Shown piece after piece: positions 1 through 64,000 of a stretch of DNA of 64,000 bases. Each line of letters starts with the position of its first letter. Within the stretch, counting starts at the first letter, position 1. Below the pieces are notes generated by a model. It was not told where the DNA came from and made no database searches. It saw only the letters and a program-made list of their open reading frames with translations. Source of the stretch: Peptococcaceae bacterium 1109 (GTDB taxonomy: Bacteria > Bacillota > Limnochordia > Darwinibacteriales > Darwinibacteriaceae); the NCBI GenBank assembly GCA_001028815.1, contig LDJB01000001.1:119297-183296 (forward strand), read 5' to 3'. Both the position numbers and the translations under genes were made by a program.

Positions 1-1448
1 ATGTGGGCCTGGATTATCTCACCCTTGACCGGGCCGCGGGCACTTTGTCAGGAGGAGAAGCCCAGCGGATCCGCCTGGCCACCCAGATTGGATCGGGCCT
101 GGTGGGCGTGTTGTATATCCTGGACGAGCCCAGCATAGGCCTGCACCAGCGGGATAATGAGAAGCTTCTCGATGCCCTGTGCCGGCTGCGGGACCTGGGT
201 AACACCTTGCTAGTTGTGGAGCACGATGAAGACACAATCCGGGCCGCGGATTGGATCGTGGACATGGGGCCCCGGGCAGGGAGCGAAGGCGGCTATGTGG
301 TGGCCGAGGGAACCTTTGAGGACATCTGCGCGGAGCCCAAATCCCTTACCGGGCAGTACCTCTCAGGGGTGCGGGCTATAAAGCTCCCCCATTCCCGCAG
401 GCAGCCTAATGGGTGTTGGCTTCGGGTCAAGGGAGCCAAAGAAAACAACCTGAAGAATATTGACGTAGACTTCCCCATGGGTGTGTTTGTGGCAGTGACC
501 GGTGTCTCTGGGTCTGGCAAGAGCACCTTGGTCAATGAAATCCTCTACAAGCGCCTCAGCAAAGAACTCTACCGGTCTAGCGCCCGGCCTGGCCGCCACG
601 ATGAACTTGAGGGGTTAGAGCATGTGGATAAGGTTATCGAGATTGATCAGTCTCCCATTGGGCGGACCCCCCGGTCTAACCCTGCAACTTACACAGGGGT
701 ATTCGACAGTATCCGAGAAGTGTTCGCGATGACCAATGAGGCCAAGATTCGTGGTTATTCCAAAGGCCGGTTTAGCTTCAACGTGAAGGGAGGCCGCTGT
801 GAAGCCTGCAAGGGGGACGGGATTATCCGCATCGAGATGCACTTCCTTCCTGATGTATACGTCCCCTGTGATGTCTGCAAGGGCAGCCGCTACTCTCGGG
901 AGACTTTGCAGGTGAAGTACAAGGGTAAGTCCATCGCGGACGTCTTGGATATGCGGGTGGAAGAAGCGGTGGAATTCTTCAAAAACATCCCCCGGATTCA
1001 TAGGAAGATTCAGACCCTTTACGATGTAGGATTAGGGTACATTAAGCTGGGGCAGCCCGCGACGGAACTTTCAGGTGGTGAAGCGCAGCGGGTGAAGCTT
1101 GCCACTGAACTCAGCCGGCGTAGTAATGGCCGGACTGTGTACATCCTCGACGAACCCACCACAGGGCTGCACTTTGAGGATATCCGCAAGCTCCTTCAGG
1201 TACTGCACCGCTTAGTGGATGCCGGGGATACGGTAATTGTCATTGAACACAACTTGGATGTGATCAAGACCGCGGATTACGTTATCGACCTCGGCCCTGA
1301 GGGTGGGGATGGGGGCGGAACGGTGGTAGCTGCAGGCACTCCCGAAGAGGTGGCGCAGGTGCCCCGATCTCACACGGGCCGCTTTCTAAGGCGGGCCTTG
1401 GCTGACCCCAGGGCCATAGGGAGCGTGCTGAAGGTGGATGCCCAATGA
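1..1448 (+). CDS. uvrA: Excinuclease ABC subunit A (UvrA), C-terminal part, 5' truncated by window edge
   Basis: ABC signature [19 protein letters not shown], second Walker [16 protein letters not shown], zinc-finger CEACKGDG...[24 protein letters not shown]; followed by uvrC. Confidence 0.97.
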
Positions 1449-3292
1449 GTCTTGAACACAAGCTTGCCACCTTGCCTACCCGGCCAGGGGTGTACTTGAT
1501 GAAGAACGAAGCGGGGGAGATCATCTACGTTGGCAAGGCCAAGAACCTCCGCAACCGGGTGCGTTCGTATTTCCAGCGTGCCAAGGACCACGCGCCGAAA
1601 GTGCGGGTGATGGTGAGCCACATCACAGATCTTGAGTACATTGTCACCGACTCAGAAGTGGAGGCGCTGATCCTTGAAAACAACCTCATCAAGGAGCATG
1701 CCCCCCGGTATAACGTAAGGCTCAAAGATGATAAAACCTACCCGTATATCAAGGTGACCTTAAATGAGCATTTCCCCCGGGTGCTGTTAGTGCGCAGCAG
1801 GGTAAATGATGGGGCCCGGTATTTTGGCCCCTATACTGACGTTAAGGCTGTCCGGGAGACGCTGGATTTCCTGCGGGCAGTTTTCCCCGTGCGCACGTGC
1901 AGGAAAGACATCAAGCCGGGAGCCTCTGATCGGCCGTGCCTCAACTACCACTTGGGCCGATGCGAAGCGCCATGCGCAGGCCTGATTTCCAAGGAAGCAT
2001 ATGGGGCCATGATTGACGAAGTGATTGCCTTTCTAGAGGGCAAAGTGGAGCATGTGATTCCCAAACTTACTCAGAAGATGCAAGCTGCCGCGGATAAGCT
2101 GGAGTACGAGAAAGCGGCACGCATCCGGGATCAGATTCAGGCCATTCAGAAGATGGCTGAGCGGCAGAAGATCGTAGCTCACCATGGAGAGGACCAGGAT
2201 TTCTTAGGATACGCTCGGGTCAGCGATCTGGCCTGTGTGCAAGTGTTCTTTGTCCGGGAAGGTAAAGTGGTGGGGCGGGACCACTTCTTGCTGGACTGCT
2301 CCACCGAAGAGGATGAACCAGAAATCTTAGGAGCTTTTATCAAGCAGTTTTATGCTCAAGCGGCTTACATCCCCAAGTCCATTTTCCTTCCCTTAGAACT
2401 GGATGAGCCCGAGGTACTGGAAAGCTGGCTGAGCGACCTAAGGGGAAGCAGGGTTTACCTCCACGTTCCCAAGAGGGGCGCAAAGAAAGCCTTGGTGGAT
2501 ATGGTGATGGAAAACGCCAACACCGTGCTCCAGGTAGCCCGCTCACGGGAGGAGAGGCGAGAAGCAGATATTGCTGAAGCTCTGCAGCAGCTGGAAGAGG
2601 TGTTGGGGCTAGAGGCTCCCCCTGCCCGCATCGAGGCCTACGACATTTCCAACACCCAGGGGAAAGAAATAGTGGCCTCAATGGTAGTTATGATCGAGGG
2701 TAAGCTGGCAGGCGACGAGTACCGCCGCTTCCGCATTCGGGAGGTACAGGACGGGCCGAATGACTATCGATCTATGCAGGAAGTGATTGGGCGAAGGTTC
2801 CGCAGAGGGCTGCAGGAACGAGCGGATGGGGAGGATGGGAAGTTTACAGCGTTCCCTGACTTGGTCTTAATTGACGGAGGGAAGGGGCAGCTCAGTGCGG
2901 CCATCCAGGTTCGGGACGAGTTGGGCCTGGACATCCCCTTCATCAGCCTTGCAGAAAGGCTGGAGGAAGTATTTGTCGAAGGGCAGTCACTTCCGGTGAA
3001 CCTGCCTCGGAACACCAAGGGTTCTCTCCTCTTGCAGCGGCTCAGGGATGAGGCGCACCGCTTTGCCTTAACCTACCACCGCAATCTCCGCGGGAAGGCA
3101 AGCCGCAGTTCTGTTTTGGATCATATCCCTGGAGTGGGCCCAAAGCGAAAGAAGGCGCTGCTGCGCCATTTCGGTACGGTGAAGGCTATTCGGGAGGCTT
3201 CTGTGGAGGATCTTTGCCAGGTGGAGGGGATCAACCGCAAGGTTGCAGAGGAAATATACCAGCATATGCACGGAGCCGAAGGTGGGGCCTAG
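1445..3292 (+). CDS. uvrC: Excinuclease ABC subunit C (UvrC)
   Basis: GIY-YIG start ([31 protein letters not shown]), UVR motif, C-terminal HhH; overlaps uvrA stop. Confidence 0.97.
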
Positions 3293-3314
3293 CCCGCCCT
3301 CGGCTCCGTTTTTC
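3270..3314. terminator. Long hairpin (ACGGAGCCGA...TCGGCTCCGT) followed by TTTTT, between convergent genes
   Basis: Inverted repeat 3270-3279/3300-3309 with additional internal pairing GGTGGGGC/GCCCGCC. Confidence 0.75.
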
Positions 3315-3315
3315 A

Positions 3316-4056
3316 CTAGAAGTGCCACGTTACGCCCACTGTGACTCCTGAGTAGCCCGCTCTGGTGGGGCCAACATCATCACTTACCGCGTACTCAAAC
3401 TCGTCGATTTTGTATGATCCGCCTTGGATTCCCAGGCGCGCTGCGTATTGCTCGGAAATATCGTATTCTAAGCCTAGCTGGTAGCTATAGGCGCTGCCGT
3501 CGATTTGCTTGATGGACTTGTTGCTTTGGGTATACTCCCATCTAAACCACGGAGCCGCTGTGATGAGGGCATCCGCAGTAAACCGTTCTGCTAGTTCAAA
3601 CTGGACCACCGCTTGGCCTGCGAATCCCTGGCCAGCATAGGAGATCGGTGCACCGCCCCTTATTTCCGGGTGTTTCAGATTGAGCCACATAAGGCTGTAT
3701 CCCAGTCCTCCGTAGACCTTCATTCCCGTTTCCTCCAGGAATTGGTATGCGGCCCCGAAGTGAAGGGTGGACCTGCCGTGTTGGGACTGGACTTCATCTT
3801 CGCCCTCGCCCACTTGCATGCTCAGGCGGTTAGCACTCTGATAAAAGGCGTTGAACAGCAAATCCTGATGGGTATAGGTTCCAAGTGCTATTGCAGACCA
3901 TTCCGAAACACTGCCTTTCGTATCCTTGTCCAACATCGCGCCGTAACCTGTACCGCCGTAGGATAGTTGAGTGGTCAGGTCAAATTGTGCCAAACTGGGA
4001 ACGGTCATGGTTAAGGCCAGGGTAAGCGTTAACACTAGAGTCCAAGCTTTTGCCAC
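3316..4056 (-). CDS. Secreted outer-membrane beta-barrel-like protein, C-terminal ...VTVGVTWHF
   Basis: Signal peptide VAKAWTLVLTLTLALTMTVPSLAQ from GTG at 4056 with upstream AGGAAG; alternating amphipathic strands; C-terminal Phe. ORF track extends to 4113. Confidence 0.7.
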   Translation of the reverse strand: MAKAWTLVLTLTLALTMTVPSLAQFDLTTQLSYGGTGYGAMLDKDTKGSVSEWSAIALGTYTHQDLLFNAFYQSANRLSMQVGEGEDEVQSQHGRSTLHFGAAYQFLEETGMKVYGGLGYSLMWLNLKHPEIRGGAPISYAGQGFAGQAVVQFELAERFTADALITAAPWFRWEYTQSNKSIKQIDGSAYSYQLGLEYDISEQYAARLGIQGGSYKIDEFEYAVSDDVGPTRAGYSGVTVGVTWHF

Positions 4057-4207
4057 GCCTTGCACTTCCTTTCTGGTGGATGGAATCTTATGTATAATAT
4101 ACCGTTTTTCCACAGGTTTTTCTAGGGGTCCGCCACATTTTGGCAGGAACAGCCGGCCTACTAGCGAATACTAAAAAAGAATTGGCAATTCTAAGGAGGA
4201 TAAGAAC

Positions 4208-4873
4208 GTGAGACGGGTATGGGTTATGGCTTTGATACTTGGTATAGTCTTGGTATTCAGCAGTCTGGGCCTGGCAGCGTCATTCTCTGCAGATGCATCC
4301 TATCTGCTGGGGAAGGTTACTGTGGACGGCGAAGACGAGGGCGAAGACAAGTTTGATCAATGGGGTTTCATGGTGGGTGTATCTGGAGAGCTCTACCCCA
4401 ATGTTGTCTTAGATGGGCGCTTTCTGAACGCTAGCGAGAAGGCAGAAGAGGCAGGCGACGCTGTGGCCACCCAGACTATGTTAAGCGGGGCTCTTTCTTA
4501 CCGGCTTCTGCAAGAAGGCGACTTCGAGGTGCTGGTAGGCGGCGGTTACCAGACCTACAATCGGAAGGGTGCAGAGGGCGACGTCTTTAACGCTGCTGGA
4601 ATCTTTGGTAAGTTGAGCCTTGCACTGAGGCCCGTGGACAAGATGATGCTTGTTGGAGATGTAAGCTATGCGCCATCGTTCAAGTATACCATCGAGGGAG
4701 TTGGAGTAGGAGCTGAGCCAGAGGACTCAGATGCGTTTCTAACTGGACGAGTTTCCCTTAGCTATCAGGTGATGGATCAGTTGAGCGTCCAGGCAACAGT
4801 GATTCGGACGTCCTTCAAGGAGCATAAGTCTGTGAACCTTCTGTACGGCGGCGGCGTGGTATTGACATTCTAG
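4208..4873 (+). CDS. Secreted outer-membrane beta-barrel-like protein, C-terminal ...GGGVVLTF
   Basis: GTG start after AAGGAGG; signal peptide VMALILGIVLVFSSLGLAASF; beta-rich; C-terminal Phe. Confidence 0.7.
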   Translation: MRRVWVMALILGIVLVFSSLGLAASFSADASYLLGKVTVDGEDEGEDKFDQWGFMVGVSGELYPNVVLDGRFLNASEKAEEAGDAVATQTMLSGALSYRLLQEGDFEVLVGGGYQTYNRKGAEGDVFNAAGIFGKLSLALRPVDKMMLVGDVSYAPSFKYTIEGVGVGAEPEDSDAFLTGRVSLSYQVMDQLSVQATVIRTSFKEHKSVNLLYGGGVVLTF

Positions 4874-4889
4874 CAATAGCATTCTTAAA

Positions 4890-4913
4890 GCTCCTAGTGA
4901 TAGGAGCTTTTTT
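4890..4913 (+). terminator. Rho-independent terminator GCTCCTA-GTGA-TAGGAGC-TTTTTT
   Basis: Perfect 7-bp stem plus T tract immediately after CDS 4208-4873. Confidence 0.9.
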
Positions 4914-4937
4914 GTTGCCAAAAATTAATGTGATCCC

Positions 4938-4966
4938 TTGACATGATTAAGGTTGCGGTTTAATAT
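4938..4966 (+). promoter_or_regulatory. sigma-A type promoter TTGACA-N17-TAATAT
   Basis: Consensus -35 and near-consensus -10, 17-bp spacing, upstream of DUF2089 gene. Confidence 0.8.
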
Positions 4967-5025
4967 CTATACAGAACATATCTAAAGTCAAGGGTCAGGT
5001 TTTAATAAATCAAGGGGTGGAGTCA

Positions 5026-5388
5026 ATGTCTAAGAAAACGCTAACCGCCTGTCCGGTGTGTGCCAAGCCTTTGAGGGTAACTCGCTTGCGCTGCAACCAC
5101 TGCGATACCACCATTGAGGGAACTTTTGAAACGTGCAAGTTTTGCCAACTCACACCTGAACAGCGGGACTTTGTGGAAGTATTCCTCACTGCCCGGGGTA
5201 ATATCAAGGAAGTGGAGCGCCTACTAGGGATTTCCTATCCCACGGTGCGCAGCCGCCTGGATACGGTCATTGAAGCCTTGGGCTACCGGGTGGAAAGAGA
5301 TCAGAACAACCAGCGCCGGGCGATCCTAGAGGCTCTGGACAAGGGTGAAATCACGTCGGAAGAGGCTATCAGATTATTGAAAGGCTAG
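5026..5388 (+). CDS. DUF2089 family protein (zinc ribbon + HTH + C-terminal SHOCT-like motif)
   Basis: CPVCAKPLRVTRLRCNHCDTTIEG, LTARGNIKEVERLLGISYPTVRSRLD; ATG at 5026 after AAGGGGTGG. Confidence 0.85.
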   Translation: MSKKTLTACPVCAKPLRVTRLRCNHCDTTIEGTFETCKFCQLTPEQRDFVEVFLTARGNIKEVERLLGISYPTVRSRLDTVIEALGYRVERDQNNQRRAILEALDKGEITSEEAIRLLKG

Positions 5389-5401
5389 GGAGGCATGGGA
5401 A

Positions 5402-6550
5402 ATGAGTGACGAGCAAAGGCTTATCTTGAAGATGCTAGAAGAGGGTAAGATCTCCGCAGCGGAGGCGGAGGCACTGCTCAATGCCTTGGGGCAGCCGGAA
5501 GTGCTGGAAGAGGAAGAGCGCAGTGCGGATGTATGGGAGAAGGTAGAAAAGCAAGGGGAAGATTTTGCGAAGAAGGTGGAGTCCGCTGCAGAACGCTTCG
5601 CCCGCAACATGGAAGAGAAGGTGGAGCCTCGCTTAGCGGATAAACTCTCCCGCCTCTCAAAGATGCTCAGCCGCTTTCCCTTCGTTTCGACTGACGATAC
5701 TTACGAGTTCAGTGAAGAGTTCTACGGCACGTTCCAAGAGGACGGGGACATTGCCCTCACTCTAAAGACCAGTACTGGCCGGATCAGCGTGCAAGGCTGG
5801 AACGAGCCCCAGTTCCGCCTGGTGGTGGTACAGCGCATCCGGGCAAAGGACCGGGAATCGGCCCTGGGGAAGATGTACCGCGTTGAGTTACCTAGTGAAG
5901 AAGCTCTGCGGGAACTGTCCATCGATGTGCCAAGTTTCCCTGATACCTCAGTTTCGCTGGTTCTGAGCGTGCCCCGCACTGTCATTTATCAGCTGGGTTT
6001 CAACACACACAGCGGATCCATCAGCGTTGCGGACCTGTACACTCGCACTGCTAGGCTGACTACTTCCGTCGGTTCCATCGAGGTCCAAGGCCTTCAGGGC
6101 GAGAGCATAGAGTGCACTACTGTGAATGGCTCGTGCAGAGCGGAGCAGATCACCGCCGAATCGTTCGTAGGGCGCACAGGTAACGGTTCCCTGAAGTTGA
6201 AGCAACTCCAGGGGGAAAAGGTGGACTGCGAGACGTCCAACGGATCCATTCGGGTTGAGCCAGTGGTCCGAGGCACAGCGCACTACACTCTGAACACCAC
6301 CAATGGGTCGATCCGGATCGTGCAGAGCGATGCTGAGGTGAAAACAGCCTTTGACCTTTACACCACCGTAGGGCGGATTTCGGTTCCGGAGGAAGCCTTT
6401 GAAATCACCAATGCGGACCGCAGGTCTGGCGGCTGGCACCTTGCGGGTAAGTCCCCAGGCTTTGAGGGAGGGGCTAATCGCCTGCACTTGCACGCAAAAA
6501 CGGGCTCCGGTTCTATTCGCCTGGACACTAGCGGAGGTGGTCAGGATTAA
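5402..6550 (+). CDS. DUF4097 family beta-strand repeat protein with N-terminal SHOCT-like motif (YvlB-like)
   Basis: Repeated SGSISV / GSIEVQG / NGSLKLKQL / NGSIRV strands; N-term ILKMLEEGKISAAEAEALLNALG. Confidence 0.8.
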   Translation: MSDEQRLILKMLEEGKISAAEAEALLNALGQPEVLEEEERSADVWEKVEKQGEDFAKKVESAAERFARNMEEKVEPRLADKLSRLSKMLSRFPFVSTDDTYEFSEEFYGTFQEDGDIALTLKTSTGRISVQGWNEPQFRLVVVQRIRAKDRESALGKMYRVELPSEEALRELSIDVPSFPDTSVSLVLSVPRTVIYQLGFNTHSGSISVADLYTRTARLTTSVGSIEVQGLQGESIECTTVNGSCRAEQITAESFVGRTGNGSLKLKQLQGEKVDCETSNGSIRVEPVVRGTAHYTLNTTNGSIRIVQSDAEVKTAFDLYTTVGRISVPEEAFEITNADRRSGGWHLAGKSPGFEGGANRLHLHAKTGSGSIRLDTSGGGQD

Positions 6551-6884
6551 CGCGGAACGCATTCAGATTCTCACCATGCTTCAAGAAGGGAAAATCAGCG
6601 TCCCAGAGGCGGAGCGGCTCTTGGAGGCCATCTCCACTGGGGGGAGGCAGAGGGAAGAGGAACGCATCCTGCGCCTGCGCATCACAGAACAAGGCAGGGT
6701 TATGGCAAATGTTCGCCTTCCTTTTGGGTTGGTTGAAAGCGTAAGCACTGCCCTCAGCAGTGCGGGCCAGGCCGGGATCCCGTGGCAAAGCATCCTTTCC
6801 AAGGTTCAGGCAGGAATAGGCGGCAAACTTGTCGAAGTGGAAGAGCCAAACCAAGACCGCAAGGTTGAAATATTAGTAGAATAG
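6537..6884 (+). CDS. SHOCT-like domain protein (YvlB N-terminal-like)
   Basis: IQILTMLQEGKISVPEAERLLEAIS; GTG start overlaps previous stop; ORF track 6399-6884. Confidence 0.65.
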   Translation: MVRINAERIQILTMLQEGKISVPEAERLLEAISTGGRQREEERILRLRITEQGRVMANVRLPFGLVESVSTALSSAGQAGIPWQSILSKVQAGIGGKLVEVEEPNQDRKVEILVE

Positions 6885-6911
6885 GGGGCGGGAAGCAACC
6901 CGCCCCCTTTT
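6884..6911 (+). terminator. GGGGGCGGG-aagcaa-CCCGCCCCC-TTTT terminator
   Basis: Perfect 9-bp GC stem plus T run. Confidence 0.85.
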
Positions 6912-6928
6912 AAAGTGGAGGGAACTAT

Positions 6929-7762
6929 GTGGTTAAGCTGATTGTTTCGGACTTGGACGATACGCTCTTATCCAACGATCTGACTATTTCCCCTGCAAAT
7001 CTTCATGCCATCGCCCAGGCCCGGGCACAGGGCATCATCTTCACATTCGCGACAGGACGGATGTTCGTCTCCTCGCTGCCCTATGCCAAGCAGCTCGAGC
7101 TTCCAGGGGATGTGCCCCTGATCTGCTATAACGGTGCACTCATCCAGCGCATCGATGGGGAAGTGATCTACAAAAACCCCTTGCCCCACGACGTGGCCTT
7201 GGACATTGTGCGGTACTGCGCGGACCGGGGTTGGACCACCAATCTGTATTACGAAGATGTGCTCTACGTAAACCAGGTAAATCCAGATGTGGAATACTAC
7301 ACAACCGTGGCCCGGGTCTCCGCAAATGAAGTGGGAGATTTGCAGGAGTTTCTAAAGATTGGGCGAAAAGCACCAGAAAAGATCCTGATCGTTTCCCCCG
7401 AGGAAAAAAACAGTGCCCGGCGGGAGCTCTTGGTGGCGGAGTTCGGGGACGCGGCTCAGATTGTCCAGTCTAAGCGGCGCTATTTGGAGATCACCAATGC
7501 AAATGCTTTGAAATCTACCGCTTTGGAGTGGCTCGTCCAATATTTGGGTTTGAGCATGGAAGAGGTATTAGCCATCGGGGATAGTAATAATGATGTAGAG
7601 ATGCTGCGAGAGGCAGGGATTGGGGTGGCAGTGGCCAACGCTGTCCCTGCGGCAAAGTCCGAGGCGGATTATCTTACCCTGTCCAATAATGAGGGCGGAG
7701 TAGCCAAGGCTATCTGGGATTTTGCCCTCGGAGGACAAGCTGGTAACCAGGCGATAAACTGA
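6929..7762 (+). CDS. Cof-type HAD-IIB family hydrolase
   Basis: SDLDDTLL, FATGRM, IGDSNNDVEMLREAGIGVAVANA. Confidence 0.9.
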   Translation: MVKLIVSDLDDTLLSNDLTISPANLHAIAQARAQGIIFTFATGRMFVSSLPYAKQLELPGDVPLICYNGALIQRIDGEVIYKNPLPHDVALDIVRYCADRGWTTNLYYEDVLYVNQVNPDVEYYTTVARVSANEVGDLQEFLKIGRKAPEKILIVSPEEKNSARRELLVAEFGDAAQIVQSKRRYLEITNANALKSTALEWLVQYLGLSMEEVLAIGDSNNDVEMLREAGIGVAVANAVPAAKSEADYLTLSNNEGGVAKAIWDFALGGQAGNQAIN

Positions 7763-7810
7763 TCCCCGCAAATAACTGCAGATTTTTTTACAATGAAGAT
7801 GAAGTTTCTT

Positions 7811-7839
7811 TTGCCAAATTGAGAGATGTGTGTTATTAT
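7811..7839 (+). promoter_or_regulatory. Putative promoter TTGCCA-N17-TATTAT
   Basis: Spacing 17, upstream of ABC ATPase gene. Confidence 0.55.
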
Positions 7840-7862
7840 TACTTTGTAATATAATAACATCC

Positions 7863-7897
7863 CGGGCTTACAGCCCGAATCTCAGATACACTGAGAT
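7863..7897 (+). promoter_or_regulatory. Two tandem small hairpins in 5' leader (CGGGCT/AGCCCG and ATCTCAG/CTGAGAT)
   Basis: Two adjacent perfect inverted repeats before the SD of the ABC ATPase gene. Confidence 0.4.
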
Positions 7898-7925
7898 ATA
7901 AATCCGTTGGAGAGGAGATTTACCG

Positions 7926-9032
7926 TTGGCACAAGTATTGCTAAAAAATGTTACCAAGCGCTTCGGCAACGTAGTTGCCGTGAACAACATCAGTCTGGAC
8001 ATCAAGGACAAAGAGTTTATCGTTCTGGTCGGGCCATCTGGATGTGGTAAGTCCACCACACTGCGGATGGTAGCAGGCCTGGAGGAGATCTCAGACGGGA
8101 CCATCACCATCGGTGATACCGTTGTGAACGATGTTCCTCCGAAGGATCGGGACATCGCCATGGTGTTCCAAAACTATGCTCTCTATCCACATATGGACGT
8201 TTACAACAACATGGCTTTCGGCTTGAAACTGCGGAAGTTCCCCAAGCATGAAATCGATCAGCGTGTGAAGGAAGCCGCTAAGATGCTTGGCATCGAGAAC
8301 TTGCTGGATCGCAAACCGAAGGCTCTCTCCGGTGGCCAGCGCCAGCGTGTTGCCGTAGGCCGTGCGATTGTGCGTGAACCAAAGGTATTCTTGATGGACG
8401 AACCTCTGTCCAACTTAGACGCGAAGCTCCGCGTGCAGATGAGAGCTGAGCTGAGCAAACTTCATAATCGCTTGCAGACCACCATCATCTACGTTACCCA
8501 CGACCAGACCGAGGCTATGACCATGGGTGACCGGATTGTGGTTATGAAAGACGGCGTTATCCAGCAGGTAGGTGCTCCTCTGGAGATCTACAACTATCCT
8601 AACAACGTGTTCGTTGCTGGCTTTATCGGCAGCCCTGCTATGAACTTCCTCGATGTAGTACTTCGCAGGGAAGGCGAGACCTATTTCGTAGATGCCAAGA
8701 CCTTCAAGCTGCCTATCCCAGCGGAGAAGGCTGCAGGCATCAAGAGCCTGGGCAGCTACGTTGATAAGCACGTTGTCCTTGGTATCCGTCCAGAGGATAT
8801 CGAAGACGTAGCGTTGGTTGAGCATGATCCGGCAAGCGTCATCGAAGCGGATATCGACGTGACTGAGCCCATGGGCGCAGAAGTTTACGTCTACTTCTCC
8901 AGCGGTGACAACAGCTTCATCGCTCGCCTTGACGCAGCAACAAGGGCCACCGATGGCGGTTCCTTGAGAGTTGGCTTCAACATGAACAAAATCCATCTCT
9001 TTGACAAGGACACCGAAGAGGTCATCCGGTAG
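7926..9032 (+). CDS. ABC transporter ATP-binding protein, MsmK/UgpC (sugar) family
   Basis: VGPSGCGKSTTLRMVAGLE, SGGQRQRVAVGRAIVREPKVFLMDEPLSNLDAKLRVQMR, C-terminal TOBE/OB region. Confidence 0.93.
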   Translation: MAQVLLKNVTKRFGNVVAVNNISLDIKDKEFIVLVGPSGCGKSTTLRMVAGLEEISDGTITIGDTVVNDVPPKDRDIAMVFQNYALYPHMDVYNNMAFGLKLRKFPKHEIDQRVKEAAKMLGIENLLDRKPKALSGGQRQRVAVGRAIVREPKVFLMDEPLSNLDAKLRVQMRAELSKLHNRLQTTIIYVTHDQTEAMTMGDRIVVMKDGVIQQVGAPLEIYNYPNNVFVAGFIGSPAMNFLDVVLRREGETYFVDAKTFKLPIPAEKAAGIKSLGSYVDKHVVLGIRPEDIEDVALVEHDPASVIEADIDVTEPMGAEVYVYFSSGDNSFIARLDAATRATDGGSLRVGFNMNKIHLFDKDTEEVIR

Positions 9033-9057
9033 TAATCAAACTGGAGAACGGAATATC

Positions 9058-9085
9058 AGAGGCGGCGAAAGCCGCCTCTTTCTTG
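9058..9085 (+). terminator. AGAGGCGGC-gaaa-GCCGCCTCT-TTC terminator
   Basis: Perfect 9-bp stem with GAAA tetraloop plus T-rich tail. Confidence 0.85.
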
Positions 9086-9462
9086 TTCCTTCCTTAAGCA
9101 GGGCTGGAATAATCTACATCCCAAAGCGGGGGAGGAATCTGGTTGTAGAAGCAGAAATGTTATACACGAACCATCACCCCAAGGCATTGATCACAGCAAG
9201 CTTCTTTTTTTCGCCGCAACAGTAACTTATGTTAGTCATCATTTTCGGTGATGGGTTTCAGCCGCAGTCAATCTTCCCCGAAAGGAGGTGCGTCCCCTTG
9301 GAAAGACAGCAGGCTGAAGAAGCGCACGCAACAGTACTACCAAATGGAACCGGAGATGACACAGTGAGGAAACGTGGATACTCAAAGGTGAAATCTCCTA
9401 TTGCAGCACTAGATGGAAAGGTGCGCTTGCAAAACTCAAACAGAGAAGGGGATTTGCTAACT

Positions 9463-10767
9463 ATGAAGAAAACAATCGCAGCTGTTTCTCTAATCATCGC
9501 ATTAGTCATGGCCGGCCCGGTCGCTGCCGCAGGCATCGACTTTGGCGGCTCCATTGAAACAAACATCGAAGTAAACCGCAGTGTAGAAGGGGAAGTTGAT
9601 GTAAATCCGGCTTCCGAGCTCAGCCTCAACCTGGGCCTCACCGCTGCTCAAGACAAGCTCAGAGCTGGTGTTCAGTTCGGCCTTTCCGACGAGTACACTC
9701 AGCTGATGCCTACCGGCATCACCCTGGGCGACATTGCCCTGAAGCAGGCGTTCATCGAGGCTGATGGTGCCTACTGGCACGGCGGCCCTGAAGTAACCAC
9801 TCGCTTTGGTACTCTTGACGTTGCCTACAGCCCGTACGCAACGGTGAAGGACCACAGTGGTGTAAGCATCAGCGGTATGGACCTGGATGTAGTTGACCTG
9901 AGCGCATTCTACGGCCTCCCAACAGACCACGGTCATGTACTGGGTATGCGGGCAGACATCAACGTCATTGATGAAGTTGATCTGGGCGCTTCCGTAATTG
10001 CTGACGAGGAAATCCTCCGGGTGCAACTGGATGCAGCAGGCAGCCCCATGGAAGGCCTGCGGCTGGCTGGCGCTATCGCCGCTGACCATGTGGAAGGTAC
10101 AAGCCTGAAGGACATCAACAACCTCTGGACCGTTCAGGCAGATTACGAACTGCTCGAGAACACCACGGTTACCGCTGGCTACAAGTTCATCAGTGATGAC
10201 TGGGCACCCCGGTACGTGGCACCTCGCAGCAAGGATGATGATCAAGTTCAAGACTGGGTACACCAGGAGCGCAACCGCAACCACGGCGTCTTTGTAGGCG
10301 TCAGCACTGAACAGCAAGGCATCAGCGTTGCAGCAGAATACGACCAGGTGTTTGCTCACGCAGCCCTGAGCGCTGGCACTGAATACGAAGGCTTCAAGTT
10401 CGATGTTGCCACCGTTCTGGACGTACCAGGCCTTGGCCAAATGTCCACTGAGAAGACCACCTTCGGTGTAGGCCGTGACTTCGACGTCATGGAAGGCCTG
10501 ACCATTGCTGCAAGCTACGAAGGTGAATGGGTACCAGCAGCTCAGCAGCTCACCCACACCATCGGCGCAAGCACCACCCTGGGCCTCATCCCTGCCATTG
10601 ACGGCCTCTCCATCAACGGTGAGATCTCCGCTTCCGAGCTGAATCTCCAGACCATGGGTTACAAGATTGGTGCTGAGTTTGAGGCTCCAAACGGCGTCAA
10701 CCTCGGTATCGAGCATGACCGCTTCGAAGGCACAACCTTCCAAGCCGGCATGAAGGTAGAGTTCTAA
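9463..10767 (+). CDS. Porin-like outer-membrane beta-barrel protein, C-terminal ...FQAGMKVEF
   Basis: Signal peptide MKKTIAAVSLIIALVMAGPVAAAGIDFGG; beta-rich; C-terminal Phe; ORF track opens at 9229 with an in-frame TTG at 9298. Confidence 0.72.
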   Translation: MKKTIAAVSLIIALVMAGPVAAAGIDFGGSIETNIEVNRSVEGEVDVNPASELSLNLGLTAAQDKLRAGVQFGLSDEYTQLMPTGITLGDIALKQAFIEADGAYWHGGPEVTTRFGTLDVAYSPYATVKDHSGVSISGMDLDVVDLSAFYGLPTDHGHVLGMRADINVIDEVDLGASVIADEEILRVQLDAAGSPMEGLRLAGAIAADHVEGTSLKDINNLWTVQADYELLENTTVTAGYKFISDDWAPRYVAPRSKDDDQVQDWVHQERNRNHGVFVGVSTEQQGISVAAEYDQVFAHAALSAGTEYEGFKFDVATVLDVPGLGQMSTEKTTFGVGRDFDVMEGLTIAASYEGEWVPAAQQLTHTIGASTTLGLIPAIDGLSINGEISASELNLQTMGYKIGAEFEAPNGVNLGIEHDRFEGTTFQAGMKVEF

Positions 10768-10784
10768 GATCCGAAGCACACAGG

Positions 10785-10821
10785 CAGCGGCTCACGCAAC
10801 GTGAGCCGCTGTTCTTGTTTT
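10785..10821 (+). terminator. CAGCGGCTCACG-caa-CGTGAGCCGCTG-TTCTTGTTTT terminator
   Basis: Perfect 12-bp stem plus T-rich tail. Confidence 0.9.
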
Positions 10822-11146
10822 CATCAACAAGCAGGGAAAAGGGAATATCTATAGAATACATAGGCGACATTCCTGATCCGACAAAAATTATAAAATCTCG
10901 CAGAGAGTGGAAGGATTTCCAGGGGTGTTGTCAAATACTAGGTTTAAGTGATCTTGCTTTATGTCTCGCGGAGGCGCAGTGGAAGGAAAGGAGGTGCCCG
11001 CTCAGATACCACGTGCCATGCGGGAATAAAGACATCGTCTGACCAGAGAATGGGAAAAAGGGAACAGGGAAACTTTTTCTCCACTCAGGAAAGATGATGG
11101 GATACAAAACAACACATTCTCAAAAATCTGAGGGGGAAAAGAAACA

Positions 11147-12532
11147 ATGAAAAAGGTATTAGTGCTCTCTCTAGTGCTCGTAATGGCACTGTCAAGCATG
11201 GCTTTTGCCGCTGTTGACTTTAGCGGTAAGTTCAATGCTGAAATCGCAAACCGCGGCCCTGGATTCCTTGACGACATGGGCGTCAGCGGCAAGTTGACCG
11301 TCAACATTAAGGCTGCTTCCGGCTCCGACCCTGATTGGTCGTTTGAGGCTGAAAGCTTTCTTGACTCAACTGATGACTCAACTGAGTTTGCTTTGGGCAA
11401 GTATTTGCTCTCGCTCAACGACGACTACTTTGACCTGTATTTCTGGGGCATGGGCAGAGAGCTCAGCGACAAGGGTACCGCTCTGAGCATGCTCAAGTCA
11501 GCCAAGAAAGAGGCCAATCATCGTGCCCGCTTGGTAGTTGATGCTATCGAGCCAGTCACCTTGACTGTAGACCTCACAAGCGACAAGGCTCTGTACGCTT
11601 TTGCCGATGTGAACATCTCCGATGACTACGCTGCTGGTTTGGCATACAAGCGGGTGGAAGAAGAAGAAGTTGAGGGCGAAGATGAGGACCCTGCTCCCAC
11701 GCCTGAGATCGTTTCCTCGAACACCATCGCCCTCTGGGGTAAGGCCAGCATCGACATGTTCACCATTTCTGGTGACTTCGGTGCAACCCTTGGCGTACCC
11801 AAGGCCGAGGAAGACGATGAAGAAACTGGAATCGCCTTTGGTTATGGCGCGAAAGTTGCGGCTGATATCACTGACGAACTGAATGTTTACGCTCAGTACA
11901 GAGGCTCGCAAGACGGTTTCGATGGCGACGATTGGAAGAAGAGCGAGTTCAAGTTGGGTGCTACCTATACAGAAACAGCTCTGAAAGTCGCCGGTACTTT
12001 CACCATGGACCTGGCAGCAGACTCCAACGACCTGAAAGTTGAAGGATACTACCGCTTTAGCGACACCCTGGGTTACGATGACCTGTTCGATGGTGACGAG
12101 TACTTCAATAACGATGCTCCTGCCGCTGGTTTGGTTGCAAACCTCAAGGACTTCGGCGTTCAAGATGTAACCTTGCTGGTTGCTTCCCCAGTTGTGGAAG
12201 ACATGGTTTGGGCTCGTGCCGATGCTAAGTGGGCCCCTGTAAAGACAGCGGAAGAAGAAGGAGAGGGCGAAACCACGAAGCATACCTTCGAAGTCGGTGC
12301 ATATGCCTACGTAAAAGCCACTGAAAAGCTCACCATCGAGCCATCGGTTATCTACAAGACCGAGAACAGCGTAATCGACCTTAAGGGTGTAGCCACCTAC
12401 AAGATCGGCGCTTCCGATGTGGCATTGACCTTGACCGCACAAAAGGTCATGGCTGACGAAGACGCTATGGATGAGGAAGGCGACGCCATTGCCAAGGAAG
12501 TCCTGAAGGCCGCTGTAGAAGTCAAGTTCTAG
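11147..12532 (+). CDS. Porin-like outer-membrane beta-barrel protein, C-terminal ...LKAAVEVKF
   Basis: Signal peptide MKKVLVLSLVLVMALSSMAFAAVDFSGKF; acidic beta-rich repeats; C-terminal Phe. Confidence 0.75.
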   Translation: MKKVLVLSLVLVMALSSMAFAAVDFSGKFNAEIANRGPGFLDDMGVSGKLTVNIKAASGSDPDWSFEAESFLDSTDDSTEFALGKYLLSLNDDYFDLYFWGMGRELSDKGTALSMLKSAKKEANHRARLVVDAIEPVTLTVDLTSDKALYAFADVNISDDYAAGLAYKRVEEEEVEGEDEDPAPTPEIVSSNTIALWGKASIDMFTISGDFGATLGVPKAEEDDEETGIAFGYGAKVAADITDELNVYAQYRGSQDGFDGDDWKKSEFKLGATYTETALKVAGTFTMDLAADSNDLKVEGYYRFSDTLGYDDLFDGDEYFNNDAPAAGLVANLKDFGVQDVTLLVASPVVEDMVWARADAKWAPVKTAEEEGEGETTKHTFEVGAYAYVKATEKLTIEPSVIYKTENSVIDLKGVATYKIGASDVALTLTAQKVMADEDAMDEEGDAIAKEVLKAAVEVKF

Positions 12533-12550
12533 TCTAAACAGCAACAACGA

Positions 12551-12581
12551 ACCGCCCGGAAATCCGGGCGGTTCTTTTTTT
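12551..12581 (+). terminator. ACCGCCCGGA-aa-TCCGGGCGGT-TCTTTTTTT terminator
   Basis: Perfect 10-bp stem plus T run. Confidence 0.9.
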
Positions 12582-12590
12582 GGTGGGCGA

Positions 12591-13262
12591 CTACTTGCTT
12601 GGGTATTTGCACAGCAGGGAGAGCACCTGGAGTAGTTGCGCGGAGGCCACATCCTCATAGGTGATGGATTCTGGGTGAGGGAGGCGCGCTGAGGTACTAC
12701 CTTGAATTCGGCGTAGAAGTTCAACAATCGAGGCTGGTGTGGTGCAAGGTTGGCCCAGCCCTGCCGTGAGATTTTGAAGAAGTGCTTGGAGCTTAACCTT
12801 GGTCAGCGGGCGGTTCATGGGGTTGAGCTTGATTCCCGCTGCGGCAAACTCTCTGGCCTTGGGCTCGTTGTGTCTCTGGAGCGCCACTAGGGCCGCGAGG
12901 AAGTGCATTTCTGGATCTGGTGGCGGGGATGGGATGGGTTTGCTGGCATTCTGGCTGCATGCGGTTAGGGATGCTAGGTATCTGGTTATACTTGTTTCAG
13001 GAAGATGGTTGAGGTAGAGTTGGCATTGCTCTGCATCGAGCACAGAGAGCTTCGCCGCCTCCAGGAGCAGTTGGTCGCCAAGGAGCTCCCCGGCGGTAAG
13101 CAAGAGGCTCTGGGCGATGGTGCCCAGCACCTGCAGGGAAGGGAAGTCCTTTCCCCGTTCGATCCTGCTGATGAAGCTGCTCGTAGTTGCTGTGGCTAGA
13201 TCCTTCTGCGTGAGCCGGAGCTGACGCCGGCGTGCTCTGATTCTTCTCCCCAAAAGCTCCAT
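12591..13262 (-). CDS. XRE-family helix-turn-helix regulator
   Basis: LGRRIRARRRQLRLTQKDLATATTSSFISRIERGKDFPSLQVLGTIAQSL. Confidence 0.85.
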   Translation of the reverse strand: MELLGRRIRARRRQLRLTQKDLATATTSSFISRIERGKDFPSLQVLGTIAQSLLLTAGELLGDQLLLEAAKLSVLDAEQCQLYLNHLPETSITRYLASLTACSQNASKPIPSPPPDPEMHFLAALVALQRHNEPKAREFAAAGIKLNPMNRPLTKVKLQALLQNLTAGLGQPCTTPASIVELLRRIQGSTSARLPHPESITYEDVASAQLLQVLSLLCKYPSK

Positions 13263-13348
13263 TCCAGCCCTCCATAAAACGTGGAAAAACGTGCTTGCTC
13301 AATCAGGATTCTACCATGGTATGTGGAAATAGGCAACATCTGCCATTG

Positions 13349-13377
13349 TTGACGATCCCAGGAAGGCAAGCTATAAT
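13349..13377 (+). promoter_or_regulatory. sigma-A type promoter TTGACG-N17-TATAAT
   Basis: Consensus -10, 17-bp spacing, upstream of mazEF-like pair. Confidence 0.8.
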
Positions 13378-13404
13378 GAGGTTAGGTCGTAGTGTCGAGG
13401 GGGA

Positions 13405-13677
13405 GTGGCCGTGGCTGAGAAGCAACGCATCATGGTCTACCTTAGTCGGAAGCTCCTGTCTGAGGTGGATGAGATCTGCAATCAGGAGCGGTTAAATCGC
13501 AGTCAAATTGTACGCGAAGCCATGCGGATGTATATAATGGAGAGAAGCAAGCGGATTTTGCGAGAGCAGCTCAAGGAAGGATACCAGTGCATGGCAGACC
13601 TCAACTTGATGCTCGCTGAAGAATACAGCTGCGAAGAGATCTTCGATTACGAGCGCCAGTTGGCGGAGGCTGATTAG
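13405..13677 (+). CDS. Ribbon-helix-helix antitoxin (EndoAI/MazE-like)
   Basis: [39 protein letters not shown]; immediately upstream of MazF-type toxin. Confidence 0.85.
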
Positions 13678-13678
13678 A

Positions 13679-14032
13679 GTGCAAAATGTGACCCGCGGCG
13701 ACATCTTTTACGCCAACCTCAATCCCGTAATAGGCTCTGAACAGGGGGGCGTGCGTCCAGTTCTTATCCTTCAGAATGATATCGGCAATAAATACAGCCC
13801 CACCACAATCGTTGCGGCGATCACATCTCGGATCAAAAAGGCGAAGCTTCCTACCCATGTGGAGTTGGAAGCATCCAAGTATGCTTTGGAGAAGGACTCA
13901 GTTATTCTACTTGAACAGGTTCGTACCATTGACAAGCGGCGGCTTAAGGAGCAAATCGCCCACCTAGACGATGAAACCATGGAGAAGATTAACCAAGCGC
14001 TTCAGATCAGCTTAGGCTTGGTTGATTTATAG
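13679..14032 (+). CDS. mazF: Type II toxin, MazF/PemK-family endoribonuclease (EndoA-like)
   Basis: [42 protein letters not shown]. Confidence 0.93.
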
Positions 14033-14053
14033 TGGACACAAAGTCACACAGGC

Positions 14054-14083
14054 AACACTCATGCATATGGGTGTTCTTTTTTT
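14054..14083 (+). terminator. AACACTCAT-gcat-ATGGGTGTT-CTTTTTTT terminator
   Basis: 9-bp stem (one wobble) plus T7, after mazF. Confidence 0.8.
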
Positions 14084-14101
14084 ATTGAAAGGAGACGGTT
14101 T

Positions 14102-14830
14102 ATGCGTGCACGGATGCCATTGATCGGAGTAGTATGCGGACACCAGCAAGACCCAGAGCGCTACTATGTGAATGCGCCGTACATTTACGCCCTGGAACGG
14201 GCCCAGGGGGTGCCAGTACTGATCCCGCACATGCCAAAAGAGATGCTCCTTGAGATTCTGCCTATGTTTGCTGGGATTCTCCTCCCGGGGGGTATAGACA
14301 TCGACCCAACTAGGTTTGGGGAGCAGCCTCATCCCCGCTGCGGCCAGGTGGATCCGATCTGGGACGAGCTGGACCTGACCGCGGCCAAGTGGGCCTTGGA
14401 AAACGGAGTGCCCATCTTCGCCATCTGCCGAGGCATACAAGTCCTGAATGTGGCTGCCGGGGGAACCCTTGTACAAGACATTCCAAGCCAGGTTTCGGAC
14501 CCTATCAAGCATCAGCAGGAGGCGCCCCGCTGGTACGCCACCCATGACATCTCCATCCAGCCCGGAAGCCGCTTAGCAGAGCTAGCCGGTGGCCGTGCCC
14601 TAAGGGTTAACTCTTTCCACCATCAAGCGGTGCGCCAGGTGGGAGCTGGCCTGCGGGTGGCCGCCTCCGCGCCCGATGGCATTATTGAGGCCATTGAGGG
14701 GACCACATCCAGGTTTGTCCTGGGAGTGCAGTGGCATCCCGAACTCATGGTAGACCATTATCCCACCGCCCAGAAGCTGTTCGATGAGTTTGTCCAGGCG
14801 GCTCAGGACGGGCAGGAATCCCTCCCATAA
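14102..14830 (+). CDS. Gamma-glutamyl-gamma-aminobutyrate hydrolase family class-I GATase (PuuD-like)
   Basis: GILLPGGIDIDPTRFGEQP, PIFAICRGIQVLNVAAGGTLVQDI, VNSFHHQAV, GVQWHPE. Confidence 0.9.
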   Translation: MRARMPLIGVVCGHQQDPERYYVNAPYIYALERAQGVPVLIPHMPKEMLLEILPMFAGILLPGGIDIDPTRFGEQPHPRCGQVDPIWDELDLTAAKWALENGVPIFAICRGIQVLNVAAGGTLVQDIPSQVSDPIKHQQEAPRWYATHDISIQPGSRLAELAGGRALRVNSFHHQAVRQVGAGLRVAASAPDGIIEAIEGTTSRFVLGVQWHPELMVDHYPTAQKLFDEFVQAAQDGQESLP

Positions 14831-14878
14831 GTGGTGAAGAACAATGGATACAGCAATACCCACTGGGAGGCGACTTGG

Positions 14879-16029
14879 TTGTTAGCCATTAAGAACGTGA
14901 CAATGTACACTATTACAGATGGAGTTAAGCTCGGCAATATCCTAGTAGATGAAACAGGGCCATCGCAGGACTAGGTGATGTGGACATCCCTCAAGATGCA
15001 GTGGTGGTCGATGGAACAGGCAAGATTCTTATGCCCGGCCTGATTGATGCCCACGGGCACGCGGGTGTATACGAGGAAGCCTTGGGTTGGGAAGGGTCTG
15101 ATGGGAACGAAGCAGTGGATCCCCTCACCCCTTACCTTCGGGCAGTAGATGCTTTGAACCCTCACGATGAAGGGATTAAGGAAGCCCTAGCCGCGGGAGT
15201 GGCGGCCATGTGTGTCCTGCCAGGTAGTGCAAACGTCATCGGAGGCCAAGGGGTCATCATCCATACTTATGGCAATACTGTGGAAGACATGGTAATCGGG
15301 GAAGGGGGACTGAAGGTAGCCTTTGGGGAGAACCCAAAACGGGTTTACTCTGGCCAGAAGAAATCCCCTTCTACCCGCATGGCAACAGCAGGGCTTCTAA
15401 GAGAACAGTTGGTGAAAGCCGCTAACTACCTAGCCAAACAGGAAAAGGCCAAGAGTGACCCAGACAAGGCCCCAGAACGGGATCTCAAGCTCGAGGCTCT
15501 GGCCCGGGTCCTGCGGAAAGAAATCCCCCTGCGGGCCCATGCCCACCGTGCAGATGATATTATGACCGCCCTGCGGATTGCGGAAGAATTCGGGGTGGAT
15601 ATCATTATCGAGCACTGCACCGAAGGGCATAAGATCGCGGCAGAGTTGGGCCGGCGCGGCGTAAAGGCGGTAGTGGGCCCCACCATGACAAGCCGTTCCA
15701 AGGTGGAAGTGAGGGAAAGGTCGTATGCCACTTTAAGAACCTTGTGGGAGCAAGGGGTGGAGGTTGCCATCACCATGGACCACCCTGTGATCCACGTCCA
15801 GTATTTGACCATTTCCACCGCTTTGGCTGTGAAGGCGGGGCTGCCCAAGGAAGAAGCGCTGAAGGCAGTTACCATCAATCCGGCGCGAATTTTAGGCATC
15901 GCGGACCGCTATGGTTCTCTGGAATCGGGGAAATATGCCGATATGGTCTTGTGGAGTGGCGATCCTTTAGATATCATGTCCCGTGTAGAGCAAGTCTTCA
16001 TTCATGGACAACCTGTCTACCAAGGGTAG
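14879..16029 (+). CDS. Metal-dependent amidohydrolase; apparent 1-nt frameshift near 14957-14959
   Basis: Frame 2: LLAIKNVTMYTITDGVKLGNILVDETG; frame 1: AIAGLGDVDIPQDAVVVDGTGKILMPGLIDAHGHAG...; joining needs one extra base in GGG. ORF track shows 14980-16029. Confidence 0.75.
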
Positions 16030-16052
16030 GTAGGCGGCGTAGGAGAGTGTTT

Positions 16053-16535
16053 ATGCTGGTTATTCATTCGCAGAGTCCAGAAGGGACCCTGTCCATCGGC
16101 AGGGCACTGGGGCAGGTCCTTGCCCCCGGTGATTTTGTCAACCTAAACGGAACGCTTGGCGCGGGCAAAACCCTGCTGGTAAAAGGAATTGCAGAAGGCC
16201 AGGGAGTTGATGGGGCTCAGGTAACGAGCCCCACCTTTTCCCTGATCAATGAGTACCACGGGGAGAACATCCTCTACCACTTCGACTTGTACCGCTTAGA
16301 CCGGGGCGAGGAACTAGAGGATATCGGCTATGAGGAGTACTTCTTCGGTTCAGGTATTTGCTTGGTAGAGTGGGGCGATGAGTTTAGGAGCTATCTCCCA
16401 GAGGAGCGGCTAGATGTGCGGTTTGAGCCTCTAGGCCAATCAGAGCGGAAGATTACTATCCAAGGATGGGGGCCCCGGGGAGCGAACTTGGAAAGAGCGT
16501 TAGGGGAGGCCTTGCCTTGTACGTACTTGGAATAG
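16053..16535 (+). CDS. tsaE: tRNA t6A biosynthesis ATPase TsaE
   Basis: LNGTLGAGKTLLVKGIAEGQG, SPTFSLINEYHG, HFDLYRL, ICLVEWGD. Confidence 0.93.
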   Translation: MLVIHSQSPEGTLSIGRALGQVLAPGDFVNLNGTLGAGKTLLVKGIAEGQGVDGAQVTSPTFSLINEYHGENILYHFDLYRLDRGEELEDIGYEEYFFGSGICLVEWGDEFRSYLPEERLDVRFEPLGQSERKITIQGWGPRGANLERALGEALPCTYLE

Positions 16536-17203
16536 ATACTTCCACAATGACAGGCGGTGCCGCGGTGGTGGAGGATGGGAAGCTCATAGGGGAGTACGTC
16601 CTCAACATTCGGACCACCCATTCCGAGCGGCTCCTCCCAGCTATCGAGCGGCTCTTGAATGATTCGTGCCTCACTCTCCACGACATGGAGGGGATCGCGG
16701 TGGTAACGGGCCCTGGGTCATTTACAGGCATCCGCATCGGGGTGGCCACAGCCAAAGGCTTTGCCTATGCCCTCCAGAAGAAGCTTGTGGGAGTGACAAC
16801 TCTGGAGGCCTTTGCGCGCCAATTTCGGTCCTTTCCTGGCATTGTGGTCCCCATGATTGACTCTCGCCGCTCGGAGGTCTATGCCCAGGCCTTTCAGGAA
16901 GGGGAAGCCATAGGAGAGCCTTGGAATGAGCACATTGATAAGGTCCTGGAGTGGTGCCGCTTGCAGGGCCAACCGTGTATGATCGTCGGGGATGGCGCTT
17001 TGGCCTATCAAGAGAAGATCGAGCAGGGGCTTCCTGAGGCAGTAATCCCACCGCCGGAGTTCGCCCTGCTGAGGCCCGCAGCTGTGGCAGGCCTGGGCTG
17101 GGCCAAACTGCAGGCCGGTGAAGGGAGAGATCCTTTCGCGGTGAACCCTGTATATCTGCGCAAGACGGAGGCGGAAATCAAGTGGATGGAAAAGAGCAAT
17201 TAG
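16517..17203 (+). CDS. tsaB: tRNA t6A biosynthesis protein TsaB
   Basis: YVLGIDTSTMTGGAAVVEDGKLI, GPGSFTGIRIGVATAKGFAYAL; TTG start at 16517. Confidence 0.93.
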   Translation: MYVLGIDTSTMTGGAAVVEDGKLIGEYVLNIRTTHSERLLPAIERLLNDSCLTLHDMEGIAVVTGPGSFTGIRIGVATAKGFAYALQKKLVGVTTLEAFARQFRSFPGIVVPMIDSRRSEVYAQAFQEGEAIGEPWNEHIDKVLEWCRLQGQPCMIVGDGALAYQEKIEQGLPEAVIPPPEFALLRPAAVAGLGWAKLQAGEGRDPFAVNPVYLRKTEAEIKWMEKSN

Positions 17204-17670
17204 TGTTCCGGCCCATGCAGGTGCGGGATATCCCCGGCGTGCAGATTGTAGAGCGGCAGTGCTTTACCATCCCCTGGTCCCGGGGTATTTTCCACAGTGA
17301 GCTCACTAAGAACGATAACGCCTTTTACGTTGTGGCGGAGCTGGACGGTGAGATTATTGGCTATGCTGGCGTGTGGATCATCCTCGATGAGGGGCACGTC
17401 ACCAACATCGCTGTACACCCTAAATACCAGCGGCGGGGAATCGGCCGCCAGCTAATGGAGGCGATAACTGCCTTTGCTGCAGGCCGGGGGGCGGTGCGCA
17501 TGACCTTAGAAGTCAGGGTGAGCAACTTCGTCGCGCAAGACCTCTATAAGAAACTTGGCTATGAAATCTGTGGAGTGCGGAAGGGCTATTACCAGGACAC
17601 CAAAGAAGATGCTTACATTATGTGGAAGGACTTGAGGTTGGATGAGAAGTGGATTGACGCTGGGAATTGA
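17182..17670 (+). CDS. rimI: Ribosomal protein S18-alanine N-acetyltransferase RimI
   Basis: GNAT motif NIAVHPKYQRRGIGRQLMEA; located between tsaB and tsaD. Confidence 0.92.
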   Translation: MDGKEQLVFRPMQVRDIPGVQIVERQCFTIPWSRGIFHSELTKNDNAFYVVAELDGEIIGYAGVWIILDEGHVTNIAVHPKYQRRGIGRQLMEAITAFAAGRGAVRMTLEVRVSNFVAQDLYKKLGYEICGVRKGYYQDTKEDAYIMWKDLRLDEKWIDAGN

Positions 17671-18661
17671 GACAAGCTGCGACGAAACCGCCGCAGCAGT
17701 GGTACAGGACGGGACCAAGATCCTGTCTAATATAGTCCTTTCTCAGATCGATATACATCGCAAGTACGGTGGGGTTGTCCCAGAGATAGCATCCCGCAAG
17801 CACATTGAAGCCATGGTTCCTGTAATCAATGAAGCGCTGGGCGGGGCAGGAGTTGCCTTAGGGGATATCGAGGTAATCGCAGTGACCTCAGGGCCTGGCC
17901 TTGTGGGCAGCCTCTTGGTGGGGATTGCCGCAGCCAAGTCATTGGCTTTCGCCTTAGAGAAGCCCCTTGTGGGCGTGAATCACATCGAAGGGCATATCTA
18001 TGCCAACTTCCTGGATCGGGAAGACCTTTCGCCACCCTTTGTGTGCCTCACTGTTTCCGGGGGCCATACTGATCTCCTCTTAATCCCTGAACTAGGCCGC
18101 TACGAAATCCTCGGCCGTACACGGGATGATGCGGCAGGGGAGGCCTTTGACAAGATTGCCCGTGTCCTAGGGTTGCCCTACCCAGGCGGGCCTCAGATAG
18201 AGAAGCTCGCACAGAGAGGGGATAAGAGAGCCTTCGACTTTCCCCGGGGCCTAAGCGAGGCAGGAAACTTCGACTTTTCCTTCAGCGGCCTTAAGACCGC
18301 TGCTCTTAACCGCCTCAATCAAGCGCAGCAGAAGGGGGAGGAGATCAACCTGCCTGACTTTGCTGCCAGTTTCCAATGGGCTATCATTGATGTGCTCACA
18401 ACAAAACTTATGGCAGCGGCGGAGTTGTACGGAGTGGAGCAGGTGGTGCTCTCAGGGGGAGTGGCAGCCAACACCACGTTCCGGGCTTATGTTCAGGAGC
18501 AGGCCAATGCTGCGGGGATGGAAGTGTGGTACCCGCCCAAGCACCTTTGCACTGACAACGCAGCCATGATTGCCAGCGCAGGGTATTTCCGCTACCGTGC
18601 AGGCGTGCGCAGCGGCTTTGATTTGAATGCTTTGCCTAATCTCAGGTTGGGAAACGATTAG
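17642..18661 (+). CDS. tsaD: tRNA t6A transferase TsaD
   Basis: LGIETSCDETAAAVV, NHIEGHIYANF, SGGHTDLL, SGGVAAN. Confidence 0.97.
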   Translation: MRSGLTLGIETSCDETAAAVVQDGTKILSNIVLSQIDIHRKYGGVVPEIASRKHIEAMVPVINEALGGAGVALGDIEVIAVTSGPGLVGSLLVGIAAAKSLAFALEKPLVGVNHIEGHIYANFLDREDLSPPFVCLTVSGGHTDLLLIPELGRYEILGRTRDDAAGEAFDKIARVLGLPYPGGPQIEKLAQRGDKRAFDFPRGLSEAGNFDFSFSGLKTAALNRLNQAQQKGEEINLPDFAASFQWAIIDVLTTKLMAAAELYGVEQVVLSGGVAANTTFRAYVQEQANAAGMEVWYPPKHLCTDNAAMIASAGYFRYRAGVRSGFDLNALPNLRLGND

Positions 18662-18663
18662 GA

Positions 18664-19368
18664 GTGTCAGCTATGGAGATTGACTTAGTTTTTACCCCCG
18701 GGGAGCTGGCCTATTGCGATCTGCGGGGCAAGACGGCAGTGGTGATTGATGTCTTTCGTTTTACTACTGCAGCCCTGTCAGCGCTGGAGGCTGGTGCCGC
18801 GGGGATTTTTGTGGTCAAGGAAGTTGAACAAGCCTTTCAGATGCGAGAGCAAGACCCCAGCCTAATCCTGGCGGGGGAACGGCAGGCCCTCAAGGTGCCC
18901 GGCTTTGACTTCGGCAACTCTCCTCTGGAGTTCACAGAGGAAGTACGGGGTAAGCGCATCATCTGGTGCACCACCAACGGTACCAATGCGGTGGCCATGG
19001 CTCAACAGGCGGAGGAAGTCATCCTCGCCTCACTGCGTTCCGCGGAGGTTGTCGCCCAGTATGTCCAGGAGCAGAAACGGGACTGTATCCTGATCCCAGC
19101 GGGCCTTAGAGGCCGGTACTCACTGGAAGATACGTGGTGTGCGGGATACATTGCCCAGCACTTTCACGGCGGGGTTTTGAGCGACAGCGCCAAGGCCGCG
19201 CTTTGCATTATGCAGGCGTGGGACGTAAAGGACCTCAAGGCATCCCGCCACGGACAGGTCTTGGCAAGCCTGGCCCTCACAGCAGATGTGGAATATTGCT
19301 TGGCACTGAACGCCAGCAGAAACGTGATCAAGCAAGACCCAATATCTGGATGGTGTAGCCTAATCTAG
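18664..19368 (+). CDS. comB: 2-phosphosulfolactate phosphatase family protein (ComB)
   Basis: AVVIDVFRFTTAALSALEAGA, LAGERQALKVPGFDFGNSPLEF, TTNGTNAV, LIPAGLRGRYSLEDTWCAGYIA. Confidence 0.88.
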   Translation: MSAMEIDLVFTPGELAYCDLRGKTAVVIDVFRFTTAALSALEAGAAGIFVVKEVEQAFQMREQDPSLILAGERQALKVPGFDFGNSPLEFTEEVRGKRIIWCTTNGTNAVAMAQQAEEVILASLRSAEVVAQYVQEQKRDCILIPAGLRGRYSLEDTWCAGYIAQHFHGGVLSDSAKAALCIMQAWDVKDLKASRHGQVLASLALTADVEYCLALNASRNVIKQDPISGWCSLI

Positions 19369-19513
19369 GGTGGATAGACTAGCTAGAGAGAGCTTTTGGG
19401 AGCAAAGGGAAAATAACCCGTATTCTTTGGCGAATATGACGGATTTTCCTTGCCTGTGCCTTTCTGGCAGAGTTTGCAAATAGAGTGGTCCTCAGTTAAG
19501 ATATGAGTGAGGT

Positions 19514-19540
19514 TTAGCACTCACAGCAGGTGAGTGCTAA
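19514..19540 (+). promoter_or_regulatory. CIRCE element (HrcA operator)
   Basis: TTAGCACTC-N9-GAGTGCTAA, perfect match, directly upstream of groES. Confidence 0.97.
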
Positions 19541-19579
19541 CAACAGTTAGGCGACCAACAGACAAAGGAGGTACACCAC

Positions 19580-19867
19580 TTGAACATCAAACCATTAGCT
19601 GATCGAGTTGTGTTGAAAGTGCTCGAGGCTGAAGAAAAAACTGCCAGTGGCATCGTTCTGCCTGACACAGCAAAGGAGAAGCCACAGCAGGGTAAGATCC
19701 TTGCAGTTGGGCCAGGAAAAGTGACTGAGGACGGCAAGACCATCCCCATGTCGGTGAAAGAGGGCGACATCGTCTTGTTTGCCAAGTACGCCGGCACCGA
19801 AGTGAAGTACAAGGGCGAAGAACTGCTCATCATGAAGGAATCCGATATTCTGGCGATCGTTGATTAA
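19580..19867 (+). CDS. groES: Co-chaperonin GroES
   Basis: [45 protein letters not shown]. Confidence 0.98.
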
Positions 19868-19875
19868 TCTACTGA

Positions 19876-21516
<1,641 letters not shown>

Positions 21517-21544
21517 GAAATAAAGCAAAGGGTATGCTAGATGA

Positions 21545-21573
21545 GGGATCCTGCCACAGGCAGGATCCCTTTT
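21545..21573 (+). terminator. GGGATCCTGCC-aca-GGCAGGATCCC-TTTT terminator
   Basis: Perfect 11-bp stem plus T run after groEL. Confidence 0.9.
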
Positions 21574-21650
21574 AAGTTAACACCCGATTTACAAGGGATC
21601 CCCAGCGTATGTGGAGAAGATTCAGTATACAGAGAGGAAGGGAATGGCTG

Positions 21651-22895
21651 TTGGAGACCGTATTCGTACTAGATTTAGATGCCTCACGCAGTCTGCATAT
21701 TGCCAGGCGAGTGAGGCAGTGCAGGGTCTATTGTGAGATCGTCCCTTCTGGCATTACCGCTGATGAGATAAGGCGCCGCCAGCCCCGGGGCCTTATTTTG
21801 CCCCAGGGGAATGGGTCAGCGCGGCTTAATGCATCGGAAGTGTCCCAAGAGCTCGCTGGCCTGGGGATACCAGTGCTGGAGGTAGGCGATCCTGATCCAG
21901 CTCTCCTGGAGGATTTCCTCACCCGCATCTGCGGATGCTCCCCCACGTGGACAATGGATGCTTTCGCCAAGGCTTCCATCAGTGAGATCAGAGCGCGTAT
22001 CGGCGAGGGTAAGGTAATCTGCGGCTTGAGCGGCGGTGTTGATTCTGCCGTTGCCGCCGTCCTGGTGCAGCAGGCTGTTGGCTCCCAGCTTACCTGCATC
22101 TACGTTGACCACGGCTTGATGCGCAAGGGCGAAACTGAGCAGGTGCTCCGCACTTTCCGAGACGGCTTTCAGATGAACTTGGTGCATGTGGATGCCCGGG
22201 AGCGATTCCTCAAGGCGCTTGCGGGTGTGACTGACCCGGAGGCAAAGCGCAAGATTATCGGCAGGGAGTTTGTCCGCGTTTTTGAAGAAGAAGCTCGCAA
22301 GCTAGGGGATGCCCAGTTCCTAGTTCAGGGAACTGTTTATCCAGATGTCATCGAAAGCGGGACGAAAGCCGCGGCCGTGGTAAAATCCCACCACAACGTG
22401 GGGGGCCTGCCAGAAGACCTCCAGTTCCAGTTAGTGGAGCCACTGCGGCAGCTGTTCAAAGATGAAGTGCGGCTCCTCGCGGAAACACTAGGCCTTCCGG
22501 AAGAGATTGCTTGGCGGCATCCGTTTCCCGGGCCGGGATTAGGCGTAAGAGTAATGGGCGAGGTTACCTGGGAGAAGCTGGAGATCCTCCGAGAAGCAGA
22601 TGCCATCGCCATGGAGGAAATTCGGGCTGCAGGTTTGTACCGGGATATCTGGCAAGCCTTTGTGGTCCTAACGGATACGCGCACAGTGGGTGCCCGGGAC
22701 GGTGCCCGGACCTATGAGTACGCCGCGGCACTGCGGGCTGTAAACAGCGAGGACGCCATGACTGCCCAGTGGGTCAGGCTGCCCTATGATGTCCTAGAAC
22801 GCATCAGCTACCGCATCCTCCATGAAGTGCCGGGGATAAACCGGGTTGTGTATGATATAAGTTCCAAACCGCCCGCCACCATCGAGTGGGAGTAG
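21651..22895 (+). CDS. guaA: GMP synthase with truncated/degenerate N-terminal GATase domain and intact ATP-pyrophosphatase and dimerization domains
   Basis: [91 protein letters not shown]-term lacks GxCxG. TTG start inferred; ORF track 21609. Confidence 0.92.
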
Positions 22896-22937
22896 TACAT
22901 GCAGTGCACCGGTCGTTTTTAAGGGGGGAATGACGCC

Positions 22938-23576
22938 ATGCGTTTGAAATACGATGAGAACGGGCTTATTCCAGCAATTGTCCAAGATGACCAAGGGCGA
23001 GTACTGATGATGGCTTACATGAACGAAGAAGCCTTCAACAAGACGCTGCAGACAGGTGAGACCTGGTTCTACAGCCGCCGCCGCCAAGGCATTTGGCATA
23101 AGGGGGAACAAGGGGGTAACATTCAGCAGGTCAAGCGGATCACTGTGGATTGTGACCGGGATTCACTGCTGATCACTGTTAACCAGCACGGGCATGGGGC
23201 ATGTGATGACGAGGAAGGAGAGTACTCCTGCTTCCACAACATCTTGATGTCCGATGGCCCAGAACAGTTGGATCTTAAGCCCACTCGGGAAATCCTATCG
23301 TGGCTCTACTCAACTATTGAAGACCGGCGCCGTTCGCCGAAGGTCGGTTCTTACACGAACTACCTCATAGAGAACGGCTTGGACAAGATTCTCAAAGCCG
23401 TTGGCGAGGAAGCTGCGGAAGTTCTCATCGCTGCGAAGAATGAAGGGCCGGACGAACTTGTTTATGAGGTCAGCGATTTGCTTTATCACCTGCTTGTACT
23501 CCTTGTGTTCAAGCAGGTCAAGTTAGAAGCAGTTTATAATGAACTGGTGGCAAGGTCTAATATTCCGCAATCGTAA
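22938..23576 (+). CDS. hisIE: Bifunctional phosphoribosyl-AMP cyclohydrolase/phosphoribosyl-ATP diphosphatase
   Basis: VLMMAYMNEEAFNKTLQTGETWFYSRRRQGIWHKGE; HisE region SYTNYLIENGLDKILKAVGEEAAEVLIAAKN. Confidence 0.96.
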   Translation: MRLKYDENGLIPAIVQDDQGRVLMMAYMNEEAFNKTLQTGETWFYSRRRQGIWHKGEQGGNIQQVKRITVDCDRDSLLITVNQHGHGACDDEEGEYSCFHNILMSDGPEQLDLKPTREILSWLYSTIEDRRRSPKVGSYTNYLIENGLDKILKAVGEEAAEVLIAAKNEGPDELVYEVSDLLYHLLVLLVFKQVKLEAVYNELVARSNIPQS

Positions 23577-23592
23577 ATAAGCCGAATGAAAT

Positions 23593-23639
23593 ATCACCTC
23601 TCACTCATAGGATAAACTAGTCCATGGGTGAGAGGTGAT
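23593..23639 (+). promoter_or_regulatory. 16-bp inverted repeat overlapping the SD of the next gene
   Basis: ATCACCTCTCACTCAT / ATGGGTGAGAGGTGAT with 15-nt loop; right arm contains GAGAGGTGA. Confidence 0.6.
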
Positions 23640-24462
23640 TCGCGTGGAGAAGAAGATCGCGGTGTGCTTAGGGCTGATTATGCTCTGCTTGACATGGGGG
23701 GCTCCAGATGTCCCGGAACCGCCACCGCATCTGGCGGAAGCAGTAGTTGTCCTGGACCTGAGTACAGGAACAGCCCTGGCGGGTGCGAACGTGACTATGA
23801 GGCGCCAGCCTGGCCCTTTGGGGCAGCTGGCCACCGCTCTTGCTGCCCTAGACAAACTGGAGGAACGGGACTGGGTGGTGGCAAGCCCGGAAGCGGCAAG
23901 CGTCTCCGGTACCCGAAGGGGGCTCCTTCCCCACCAGGCCCTGACTGCTGGTGCCCTTGTTAGGGACATGCTGGTCCATTCGGCAAACGATGCCGCGTGG
24001 GCCTTGGCAGAGGCCGCGGCAGGTTCGGTGGGAGAGTTTGTCCAGCTCATGAACGCTAAAGCAGCTGAGATCGGCCTTCAGCACAGCCGCTTCACCAACC
24101 CGATGGGGTTGGATACCAGGGGGCAATACTCCTCTGCCCTAGATTTGGCCAAGCTTGCCCAGGCGGCCTTGGCCCATCCCATCCTGCAAGGAGCTGCAAG
24201 CCAGCAGAATTTCCTGTGGCGGTTTCCCGGAGCCACGGGGCTCAAGGCCGGCTACAGCGAGGAAGCGGGGTACTGCTGTTTGCTTTCTGCACAGCAAAAT
24301 GGCATCCAGCTCGTGGTGGCCGTCCTCGGCGCTCGCACCGAGAATCACCTGTGGCTGGATGCCATACGTTGGTTGAGATTCGGGTTTGCTCACTATGAGT
24401 CCTTACTTGAAAAACCGATGGTTGCCGATATTAACAGTAACGGGCCGTGTGCGCACCCATGA
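23635..24462 (+). CDS. D-alanyl-D-alanine carboxypeptidase-like (DacF/S11 family) protein, probably catalytically inactive
   Basis: HSANDAAWALAEAAAGS, FTNPMGLDTRGQYSSALDLAKLAQAAL, GLKAGYSEEAGYCCLLSA; SxxK position reads PLGQ. Confidence 0.8.
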   Translation: MIRVEKKIAVCLGLIMLCLTWGAPDVPEPPPHLAEAVVVLDLSTGTALAGANVTMRRQPGPLGQLATALAALDKLEERDWVVASPEAASVSGTRRGLLPHQALTAGALVRDMLVHSANDAAWALAEAAAGSVGEFVQLMNAKAAEIGLQHSRFTNPMGLDTRGQYSSALDLAKLAQAALAHPILQGAASQQNFLWRFPGATGLKAGYSEEAGYCCLLSAQQNGIQLVVAVLGARTENHLWLDAIRWLRFGFAHYESLLEKPMVADINSNGPCAHP

Positions 24463-25140
24463 GCCGCTCCCTACCTTTGCAGGGGCGAAAAACCCTGTGG
24501 CGCCTAGGGACGGATCCCAACCGGCAAGGGCGTCCTGCACTGCCAGGACTGCTAGTTCCCCAGCGGGTTGCTTTATGGAGCCATTGAGCACCGGTTCGTA
24601 CTGGTAGTAGCGCCTGCCATTGGCCACTACCACATGGTTGATGATCCCCGATAAGGTGTTTGGGTATTCAGGGTGTCCTAAGCGGTTGAGGACCGTTGCC
24701 GCTACTGCCACCTGCCCTTTGTAGCTTTCGCCCTTGGCTTCCGCGTGCACCAGACGGGCAAGTAGATCCAGTTCTGCTTTGCTGAAACTGGTTTTCATCT
24801 TGACATCCACACTCACAGAACCGGCATTGATTACCACTTGCATGCTATGTTTGTTGTAGAATTCCTTGCTGATAGTGAGGGTATATGTTCCGTAGGGCAG
24901 GTTTTGTAGAGTGAATGCTCCGTCTTTGATTGTGGCTTTGGCCACCCCCGGGATTTCCACCGTCCCAGACCAAAGCTTCAGGCCTGAATCGCTATCCACG
25001 ACTGTACCGGCCAGGGTGCCAACTTTATTTGCCCCTCCTGGCCCCCCTGGTGTGCTTGGCACTCCAGAGCCTGTACACCCGCTGATCAGGAGTACGCCCA
25101 GGGTTAGAAAGACTAAGAAGAGTATGCTATTCCTTCTCAT
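24403..25140 (-). CDS. Lipoprotein with carboxypeptidase-regulatory-like domain and cell wall hydrolase (SleB/Hydrolase_2) domain
   Basis: Lipobox LISGC; GTLAGTVVDSDSGLKLWSGTVEIPG; LARLVHAEAKGESYKGQVAVAATVLNRL...GFFAPAKVGSGSWVRTRPVTVNIGNHRFF. Confidence 0.82.
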   Translation of the reverse strand: MRRNSILFLVFLTLGVLLISGCTGSGVPSTPGGPGGANKVGTLAGTVVDSDSGLKLWSGTVEIPGVAKATIKDGAFTLQNLPYGTYTLTISKEFYNKHSMQVVINAGSVSVDVKMKTSFSKAELDLLARLVHAEAKGESYKGQVAVAATVLNRLGHPEYPNTLSGIINHVVVANGRRYYQYEPVLNGSIKQPAGELAVLAVQDALAGWDPSLGATGFFAPAKVGSGSWVRTRPVTVNIGNHRFFK

Positions 25141-25319
25141 GCAGCAGTTCCTTTCCATTGGAGTTAAGATCTTGCTTGTTTCCCATTTCTACCTGGGGTT
25201 AGTAGTGCCCTGCTGGGAAACGCTGGTACAGCGGCTGGCCTGGGTCCGAACCTCTGTTTTACTAAAAGGATCCTGCCGTGTATAATAGAGGTAGCTTACT
25301 TGATGTAAAGGGGAATGAC

Positions 25320-27461
25320 ATGGACTATATGGCGGAGCTGAATCGCAGTCAGCGGCAGGCTGTGGAGACAGTATCAGGCCCGCTCTTGGTGATCGCCGGG
25401 GCGGGTAGTGGGAAAACCCGCGTGTTGACGTATCGCATTGCTCATCTAATCAGTGCTCACAAGGTGCCGCCGTACCGGATTCTGGCGGTTACTTTTACTA
25501 ATAAAGCGGCAGCAGAGATGAAGGAGCGCATTGCCAGCCTGATCGGGCCCGTGGCGCAAGACGTTTGGATGGGGACTTTTCACTCCATCTGTGTGCGTAT
25601 TCTCCGAGCTGAAGGACACCGGCTCGGCTACCGGTCTAACTTCCAGATCTTTGACACACTAGACCAGACAGCGGTGGTGCGAGAGTGCTTGGCGGAGCTG
25701 AACCTGGATCAGAAGCGTTTTGATCCGACCTCCATCTTAGCCAGCATCAGCCGGGCTAAGGACCGCTTGCTAACACCTTCACAGTACAGCGATGAGGCCT
25801 CTGACTTCTGGGAGAAGAAGGTGGCTCAGGTATACGCGAGGTACCAGGGTAAACTGGAGAAGAACAACGCCATGGACTTTGACGACCTGATCATGCTCAC
25901 CGTGATGCTGCTCCAGAACTACAAGGAGGTCCGAGAAAAGTACCAAAGCCGCTTCGCCTACATTATGGTGGATGAATACCAAGATACAAACCACGCCCAA
26001 TATGAGTTGGTGCACCTCTTAGCCGCTGCCCACGGCAATCTCTGTGTGGTGGGGGATGAAGACCAAAGCATCTACGCATTCCGGGGTGCAGATATCCGCA
26101 ACATCTTGGAATTCGAAAAGGACTTCCCCCAAGCCAAGGTGATCAAGCTAGAGGAGAACTACCGTTCTACCAAGTGCATCCTTGGAGCCGCTAACAGCGT
26201 TATCGCCCACAATACAGAACGCAAACCCAAGGAGCTGTGGACAAGCAACCCCCAAGGAGAAGAGGTGATCTTCTTTCAAGGGGAGACGGAGAGGCATGAG
26301 GCCGCGTTTATTGGTGATCAAATAGGACGGCTCGTGCAGGAGAGCGGATATCAGCTCGCAGATTTCGCCCTGCTTTATCGTACTCACGCCCAATCTCGAG
26401 TGTTGGAAGAGGAGTTTATGAGGCGGGGTATACCATACCGCATCGTATCTGGCCTGCGTTTTTATGAGCGCAAAGAGATCAAAGACATACTGGCCTACCT
26501 CAGGCTGTGTGCCAACCCCGATGAGGATTTTAGCTTTATGCGGGTTGTAAACTCTCCCCGGCGTGGGATTGGCGATGCTACCCTGGCGAAAATTGCAGAG
26601 TTCAGTGCAAGCCGGGGCCTGAGCTTGTTTGCCAGCCTGAGGTATGTTGATGAAATCCCCGGTTTGACGGGGAAAGTGAGACAGGCCCTAGGGGAGTTCT
26701 ACAACCTGATCAATGCCGCGGCTTTCAGCGCGGAGACAGTGGGGATAACAGGGCTCACCGAACTGCTTTTGCGAGAGAGCGGCTATTTGGACATGCTCCG
26801 CCAGCAGCGAGATGAGCAGGCGCCGGTCCGGATAGAAAACTTGAATGAGTTCCTCTCAGTAACCCAGCAGTTTGAGAAGGAGAACGGCGATGCAGGCTTG
26901 CCTGCTTTCCTGGAACATGTGGCTCTGATCAGTGATGTGGACAACTACGATCAAGGCGCCAATGTGGTGAACCTCATGACCCTCCATGCCGCGAAGGGCC
27001 TGGAGTTTGCAGTGGTGTTTGTGTGCGGCATGGAGGATGGCATTTTCCCTCACAGCCGAGCATTGTGGGAGCCGGGCCAGCTAGAAGAAGAGCGGCGCCT
27101 GGCCTATGTGGGCATGACCCGGGCCCGTGAGCGCCTCTTCTTGACCTGCGCCCGGGCGCGAACCATCTTTGGAACCACAAGTTACAACCAGGTGTCCCAG
27201 TTTATCAAGGAAATCGACCCAAGATACATCCGGGACTTTCGCGGTCCAGTGAAGCGGCCCACTGTTTCGGCCAGTCCAGATCCGAAACCTGTCAGCCCGG
27301 CGGACTACAAAGCGGGGGACAAGGTTCGCCACCGTATGTGGGGCGAAGGCATGGTGGTTTCGGTGAAGGCATCTGGGGACGATGTTCAGCTGAGCATTGC
27401 CTTTGCAGATCGGGGAATAAAGACGGTGATTGCCAGCTTAGCCCCAATTGAGAAGATTTAG
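25320..27461 (+). CDS. pcrA: ATP-dependent DNA helicase PcrA/UvrD
   Basis: LNRSQRQAVETVSGPLLVIAGAGSGKTRVL, VDEYQDTN, VGDEDQSIYAFRGAD, NLMTLHAAKGLEF. Confidence 0.96.
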   Translation: MDYMAELNRSQRQAVETVSGPLLVIAGAGSGKTRVLTYRIAHLISAHKVPPYRILAVTFTNKAAAEMKERIASLIGPVAQDVWMGTFHSICVRILRAEGHRLGYRSNFQIFDTLDQTAVVRECLAELNLDQKRFDPTSILASISRAKDRLLTPSQYSDEASDFWEKKVAQVYARYQGKLEKNNAMDFDDLIMLTVMLLQNYKEVREKYQSRFAYIMVDEYQDTNHAQYELVHLLAAAHGNLCVVGDEDQSIYAFRGADIRNILEFEKDFPQAKVIKLEENYRSTKCILGAANSVIAHNTERKPKELWTSNPQGEEVIFFQGETERHEAAFIGDQIGRLVQESGYQLADFALLYRTHAQSRVLEEEFMRRGIPYRIVSGLRFYERKEIKDILAYLRLCANPDEDFSFMRVVNSPRRGIGDATLAKIAEFSASRGLSLFASLRYVDEIPGLTGKVRQALGEFYNLINAAAFSAETVGITGLTELLLRESGYLDMLRQQRDEQAPVRIENLNEFLSVTQQFEKENGDAGLPAFLEHVALISDVDNYDQGANVVNLMTLHAAKGLEFAVVFVCGMEDGIFPHSRALWEPGQLEEERRLAYVGMTRARERLFLTCARARTIFGTTSYNQVSQFIKEIDPRYIRDFRGPVKRPTVSASPDPKPVSPADYKAGDKVRHRMWGEGMVVSVKASGDDVQLSIAFADRGIKTVIASLAPIEKI

Positions 27462-29769
<2,308 letters not shown>

Positions 29770-29773
<4 letters not shown>

Positions 29774-31203
29774 GAGCATTAGCGGAGATGCTGAGCGCGG
29801 GTGATGTGACCAGCGTTGAACTTGTCCAGCATTACCTAGATCAGATTCAAAGTACAGATCAAGATATCAAGGCTTTCCTCCATGTGGATCGGGAAGGGGC
29901 TCTGCAGGCCGCCCAAGCAGCTGATGAGCGCCGCAAGGCAGGTACCCCCCTTTCTCCGTGGGATGGAATCCCTATTGCGGTTAAAGACAACATTTGCACA
30001 GTGGGGATGCCTACAACATGCGCATCCCGCATGTTAAAGGACTACTATTCGCCCTTCGACGCCGAGGTAGTAACCCGCATCAAAGGAGCAGGGCTGCCCA
30101 TCTTAGGTAAGACAAACCTGGATGAGTTTGCCATGGGTTCGTCCACAGAGTATTCTGCATACCAGATCACCCACAATCCCCACGATCTTACCCGGGTTCC
30201 CGGGGGTTCAAGTGGCGGCTCCGCCGCGGCGGTGGCCGCAGGTCTCTGCCCCTGGGGCTTGGGGACAGACACAGGGGGGTCAATCCGCCAGCCCGCCGCC
30301 TTCTGCGGAGTTGTGGGCCTGAAACCCACCTTTGGAAGGGTCTCTCGCTGGGGTTTGGTGGCCCTGGCTTCTTCTATGGATCAAATTGGGCCCATGGGGC
30401 GCACCGTTGAGGATGTGGAGATCCTGTTTTCCCTAATCGCCGGGTATGACCAGCGGGACAGCACATCGTGCCCTGATTCTGGGTATGAGTTTGGCAACGA
30501 ATCCCTTGGCACCCTCGCTGGCATTCGCCTGGGGATCCCCGAGGAGTTTTTCGGGGAAGGGTTATCTCCAGAGGTGGCCGCGCGGGTGAGAGAGGCGGTA
30601 AGGCGCATGGAGGACCTGGGGGCAGAGGTCAGGCCCATATCGCTGCCTCACAGTGCCTATTCCATTGATACGTACTTAACCTTGGTCACTGCGGAAGCCA
30701 GCTCCAATCTGGCACGCTACGATGGCGTGCGCTACGGTTTGAGGGTTGAGGCAGATGATGCCGTGTCCATGTTTAAGCAGACAAGGACCAAAGGATTTGG
30801 CCCAGAGGTGAAACGCCGCATCATGCTGGGTACCTATGTGCTCACTGCCAGCCACCATGCGGCGTACTACGAGCAGGCAAGGCGGGTGCGCACCCTGATC
30901 ACGCAAGATGTGGAGAGCGCATTTGAAGAAGTAGATGTGGTGGTTACACCTACCACCCCCAGTACTGCTTTTCGTATAGGAGAAAAGCAAGACCCACTGC
31001 AGATGTATCTCTCTGATTCCTATACAGCTATCGCCAACCTAGCGGGAATCCCAGCCCTCACCTTGCCGTGTGGCAAAGACAAACTGGGGCTTCCCATTGG
31101 CATTCAGCTGATGGCAGACCATTTCCGAGAGGATGTTCTGTTTTGGGTAGGGCGGATGCTAGAGAGATCCCTGAAGGAGGCGGATAGCAGTGGGAGAATA
31201 TAA
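29770..31203 (+). CDS. gatA: Asp/Glu-tRNA(Asn/Gln) amidotransferase subunit GatA
   Basis: Amidase signature GGSSGGSAAAVAAGLCPWGLGTDTGGSIRQPAAFCG. Confidence 0.97.
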
Positions 31204-32641
31204 GATCCGCATCGGGCTGGAGATCCATGTGGAACTTGCCACGAAGACGAAGATCTTCTGCGGCTGTGCCGCAGCATTCGGTGCACCGCCAAACTCCCTC
31301 TGCTGCCCAACTTGTTTGGGTTTGCCAGGGAGCCTGCCTGTGCTCAACCGGGCGGCGGTGGAATTCGGGGTCCGGGCTGCGTTGGCTTTGAACTGTACTG
31401 TGAACTTGTACAGCGAGTTTGCCCGCAAGAACTATTTCTACCCCGATCTGCCGAAGGCGTTTCAGATAACTCAGCATGACAAGCCCCTTGCAGTGAACGG
31501 CAAAGTCCAATACTACCTCGAGGATCAGCCGGTGGAAACTGTCATTACCCGCTTGCATCTGGAGGAGGAGGCAGGTAAGTCCATCCACAGCGGCGATAGC
31601 ATTGTGGGCTCGGAGTACACTTCTGTGGACTACAACCGCGCCGGGATTCCCTTGATCGAAATTGTGACCGCGCCGGATATTACATCTCCTGCTCAGGCAA
31701 AGGCGTTCCTGGAGCAACTGCGTCTAATCCTGCAGTACGCTCAGGTATCGGACTGTAAGATGGAGAATGGCTCCCTCCGCTGCGATGCTAATATTTCTCT
31801 GCACGGGGAATCTGGGCAGAATGGGGAAAAAGTGGAGATTAAGAACCTAAATTCCTTCCGTGCATTGGAGCGGGCTCTGGCCTACGAGGCCAAGCGCCAA
31901 GCCAAGATTTTAGAGCAGGGCGGGGTAATCCTCCCAGAGACTCGCACTTGGGACGAGCGGGCTCAAAAAACGGTCCGCATGCGCCTCAAGGCTGGAGCAC
32001 CTGATTACCGGTACTTCCCTGAGCCTGATTTGCCCCCCTTGGAACTGGATGAGGCTTGGGTAGAAGAGATCCGCGCTGCCCTCCCTGAACTGCCCCTAGC
32101 CAGGGAAGAGCGCTATCGGAGCGCCTTAGGGCTTACAGCCTATGATGCGGGAGTGCTTGTGCGGGCCCCCCATTTAGCTCAGGTATTCGAGGAGACCGTG
32201 GCTCTTGGGCACGAGCCGCAGCTAGTGGCCAACTGGGTTACGGGCGAGTATGCCCGCTTTGCCCGCCAGGGTAGTACCGTTTCTGGGAAGGTGCTAGGGG
32301 AACTCCTGGAACTCATTGCAGAAGGGGCAATCAGCGCTAGCCAGGGTAAAACGGTGTTGGAGGAGATGTTTACCAACGGTGTTTCCCCACGGGAGTTTGT
32401 GGCAGCCAAGGGCTTGACTGTCATTGCAGACCGGGAAGTCCTCCAGAGCATGGTAGAAGAGGTGTTGCAGAACCACCAGGAGCTGGTGAAGCGGTACCTC
32501 GAGGGCGAAGAGCGCCTTTTGGGATTCTTTGTGGGCCAGGTTATGCAGGCCACAAAGGGACAGGCAGAACCCCGGCTTGTAAATAAACTGTTAGTGAAGG
32601 CACTGACAGAGGGAAGGAATTGGCAGCCTCGCGAGGAATAA
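31190..32641 (+). CDS. gatB: Asp/Glu-tRNA(Asn/Gln) amidotransferase subunit GatB
   Basis: RIGLEIHVELATKTKIFCGC, FARKNYFYPDLPKAFQITQHDKPLA, C-terminal YqeY-like domain. Confidence 0.97.
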   Translation: MGEYKIRIGLEIHVELATKTKIFCGCAAAFGAPPNSLCCPTCLGLPGSLPVLNRAAVEFGVRAALALNCTVNLYSEFARKNYFYPDLPKAFQITQHDKPLAVNGKVQYYLEDQPVETVITRLHLEEEAGKSIHSGDSIVGSEYTSVDYNRAGIPLIEIVTAPDITSPAQAKAFLEQLRLILQYAQVSDCKMENGSLRCDANISLHGESGQNGEKVEIKNLNSFRALERALAYEAKRQAKILEQGGVILPETRTWDERAQKTVRMRLKAGAPDYRYFPEPDLPPLELDEAWVEEIRAALPELPLAREERYRSALGLTAYDAGVLVRAPHLAQVFEETVALGHEPQLVANWVTGEYARFARQGSTVSGKVLGELLELIAEGAISASQGKTVLEEMFTNGVSPREFVAAKGLTVIADREVLQSMVEEVLQNHQELVKRYLEGEERLLGFFVGQVMQATKGQAEPRLVNKLLVKALTEGRNWQPREE

Positions 32642-32665
32642 AGAAGCGAAAGGCAGGCGAGGTTT

Positions 32666-33475
32666 TTGGAGAACGTACTCTTCATCTTTGCCGGTATTCC
32701 AGTTTATTCCTATGGCTTCATGCTTGGTCTAGGCCTCATATTCGGCTCACTGCTTGCCTGTCGGGAGGGCCGCCGGCGTGGGCTCGATCAGAACTTAGTG
32801 TTTAACTGGTTTGTGCAGGTCACTGTGGTGTTCTTGGTTGTAGGCCGGGTGGCGTTTGTCTTTTCTCTGCACCGCTGGCGGATGTTCACGTACCCGTGGG
32901 TACTGCTCACAGGGTTTCAGGTGGATGAAGTAGCAGGGATTATCGGCGCGGTAATATACGGGACATACCTGTTGTTCCATTCTTTTCCCAGGCCCATGGC
33001 CTTTCTCGATTCCCTTGCCCCGTCCGTGGCTCTGATTCAGTCCCTGGCCAACCTGGGCTCGAACGTCTTCGGCCGCCAAACCAACGTCCCCTGGGCGGTA
33101 CGGCTGGGATACTTTACCTTGCATCCCACGCCCTTGTATGCCGCGATTGTTTACTATTTGATCTTTGCCGTTCTCTGGCGGTTTCGGCGGCAGACTAGGT
33201 TTGACGGCCAGCTGATCATCGGTTTTGTGACGCTGAGCTCAGCATCGCAGTGGTTCCTGCTTCGCTACCGGGAAATGAGCGCGGTGTCGTGGAACCCCCT
33301 GTTGTACCTCCTGCCGGCGATCGCTTTCGGGGCTCTATGGGTTTGGCTGTACGTGCAAGCACCACTCTTGCCCTTGAGCAAGCGGCGTGGACAAGGCCCG
33401 CTCCTCAGTTGGCTGTTGTCAATCTTTGGCGTGGCCCTGACCATGACTTTGGTGTTCTTCTGGCGCTTCGGGTAG
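32666..33475 (+). CDS. Divergent prolipoprotein diacylglyceryl transferase (Lgt)-like membrane protein
   Basis: Multi-TM; GIPVYSYGFMLGLGLIFGSLLACREGRRRG, GRQTNVPWAV, HPTPLYAAIVYYLIF. Confidence 0.7.
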   Translation: MENVLFIFAGIPVYSYGFMLGLGLIFGSLLACREGRRRGLDQNLVFNWFVQVTVVFLVVGRVAFVFSLHRWRMFTYPWVLLTGFQVDEVAGIIGAVIYGTYLLFHSFPRPMAFLDSLAPSVALIQSLANLGSNVFGRQTNVPWAVRLGYFTLHPTPLYAAIVYYLIFAVLWRFRRQTRFDGQLIIGFVTLSSASQWFLLRYREMSAVSWNPLLYLLPAIAFGALWVWLYVQAPLLPLSKRRGQGPLLSWLLSIFGVALTMTLVFFWRFG

Positions 33476-33501
33476 AATCGCCGTGAAAGAGAGGGAGCAG
33501 C

Positions 33502-33978
33502 ATGCAAAAGCAAAAACTGCGTGATCGGATTTACTCCGCACTCCGAGAGGGGGATCACAGACTGACCCCCCAGCGAGAGGCGGTGGTTGAGGTTTTGCTG
33601 GACAACGCGGACGCCCATTTGTCCGCGGAGAACATTTTTATGCAGACGAAGCACAACTATCCCGATATAGGGCTGGCCACGGTTTACCGTACGTTAGAAC
33701 TCCTTGAAAATCTGGGCTTAGTCCACCGCTTTGATTACGGCGATGGGCAGAGCCGTTATGAAGTAAGCCTTACCGCCGAAGGGCATTACCACCACCACCT
33801 CATCTGCGTAAACTGCGGTGAGATTGGAGAGTTTAAGGATGACCTTCTCGATGAGATTGAGGAGAAGATTGCTGCGGATACAGGTTTTGTAGTGACAGAC
33901 CACTGCTTACGGCTGTTCGGGTTGTGCCAGAAATGCCAGGGAGAGCAAGACAAGCCTGCTGAGCCAATTGACAAATAA
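33502..33978 (+). CDS. Fur-family metalloregulator (Fur/PerR/Zur)
   Basis: RLTPQREAVVEVLL, GLATVYRTLELLENLGLV, HHHHLICVNCGEIGEF, LFGLCQKCQ. Confidence 0.93.
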   Translation: MQKQKLRDRIYSALREGDHRLTPQREAVVEVLLDNADAHLSAENIFMQTKHNYPDIGLATVYRTLELLENLGLVHRFDYGDGQSRYEVSLTAEGHYHHHLICVNCGEIGEFKDDLLDEIEEKIAADTGFVVTDHCLRLFGLCQKCQGEQDKPAEPIDK

Positions 33979-33996
33979 GTGGTTAGGGTATATCAT
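33968..33996 (+). promoter_or_regulatory. sigma-A type promoter TTGACA-N17-TATCAT driving T-box/valS
   Basis: Consensus -35, 17-bp spacing, overlaps the fur-like gene stop. Confidence 0.75.
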
Positions 33997-34019
33997 AGAA
34001 AGTACAATACGGAAAAGCA

Positions 34020-34248
34020 ATGATTGGGAGTAGTATCAGCAGCGCGCCATCAGAGAGGGGAACACCTGGGTGCGAGTTTCCTTGGAGAGCGGGCTGAGAA
34101 GTCGCCCAGGAGCTGTTGAGGTGAGCGCAAGCAGCCTTAACCGGGATGCGCCGTTACCGCAGTTGAGTGCCTGGCACGACACGTGCCAGGAATTAAGGTG
34201 GTACCGCGAAATGAGCTTTTCGTCCTTAGGGCGAAGGGCTTTTTTTAG
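34020..34248 (+). ncRNA. T-box leader (tRNA-Val-responsive inferred from downstream valS)
   Basis: T-box sequence AATTAAGGTGGTACCGCG at 34191-34208, AGAGAGGGGA-type stem I start, followed by hairpin and GGGCTTTTTTT terminator. Confidence 0.92.
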
Positions 34249-34263
34249 TTTTGGTGAGGAGGA

Positions 34264-36900
34264 GTGGCTGTGGAAAAGACTTATAATCCGAAAGCAGTGG
34301 AAGATCGGATATATGGAGAGTGGGAGGAAAAGGGCTACTTTCGGGCCGAGGTGAATCCGGATAAGGACCCCTTTTGCATCGTGATCCCGCCCCCGAATGT
34401 AACTGGACAGCTCCACATGGGGCATGCTCTCGATGAAACCCTGCAGGACATTCTCATTCGCTGGCGGAGGATGCAGGGGTATAACGCCCTGTGGGTGCCG
34501 GGCACAGACCATGCAGGCATTGCTACCCAAGCCCGAGTAGAGGAGCACATCCGTTCTACAGAGGGTAAGACTAGGCACGACCTGGGTAGGGAGGAGTTCC
34601 TGCGGCGCACTTGGGCCTGGAAGGAAGAATACGGTGGCAGGATTTTGAACCAGCTCAAGAAGCTCGGCACCTCTGTGGACTGGAGCCGGGAACGCTTTAC
34701 CATGGATGAAGGCTGTTCCCGTGCGGTACGGGAAGTGTTCGTGCGCCTTTACGAGAAGGGCTTGATTTACCAGGGGAACTATTCTGTCAACTGGTGCCCG
34801 CAGTGCAGCACCACTCTCTCAGATATCGAGGTGGAGCATGCGGACCATGAGGGTAAGCTGTGGCACATCCGCTACCCGCTAGCTGATGGCTCTGGGTACC
34901 TCCAGGTGGCTACTACCAGGCCTGAGACCATGCTTGGCGATACTGCCGTTGCTGTGAACCCGGACGACGAGCGCTATGCCCATCTCGTGGGCAAGACCGC
35001 CATCCTTCCCTTGATGGGCCGGGAGATTCCAATCGTGGCCGACAGCTACGTAGATATGGAGTTTGGGACGGGGATGGTAAAAGTGACCCCGGCCCATGAC
35101 CCCAACGACTTCGAGATCGGCCTCCGCCATAACCTACCGCAGATTCAGGTTATCGGAGAGGATGCCACTATGACTGCGGAAGCAGGGCCTTACGCGGGAC
35201 TAGACCGCTACGAATGCCGCAAACGCGTCGTCGCGGACCTCGAAGAGCTGGGCTTGTTGGTAAGGGTGGAAGACCACCAGCATGCAGTGGGCGAATGCTA
35301 TCGCTGTGGTACAGTGGTGGAGCCCCTTGTATCTAAGCAGTGGTTCGTAAAAATGGATGTCTTGGCAGAACGGGCCCGGAGAGTGGTGGAAGAGGGCAAG
35401 ATCCGCTTTGTTCCTGAGCGCTTCACCAAGCAGTACCTCCACTGGATGGAGAACATCAGGGATTGGTGCATCTCCCGCCAGCTGTGGTGGGGCCACCGCA
35501 TCCCAGTGTGGTACTGCCAGGACTGTGGTGAGATGTTTGCTGCCATAGAAGATCCCACCCACTGCCGGAAGTGCGGCTCGGAGAAGATTGTGCAGGATCC
35601 AGATGTGCTGGACACATGGTTTTCCTCTGCCCTGTGGCCGTTTTCAACCTTGGGTTGGCCGGAGAGGACCCCAGAACTGGAGTACTTCTACCCAACATCT
35701 GTGCTGGTAACGGGCTTCGACATCATTTTCTTCTGGGTTGCCCGTATGATCGTCATGGGGCTGGAGTTCATGGATGACGTGCCTTTCCAGGATGTTCTCA
35801 TTCACGGGTTAGTCAGGGATGCCCTGGGGCGCAAAATGAGTAAGTCCCTAGGGAATGGCGTAGATCCCATCGAGGTCATCGATGAATACGGTGCAGATGC
35901 CCTGCGCTTCAACCTGGTGATCGGCGTTGCCCCAGGCAACGACATGCGTTTTGTTCCTGAGAAAGTGGAAGCCTACCGCAATTTCGCTAACAAGATCTGG
36001 AATGCTTCCCGATTTACCTTAATGCACCTCGAGGGTTTTGAGCCGGCACCGTCCTTTGACGGCTTAGAGCTGGCAGGGCCCGACCGGTGGATTCTCAGCA
36101 GGTTTGAATATACGGCGGAAGAGCTCACTAGGCTCCTGGAGCGCTATGACATCGGAGAAGGGGCAAGGCTCCTCTACGACTTCATCTGGAGCGAACTGTG
36201 TGACTGGTACATCGAGCTGGTAAAGCCGCGGCTTTACGGTAACTATGGTGAAACTTCTCGTTTTGCCGCTCAACAGACGCTGTGGTACGTGCTGAAGAAC
36301 ACGCTCCAGCTGCTCCATCCTTACATGCCGTTTATTACAGAGGAAATCTGGCAGAACCTGCCCCACGAAGGTGAAACCATTGTTTTAGCACCGTGGCCCA
36401 AGCCGCAAGGTTTCCGCTCTAAGGAAGCTGAGAATGACATGGCAGTGATGATGGATGTAGTGACTCAGATCCGCACGGTGCGGAGCGAAAAGGCGGTCCC
36501 GCCTGGGCGGAAGATCGCCGCTATCTGCCAGGCAGAGGCGGCGCAGCGGGCGGTGCTGGAACGTAACCGAGACAATATCATGTCCCTTGCGGGCCTGGAG
36601 GAACTTGAGATTACCGAACCAGGGGAAAAGCCTGCCCAATCCATCGGCGCAGTAGTAAGCGGGATTGGGGTGTTCCTTCCTCTAGCAGGCATGGTGGATC
36701 TTGAAGAGGAGCGCCGCCGTATCGAGAAGGACCTTGCAGAGGCGGAAAAGGAGCTGCAACGGGCACAAAACAAACTGGCCAACGAAGGCTTTATACAGAA
36801 GGCTCCTCCCGAAGTAGTGGGGAAAGAGCGGCAGAAGGAAGCCAGTTTGCAGGTAACAGTGGCACGCCTCAAGGAACTTCTCAAGGAGATGCAGGAGTAA
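34264..36900 (+). CDS. valS: Valyl-tRNA synthetase
   Basis: [36 protein letters not shown]-terminal coiled coil; downstream of T-box. Confidence 0.97.
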
Positions 36901-36906
36901 CAGCAC

Positions 36907-38184
36907 ATGGATCCAGTAAGTTCTCGGGCCCGGTTCGGCAGTCATCTAGGGCTTGAACGCATCACCCTGGTGTGCGAACATTTGGGTAACCCCCACAAGG
37001 ATTTGCGCTTTGTGCATGTGGCTGGCACAAACGGGAAAGGCTCTGTCTGTGCCCTTTTGGCCAAGGCCTTAGCTGCCGCGGGATACAAGGTGGGGAGGTT
37101 TACCTCCCCCCATTTGGTGTCCTACAACGAACGGATTACCATCAACGACGTCCCCATCGGTGATGGGGCCCTCTCAGCTCTGGGGGAGACTGTGGACAGG
37201 GCTTGCCAAACAGTGGAAGAGGGCCATCCCGAGCTAGGGAACGTCACAGAATTTGAGTACTGCACAGCCCTGGCTTTCTGCTATTTCAAGGAGATGGCCG
37301 TGGATGTGGTAGTTCTAGAAACGGGGCTTGGGGGAAGGCTGGATGCCACAAATGTAGTCACCCCTGAGCTTTGCGTCATCACCCCCATCGGCCACGACCA
37401 CATGGACCGCCTGGGGGGGAGTCTTGAGGAAATCGCCTGGGAGAAGGCGGGGATTATTAAGGATGGAGTCCCAGTGGTGCTGGGCTATCAGGGTTCTGAG
37501 GCGAATGGGGCTCTCCTTAGGGCAGCCAAGGAGCGAAAGGCTCCCGTATACTCCCTAGCTGAATGGGATTATCAGCCTATGGGCTGGGACTTAACGGGGG
37601 GCCGCTTACGCCTCCCTGAGCTTTCCCAGGAACCATTTGCAATCAGCCTCCTAGGGGATCATCAGTTAGATAACGCTGCCACTGCCGGGCTTGCCCTGAA
37701 GTGCCTGCAAAATCTAGGCTGGCAAGTCCAAGAGAAACACATCCGGGCCGGATTCACAGCGGCTAGGTGGCCTGGCCGTTTGGAAGTCGTTTCTACCACT
37801 CCCTTGGTCGTTCTGGATGGGGCCCACAACCAAGAGGGGCTCTCAGTCCTCGCCGCTGCATTGCGGAACCTGCACGGGGAAGGGGAGTGGGCTTTTGTCA
37901 TCGGTATGCTCGGGAGCAAGGACTTAGCTCTCCTTGATCATCTCTTGCCTTTGGGGAAGCGGTTTGTCTTGACCCAGGCGGACAGCGGCCGCATTGCCCC
38001 CATGCCTCCAGAGCAAATGCTTGCCTATGTGGAGTCTCGGGGTTGTGTAGGGGAAATTTACTTGCCCGCAGTAGCGGCCGTGCGGGCAGCTCTGTTAACG
38101 CCGCCCGTGTGTGTCTGCGGCTCGTTGTACCTTGTTGGGAATATAAAGAGGGATCTGGCTGATTTAGGAATAGTAACGCAATAG
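36907..38184 (+). CDS. folC: Folylpolyglutamate synthase/dihydrofolate synthase
   Basis: HVAGTNGKGSVCALLAKAL, ETGLGGRLDATNVV, VVLDGAHNQEGL. Confidence 0.95.
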   Translation: MDPVSSRARFGSHLGLERITLVCEHLGNPHKDLRFVHVAGTNGKGSVCALLAKALAAAGYKVGRFTSPHLVSYNERITINDVPIGDGALSALGETVDRACQTVEEGHPELGNVTEFEYCTALAFCYFKEMAVDVVVLETGLGGRLDATNVVTPELCVITPIGHDHMDRLGGSLEEIAWEKAGIIKDGVPVVLGYQGSEANGALLRAAKERKAPVYSLAEWDYQPMGWDLTGGRLRLPELSQEPFAISLLGDHQLDNAATAGLALKCLQNLGWQVQEKHIRAGFTAARWPGRLEVVSTTPLVVLDGAHNQEGLSVLAAALRNLHGEGEWAFVIGMLGSKDLALLDHLLPLGKRFVLTQADSGRIAPMPPEQMLAYVESRGCVGEIYLPAVAAVRAALLTPPVCVCGSLYLVGNIKRDLADLGIVTQ

Positions 38185-38206
38185 GTACATGCAAGGAGGG
38201 ATTTGC

Positions 38207-38758
38207 GTGCGTTCCCAACCCAGAAAAAGGAAGCAACAGCGCAGTGGTGGTAAGGAAGGGATCAATTTCGCGATTTCCCTCATCACCATGACTGTTGTGT
38301 TTGTTTTCATTGGCTATCTTCTAGGGCAGTATGCGGTAAAACTACTCAGAGCGCAGCATAGTGCGCAGGTTCGGGTGGTGCAGACGACTACCCCCGCAGC
38401 TCAAACAGGGCAGCCTGCAAAGGCCGTACAATCTCCGCCAGCGGCATCATCTCCTGCGTCGCCGCAGTCCACTCCGGTGGCGCCCTCGCCAGCTTCTCAA
38501 GCGCCTGCTCAGCCCCAATCGGTGCCGGAACAAGCCTCCGGACAAGGTGCTCTCTACCGGGTGCAAGTGGGTGCCTTTTCTTCCCGGGCCAACGCGGAGC
38601 GCGTAGTTAATCAGCTTAAGGAACTGGGCTACGAAGCGATCATCAGTTCAGGGCCGCCCTATCGAGTTCAGACAGGGGCCTTTGCGTCTCGGGACAATGC
38701 GGTGCGCCTCGGGGAAGAACTCAAGGCCAAAGGGTTCGAAGTGGCCGTGGTGAATTAG
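38207..38758 (+). CDS. SPOR-domain membrane protein with Pro/Ala-rich linker
   Basis: N-terminal TM, AAQTGQPAKAVQSPPAASS linker, YRVQVGAFSSRANAERVVNQLKELGYEAII repeat pair; GTG after AAGGAGG. Confidence 0.85.
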   Translation: MRSQPRKRKQQRSGGKEGINFAISLITMTVVFVFIGYLLGQYAVKLLRAQHSAQVRVVQTTTPAAQTGQPAKAVQSPPAASSPASPQSTPVAPSPASQAPAQPQSVPEQASGQGALYRVQVGAFSSRANAERVVNQLKELGYEAIISSGPPYRVQTGAFASRDNAVRLGEELKAKGFEVAVVN

Positions 38759-38787
38759 TTGACACATCGTGGCAGGTTTGTTATCCT
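38759..38787 (+). promoter_or_regulatory. sigma-A type promoter TTGACA-N17-TATCCT
   Basis: Consensus -35 and 17-bp spacing upstream of the ferredoxin gene. Confidence 0.7.
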
Positions 38788-38825
38788 AGACCAGGAAGAT
38801 TTGTGAAAAAGGGGGCGAACACAAC

Positions 38826-38996
38826 ATGGCACATGTGATCAGTACTGACTGCATCAGCTGCGGGGCTTGCGCTGGTGAATGCCCGGTAGAATGCATCAGT
38901 CAAGGTGATGAGCACTACATAATTGATGCGGATGCCTGCATCGATTGCGCAAGTTGCACCGAAGTCTGTCCAGTGGACGCGATTAGCCAGGAATAA
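38826..38996 (+). CDS. 2[4Fe-4S] ferredoxin, 56 aa (absent from the ORF track)
   Basis: MAHVISTDCISCGACAGECPVECISQGDEHYIIDADACIDCASCTEVCPVDAISQE; two CxxCxxCxxxCP motifs. Confidence 0.95.
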   Translation: MAHVISTDCISCGACAGECPVECISQGDEHYIIDADACIDCASCTEVCPVDAISQE

Positions 38997-39009
38997 TAAG
39001 AGGCATATT

Positions 39010-39057
39010 CTCCCTCTTGCCCATCATAGGATTGAATGGGTGGGAGGGAGCTTTTTT
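39010..39057 (+). terminator. Hairpin CTCCCTC...GAGGGAG followed by T6
   Basis: Stem CTCCCTCTTGCCCAT / ATGGGTGGGAGGGAG (wobbles) then CTTTTTT. Confidence 0.75.
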
Positions 39058-40015
39058 GAGAAGAAAGCGGCGGCGCGAGTCACGGCGGGGTTGTTTCATT
39101 CCAATGGCCTTGATCTTAATAGGACTGTGTATTGGCGTTCCCATACTACTCGTGCGAAGCTGCACGATCTCTTTTTTTTCGCCTCGAAAAGTACCCCTCG
39201 TGTCGCTGTGGGATGAGCAGTCTCAGATCCTTAGGAGCATGACTCTAGAGGAATATGTTGAAGGGGTAGTTGCTGCGGAGATGCCTGCAAGTTTCCAGGT
39301 GGAAGCCCTCAAGGCTCAGGCTGTGGCTGCTCGCACCTATGCTTACCGGCGCATTACCCGGGGTGACACTTTGCCCAACCACCCTGAGGCCCATTTATCC
39401 AGTGACTACGCCTCTGGGCAGGCGTGGATAAGTTGGAATGATTTTCTGTCCCGCTTTGGGCTGGTGGAAGGGCGCCGCCTCCAGCGGCGCATTCAAAACG
39501 CGGTGAGGCAGACCGCGGGTGTGATTGCCACCTACCAGAGTGAGCCCATTCTCGCGGTTTACCATTCCACAAGCGGGGGCAGGACGGAAAACTCAGAGCA
39601 CTATTGGAGCGAAGCCCTGCCCTACCTGCGTTCCGTGGCGGACCCTTTTTCCTCCGACTCGCCCCACCATTACTCCACTGCTGCCTTTACCCTTCCAGAA
39701 CTAGCCGCTAAGTTAGAAGTAGCGGATGCCAGCGATATCCGCTTGGTGGAGCGCTATCCATCGGGGCGGGTGAAAACTGTGGAAGCAGGAGGGCAGTGGT
39801 TCTCCGGGCGGACTGTCCGCCAGCGCCTGGGACTGAAGTCTACCTGGTTTTCTGTGGAACCTATCGGGGACGAAGTGGTGTTTTCTGTCTGGGGTTATGG
39901 GCATGGCGTTGGGATGAGCCAGTATGGCGCCCAGGGCATGGCTGAACAAGGGTATGGATACAAGGAGATCCTCAAATACTACTATCGCGACATTGATCTG
40001 GTCACAGTCTACTAG
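39056..40015 (+). CDS. spoIID: SpoIID/LytB domain protein
   Basis: MTLEEYVEGVVAAEMPASFQVEALKAQAVAARTYAYRR, AVYHSTSGGRTENSEHYW, GYGHGVGMSQYGAQGMAEQG; ORF track 39017. Confidence 0.9.
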   Translation: MRRKRRRESRRGCFIPMALILIGLCIGVPILLVRSCTISFFSPRKVPLVSLWDEQSQILRSMTLEEYVEGVVAAEMPASFQVEALKAQAVAARTYAYRRITRGDTLPNHPEAHLSSDYASGQAWISWNDFLSRFGLVEGRRLQRRIQNAVRQTAGVIATYQSEPILAVYHSTSGGRTENSEHYWSEALPYLRSVADPFSSDSPHHYSTAAFTLPELAAKLEVADASDIRLVERYPSGRVKTVEAGGQWFSGRTVRQRLGLKSTWFSVEPIGDEVVFSVWGYGHGVGMSQYGAQGMAEQGYGYKEILKYYYRDIDLVTVY

Positions 40016-40060
40016 GAACCCTTTCCTAGCTGTGCCCTCTCACAGCGAGGAGGAATCACC

Positions 40061-40273
40061 TTGGAATTCCGGAGCCCAGAAGAGGCTTACGAATGGGAAG
40101 AACAGCTTGCCGACCCCTGGCAATGGAATGACGCCCATGCCCACTTGGACGGCTGGAAACTAAACCACAATCCCAGCGTTTCCCCGCGCTGCCTTATGGA
40201 GTTAGGGCGGGATTTTGGCCCGATCACTATTCCCCACCGCAACCGCCGGTTTGTGCCCGATGACAAATCTTGA
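40061..40273 (+). CDS. Hypothetical protein, 70 aa
   Basis: TTG start after GAGGAGGAATCACC; no family recognised. Confidence 0.55.
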   Translation: MEFRSPEEAYEWEEQLADPWQWNDAHAHLDGWKLNHNPSVSPRCLMELGRDFGPITIPHRNRRFVPDDKS

Positions 40274-40298
40274 CAACGGCTCCCTCTAAGATTACGAT
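40270..40298 (+). promoter_or_regulatory. sigma-A type promoter TTGACA-N17-TACGAT
   Basis: Consensus -35 and 17-bp spacing upstream of cysK. Confidence 0.7.
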
Positions 40299-40318
40299 GA
40301 TCTGCAAGGAGGGAGTTT

Positions 40319-41248
40319 ATGTCACGCTATGAGAATATACTCAACCTTATTGGCAATACACCGTTAGTACGCATCAACCGTTTGGCACCTACTGGTTCAG
40401 CGGAGATTTGGGCTAAACTAGAGAGCTTTAATCCTGGCGGCAGTGTAAAGGACCGCATCGCCCTGAGCATGGTCCGGGCCGCGGAGCGCTCCGGGCGCCT
40501 GAAGCCTGGTGGGACCATCATTGAGCCCACCAGCGGCAACACCGGCATTGGGCTTGCCATGGTGGCAGCTGCCCTAGGGTACAAGCTGATCATCTGTATG
40601 CCGGAAACGGCAAGCCTAGAGAGGCGGCTGCTCCTTAAGACTTACGGGGCAGAGCTAATCCTCACACCTGGGGATAAGGGTATGAAGGGGGCAATTGCCC
40701 GAGCTCAGGAAATCTTGGCAGAAAATCCTGACCACTTCATGCCTCAACAGTTTGAAAATGCGGCAAATCCAGAGATCCACCGCCAGACTACCGCGGAAGA
40801 GATCCTGGAGCAGATGGACGGAGAGTTCCATGCCTTTGTGGCCGGTATCGGCACCGGGGGAACCATCACTGGTTGCGGTGAGGTTTTCCGCAAGCGGGTA
40901 CCGGAAGTGAAGATCTATGCAGTAGAGCCACAGAACTCAGCGGTGCTTTCTGGCCAGCAACCTGGCCCCCACAAGATTCAAGGGATTGGGGCCGGATTTG
41001 TCCCTGCAGTGCTGAATGAATCTGTTTACGATGAGATCATCCAGGTCGCCGATGAAGATGCCCTGGGCATGGTCTCCAAACTGGCACGCACCGAGGGAAT
41101 TCTGGCCGGAATCTCCTCGGGAGCGGCTATGGTTGCGGCGCTTCAGGTCGCCAAGGAGCTGGGTGCGGGGAAGCGAGTGGTGGTAGTCTTACCGGATACA
41201 GGAGAACGCTATTTGAGTCTGGCTAATCTCTTTGTAGATGGATTGTAA
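40319..41248 (+). CDS. cysK: Cysteine synthase A
   Basis: [53 protein letters not shown]. Confidence 0.96.
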
Positions 41249-41257
41249 AATAGGGGG

Positions 41258-41293
41258 CGAGGGGGTTTCCGCAGGGAAACTCTCTCGTTTTTC
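41258..41293 (+). terminator. CGAGGGGGTTTCC...GGAAACTCTCTCG-TTTTT terminator
   Basis: Stem with G-U wobbles plus T run after cysK. Confidence 0.75.
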
Positions 41294-41357
41294 TTGGAGG
41301 ACTCAAGGCGTCACATGGTGAATTAAGTTATTTCATGAACCATAGGGGAAATGAACA

Positions 41358-41924
41358 ATGGAAATAATACTAGCCTCCAAATCGCCGCGCCGCGCTCAGC
41401 TCTTGCGCCAATTCGGCTTGGACTTCCGCGTGGCTGTTGGTCCCGCACAAGAGAGTTCCTATGGTAACCCCCAGGAAACGGCAGTTAGCAATGGGTTAAA
41501 CAAGGCAGTCAATATAGCTGCAGAGTACCCCCAGGCTTTGACTATCGGTGCCGATACTGTTGTAGTATTGGACGGGCGTATGCTGGGCAAACCTTCGGAT
41601 GCTCAGGAGGCAGAAGCGATGCTCCGGGCCTTGAGTGGACGAGCCCACGAAGTGGTTACCGGTGTTGCCCTATGCCCAGGACTTGGCCAGGCCCGCACCT
41701 TTGCGGTGAGCACCAGAGTGAAGTTCCGCCCCTTGTCTGAGCAGGAGATTAAAGCGTATGTAAAAACTGGGGAACCATTAGATAAAGCAGGTGCCTATGG
41801 AATTCAAGGAATGGGCGGGTTGTTTGTCGAAGGAATTAACGGATGCTATTTTAACGTTGTGGGATTGCCCATGCCCCGCCTTGTGCTGGAGCTAAGGGCA
41901 TTTGGGATCGACGTGTTTGACTAA
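41358..41924 (+). CDS. maf: Maf-like nucleotide pyrophosphatase
   Basis: IILASKSPRRAQLLRQFGLDF, IGADTVVVLDGRMLGKP, GAYGIQGMGGLFVEGINGCYFNVVGLP. Confidence 0.95.
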   Translation: MEIILASKSPRRAQLLRQFGLDFRVAVGPAQESSYGNPQETAVSNGLNKAVNIAAEYPQALTIGADTVVVLDGRMLGKPSDAQEAEAMLRALSGRAHEVVTGVALCPGLGQARTFAVSTRVKFRPLSEQEIKAYVKTGEPLDKAGAYGIQGMGGLFVEGINGCYFNVVGLPMPRLVLELRAFGIDVFD

Positions 41925-41960
41925 CGCTGCCCGAGGGAGTCAGGAAGGGGTAGAGCGTTA

Positions 41961-42647
41961 GTGTCGTATCAAATTATGATGAGGGATCTCCCCTCCGAGG
42001 AACGCCCCAGGGAGAAGCTGATGCGTCACGGGCCGGAGCGTTTGAGCAACAGTGAGCTCTTGGCCATCTTACTCGGTTCGGGGACGAAGTCCCTGTCCGC
42101 GCTCCGCCTAGCAGAACATCTGCTGGCGAAGTTCGGCGCCTTGCGGGCCCTTGCTAGTGCCGGCTATGAAGAGTTGATGAGCGTGAAGGGCATTGGGGCT
42201 GCCAAGGCTGCGGTGATCCTGTCCGCTTTTGAACTGGCCAAGCGTTTGGCTGACTCCACAATGGAGGTTCGGGAGGCCATAACTTGCCCCCGGGACGCAG
42301 CGGATTTGGTCCTGAGCGAGCTGGGCAGGGCGGACAAAGAGTACTTCATGATTATCATGCTCAACACCAAGCACCGGGTGATAGGGAAGAAAGTGATTTC
42401 CATTGGCCACCTTAGTGGGTCACTGGTGCACCCCCGGGAGATGTTCAAGGAGGTCATCCGCAGGAGCAGCGCCGCGGTAATCGTGGTGCACAATCATCCT
42501 AGCGGAGACCCAACGCCCAGCCAGGATGATGTTGCCGTTACAAAGCGGCTGGTGGAAGCTGGGGAACTTCTGGGAATTCAAGTGTTGGATCATATTATTG
42601 TCGGGGACAATCGTTATGTAAGTTTCCGTGAACAGGGCCTGTTATAG
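41961..42647 (+). CDS. radC: JAMM-domain DNA repair-type protein RadC
   Basis: LPSEERPREKLMRHGPERLSNSELLAILLGSG, VVHNHPSGDPTPSQDD. Confidence 0.95.
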   Translation: MSYQIMMRDLPSEERPREKLMRHGPERLSNSELLAILLGSGTKSLSALRLAEHLLAKFGALRALASAGYEELMSVKGIGAAKAAVILSAFELAKRLADSTMEVREAITCPRDAADLVLSELGRADKEYFMIIMLNTKHRVIGKKVISIGHLSGSLVHPREMFKEVIRRSSAAVIVVHNHPSGDPTPSQDDVAVTKRLVEAGELLGIQVLDHIIVGDNRYVSFREQGLL

Positions 42648-42665
42648 TGAGAAAGGGGTAGCCGC

Positions 42666-43694
42666 ATGTTGGGTCGCTTTGGTCGAGATATCGGCATAGA
42701 CTTAGGAACCGCGAATACGCTCGTGTATGTTAGAGGGCGGGGGATCGTTATTAATGAACCCTCGGTGGTGGCGATTGATCGGGATAGCAAGGAGATATTT
42801 GCTGTAGGGAATAAGGCCAAGGATATGGTGGGCCGTACCCCCGGGAACATCATTGCTATCCGGCCCCTGAAGGATGGGGTGATAGCGGACTTTGACACCA
42901 CGGAAAGGCTCTTGAAAGACTTTATCTCCAAGGCGACCCGGCGGTCTGGGTTCTTCCGCCCCCGGGTAGTGGTGGCTGTCCCATCGGGAGTCACGGAAGT
43001 GGAGAAGCGGGCAGTGATCGATGCCACCCTTTCCGCAGGCGCAAAGGATGCCCGGGTAATTGAGGAGCCCATGGCTGCAGCCATTGGCTCAGGCCTCCCA
43101 GTCCAGGAGCCCACCGGCAACATGATCGTGGACATCGGCGGTGGGACCACAGAAGTGGCCGTCATCTCTCTGGGAGGAATCGTATCCCAGCGCTCCATTC
43201 GAGTGGCTGGCGACGAGATGGACGAGGCCATTATCCAGCATATCCGGCGGACGTATAACTTGCTCATCGGAGAGCGGACAGCAGAGCAGATCAAAGCGGA
43301 GATCGGCAGTGCTTGTAATGTGGATGAAGAGACCTTGACCATGGAAGTCCGGGGCCGGGATTTAGTGAGCGGTTTGCCCAAGACGGTGGTAGTCACTTCT
43401 GAGGAAGTGCGGGCTGCCCTGAAAGAACCGGTGGAGGCCATTGTTGAGGCTGTTAAGATGACCCTAGAGCGCACGCCGCCAGAACTGGCTGCGGATATTA
43501 TGGACCGGGGTATTGTGATGGCCGGGGGCGGCGCTCTCCTGCGGGGACTGGATCGCCTGCTGATCAAGGAGACAGGAATGCCTGTCCATATTGCAGAAGA
43601 GCCCCTTACGGCCGTGGTGATGGGGGCAGGGCTAGCCTTGGAACATTTCGATCTGCTGCAGCGGATCATGCTTGGCCCCAAGCGCTATGACTGA
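42666..43694 (+). CDS. mreB: Rod shape-determining protein MreB
   Basis: [48 protein letters not shown]. Confidence 0.97.
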
Positions 43695-43728
43695 TGGAGT
43701 TTTCCAGGGAGGGGATGTGAGGTAGATT

Positions 43729-44553
43729 ATGCAGCAGTTGTGGCGCTGGCGCAAGCTGTGGATCGTCGTCGCGGTCGTACTTCTTGTGGCCCTGATCTAC
43801 AACACATCCCAGCCGCGGGAGCGTTTGTCTTTTGTGGAACGGGGACTCAGGGATCTCATGTCACCTCTGCAGTTTGGCTTGACCCGCATTACGCAGGCTG
43901 TGGGTGGCGTGTTTGATGCATTGCGGGACATTCGGTCTCTCAGGCAGCGCAACGCCCACTTGGAAAGCAGGGTAGTGGAGCTACAGACTGAGGTTTACCG
44001 CCTCAGCGAGCTGCAGCGGGAAAACGCGTTCTTACGGGAAGCCCTTGAGTTTAAGAATTCCACCACCCATGAGCTGTTGGCCGCTGAAGTGATTGGGCGC
44101 AATCCTATGGATTGGCTCAGTACGGTGACCATAAACAAAGGTGCAAACCACGGTGTGAAAAAAGGCATGGCAGTGGTTGCTGGCAACGGCGTTGTGGGGA
44201 TTGTGGAGGAAGTTACTCGCTTTACCAGTACGGTGCTTCTAGCCATCGATCCCCGGAGTGCTATCGGGGGCATGGTTTTGGAATCTGGAGATCCGGTTTT
44301 GGTTGAAGGCGATGCGGATAACCCTGGATTCTTTATCTTGACTCCCCTAGACCGGGATACAGTAGTCAACCCTGGTGATGTGATTCTTACTTCTGGCCTT
44401 TCCCGCCTGTTCCCCAAGCGAGTCCCCATTGGAGAAGTCGTGGGGGTGGAACCCGCGAACTACAATCTCTCATTCGTAGCGACCGTTAAGCCTTTTGTAG
44501 ATTTTACCCATTTGACCTATGTGTTTGTAGTGCTGCAAGATGACATTATGTGA
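43729..44553 (+). CDS. mreC: Rod shape-determining protein MreC
   Basis: N-terminal TM, coiled coil, VIGRNPMDWLSTVTINKGANHGVKKGMAVVAGNGVVG. Confidence 0.95.
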   Translation: MQQLWRWRKLWIVVAVVLLVALIYNTSQPRERLSFVERGLRDLMSPLQFGLTRITQAVGGVFDALRDIRSLRQRNAHLESRVVELQTEVYRLSELQRENAFLREALEFKNSTTHELLAAEVIGRNPMDWLSTVTINKGANHGVKKGMAVVAGNGVVGIVEEVTRFTSTVLLAIDPRSAIGGMVLESGDPVLVEGDADNPGFFILTPLDRDTVVNPGDVILTSGLSRLFPKRVPIGEVVGVEPANYNLSFVATVKPFVDFTHLTYVFVVLQDDIM

Positions 44554-44571
44554 TGGTTTGGAGGGAGCGCT

Positions 44572-45084
44572 GTGAAGATCACTGCCATGGCCTTGCTGTG
44601 TTTGTTGGCCCTGCTCCTCCAAACCACTGTTTTTTCAGCCCTTCCGCTGCGGGGTTCGTACCCTGATCTCGTCACGGTGCTCGTAGTGAACCTGGGCATC
44701 TTGAACGGGAGTTACGAAGGTGCCGGGCTGGGTTTTGTCGCGGGGTTGCTCGCGGACCTCTTGGTGGGCAGGTTTATCGGCATTAATGGGGTGGCCCTCG
44801 GGCTAGTAGGGTTCATCTCTGGTGCGGCCGCGAAAAGACTCTACCGTGACAACTACGTGGTGCCTTTTTTCTTCACCATCGTCGGAACCTGGGTGGGCAG
44901 GGTCTTGGTGCTTCTGGGCATGGCCCTGTTCGGCGAGACTGTGCAGTGGAATCTCCATCTCGTCCGGTATATTGGGCTAAGCGGGCTGTACAGCGCGCTG
45001 ATCACGGTGTTGATTTACCGCCGCTTTGTGAAGCTAAACGAGCGGATTATCTACTGGGATGAACTGGTGCGGCGAACGGGGTGA
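44572..45084 (+). CDS. mreD: Rod shape-determining protein MreD
   Basis: Multi-TM, position after mreC. Confidence 0.9.
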   Translation: MKITAMALLCLLALLLQTTVFSALPLRGSYPDLVTVLVVNLGILNGSYEGAGLGFVAGLLADLLVGRFIGINGVALGLVGFISGAAAKRLYRDNYVVPFFFTIVGTWVGRVLVLLGMALFGETVQWNLHLVRYIGLSGLYSALITVLIYRRFVKLNERIIYWDELVRRTG

Positions 45085-46925
45085 ATGTGGGCTTGGAAAA
45101 CCATGAAGTGGAACGACGGTTGAGGATCTTCTTCGCAGTAGTCCTTGGCTGTTTGATCATAATCTTGGGCAGGCTTTGGTACCTGCAGATCGTCCGCGGT
45201 GAGGAGTATGCCCGGCTGGCAGATGGTAACCGTATGCGCCAGTTGAGGGTCCTTCCTCCTCGCGGCATTATTTTGGACCGCAACGAGACTGTGCTGGTAA
45301 GGAGTAAGCCGTCCTTTACTGTGTCTTTGGTACCTGGCGGATTCCCCCGGGACTCCCGCGAAGCAATGGCTCTCCTCTCAGAGATTCTCCAAATGACAGA
45401 GGAGGAGCTAGAGGCTGCCATCGAGAAAGGAAGGGGCTTTCCCTACGAACCGGTGCGCATCATGCGTAACCTCGACCCGGCGACAGTTATCGCGATTGAG
45501 GAGAACCGCAACAGGCTCCCAGGAGTGTTTATTGAAGAGGAGACTGTGCGGGAATACCTCTATGGAGATCTGGCCAGCCACCTGATTGGCTACCTAGGCA
45601 TTATCAACGCGGAGGAACTCCAGGAGTTCGGCACTTTGTACCGGGGTTCGGACTTGATCGGCAAGACAGGCCTGGAGCGGACGTATGAGAAGGAGCTCAG
45701 GGGTGAAGTTGGCATGCTCACGGTGGAGGTGAATGCCCTCAGCCGGCCCATTCAAACCGTGAGCTACGTGGAGCCCGTTCCTGGACACAATATCGTGTTG
45801 ACCATCGATCACAGGTTGCAGGCTGTGGCTCAGCGGGCGTTTGAGGAGCACATTCTGACGCTAGGCGAAGCACCAGGGACGCAGGCCGGTGCAGTGGTGG
45901 CCATTAACCCGAAGACAGGTGAGATCCTGGCCATGGCCAGCATTCCCGGCTATGAGCCAGAGGCTCTCTTGGATACTTCTACCCGCAACCAGTACTACCC
46001 TAAACTCATCCAAGATTCCAGGCGGCCCTTGTTTAACCGAGTGACACAGGCGCTGTACGGGCCTGGCTCCACCTTTAAACCGGTTACGGCCATGGCTATC
46101 TTGGAAGAAGGCGTGTACGGTGCTAAACAGGTGTTTAACGCTACGGGCATTTCCCAGTATGGGGTGCGAGATTGGGTTATTACCAACCGCTTGGCTCCCT
46201 TGGGCAACATCACTCTCAAGGAAGCCCTGGGTATTTCCAGCAACCATTACTTTGCAGATAACGGCACCAAGGTTGGGATTGACCGCTTAAGTGAATGGAT
46301 GCGGGCCTTCGGCCTTGGCGAGCCCACTGGGCTGAAGATTTACCCTGCGGAAAGGGCCGGCCTAGTTCCTGATCGGGAGTGGAAGAGTAAAGCCTTTGCG
46401 GACCGGCCTGTCTGGGATAGGGACTGGTATCCCTCGGATACAGAGCAGATCTCCATAGGACAAGGATTCCACCAGATGACCATCCTGCAAATCGCCCAGA
46501 TCTACTCCGCCATCGCTAACCGAGGTGAGATATATGTACCGCAGGTGGTCAGGGAAATCCGCACTCCCCAAGGTGAAGTGGTTCAGTCCTTCACCCCCCG
46601 CCTTGCTCGGGTTGTAGAAGCATCTCCTCAATCATGGGAAGCGGTGATTGAGGGGCTCCGGGCAGCTGTGGAGCACTCTCGGGGAACAGCCCGCAATGCA
46701 TTTGCCAACTTCGCCACAACAGTGGCGGCCAAAACCGGCACTTGGGAGGTGGCAGGGAGCGTTTCCAACGGCGTGTTTGCGGCGTTTGCGCCCGCTGAGG
46801 ACCCAGAAATCGTGGTAGTGGTTGTGGTAGAACAGGGGATCGGTGGTGCCTCGGGTGCGGCGCCCATCGCCCGAGCGGTGATGGACTGTTATTTTTCCCT
46901 CAAGGACAGTGCAATCGAGCCATAA
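45081..46925 (+). CDS. mrdA: Penicillin-binding protein 2 (elongation transpeptidase)
   Basis: RGIILDRNETVLVRS, GPGSTFKPVTAMAIL, SSNHYFAD, AAKTGTWEVAG. Confidence 0.95.
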   Translation: MNVGLENHEVERRLRIFFAVVLGCLIIILGRLWYLQIVRGEEYARLADGNRMRQLRVLPPRGIILDRNETVLVRSKPSFTVSLVPGGFPRDSREAMALLSEILQMTEEELEAAIEKGRGFPYEPVRIMRNLDPATVIAIEENRNRLPGVFIEEETVREYLYGDLASHLIGYLGIINAEELQEFGTLYRGSDLIGKTGLERTYEKELRGEVGMLTVEVNALSRPIQTVSYVEPVPGHNIVLTIDHRLQAVAQRAFEEHILTLGEAPGTQAGAVVAINPKTGEILAMASIPGYEPEALLDTSTRNQYYPKLIQDSRRPLFNRVTQALYGPGSTFKPVTAMAILEEGVYGAKQVFNATGISQYGVRDWVITNRLAPLGNITLKEALGISSNHYFADNGTKVGIDRLSEWMRAFGLGEPTGLKIYPAERAGLVPDREWKSKAFADRPVWDRDWYPSDTEQISIGQGFHQMTILQIAQIYSAIANRGEIYVPQVVREIRTPQGEVVQSFTPRLARVVEASPQSWEAVIEGLRAAVEHSRGTARNAFANFATTVAAKTGTWEVAGSVSNGVFAAFAPAEDPEIVVVVVVEQGIGGASGAAPIARAVMDCYFSLKDSAIEP

Positions 46926-46991
46926 AGGGCAGGAATTGCCAAGCTCACTGGCGAACTCCTGACAGTGATCGTGTATGAGGAGTGGCATAAG

Positions 46992-47639
46992 ATGAACAAG
47001 GATGTCTGCCGGATTAAAGGCAGTCGGCGGGGCTTGGTGATTACAATCTCCGCTGGAGCGGACTTTGCCGAGGTGTTGAGGCAGCTCCAGGAGAAACTGT
47101 CGGCTGCAGAAGGCTTTTTTGCTGGTGCAGAAGTGAAGTTAGCCTTCGAAGATGGTCAATTTTCTAAAGAGCAAGTGGACGCACTGGCGGAACTGATCAG
47201 TGCTTTCGGGATGAGCCTTGACCGGGCTCAACCGGTGACAAGATACAGTCCAGCACCGTCCGTTGGCGAAGCGTACAAAGAGGCCGAGCCAGCGGCCGGG
47301 GAGGAAACGCTTTTGGTCCGGCGCACGCTGCGCTCAGGACAGAAGATTCACTACGATGGGAACATTGTAGTGATGGGAGATGTGAACCCTGGGGCTGAAG
47401 TGGCCTGTACAGGGGATATTGTTGTACTCGGTTCCTTGCGGGGGGTGGCCCACGCAGGGATTGCAGACCGGGTTGATGCCATGGTCTTTGCCTTTCGGTT
47501 GGAGCCAACCCAGCTGCGCATTGCCCACTACATTTCCCGTTCACCAGATGAGAAGCAACCCCAGCCCTTGGGCCCTGAGGTAGCCCGGGTTGTGGACAAC
47601 ATGATTCAGATCTCGCCATATACCCATTGGGGAAGTTGA
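46992..47639 (+). CDS. minC: Septum site-determining protein MinC
   Basis: RRTLRSGQKIHYDGNIVVMGDVNPGAEVACTGDIVVLGSLRGVAHAG. Confidence 0.95.
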   Translation: MNKDVCRIKGSRRGLVITISAGADFAEVLRQLQEKLSAAEGFFAGAEVKLAFEDGQFSKEQVDALAELISAFGMSLDRAQPVTRYSPAPSVGEAYKEAEPAAGEETLLVRRTLRSGQKIHYDGNIVVMGDVNPGAEVACTGDIVVLGSLRGVAHAGIADRVDAMVFAFRLEPTQLRIAHYISRSPDEKQPQPLGPEVARVVDNMIQISPYTHWGS

Positions 47640-47651
47640 GGAGGAGTCTAC

Positions 47652-48458
47652 GTGGGTAAGGTCATTGTCATTACGAGCGGCAAAGGTGGTGTGGGCAAGA
47701 CCACCACTACAGCAAATCTTGGCCACGGATTAGCAGCGTTGGGCCGCAAGGTATGCCTTGTGGATGCTGATATCGGGCTGCGGAACCTCGATGTGGTGCT
47801 GGGCTTAGAAAACCGCATCGTGTACCATCTCCTAGATGTGGTGGAGGGCAACTGCACCGTTTCGAAGGCTCTTATTCGGGACAAGCAGCATGGGGAGAAC
47901 CTAGTGCTATTGGCGGCAGCCCAAACCCGGGAAAAGGACGCGGTCAATCCAGACCAGATGCGTGATTTGATGAAAGTCCTTAGGAAAGAGTATGATTATG
48001 TACTGGTAGATTGCCCTGCAGGCATTGAACAAGGTTTCAGGAACGCGGTTGCCGGTGCTGACCAAGCCATCCTGGTCACTACTCCAGAAGTGTCCGCGGT
48101 TCGGGATGCTGACCGGATTGTGGGCCTACTGGAGGCCACTGAGCTGCACGATCCGCAGGTAATCATTAATCGAATCCGCCCAGATATGGTGCGCAGAGGA
48201 GACATGCTCGATATCTCCGACGTTGATGACTTCCTCCGCATCCCCATCCTTGGCATTGTACCAGATGATGAGAGTATCATTGTTTCTACCAATAGAGGAG
48301 AACCAGTGGTGAACGACCAGCGTTCAAGGTCAGGCCAGGCTTATCGGAACATTTGCAGGCGCCTGGAAGGCCAAGAGGTATCGTTCATGGATCTCCAAGG
48401 GGAAAACTTCATGCAGCGGCTGCTGAGGCGGATTCGTGTCGGCGCTGCTAATCGCTAA
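47652..48458 (+). CDS. minD: Septum site-determining protein MinD
   Basis: VIVITSGKGGVGKTTTTANLGHGLAALGRKVCLVDADIGLRNLDVVLGLENRIVY. Confidence 0.97.
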   Translation: MGKVIVITSGKGGVGKTTTTANLGHGLAALGRKVCLVDADIGLRNLDVVLGLENRIVYHLLDVVEGNCTVSKALIRDKQHGENLVLLAAAQTREKDAVNPDQMRDLMKVLRKEYDYVLVDCPAGIEQGFRNAVAGADQAILVTTPEVSAVRDADRIVGLLEATELHDPQVIINRIRPDMVRRGDMLDISDVDDFLRIPILGIVPDDESIIVSTNRGEPVVNDQRSRSGQAYRNICRRLEGQEVSFMDLQGENFMQRLLRRIRVGAANR

Positions 48459-48473
48459 AAAGGGGGGATCGGC

Positions 48474-48746
48474 ATGTTGGAGTTCTTAGGGCGATTGCTG
48501 GGAACATCGGATGGTAGCAAAACCAAGGCGAAGGAACGGCTCAGGTTGGTTTTGGTACATGACCGGTCCAGCCTATCCCCTGGGCTGTTAGAATCCCTGA
48601 AAGAGGATCTGATTAAGGTGATTTCCAAATACATGGATATTGACGAATCTGGTTTGGAAGTCAACTTGGACAAAAGCGATGACTCTGTGGCACTGGTCGC
48701 TAATATCCCGGTGAAAAATGTGAAGCGCCAGGGGAAAGGTAAGTAG
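48474..48746 (+). CDS. minE: Cell division topological specificity factor MinE
   Basis: AKERLRLVLVHDRSSLSPGLLESLKEDLIKVISKYMDID; follows minD. Confidence 0.93.
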   Translation: MLEFLGRLLGTSDGSKTKAKERLRLVLVHDRSSLSPGLLESLKEDLIKVISKYMDIDESGLEVNLDKSDDSVALVANIPVKNVKRQGKGK

Positions 48747-48809
48747 GCAACTCTATATCATGAATACCGCTCCTCCTTAATATACTGGACTAGGAAGGAG
48801 TGATGCGGT

Positions 48810-49052
48810 ATGGCATGGCGGTTTATCCGGAACGCCTTGTTCGCACTGATTATCTTCTTGGTGATCGGCCTTATCAGTCGGATTGACCTGCCTGTCACCC
48901 AGCCTGTAGAGGAGTATCTCGCCTTCGTGATCAGCACTGATTTGAGCCTTGATCCTGTGGCGGAGCAGTTGGGGAAGGTGGGCAAACTGGTAAGCGAGTG
49001 GGATCTCAGCGCCTTAGTCCAAGGGCTGCCCAGGATCGAAATCAGGCGGTGA
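48810..49052 (+). CDS. Small single-TM protein in the spoIVFA position
   Basis: 80 aa, TM segment ALFALIIFLVIGLIS; between minE and M50 protease. Confidence 0.7.
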   Translation: MAWRFIRNALFALIIFLVIGLISRIDLPVTQPVEEYLAFVISTDLSLDPVAEQLGKVGKLVSEWDLSALVQGLPRIEIRR

Positions 49053-49056
49053 ATCA

Positions 49057-49941
49057 ATGCGCGTCGGAACGTATCTGGGGATTCCTGTGAAGGTCAATCC
49101 CCTTTTCTTTGTGCTTTTATTGGGGGCCGCGCTCTTTGGCCTTCTTCCCCAGTCTCTTATCCTCTTTGCCGTTGTCCTCTGGCATGAAACCGCTCACATC
49201 CTTGTTGCGAGATTATATCACCTAGATGTCACCGAAGTGGAACTCCTCCCCTTTGGCGGTGTAGCGCGCTTTGAGGCACTGCTCCAGACAAACCCCGCCC
49301 TTGAATGGAAAACTGCTGTGATTGGGCCCCTAAGCAATGTGGTGCTCATCGGCCTGCTGTATGCAGTGCAGCAGTACTACGCCCTTCCGCCGGAGCACTA
49401 TGAGTTCGCGGTACTAGCGAGCGGCGGCCTATGCCTCTTTAACCTACTCCCGGCCCTTCCCCTGGATGGGGGCAGGGTGCTCCGGAGTATACTGGTGCGA
49501 CGGCGGGGCTTTAGGGAAGCCACTGACTTGGCTGCTCGCATCGGCCAGGTAATTGGGGTACTGATGTGCTGTTGGGGAGCATATACCCTTTACTTGGGTT
49601 ACATGGGGGGCGGCGCTTTCATTGTTTTAGGAGTCTTTGTGTTCACTGCTGCTGCAAGCGAACGGAAAAACGCGGCCTACATCCTGATGCGCTACCTTAC
49701 ACAGAAGAAAACCGCGATCAGGCTCCAGAGGGTGTTGCCGGTCCACCAGCTCTTGGCTACTGTGGAAACATCCGTTGGTGAGGTGGTACAGAAGTTTCGG
49801 CCTCCAGCCTACCATATCGTGTGGATTATGAACCTGGAAGGCGAGCTTTTAGGGATGGTGGGGGAGCTGGACATAATTAATGTACTCTTTGCTGAAGGTG
49901 CCCACGCCAAAGTTGGGACTCTGATGCGAAATGAGATATAA
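49057..49941 (+). CDS. M50-family site-2 protease (SpoIVFB-like)
   Basis: LWHETAHILVARLYHLDVTEVELLPFGG, LPALPLDGGRVLRSI, multi-TM. Confidence 0.9.
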   Translation: MRVGTYLGIPVKVNPLFFVLLLGAALFGLLPQSLILFAVVLWHETAHILVARLYHLDVTEVELLPFGGVARFEALLQTNPALEWKTAVIGPLSNVVLIGLLYAVQQYYALPPEHYEFAVLASGGLCLFNLLPALPLDGGRVLRSILVRRRGFREATDLAARIGQVIGVLMCCWGAYTLYLGYMGGGAFIVLGVFVFTAAASERKNAAYILMRYLTQKKTAIRLQRVLPVHQLLATVETSVGEVVQKFRPPAYHIVWIMNLEGELLGMVGELDIINVLFAEGAHAKVGTLMRNEI

Positions 49942-49947
49942 TGAGGT

Positions 49948-51825
49948 GTGAAAGGATGTGAACTAGTGGATCGGGATCTATATAAACTGCTCTCCCGGGT
50001 CAGCAAGCCCGCACGGTATACCAATAACGAGATTAATGCGGTGCACAAAGACTGGGAGAAGACTGCTGTCAAAATTGCCCTGGCCTTCCCCGACGTCTAT
50101 GAAGTTGGTATGGGCCATCTCGGCTTTAAGATACTGTACGCGATTATCAATAATCGGGACGACGCCCTTGCAGAGCGTGCCTATGCCCCATGGGTGGACA
50201 TGGAGGAACAGCTCCGCAGCGCGGGCATGCCCCTGGCTGCCCTGGAGTCGGGCAAGCCTCTCAAGGAGTTTGACCTTGTGGGCTTCACCCTGCAGTATGA
50301 ACTTAGCTACACGAACATCCTCAATATGCTGGATTTGGCTGGCATTCCACGCCTAGCTGCGGAGCGTTCGGAGAACGACCCCCTAATCATGGCCGGAGGG
50401 CCCTGTGCGTACAATGTGGAACCACTTGCAGACTTCCTCGATTTTGTGGTCTTAGGAGAAGGGGAAGAGGTGATCCACGAAATTATCCATGAAGTCCGTA
50501 CCGCTAAGGACAGGGAGCTTTCCCGAGAAGAGATACTGGAGCGCCTTGCCCAAGTTCCCGGAGTGTATGTCCCCAGTTTTTACCAAGCGGAGTACGGGGA
50601 AGATGGCAGCTTCGCAGGCATTTCACCTGTAAAGCCTGGTGTCCCTGAGAAGGTTACAAAGCGGGTTGTAAAGGACTTGTCGCAAACGGAGTATCCCAAG
50701 GAGTTTGTGGTGCCCTATGTGGATGTGGTCCACGACAGGGTGATGGTTGAGGTCCTGCGGGGCTGTACCCGGGGGTGCCGCTTCTGCCAAGCGGGGATGA
50801 TCTACCGCCCTGTCCGGGAACGGGATCCAGAACTTCTCAAAGGCCAGATCCGCCAACTCATCGAGGCAACGGGCTACGATGAGATTTCCCTCACATCACT
50901 GTCCAGCGGTGATTACACGTGCATTGAGCCGTTAGTGGAAGAGCTCGTGGCGGAGTATAAGGACCGGGGTGTTGCCGTTTCATTGCCTTCTCTTAGGATC
51001 GATTCCTTTGCTGTGGAATTGGCCCAGGAAATCGAGAAGGCGCGGAAGACGGGCCTAACCTTTGCTCCGGAAGCAGGGACACAGCGCCTGCGGGATGTAA
51101 TCAACAAGAACGTCACAGAGGAGAACCTGTATGAGGTAGCACGGGGGGCCTTCGCAGCAGGCTGGCACAGCATCAAGCTCTACTTTATGATTGGCCTCCC
51201 CACGGAGACCACTGAAGACCTAGATGGCATTGTCCGCCTGGCCCATGAGGTGCTCCGCATTGGCCGGGAGAACCGTACGGGCACCCGCAGGCCAGAGGTG
51301 ACCATCAGTGTCTCGTCTTTCGTCCCCAAAGCTCACACCCCGTTTCAGTGGTACGGGCAAGACAGCAAGGAAACCCTCAGGGAGAAGCAAGCCTATTTGC
51401 GTCAGCGGCTCCGCCGCCCTGGTATCAGGTTTAACTACCATGATGTGGAAACCAGTTTCCTGGAGGCCGTGTTTGCCCGGGGCGATAGGCGCCTGGGGAA
51501 AGCCATTGCCCGGGCAGTGGACTTGGGCTGCCGCTTTGACGGCTGGGATGAGCATTTTAACATGGAGAAGTGGGAACAGGCCTTTGCTGATACAGGTGTG
51601 GATCCACACTTCTACGCGAATCGAGAGCTGCCCTTACAAGAGCCTCTCCCGTGGGATCATCTCAGCCCAGGGGTCAGCAAGCGCTTCCTGTTGAATGAAC
51701 GCCGGGCCGCGTACGATGAGCGCACCACCAAGGACTGCAGGGGTGCTCAGTGCACAGGGTGTGCCGTCTGCTTCGTGTTGGATGTCGAGAACCAGCTCGT
51801 GAAGGGGGAGGAGTTCCATGCCTAG
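49948..51825 (+). CDS. TIGR03960-type B12-binding/radical SAM protein
   Basis: VEVLRGCTRGCRFCQAGMIYRPVRER (CxxxCxxC), SLTSLSSGDYTCIEPLVEEL, FAPEAGTQRLRDVINKNV. Confidence 0.93.
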   Translation: MKGCELVDRDLYKLLSRVSKPARYTNNEINAVHKDWEKTAVKIALAFPDVYEVGMGHLGFKILYAIINNRDDALAERAYAPWVDMEEQLRSAGMPLAALESGKPLKEFDLVGFTLQYELSYTNILNMLDLAGIPRLAAERSENDPLIMAGGPCAYNVEPLADFLDFVVLGEGEEVIHEIIHEVRTAKDRELSREEILERLAQVPGVYVPSFYQAEYGEDGSFAGISPVKPGVPEKVTKRVVKDLSQTEYPKEFVVPYVDVVHDRVMVEVLRGCTRGCRFCQAGMIYRPVRERDPELLKGQIRQLIEATGYDEISLTSLSSGDYTCIEPLVEELVAEYKDRGVAVSLPSLRIDSFAVELAQEIEKARKTGLTFAPEAGTQRLRDVINKNVTEENLYEVARGAFAAGWHSIKLYFMIGLPTETTEDLDGIVRLAHEVLRIGRENRTGTRRPEVTISVSSFVPKAHTPFQWYGQDSKETLREKQAYLRQRLRRPGIRFNYHDVETSFLEAVFARGDRRLGKAIARAVDLGCRFDGWDEHFNMEKWEQAFADTGVDPHFYANRELPLQEPLPWDHLSPGVSKRFLLNERRAAYDERTTKDCRGAQCTGCAVCFVLDVENQLVKGEEFHA

Positions 51826-52492
51826 CTTGATGCGCTTCCAGTATGCCATCGGGAGTGAACTGCGCTTCCTGTCCCACCTTGACCTGCTCCGCACCTTTGA
51901 GCGAGCTATGCGCCGAGCTAACATTCCTGTGGATTTAACAGAAGGGTTTCACCCCAAACCGAAACTGAGTTTCGCCGCACCGCTGGCAGTGGGCATTACC
52001 AGCCAGGGGGAGTACGGTGATGTATTCCTCAGGGAAGCCCTGTCTCCCCAGGAGTTTTGCAGCCAGCTGAACCGTGTCCTACCTAAGGGTTTGAGGATTG
52101 TCCGAGCCGTTCAAGTTGGAGAAAAGGTTGCGCCTGTGATGGCAGTTGTCAACGGTGCCGAATACCGGGTTGAGCTGGGAGGGGATACTATACCGGCAGA
52201 ACGGGTCCAGCAGGTCATGGCCTCGGACCAGCTTCCCGTGGAGCGCACTACTAAGAAGGGGACTCGCCTTGTGGATGTCAGGCCGCTGATCTTCTCATTA
52301 GAGCTGGCCGAGGGCGGGCTGGTTTTTCGCTGCGCGGTCGGGGCTGAGGGCAACCTCCGCCCAGAGGAGCTCTTGGGCCTCTTGGGAATCGACATCCGGG
52401 ACGTGTTTGTGGAGCGGACGGGCCTGTTCATTCGGGGGGATGATGGCTGGCGCGACCCTATGGACGGAATCGAGGTAACCCATGGAAACTAG
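51818..52492 (+). CDS. TIGR03936/DUF2344 protein
   Basis: MRFQYAIGSELRFLSHLDLLRTFERAMRRANIPVDLTEGFHPKPKLSFAAPLAVG. Confidence 0.92.
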   Translation: MPSLMRFQYAIGSELRFLSHLDLLRTFERAMRRANIPVDLTEGFHPKPKLSFAAPLAVGITSQGEYGDVFLREALSPQEFCSQLNRVLPKGLRIVRAVQVGEKVAPVMAVVNGAEYRVELGGDTIPAERVQQVMASDQLPVERTTKKGTRLVDVRPLIFSLELAEGGLVFRCAVGAEGNLRPEELLGLLGIDIRDVFVERTGLFIRGDDGWRDPMDGIEVTHGN

Positions 52493-54137
52493 AATCGCCA
52501 TATCCCAGCTTCTCAACCAGACCCAGGTAGGGCTGGTGGAAGACGGGCGTTTAGCAGAGTATTATATCCAGCGAGATGATGAACAGCGGGCCGTAGGCAA
52601 TATTTACAAAGGCCGGGTGGAGAACGTCCTGCCGGGCATGAACGCGGCCTTTGTGGAACTGGGTTCGGGAAGAAACGGTTTCCTGCACGTTGATGACCTG
52701 CCTTGGGCTCGTCCTGGCCAATCCATCAGTGAGGCCCTGCGCAAGGGGCAGCCTCTCATGGTCCAGGTACAAAAGGAACAGGTAGGCACTAAGGGCCCCA
52801 GGATGACGGGGAAGATCACACTCCCCGGCAGGTTCTTGGTCCTCTTGCCCCAAGAGAACCACCTAGGCATTTCCCGGCAGATCTCTGATCCGAACGAACG
52901 GGAGCGCCTCCACGTCATCGCGGAGTCCATCAAGCCCCCAGATATGGGCTTGATTGTCCGCACCGTCGCAGAGGGCTGCGATGGTGACCTCCTCGCTGAA
53001 GATCTCCGCTTCCTCTTAGAGGAGTGGCGGCACATTCAAGAGCGTTCTGAGAGAGTGCAGGCACCTGCTCTGTTGTACCAGAACTCATTGGTCTATCGGG
53101 TTTTGCGAGACTTGGTCACAGACAACGTCTCACAGATCATTGTTGACCGCCCAGAGCTGTACGATATCGTGGTGGAGGGACTGTCCAGCCTTTCCAAACA
53201 GCCAACGGTCCAGGTAGAGCTCTATGAGGGGAAAGTTAGCCTTTTCGAGCACCTTGGGTTGGCCAAGCAGCTGGAGATGGCTCAGAACAAGCGGGTCTGG
53301 CTGGACTGTGGCGGGTATCTAATTATCGACGAAACCGAGGCTCTGGTCAGCATTGACGTGAATACTGGTAAGTATGTGGGCGTAGGAGACTTGCGGGAAA
53401 CTTTCCTCAAGACCAACCTCCAGGCGGCAGAAGAGATTGCCTGGCAGCTTCGGTTGCGTAACATCGGTGGAATTATCATTATAGATTTTATCGATATGGA
53501 CGACAATGGGGCCCGGAACCAAGTCTTAGCTCGTCTGGAAGAGGCCCTAGCCCGGGACAAGACCAAGACCCATGTCTTGGGTTTCACCAGTTTGGGTTTG
53601 GTAGAGATGACCCGGAAAAAGACAAAGCGCATTCTCTCTGAGGTGCTTCAATCACCTTGCCCTCTCTGCGAAGGGACGGGGAGGGTGCAGTCGGAAGACA
53701 CCGTTGCTGCAAGGATCGTGAGCCGCATCTTCTCCTTAGCAGCAGAGCCTGAGGTGGAGTCCATTCTGGTAAAGTGCGATCCTGCCATTGCCGCGCACCT
53801 CATCGGCCCCTCCGCCTCGAACCTTGAGGAGTTGGAATCAGCCACCGGCAAGGAAATCTACGTTAGAGGCACGCCCAGCTTGTCTTGGGAGGATTTCCAG
53901 GTGATATCAGGCAGCAGGGAGCGTATTGCAGCCCAAGCCCACCCAGTAGCGGTGGGGGACCGGGTGGCTGCCAAGATTGAGCAGGTGCATGTGAGCAACC
54001 CCCAAAGCGGCATCGCCCGGGTGGATGGGTTTGTCATAGACTGCCAGCAGGGAGCGCAATATGTGGGGAGGATGGTCACTCTAGAGATCCTCGAGGTGTT
54101 CAAGACCTACGCCACCGCTCGCATAATTAAAGTTTGA
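52482..54137 (+). CDS. rng: Ribonuclease E/G family protein
   Basis: IYKGRVENVLPGMNAAFVELGSGRNGFLHVDDL, SIDVNTGKYVG, GGIIIIDFIDM, CPLCEGTGRVQS. Confidence 0.96.
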   Translation: METRIAISQLLNQTQVGLVEDGRLAEYYIQRDDEQRAVGNIYKGRVENVLPGMNAAFVELGSGRNGFLHVDDLPWARPGQSISEALRKGQPLMVQVQKEQVGTKGPRMTGKITLPGRFLVLLPQENHLGISRQISDPNERERLHVIAESIKPPDMGLIVRTVAEGCDGDLLAEDLRFLLEEWRHIQERSERVQAPALLYQNSLVYRVLRDLVTDNVSQIIVDRPELYDIVVEGLSSLSKQPTVQVELYEGKVSLFEHLGLAKQLEMAQNKRVWLDCGGYLIIDETEALVSIDVNTGKYVGVGDLRETFLKTNLQAAEEIAWQLRLRNIGGIIIIDFIDMDDNGARNQVLARLEEALARDKTKTHVLGFTSLGLVEMTRKKTKRILSEVLQSPCPLCEGTGRVQSEDTVAARIVSRIFSLAAEPEVESILVKCDPAIAAHLIGPSASNLEELESATGKEIYVRGTPSLSWEDFQVISGSRERIAAQAHPVAVGDRVAAKIEQVHVSNPQSGIARVDGFVIDCQQGAQYVGRMVTLEILEVFKTYATARIIKV

Positions 54138-54159
54138 CAGGGTCAATGGGTGATGCTAG

Positions 54160-54300
54160 AATTAGTGTTGTAAGTTCGCGCCTTGGCGCGGGCTGAAACC
54201 GCTCAAGCCGGGTTTCTGAGGTGGACAGGTGTTGGTTCACACCTGAAACAGGTAGATTACCTGTACCTGGGGTTGGCGAGTCTGAATAAGGAGGTGGACC
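54160..54300 (+). ncRNA. Candidate ribosomal protein L21 leader
   Basis: Structured leader before rplU with nested repeats (CGCGCCTTGGCGCG, AGGTGTTGGTTCACACCT, CAGGTAGATTACCTG). Confidence 0.6.
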
Positions 54301-54302
54301 AA

Positions 54303-54614
54303 GTGTACGCAGTTGTGGAGACAGGCGGCAAGCAATACCGGGTGGCTGAGGGTGATACCATCTTCGTAGAAAAGCTTGCTGTTGACGAAGGTCAAGAAGT
54401 GGTTTTAGACCGCGTCTTGCTGGTGAACAAGGATGGCGAAACGAAAGTAGGCGCTCCTTATGTTGAAGGGGCCAAGGTCGTGGCGCAAGCTGTAAAGCAG
54501 GGCAAGGGCCGCAAGATCATCGTCTTCAAGTACAAGCCGAAGAAGAACTACCGCAAAAAGCAAGGCCATCGTCAGCCCTATACTATGCTGGAGATTAAGG
54601 CGATTCAGGCCTAA
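54303..54614 (+). CDS. rplU: 50S ribosomal protein L21
   Basis: [25 protein letters not shown]...[25 protein letters not shown] after AAGGAGGTGG. Confidence 0.97.
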
Positions 54615-54620
54615 CTGGTT

Positions 54621-54953
54621 ATGACTAAAGTTCGGTTTTTCCTGTCAGCACAGGGAATTCACGGTTTTGAGATTAAGGACCACAGCGGTTATGCAGATCA
54701 CGGGCAGGATATTGTCTGTGCAGCCATTTCCGCCCTTGGTCAAACAGCAGTGATTGGACTAACAGAAGTTCTGGGCATGGATTGCAGTGTGGATATCCGA
54801 GATGCATACCTAGCATGTTACCTTCCTAAGGAGATGGCCCCTGCAGTATGGGAACACAGCCAAACCCTTCTTCAGACTTTGTATAGGGGGCTCACTGCGA
54901 TTCAAGCCGAATACCCAGATTATCTTAGAATTAGGGAGGTGGAGCAGCGGTGA
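54621..54953 (+). CDS. prp: Ribosomal-processing cysteine protease Prp
   Basis: [25 protein letters not shown]; between rplU and rpmA. Confidence 0.94.
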
Positions 54954-55234
54954 GAATGAATCTGCAGTTGTTTGCTACTAAAAAGGGTGGCGGCAGCACC
55001 AAGAACGGACGAGATTCAATTGCCAAGCGGCTTGGCGTGAAGCGCCACGATGGGCAATATGTTACCGCCGGCAGTATTCTGGTGAGACAGCGCGGCACAA
55101 AGATTAAGCCAGGCGTTAACGTGGGAATTGGCAGTGATGATACCCTCTTCGCTCTCACTGACGGCTACGTTGCGTTCCAGCGTAAGGGTAAGAATGCTAA
55201 ACAAGTAAGCGTTCTGACAGAAGTGACCGCTTAG
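54950..55234 (+). CDS. rpmA: 50S ribosomal protein L27 with Prp-cleavable N-terminal extension
   Basis: [50 protein letters not shown]. Confidence 0.97.
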
Positions 55235-55246
55235 TTTGCTCGTAAG

Positions 55247-55281
55247 AATCCCTTTTGTGCTTTTGTGCAAAAGGGATTTTT
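55247..55281 (+). terminator. AATCCCTTTTG...CAAAAGGGATT-TTT terminator
   Basis: Perfect 11-bp stem plus T run after rpmA. Confidence 0.85.
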
Positions 55282-55298
55282 GTCCATTTATCAGTTAA

Positions 55299-56612
<1,314 letters not shown>

Positions 56613-56622
56613 GGTACAGAGC

Positions 56623-56913
56623 ATGCTGAACAGCAAGCAGAGAGCGTATCTACGCTCCTTGGGAAATGAACTTGAGCCCGTTTTCCAGATCGGGAAAGGC
56701 GGGCTCAGCGAGGAGATCTTGGATCAACTTGATCTTGTATTGGAGGCGCGGGAGCTGATCAAGGTCCGTGTTCTCAAGAACTGCCTTGAGGACGAGGATG
56801 ACTTGGCTGATGAGATCAGCGAGGCCCTCGATTGCGATGTAGTGCAGCGCATCGGGCGGGTGTTCCTCTTGTATCGGCCATCCCTGGAAAATCCCCAGAT
56901 CGTACTGCCGTAG
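56623..56913 (+). CDS. yhbY: CRM-domain RNA-binding protein YhbY
   Basis: LNSKQRAYLRSLGNELEPVFQIGKGGLSEEILDQLDLVLEARELIKVRVL. Confidence 0.93.
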   Translation: MLNSKQRAYLRSLGNELEPVFQIGKGGLSEEILDQLDLVLEARELIKVRVLKNCLEDEDDLADEISEALDCDVVQRIGRVFLLYRPSLENPQIVLP

Positions 56914-56928
56914 GGGGTGCCTTGTGGT

Positions 56929-57555
56929 ATGACACAGGTCCTGCGCAAATTCGGCGTCATGGGCGGCACGTTCGACCCAGTCCACTACGGCCACCTAGTT
57001 ACCGCTGAGGCTGCTAGACGAGAGTTCGGACTAGAGCGAGTAGTCTTTCTTCCCTCAGGTGCGCCGCCTCACAAGGATCCAACTGGAGTAACGGACGCAG
57101 AGCACCGCTACATGATGACTGTGCTTGCCACTTTGAGTAACCCGCACTTTGATGTGTCTCGGGTGGATATCGACAGGGAAGGGGTCACCTACACAGTAGA
57201 TAGCCTGCGTATCCTCAGAGAGATCTATGGTGAGTCCACAGAACTGTACTTCATTACCGGTGCCGATGCCATCCTGGAGATCGTGAGCTGGAAAGATCCG
57301 GAGAAACTCCTGGAACTGGCTCATTTTATCGGGGCGACGCGGCCAGGGTTTTCACTGGATCGTGTTCCCCAATCCACACAAGAGTGGCTCAGCCACCATC
57401 CTGAACGGGTGCACATGATTAAAGTCCCGGCTCTGGCCATTTCGTCCACGGACATCCGGGAACGGGTGCGAACGGGTAACTCCATCCGGTACCTAGTGCC
57501 CGAACCAGTGGAGCACTATATTAGGCGACACAACTTGTACAAGCACAATCTGTAA
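56929..57555 (+). CDS. nadD: Nicotinate-nucleotide adenylyltransferase
   Basis: FGVMGGTFDPVHYGHLVTAEAARREFGLERVVFLPSGAPPHK, ISSTDIRERV. Confidence 0.95.
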   Translation: MTQVLRKFGVMGGTFDPVHYGHLVTAEAARREFGLERVVFLPSGAPPHKDPTGVTDAEHRYMMTVLATLSNPHFDVSRVDIDREGVTYTVDSLRILREIYGESTELYFITGADAILEIVSWKDPEKLLELAHFIGATRPGFSLDRVPQSTQEWLSHHPERVHMIKVPALAISSTDIRERVRTGNSIRYLVPEPVEHYIRRHNLYKHNL

Positions 57556-57573
57556 GGGCGAGGGGGTGATAAG

Positions 57574-58836
57574 GTGCTTTCACCAGAGGAAATTGAACAG
57601 CGTAAAGCAGAACTTGAGGCAAGGCGTGAGCTGAAGCGCAAGTATAGGCGCAGGCAGGCGATCATCTACACCGTTGCAGTCATCTTTGGACTGATTCTGA
57701 TGATGGTTGTGGCCCGCTACAGCTATAGGCAAGCGGTAGGCGGTGGTACGAGCAATTCCAGTGTTGGGAACGACCGGCTTCATATCCTTGTTCTGGGAAC
57801 AGACAACTTCGCAGGATCGGGTACCCGGGCTGATACCATTCTTGTCGCCTCAGTGGATTCTCGCACCGGTGATGTTGGGATGCTATCTATCCCCCGGGAT
57901 ACTCGGGTGTGGCTTCGCCCCCAAAACCGCTGGGATCGGGTGAATGCGGCCTATGCTTACGGCGGGCCTGAACTGGTCATGGATGCCGTATCCCACCTCT
58001 TAAATGTGCCCATCTCCTACTATGTGCAGACTGATTTCGAAGGGTTCAGCAAGATAGTAGATATTCTTGGCGGTATTGAGATGGTTGTGGAGCGTGAGAT
58101 GATCTACGAAGACAAGGCCCAGAATCTCTACATCCATCTCACCCCAGGCAAGCAGGTCCTTGATGGGGAGAAAGCTTTGCAGTACGTTCGCTATCGTGAT
58201 CGCCTAGGTGATATCGCTCTCGTTGATCCCTTCAAAGGGGAGTACGCTGGAAGGGTCGAGCGCCAGCGTAAGTTCCTCTCTGCTGTCGTGGACAAGGTTC
58301 TTAGCCCAGGGGTTATTACACGCCTTCCACAGCTGATCAGTGAAGGCCTGAAGATGGTGAAGACCAACCTGCCCTGGGATGTAGTGCTCAATCTGGCGGT
58401 GAACAGCGGCAAGTTCTCCCCAGACCGCATCACGTCCGCAGTCCTGCCAGGAAACAGTCAGGTGTTAAACGGAGCTTGGTATTGGATTGTGAATGAACAG
58501 AAAGCAGCGCAACTGGTAGATACCATTATCTGGGGCAAGCCTGAGCCCCTTAAGTTGACCGTTCTAAACGGCAATGGCCGCAGTGGCGTAGCTCAGCAGG
58601 TCGCCAATCTGTTGAGGGAAGCCGGTTACGAAGTGGTGTCTCTTGGCAACGCCCAGCATTTTGACTTCCGGGAAACGCAGATAGTCGTCGCAGAACAGGA
58701 CCGCCACCGTGTGGATGAACTGGCTGCCCTTTTGAACGCGGCCATCTTGGTGCAGTCAGGAGATGGGCAGGCGGCAGGCACAGCCACGATTATCGTCGGA
58801 GGTAATTTTAGTTCTCAGAGGAGTGTGGGAATTTGA
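57574..58836 (+). CDS. LytR-CpsA-Psr family protein with C-terminal LytR_C domain
   Basis: LVLGTDNFAGSGTRADTILVASVDSRTGDVGMLSIPRDTRVWL, LDGEKALQYVRYRD, LTVLNGNGRSGVAQQVANLLREAGYEV. Confidence 0.93.
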   Translation: MLSPEEIEQRKAELEARRELKRKYRRRQAIIYTVAVIFGLILMMVVARYSYRQAVGGGTSNSSVGNDRLHILVLGTDNFAGSGTRADTILVASVDSRTGDVGMLSIPRDTRVWLRPQNRWDRVNAAYAYGGPELVMDAVSHLLNVPISYYVQTDFEGFSKIVDILGGIEMVVEREMIYEDKAQNLYIHLTPGKQVLDGEKALQYVRYRDRLGDIALVDPFKGEYAGRVERQRKFLSAVVDKVLSPGVITRLPQLISEGLKMVKTNLPWDVVLNLAVNSGKFSPDRITSAVLPGNSQVLNGAWYWIVNEQKAAQLVDTIIWGKPEPLKLTVLNGNGRSGVAQQVANLLREAGYEVVSLGNAQHFDFRETQIVVAEQDRHRVDELAALLNAAILVQSGDGQAAGTATIIVGGNFSSQRSVGI

Positions 58837-59186
58837 CCATAACCAGCAGCATGCAGGATATCGCTATTGCGGCCGCCCGGGCAGCACTGGATAAGAAGGC
58901 AAATGATGTCTTAGTCCTGAAGGTTTCGCCCCTTACTGCAGAGGCGGATTTCTTCGTGGTCTGCAGTGCTGAAACACAGGTGCAGATCAACACAATCGTC
59001 CGGGAAGTCATCGCACGGCTGGAGGATGCAGGAGTCTCCCTTCTTCGCCATGAGGGGCGGGGAGGCAACAGTTGGGTCCTGCTGGACTACGGTGGAGTTG
59101 TGGTCCACATCTTTGAAGAAGCAGATCGCGCATACTATAACCTGGAAAAGCTCTGGGCAGATGCGGAACGTGTGCCAGTGTCATGA
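58833..59186 (+). CDS. rsfS: Ribosomal silencing factor RsfS
   Basis: ADFFVVCSAETQVQINTIVREV, GNSWVLLDYGGVVVHIFEEADRAYYNLEKLW. Confidence 0.95.
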   Translation: MTITSSMQDIAIAAARAALDKKANDVLVLKVSPLTAEADFFVVCSAETQVQINTIVREVIARLEDAGVSLLRHEGRGGNSWVLLDYGGVVVHIFEEADRAYYNLEKLWADAERVPVS

Positions 59187-59938
59187 ACGCGGCCTACACC
59201 CATTTAGCCCAGTTTTATGATCGCCTGATGGACGAGGATACTCAGGCTTGGGCTGAGTACTTGCTCACCTTGGCCTCCCAACAAGGCCTAGAGCCCAGTA
59301 GGGCCTTGGATCTGGGATGCGGAACAGGCAGTATAAGCTTGGCCCTGGCGCAGCGGGGCCTGGAAGTGGTCGGGATCGATCTTTCACCGGCCATGATCGC
59401 CCATGCTGAGGAGAAAGCCAACCAGTTGGGGTGCTCGGTCCAGTTCCTCGTTCAGGATATGCGAAGGCTTGAACTTCCGCACCAAAGCTGGGAATTGGTG
59501 GTGGCAGCTTGTGATGCCTTGAACTACCTCACCACCGCCGAGGATTTTCGAAAGGCCCTGGAAGGCGTCTATCGCCACCTCTGCCCTGGGGGTTTGTTTT
59601 TGTTTGATCTCAACTCTGACGTTAAGCTCAAAGAGGTGTACGGCAGCAACTCCTACGCTGACTTGCATGATGATTTCGCCTATTTCTGGGACAACCAGTT
59701 CTGCGATGAGGAACAGCTTTGTACCATGCAACTGACGTTCTTTGTGCCCGGCCCTGAAGGCGCCTACCTGAGGGTACAGGAACAGCATGTGCAAAGGCTG
59801 TGGTTGCCTCAGGAAGTGGAGGCATTCTTAACGGAAGCTGGCTTTGAGCTTGTGGGATGGTATGAGTTTCTCACTTTCAGTTCACCTTCAGAAGATACCC
59901 ATCGCTGGCAGTTTGCCGCGAGAAAAGCACTTCGGTGA
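59183..59938 (+). CDS. Class I SAM-dependent methyltransferase
   Basis: ALDLGCGTGSISLALAQRGLEVVGIDLSPAMIAHAEEKA. Confidence 0.9.
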   Translation: MNAAYTHLAQFYDRLMDEDTQAWAEYLLTLASQQGLEPSRALDLGCGTGSISLALAQRGLEVVGIDLSPAMIAHAEEKANQLGCSVQFLVQDMRRLELPHQSWELVVAACDALNYLTTAEDFRKALEGVYRHLCPGGLFLFDLNSDVKLKEVYGSNSYADLHDDFAYFWDNQFCDEEQLCTMQLTFFVPGPEGAYLRVQEQHVQRLWLPQEVEAFLTEAGFELVGWYEFLTFSSPSEDTHRWQFAARKALR

Positions 59939-59951
59939 CGAAGTGCTTTTC
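59922..59951. terminator. Bidirectional hairpin AAAAGCACTTCG-GTGA-CGAAGTGCTTTT between convergent genes
   Basis: Perfect 12-bp stem with A/T tails on both strands. Confidence 0.85.
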
Positions 59952-59971
59952 CGGTAGTATGCCCCCTTTGC

Positions 59972-60214
59972 TCATAGTTGAGGCTTCAGCATGCCTTGCT
60001 GACGGAGGAGCTCTTGTTCAGCTGCGGCAATCATGCGCCTCACCATATGTCCTCCCACAGCTCCACATTCTCTCGAAGTGATATTTCCCCAATAACCAGT
60101 CTTGTACTCGGGGTTGATGCCCAGTTCTGCGGCAACTTCATATTTGAATTGGTTCAACGCCTGATAGGCTTGTGGAATTACCTGTTGATTGCTGCGGCTT
60201 GATCCAAGCGCCAT
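59972..60214 (-). CDS. Alpha/beta-type small acid-soluble spore protein
   Basis: ALNQFKYEVAAELGINPEYKTGYWGNITSRECGAVGGHMVRRMIAAAEQEL. Confidence 0.95.
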   Translation of the reverse strand: MALGSSRSNQQVIPQAYQALNQFKYEVAAELGINPEYKTGYWGNITSRECGAVGGHMVRRMIAAAEQELLRQQGMLKPQL

Positions 60215-60351
60215 AAGTTAATCCCCCCAATAAGTTTTGTTGTTAGTGTTTCCGTTTATCTGCAATTTAATCTGTAACTCTCCCCTAGCCCTGGTGGTAA
60301 GACTCACCAGGGTGGACCTATGCTTCAAGAAAAATGAGTGCAGGAAAAAGC

Positions 60352-60384
60352 CGAGCGCCGTTGAATAGTATCAAATGGCGCTCG
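60352..60384 (+). promoter_or_regulatory. Inverted repeat CGAGCGCC/GGCGCTCG upstream of rnfC, followed by an AT-rich tail
   Basis: Perfect 8-bp arms, 17-nt loop, then TGATATTTTTCT. Confidence 0.45.
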
Positions 60385-60424
60385 TGATATTTTTCTCGAT
60401 TGTACAGCTAGACCTCGTGAAAGG

Positions 60425-61771
60425 GTGAGTTTTTTGATAGCCAAGACATTCCCCCGCGGTGGAGCCGAGATTCCGCACCGCAAGGAGGCAACGGAAGAAA
60501 AGCCAATCGTAACCCTTGCGCCCCCCGCGCAGGTGGTCATTCCTCTGCGGCAGCATATCGGCGCGCCGTGTGAGCCCGTAGTCAGTGTAGGTGACTACGT
60601 CAAGATGGGTCAGATTGTCGGTGACAGCCAGCAGTTTGTCAGTGCGCCGGTGCACGCCAGTGTTTCAGGGAAAGTGACGGCCATTGAGGAGCGGGTTCTG
60701 CTTAATGGGACTAAGTGCTTGGCCGTTGTTATCGAGAACGATGGCAAGGATGAAGAGTACACCATGCCAACCCGTCCTGTTGAAAAGATGTCGGCCGAAG
60801 CCATACGGGAAACAGTGCGCAACGCTGGCATCGTGGGCATGGGTGGGGCCGGCTTTCCAACCCATATCAAGCTCAATCCACCCAAGGCCGTGGACACAGT
60901 CATCATCAATGGTGCTGAGTGTGAGCCATACCTCACATGCGACCACCGCCTGATGGTGGAACGCACCGAAGAGCTCGTGCGCGGCACCAAGGCCATTATG
61001 AAGGCCGCAGGTGCACAGCACGGGATTATAGCTATTGAGGCAAACAAGCCCGACGCGATCGCTGCAGTGGAGGAAGCTATTCAGGACGAACAGGGGTTGT
61101 CTGTTTCGGTCCTGCAGGTGCGCTATCCCCAGGGGGCAGAAAAGCAGCTGATCAAAGCTGTGGTGAACCGGGAAGTTCCATCGGGGAAGCTCCCCGCAGA
61201 AGTGGGTTGTATCGTAAGCAACGTCCACACGGCAATATCTATCGATGCAGCGCTCACCTACGGTAAGACCTCGTATGAGCGGGTTGTTACTGTGAGTGGC
61301 GGTGCAGTTGTGGATCCACGCAATATCTTGGTGCGCATTGGCACGCCCTTAAAGGAGCTCATGGCCTTCTGCGGCGGGACATTAGGTGAACCGGCAGCCC
61401 TCGTAGGCGGCGGCCCCATGACAGGCCCTCCCGTGGAGTCGCTGGATGCCCCAGTGGTTAAGAATCTATCAGGTATCTTGGCTCTTACCCAGGAAGAAGC
61501 TGGCTTTGATGAAAACCGCCCCTGCATTCGCTGCGCCCGCTGTGTGAACGCGTGTCCCATGGGCCTTTTGCCTCTTTCGCTAGGCGATTTATCGAACCAT
61601 GACCGGTTTGCTGAAGCCGCACAAATCGGTTTAATGGACTGCATCGAATGCAGTCTGTGTTCCTTCGTCTGTCCTTCCAAGCGGGCTTTGGTTACTTGGA
61701 TTAAGAAGGGGAAAGCTGGTTGGACAGCACAGCGCCGCGCTGCTTCGGCGACTGGAGAAAAAGCGGTTTAG
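60425..61771 (+). CDS. rnfC: Rnf electron transport complex subunit C
   Basis: FPRGGAEIPHRKEATEEKPIV, GMGGAGFPTHIKL, CIRCARCVNACPMGLLP and CIECSLCSFVCPSKRALV. Confidence 0.95.
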   Translation: MSFLIAKTFPRGGAEIPHRKEATEEKPIVTLAPPAQVVIPLRQHIGAPCEPVVSVGDYVKMGQIVGDSQQFVSAPVHASVSGKVTAIEERVLLNGTKCLAVVIENDGKDEEYTMPTRPVEKMSAEAIRETVRNAGIVGMGGAGFPTHIKLNPPKAVDTVIINGAECEPYLTCDHRLMVERTEELVRGTKAIMKAAGAQHGIIAIEANKPDAIAAVEEAIQDEQGLSVSVLQVRYPQGAEKQLIKAVVNREVPSGKLPAEVGCIVSNVHTAISIDAALTYGKTSYERVVTVSGGAVVDPRNILVRIGTPLKELMAFCGGTLGEPAALVGGGPMTGPPVESLDAPVVKNLSGILALTQEEAGFDENRPCIRCARCVNACPMGLLPLSLGDLSNHDRFAEAAQIGLMDCIECSLCSFVCPSKRALVTWIKKGKAGWTAQRRAASATGEKAV

Positions 61772-61783
61772 GGAGTGATGAAC

Positions 61784-64000
61784 ATGGCAAAGAAAACAGG
61801 TCCATATTTGCGCAGTCCAGTTACAATCGAGAGCGTAATGAAGGATGTCCTCTACTCGCTCATCCCAGCCCTGGCCGCGGGAGTAATCTTCTTCGGGATC
61901 CGGGCTTTGTGGGTGGTCCTACTCAGTACCCTAACCGCAATGGTTACGGAAATGCTTTTCCTGAGGCAGCCCATTAACCCAAAGGGGCTCTTTGGCGACG
62001 GCAGCGCTGCCGTAACCGGAGTGCTGGTGGGATTGATCCTGCCCTCCACCACAGCTTGGTGGATTCCTATTGTCGGTTCCTTCTTGGCCATTGCCTTAGT
62101 GAAACTGCCCTTTGGGGGGTTGGGTCATAACATCTTCAACCCTGCCTTGGGTGCACGGGCCATCTTGCTCCTTGCCTTTACGTCCGAGATGGTTCGCTTT
62201 GTTTTGCCTTTTGATACAGTAACAGGGGCCACTCCCCTCTTGTCTATGACCAGCTTTAACTGGTCCCTAATCTGGGGTAATGTGGGGGGGAGCATCGGCG
62301 AGACATCGGTGATCGCGATTTTGCTTGGTGCTGCTTACCTGCTGTACAAAGGCCATATTGACTGGCGTGTGCCCACTGGCTACGTGGGAGCTGCGTTCCT
62401 TGCTGCCCTCCTCTGGGGACTGAATCCATGGATCACCATTTTTGGAGGCGGCTTGCTTTTTGCAGCTGTGTTTATGGCCACGGACATGGTGACCTCGCCT
62501 GTTACTCCCACCGGTCAGTTGGTTTTTGGAATCGGCTGCGGCCTCTTGACGGTGTTTATCCGCAAGTTTACGTCCTTGCCTGAGGGAGTCACTTTTGCAG
62601 TTCTGGTGATGAACGCGCTTGTTCCTCTCTTGGATCGGCTTACCGTGCCGCAAATCTTTGGGGTAGGTGTCGCCCGGGAACAGCGTTTCCAAGGAACCGC
62701 ACTTGGCGCGGCGGTTTTGGTAGTAGTGTTGGTAGTGGCCTTCGCGATTGGGGGGCCAGACCGGGCCGCGCAGCCAGTGATCAGCGGCGGGCATTATCTG
62801 CCCATTGCTGAACTTCTGGGAACCACGGACTACGAGATTGAGGATATTAATGGGACCCGTTACTATACGGTGCGCGACGGGGAAGGGAACTTGACCGGTG
62901 CAGCCTTTGTTGGTGAACAGCGAGGCTTTAACGGCAGCATTCGCTATCTTATCGCTCTAGATGACCAATATGCTGTACAGGATCTTATAATCCTAGAGCA
63001 CAAAGAGGACCCAGGCCTTGGTGCCCGCATCACTCAGCCTGCTTTCCTCCAGCAGTTTGTGGGCCTTGGCCCAGAGAGCAAATTCGAGTTTGGCACGGAT
63101 ATCGACGGCCTTTCCGGTGCGACCATCTCTTCTCGTGCTGTGACAACGGGAATCCGCCGGTCTGTGGAAGGGTTCATGAACGCCTTCTTCCCCAGCCAAG
63201 ATGCTGCAGGAGGTTGGGCTGATGGAACCTACACTGGGGAAGCAGATTCCTTCGGCGGCAAGTTGGCGGTAGAAGTGACCGTCAGCGGCGGCAAGATCAC
63301 TGCCGTGGAAGTCGTTTCCCACTCTGATACTCCAGGTATCTCCGATCCCGCCATCAACACCATTCCAGGGCAAATTGTGGCAGCAAACAGCCCCACGGTG
63401 GACGCGATCTCTGGGGCCACCTTTACTAGTGAAGGCATTATGCAAGCTGTGCAAAATGCCCTGGTTGGGGCAGAAGTAGGCGGCGCACCTGGCTGGGCTG
63501 ATGGAACCTATACTGGGGAAGCATCTTCCTTTGGCGGCAAGTTGGCGGTAGAAGTGACCGTCAGCGGCGGCAAGATCACTGCCGTGGAAGTCGTTTCCCA
63601 CTCTGATACTCCAGGTATCTCCGATCCAGCTATCAACACCATCCCCGGGCAGATTGTGGCAGCAAACAGCCCGCAGGTTGATGCCATAAGTGGTGCCACC
63701 TACACCAGCGAAGGCATCATGGCTGCGGTAGAAAACGCCCTGGCCGGTGCGATGGCAACGGCATCGCCTTCGGCAGCGCCTAAGTTCGACATTCAAGTCG
63801 CCGATGGCACATACCGGGCTGCAGCCCAGGGCCGTAACGCGCAACTGGTTGCCGAAGTAACCGTTTCTGGCGGCAAGATAGCGGGCATCGCAGTAGTAGA
63901 ACACGCTGAGACACCTGATATCGGCGGCGCAGCTATTGAAAAGCTCGTCCCCGCGATTGTCGAGGCACAGAGCCCCGTGGACGCTATCAGCGGTGCCACA
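61784..64000 (+). CDS. rnfD: RnfD-RnfG fusion protein with additional tandem FMN-binding domains, 3' truncated by window edge (absent from the ORF track)
   Basis: Open for 739 codons from ATG 61784; RnfD-like multi-TM with FDTVTGATPLLS, RnfG-like region with DGLSGATISS, then three FMN_bind-like domains each with DAISGAT. Confidence 0.93.
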   Translation, partial: MAKKTGPYLRSPVTIESVMKDVLYSLIPALAAGVIFFGIRALWVVLLSTLTAMVTEMLFLRQPINPKGLFGDGSAAVTGVLVGLILPSTTAWWIPIVGSFLAIALVKLPFGGLGHNIFNPALGARAILLLAFTSEMVRFVLPFDTVTGATPLLSMTSFNWSLIWGNVGGSIGETSVIAILLGAAYLLYKGHIDWRVPTGYVGAAFLAALLWGLNPWITIFGGGLLFAAVFMATDMVTSPVTPTGQLVFGIGCGLLTVFIRKFTSLPEGVTFAVLVMNALVPLLDRLTVPQIFGVGVAREQRFQGTALGAAVLVVVLVVAFAIGGPDRAAQPVISGGHYLPIAELLGTTDYEIEDINGTRYYTVRDGEGNLTGAAFVGEQRGFNGSIRYLIALDDQYAVQDLIILEHKEDPGLGARITQPAFLQQFVGLGPESKFEFGTDIDGLSGATISSRAVTTGIRRSVEGFMNAFFPSQDAAGGWADGTYTGEADSFGGKLAVEVTVSGGKITAVEVVSHSDTPGISDPAINTIPGQIVAANSPTVDAISGATFTSEGIMQAVQNALVGAEVGGAPGWADGTYTGEASSFGGKLAVEVTVSGGKITAVEVVSHSDTPGISDPAINTIPGQIVAANSPQVDAISGATYTSEGIMAAVENALAGAMATASPSAAPKFDIQVADGTYRAAAQGRNAQLVAEVTVSGGKIAGIAVVEHAETPDIGGAAIEKLVPAIVEAQSPVDAISGAT
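63221..63780 (+). repeat. Tandem FMN-binding domain repeats, 279-bp period, 95-bp identical block
   Basis: Blocks 63254-63348 and 63533-63627 are identical; unit starts GATGG at 63221, 63500, with a diverged third at 63803. Confidence 0.93.

Follow-up and report, generated by a model that had tools for sequence, protein, structure and literature searches.

The electron path through the ordinary Rnf complex, RnfABCDGE (A. woodii 9eri, C. tetanomorphum 7zc6), has the shape of a U: it leads from ferredoxin via RnfB, the [2Fe-2S] cluster of RnfA/E, the FMN of RnfG, the FMN of RnfD and the riboflavin of RnfD to RnfC and finally to NAD+ (PMC11889175, PMC12174285). In A. woodii the cluster is held by C25 and C113 of RnfA together with C25 and C108 of RnfE; ligand mutants lost ferredoxin-dependent NAD+ reduction completely, and reduction of the cluster was proposed to trigger Na+ movement (PMC11889175). 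Two departures from this scheme are already known: an RnfG that is multi-flavinylated, and an Nqr/Rnf-like complex of another kind that works one way (PMC8238504, PMC11334425). A further branch, Na+-NQR, was proposed in 2014 to originate from a duplicated rnf operon that had lost RnfB and whose RnfC was losing its cofactors (PMC4014512). Here, we describe a variant rnf operon that begins within a stretch of 64,000 nucleotides (called the window) from Peptococcaceae bacterium 1109 (contig LDJB01000001.1, positions 119,297 to 183,296) and continues beyond its end.

The operon comprises RnfC, an RnfD-RnfG-FMN_bind(n) fusion, an RnfE-like protein (RnfE') and an RnfA-like protein (RnfA'), separated by gaps of 12, 0 and -8 nt. 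Homologues of C, D, G, E and A are thus present in the same order as in ordinary Rnf. The first gene (60425-61771, + strand) encodes RnfC, the NADH/FMN module with two [4Fe-4S] motifs. It scored 520 bits against TIGR01945 rnfC (cut-off 246), also matched Complex1_51K and RnfC_N, and could be aligned along its length with the RnfC of 7zc6 and 9eri. Its relatives carry two CxxCxxCxxxC motifs (30/30) and, in 28 out of 30 cases, the FMN-site motif GxGGAxFP. RnfE' (195 aa) and RnfA' (176 aa) follow past the window end at L014:5939-6526 and L014:6519-7049, respectively. Downstream of RnfA', the translations read as ComEA, ComEC and other unrelated genes, no NqrF-like gene was seen in the operon, and a promoter and terminator scan 5' of RnfC gave no result.

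The fusion starts at ATG 61784 (or GTG 61775) on the + strand and, as the earlier note had stated, stays open to position 64000; it ends with a stop at L014:5938 (G000:C1:184937). Profile searches bore out the proposal that RnfD, RnfG and three extra FMN_bind domains are united in one polypeptide: NQR2_RnfD_RnfE was matched at residues 4-293 (61793-62662, E 2e-97) and FMN_bind in four stretches (E 3e-63), with no other Pfam domain in the in-window part, and both NCBIfam rnfD (254 vs 207 bits) and rnfG (122 vs 102 bits) scored above their cut-offs. In the RnfD part the FMN threonine is kept (T150, codon 62231-62233, corresponding to A. woodii T156), as are the riboflavin ligands N119 and D234 (A. 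woodii N123 and D249; roles in PMC11889175). These three residues and the RnfG threonine were invariant in an alignment of 14 fusions. A single transmembrane helix (residues 306-324, 62699-62755), which gave the strongest hydropathy peak (2.72) and was placed at residues 294-322 in an AlphaFold model, joins RnfD to RnfG, and based on this helix the FMN domains are predicted to be extracytosolic. The model is of modest confidence (mean pLDDT 66.5, pTM 0.36) and depicts the FMN domains as separate beads with low-confidence linkers next to a poor RnfD part. The fusion recurs in about 30 relatives, which makes a sequencing frameshift (considered in the earlier note) or a chimera very unlikely as its source, and no stop separates the RnfD and FMN_bind parts. 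An RnfD-RnfG fusion was also seen in a genome of the same class (G040, L067:7994-9973, -), where it is part of an otherwise ordinary operon that includes RnfB and ApbE, hence such fusions are not unique to the variant; the TxATP flavinylation motif seems to be missing from its RnfD part.

The FMN_bind array consists of the RnfG domain (62924-63166, + strand), extra domain 1 (63251-63463), extra domain 2 (63530-63742) and extra domain 3 (63839-64000), the last of which is cut by the window end. Together with T150 (DTVTGATP), their threonines T447 (DGLSGAT, codon 63122-63124), T546 (63419-63421), T639 (63698-63700) and T739 (63998-64000; DAISGAT in all three) make up the five candidate flavinylation sites counted before in the window. 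Chance occurrence of the SGAT motifs was ruled out by the curated HMM matches. Extra domains 1 and 2 match the solved multi-FMN domains 8p2b (E 5e-9) and 8p2a (E 3e-8), which differ from them in being stand-alone soluble proteins. A run of 1,410 N (L014:4298-5707) begins at the first base past the window, inside the array. Behind it the same frame continues for 77 codons with one further FMN_bind domain (PVDAYSGATMT), so that FMN_bind domains with a flavinylation motif number four in the window plus one past the N run, and the fusion has at least six candidate flavin sites. The length of the N run is a multiple of three and would leave room for about five more repeats, which by itself does not indicate that they are there. 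Over 255 nt, extra repeats 1 and 2 share 87% identity, with a period of 93 codons, and near-identity of this kind may explain why contigs of relatives often end inside the array. All data stem from draft metagenome genomes, in which FMN arrays break contigs, as the N run in the window's own array illustrates. In relatives with complete variant proteins, RnfG is followed by one to five extra FMN domains.

The second change concerns the membrane cluster. In an alignment with ordinary homologues, all four cysteine ligands of the [2Fe-2S] cluster were absent from the variant (27/27 RnfE' and 26/26 RnfA'), while the ordinary proteins carried them in 58/58 and 50/58 cases (RnfE) and in 59/59 cases at both sites (RnfA). 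In RnfE' the first cysteine is replaced by Val or Ala and the second by Gly, Ala, Asp or others; in RnfA' the first site is always Tyr or Phe and the second Ser, Thr or Gly. Both proteins score under the NCBIfam rnfE and rnfA cut-offs. They are still recognisable as members of the Rnf-Nqr family (Pfam, 127 bits for RnfE' and 50 bits for RnfA'; PDB matches to RnfE with E 1e-42 and to RnfA with E 1e-22) and are well conserved, with mean column identities of 62% and 60%, which argues against decay. One could imagine an ordinary Rnf in which RnfA' and RnfE' hold another cofactor and an unlinked RnfB-like protein supplies the electrons, and distant proteins with an RnfB-type FeS domain do exist in some relatives. 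However, the alignments of RnfE' and RnfA' contain no invariant His, Cys or Met pair that could form a replacement metal site, and the window's genome has a single RnfB-type FeS domain, located in an ordinary Rnf operon, which renders this reading very unlikely. A partial loss was observed in Nitrospirae Rnf operons with RnfB (L107, L108, L110, L112, L116, L119, L123 and L139), where the second RnfE cysteine ligand is Ala in 8/8 loci; judged by these residues, a cluster site with three cysteines is possible there.

RnfB is missing from the variant operon of the window's genome and from all complete variant operons (15 loci, and 23 loci in a second search, some of them cut). The genome also contains an ordinary operon in the order C-D-G-E-A-B-ApbE, located elsewhere on the window's contig, with separate D and G genes and all cysteines present. 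It harbors the sole ApbE of the genome, which must therefore serve both Rnf systems if the variant is flavinylated. Of what the earlier note had named to look for past position 64000, one more FMN_bind domain and the RnfE- and RnfA-like genes were indeed found, RnfB was not, and ApbE turned up in the other operon only. Most genomes with the variant likewise carry an ordinary complete Rnf operon, and in principle the ordinary RnfA, RnfE and RnfB of the same cell could join the fused subunit. In such a bifurcated Rnf, ferredoxin electrons would also enter the flavin wire, a use that has been proposed for multi-flavinylated RnfG (PMC8238504). We consider this arrangement unlikely, because a tight operon provides the variant with a C, E' and A' of its own and because E' and A' diverged along with it. 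One genome (G013) holds the variant with no ordinary RnfA, RnfE or RnfB detected, which speaks in the same direction; since ApbE was also absent and a contig may be missing, we rejected it as unambiguous evidence that the variant can do without an ordinary Rnf.

With an RnfA' profile, the variant was found in 29 out of 37 genomes of the window's order, spread over five families, and in 0 out of 36 other genomes of the class. The order members without a match mostly show C-DG fragments that end at contig ends. Among 250 genomes across the phylum, the variant was confined to members of the order; a weak, borderline match (G245) belonged to a complete, ordinary Rnf that includes RnfB. When about 85,000 species were scanned, 23 variant loci were retrieved, some of them cut, all without RnfB and without the cysteines (23/23) and all from Bacillota or Firmicutes MAGs, one of which is titled Limnochordia. 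In the RnfC tree, the 30 variant sequences (real variant rows, leaving out ordinary RnfC of other phyla that are slightly closer to the variant query) formed one clade with 100/100 support, separate from the ordinary RnfC that these genomes also encode, which identifies the variant as an old and apparently vertically kept paralogue. This distribution also bears on the idea of a functionless, decaying duplicate of the rnf operon. Loss of the cysteines and of RnfB would be expected in that case, yet the frames are intact, conservation across five families is high in a single orthologous clade, the redox motifs of C, D and G are kept and the FMN arrays are retained while varying in length; we give decay hardly any credence. 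The carriers are uncultured bacteria that probably live in digesters; a Limnochordia order named from digesters, DTU010 (PMC7382037), may be the one to which the window belongs. For one probably related organism, the passages found in PMC11844248 mention just the ordinary rnfCDGEAB.

Of the U-shaped path, every step of the first arm is missing from the variant, and every step of the second has been retained. We therefore favor, as the fairly probable reading, a paralogous half-Rnf: the NADH-side arm is kept, the ferredoxin-side arm is lost, and covalent flavins carry electrons outward. With RnfB missing and the [2Fe-2S] ligands of RnfA/E lost, electrons should enter from NADH via RnfC and not from ferredoxin. 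NADH would reduce the FMN in RnfC, and the two [4Fe-4S] clusters of RnfC would pass the electrons to the riboflavin and covalent FMN in RnfD, across the membrane. From RnfD they would reach the FMN of the RnfG domain, kept adjacent by the fusion, and from there move stepwise through the tandem covalent FMN domains to acceptors outside the cytosol. The fusion makes sense in this scheme, in which RnfG, which normally swings between RnfA/E and RnfD, would visit no cluster any more. RnfE' and RnfA' would remain as a membrane scaffold without cluster, and Na+ pumping through RnfA/E would not be possible by the published mechanism; we infer this scaffold role and the absence of redox-driven sodium pumping, as well as the direction and the final acceptor of the electrons. 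The flavin wire for Rnf-derived electrons that had been suggested before is thus upheld as regards the fusion, the array and the outward path; its electron source is revised to NADH.

The direction of flow deserves separate consideration. A chain of identical flavins is without built-in direction, as was noted for a multi-FMN protein (PMC10339131), and RnfC normally reduces NAD+. The arm might hence run inward and take up electrons from reduced flavins or humics outside the cell, or from a syntrophic partner, for delivery to NAD+ at the expense of an ion gradient. Such electron uptake would be uphill (about -184 mV to -320 mV), and the cluster of RnfA/E known for energy coupling has been lost, so we regard it as quite improbable. 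For the half-Rnf, in contrast, transfer from NADH (-320 mV, PMC11889175) to covalent FMN near the -184 mV of the studied multi-FMN protein (PMC10339131) would be downhill.

On the acceptor side, the genome encodes two small proteins with two FMN_bind domains and a signal-like N-terminus each (G000:C8:30931-31449 and G000:C2:382190-382714), homologues of which occur in most relatives. Judged by these features they are candidate mobile di-flavin carriers, and they are perhaps the acceptors of the half-Rnf. A second N run (2,880 N) was noticed in L068, a short way downstream of a di-FMN gene. The genome further encodes an exported protein (about 560 aa; G000:C4:54362-54580, L070:5995-7692, -) with an N-terminal FMN_bind domain, in which VITNATITS replaces SGAT, and two long, near-identical repeats with DVVTGATMS. 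No linked cytochrome or surface gene was found for the variant. A fumarate-reductase-type partner was not found either; PF00890 gave just short, Rossmann-type matches, by which a fumarate or urocanate reductase was ruled out as terminal acceptor. An Omp85/BamA homologue (G000:C1:45961-46875) suggests an outer membrane, which fits the outer membrane that the earlier note had put forward as a possible destination. An apparent small acid-soluble spore protein gene adjoins the operon (window 59972-60214, -), and taken together the two genes indicate that the host probably forms endospores and has an outer membrane.

Against the closest described systems, the variant can be placed as follows. It shares with RnfABCDGE the NADH, FMN, riboflavin and [4Fe-4S] determinants of C, D and G, and differs from it by the missing RnfB, the missing RnfA/E [2Fe-2S] cysteines, the fusion of D with G and the extra FMN domains. 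With the clusters of multi-flavinylated RnfG (PMC8238504), which bear out the earlier note's remark that multi-flavinylation is an established concept, it shares several FMN_bind domains in RnfG, an ApbE in the genome and proposed outside acceptors; in contrast, the main text of PMC8238504 presents bifurcation from a normal RNF, with no RnfD fusion, RnfB loss or cluster loss. An RnfG of this known type, with 492 aa and three SGAT-type motifs, was seen in an ordinary Rnf with RnfB from Tissierellia (L142). The Nqr/Rnf-like two-subunit complex resembles the variant in its proposed one-way transfer from NAD(P)H to an extracytosolic flavin via an RnfD/NqrB homologue (PMC8238504, PMC11334425). Unlike the variant, which uses RnfC as input, keeps the FMN threonine and gave no PF00175 match in Pfam, that complex has a C-terminal PF00175 NAD-binding domain and lacks the RnfD FMN threonine and RnfC, RnfE and RnfA. 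Na+-NQR is similar in its proposed origin from a duplicated rnf operon after RnfB loss (PMC4014512) and opposite in outcome, as in NQR the RnfA/E cluster arm was retained and the RnfC cofactors disappeared. Neither an NqrF input nor a cofactor-less NqrA is found in the variant operon, the NADH-side subunit of the variant being an RnfC with intact sites. In the open literature searched, we came across no description of an Rnf lacking RnfB, of RnfD-RnfG fusions or of cysteine-free RnfA/E.

On balance, we lean toward a third Rnf/Nqr machine, kept order-wide, in which a duplicated rnf copy lost RnfB and the [2Fe-2S] cluster, fused D with G, acquired a flavin wire and became an exporter of electrons from NADH to an extracytosolic acceptor. 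With two defining features of Rnf gone, RnfB and the [2Fe-2S] cysteines, the name Rnf ferredoxin:NAD+ oxidoreductase is unsuitable for the variant, and automatic annotation is likely to mislabel it as such. There is still debate about the part that the arms of Rnf and its [2Fe-2S] cluster play in pumping. A natural one-armed Rnf, kept over five families, is a ready-made test of RnfC-RnfD-RnfG alone and of the purpose that RnfA/E serve once the cluster is gone, and it mirrors the proposed origin of NQR, where the other arm was kept. If our reading is true, an ion-pumping ferredoxin:NAD+ enzyme was turned into a dedicated exporter throughout an order of uncultured bacteria that are possibly syntrophic, and would offer anaerobes a cytochrome-free route for NADH electrons to the cell exterior.
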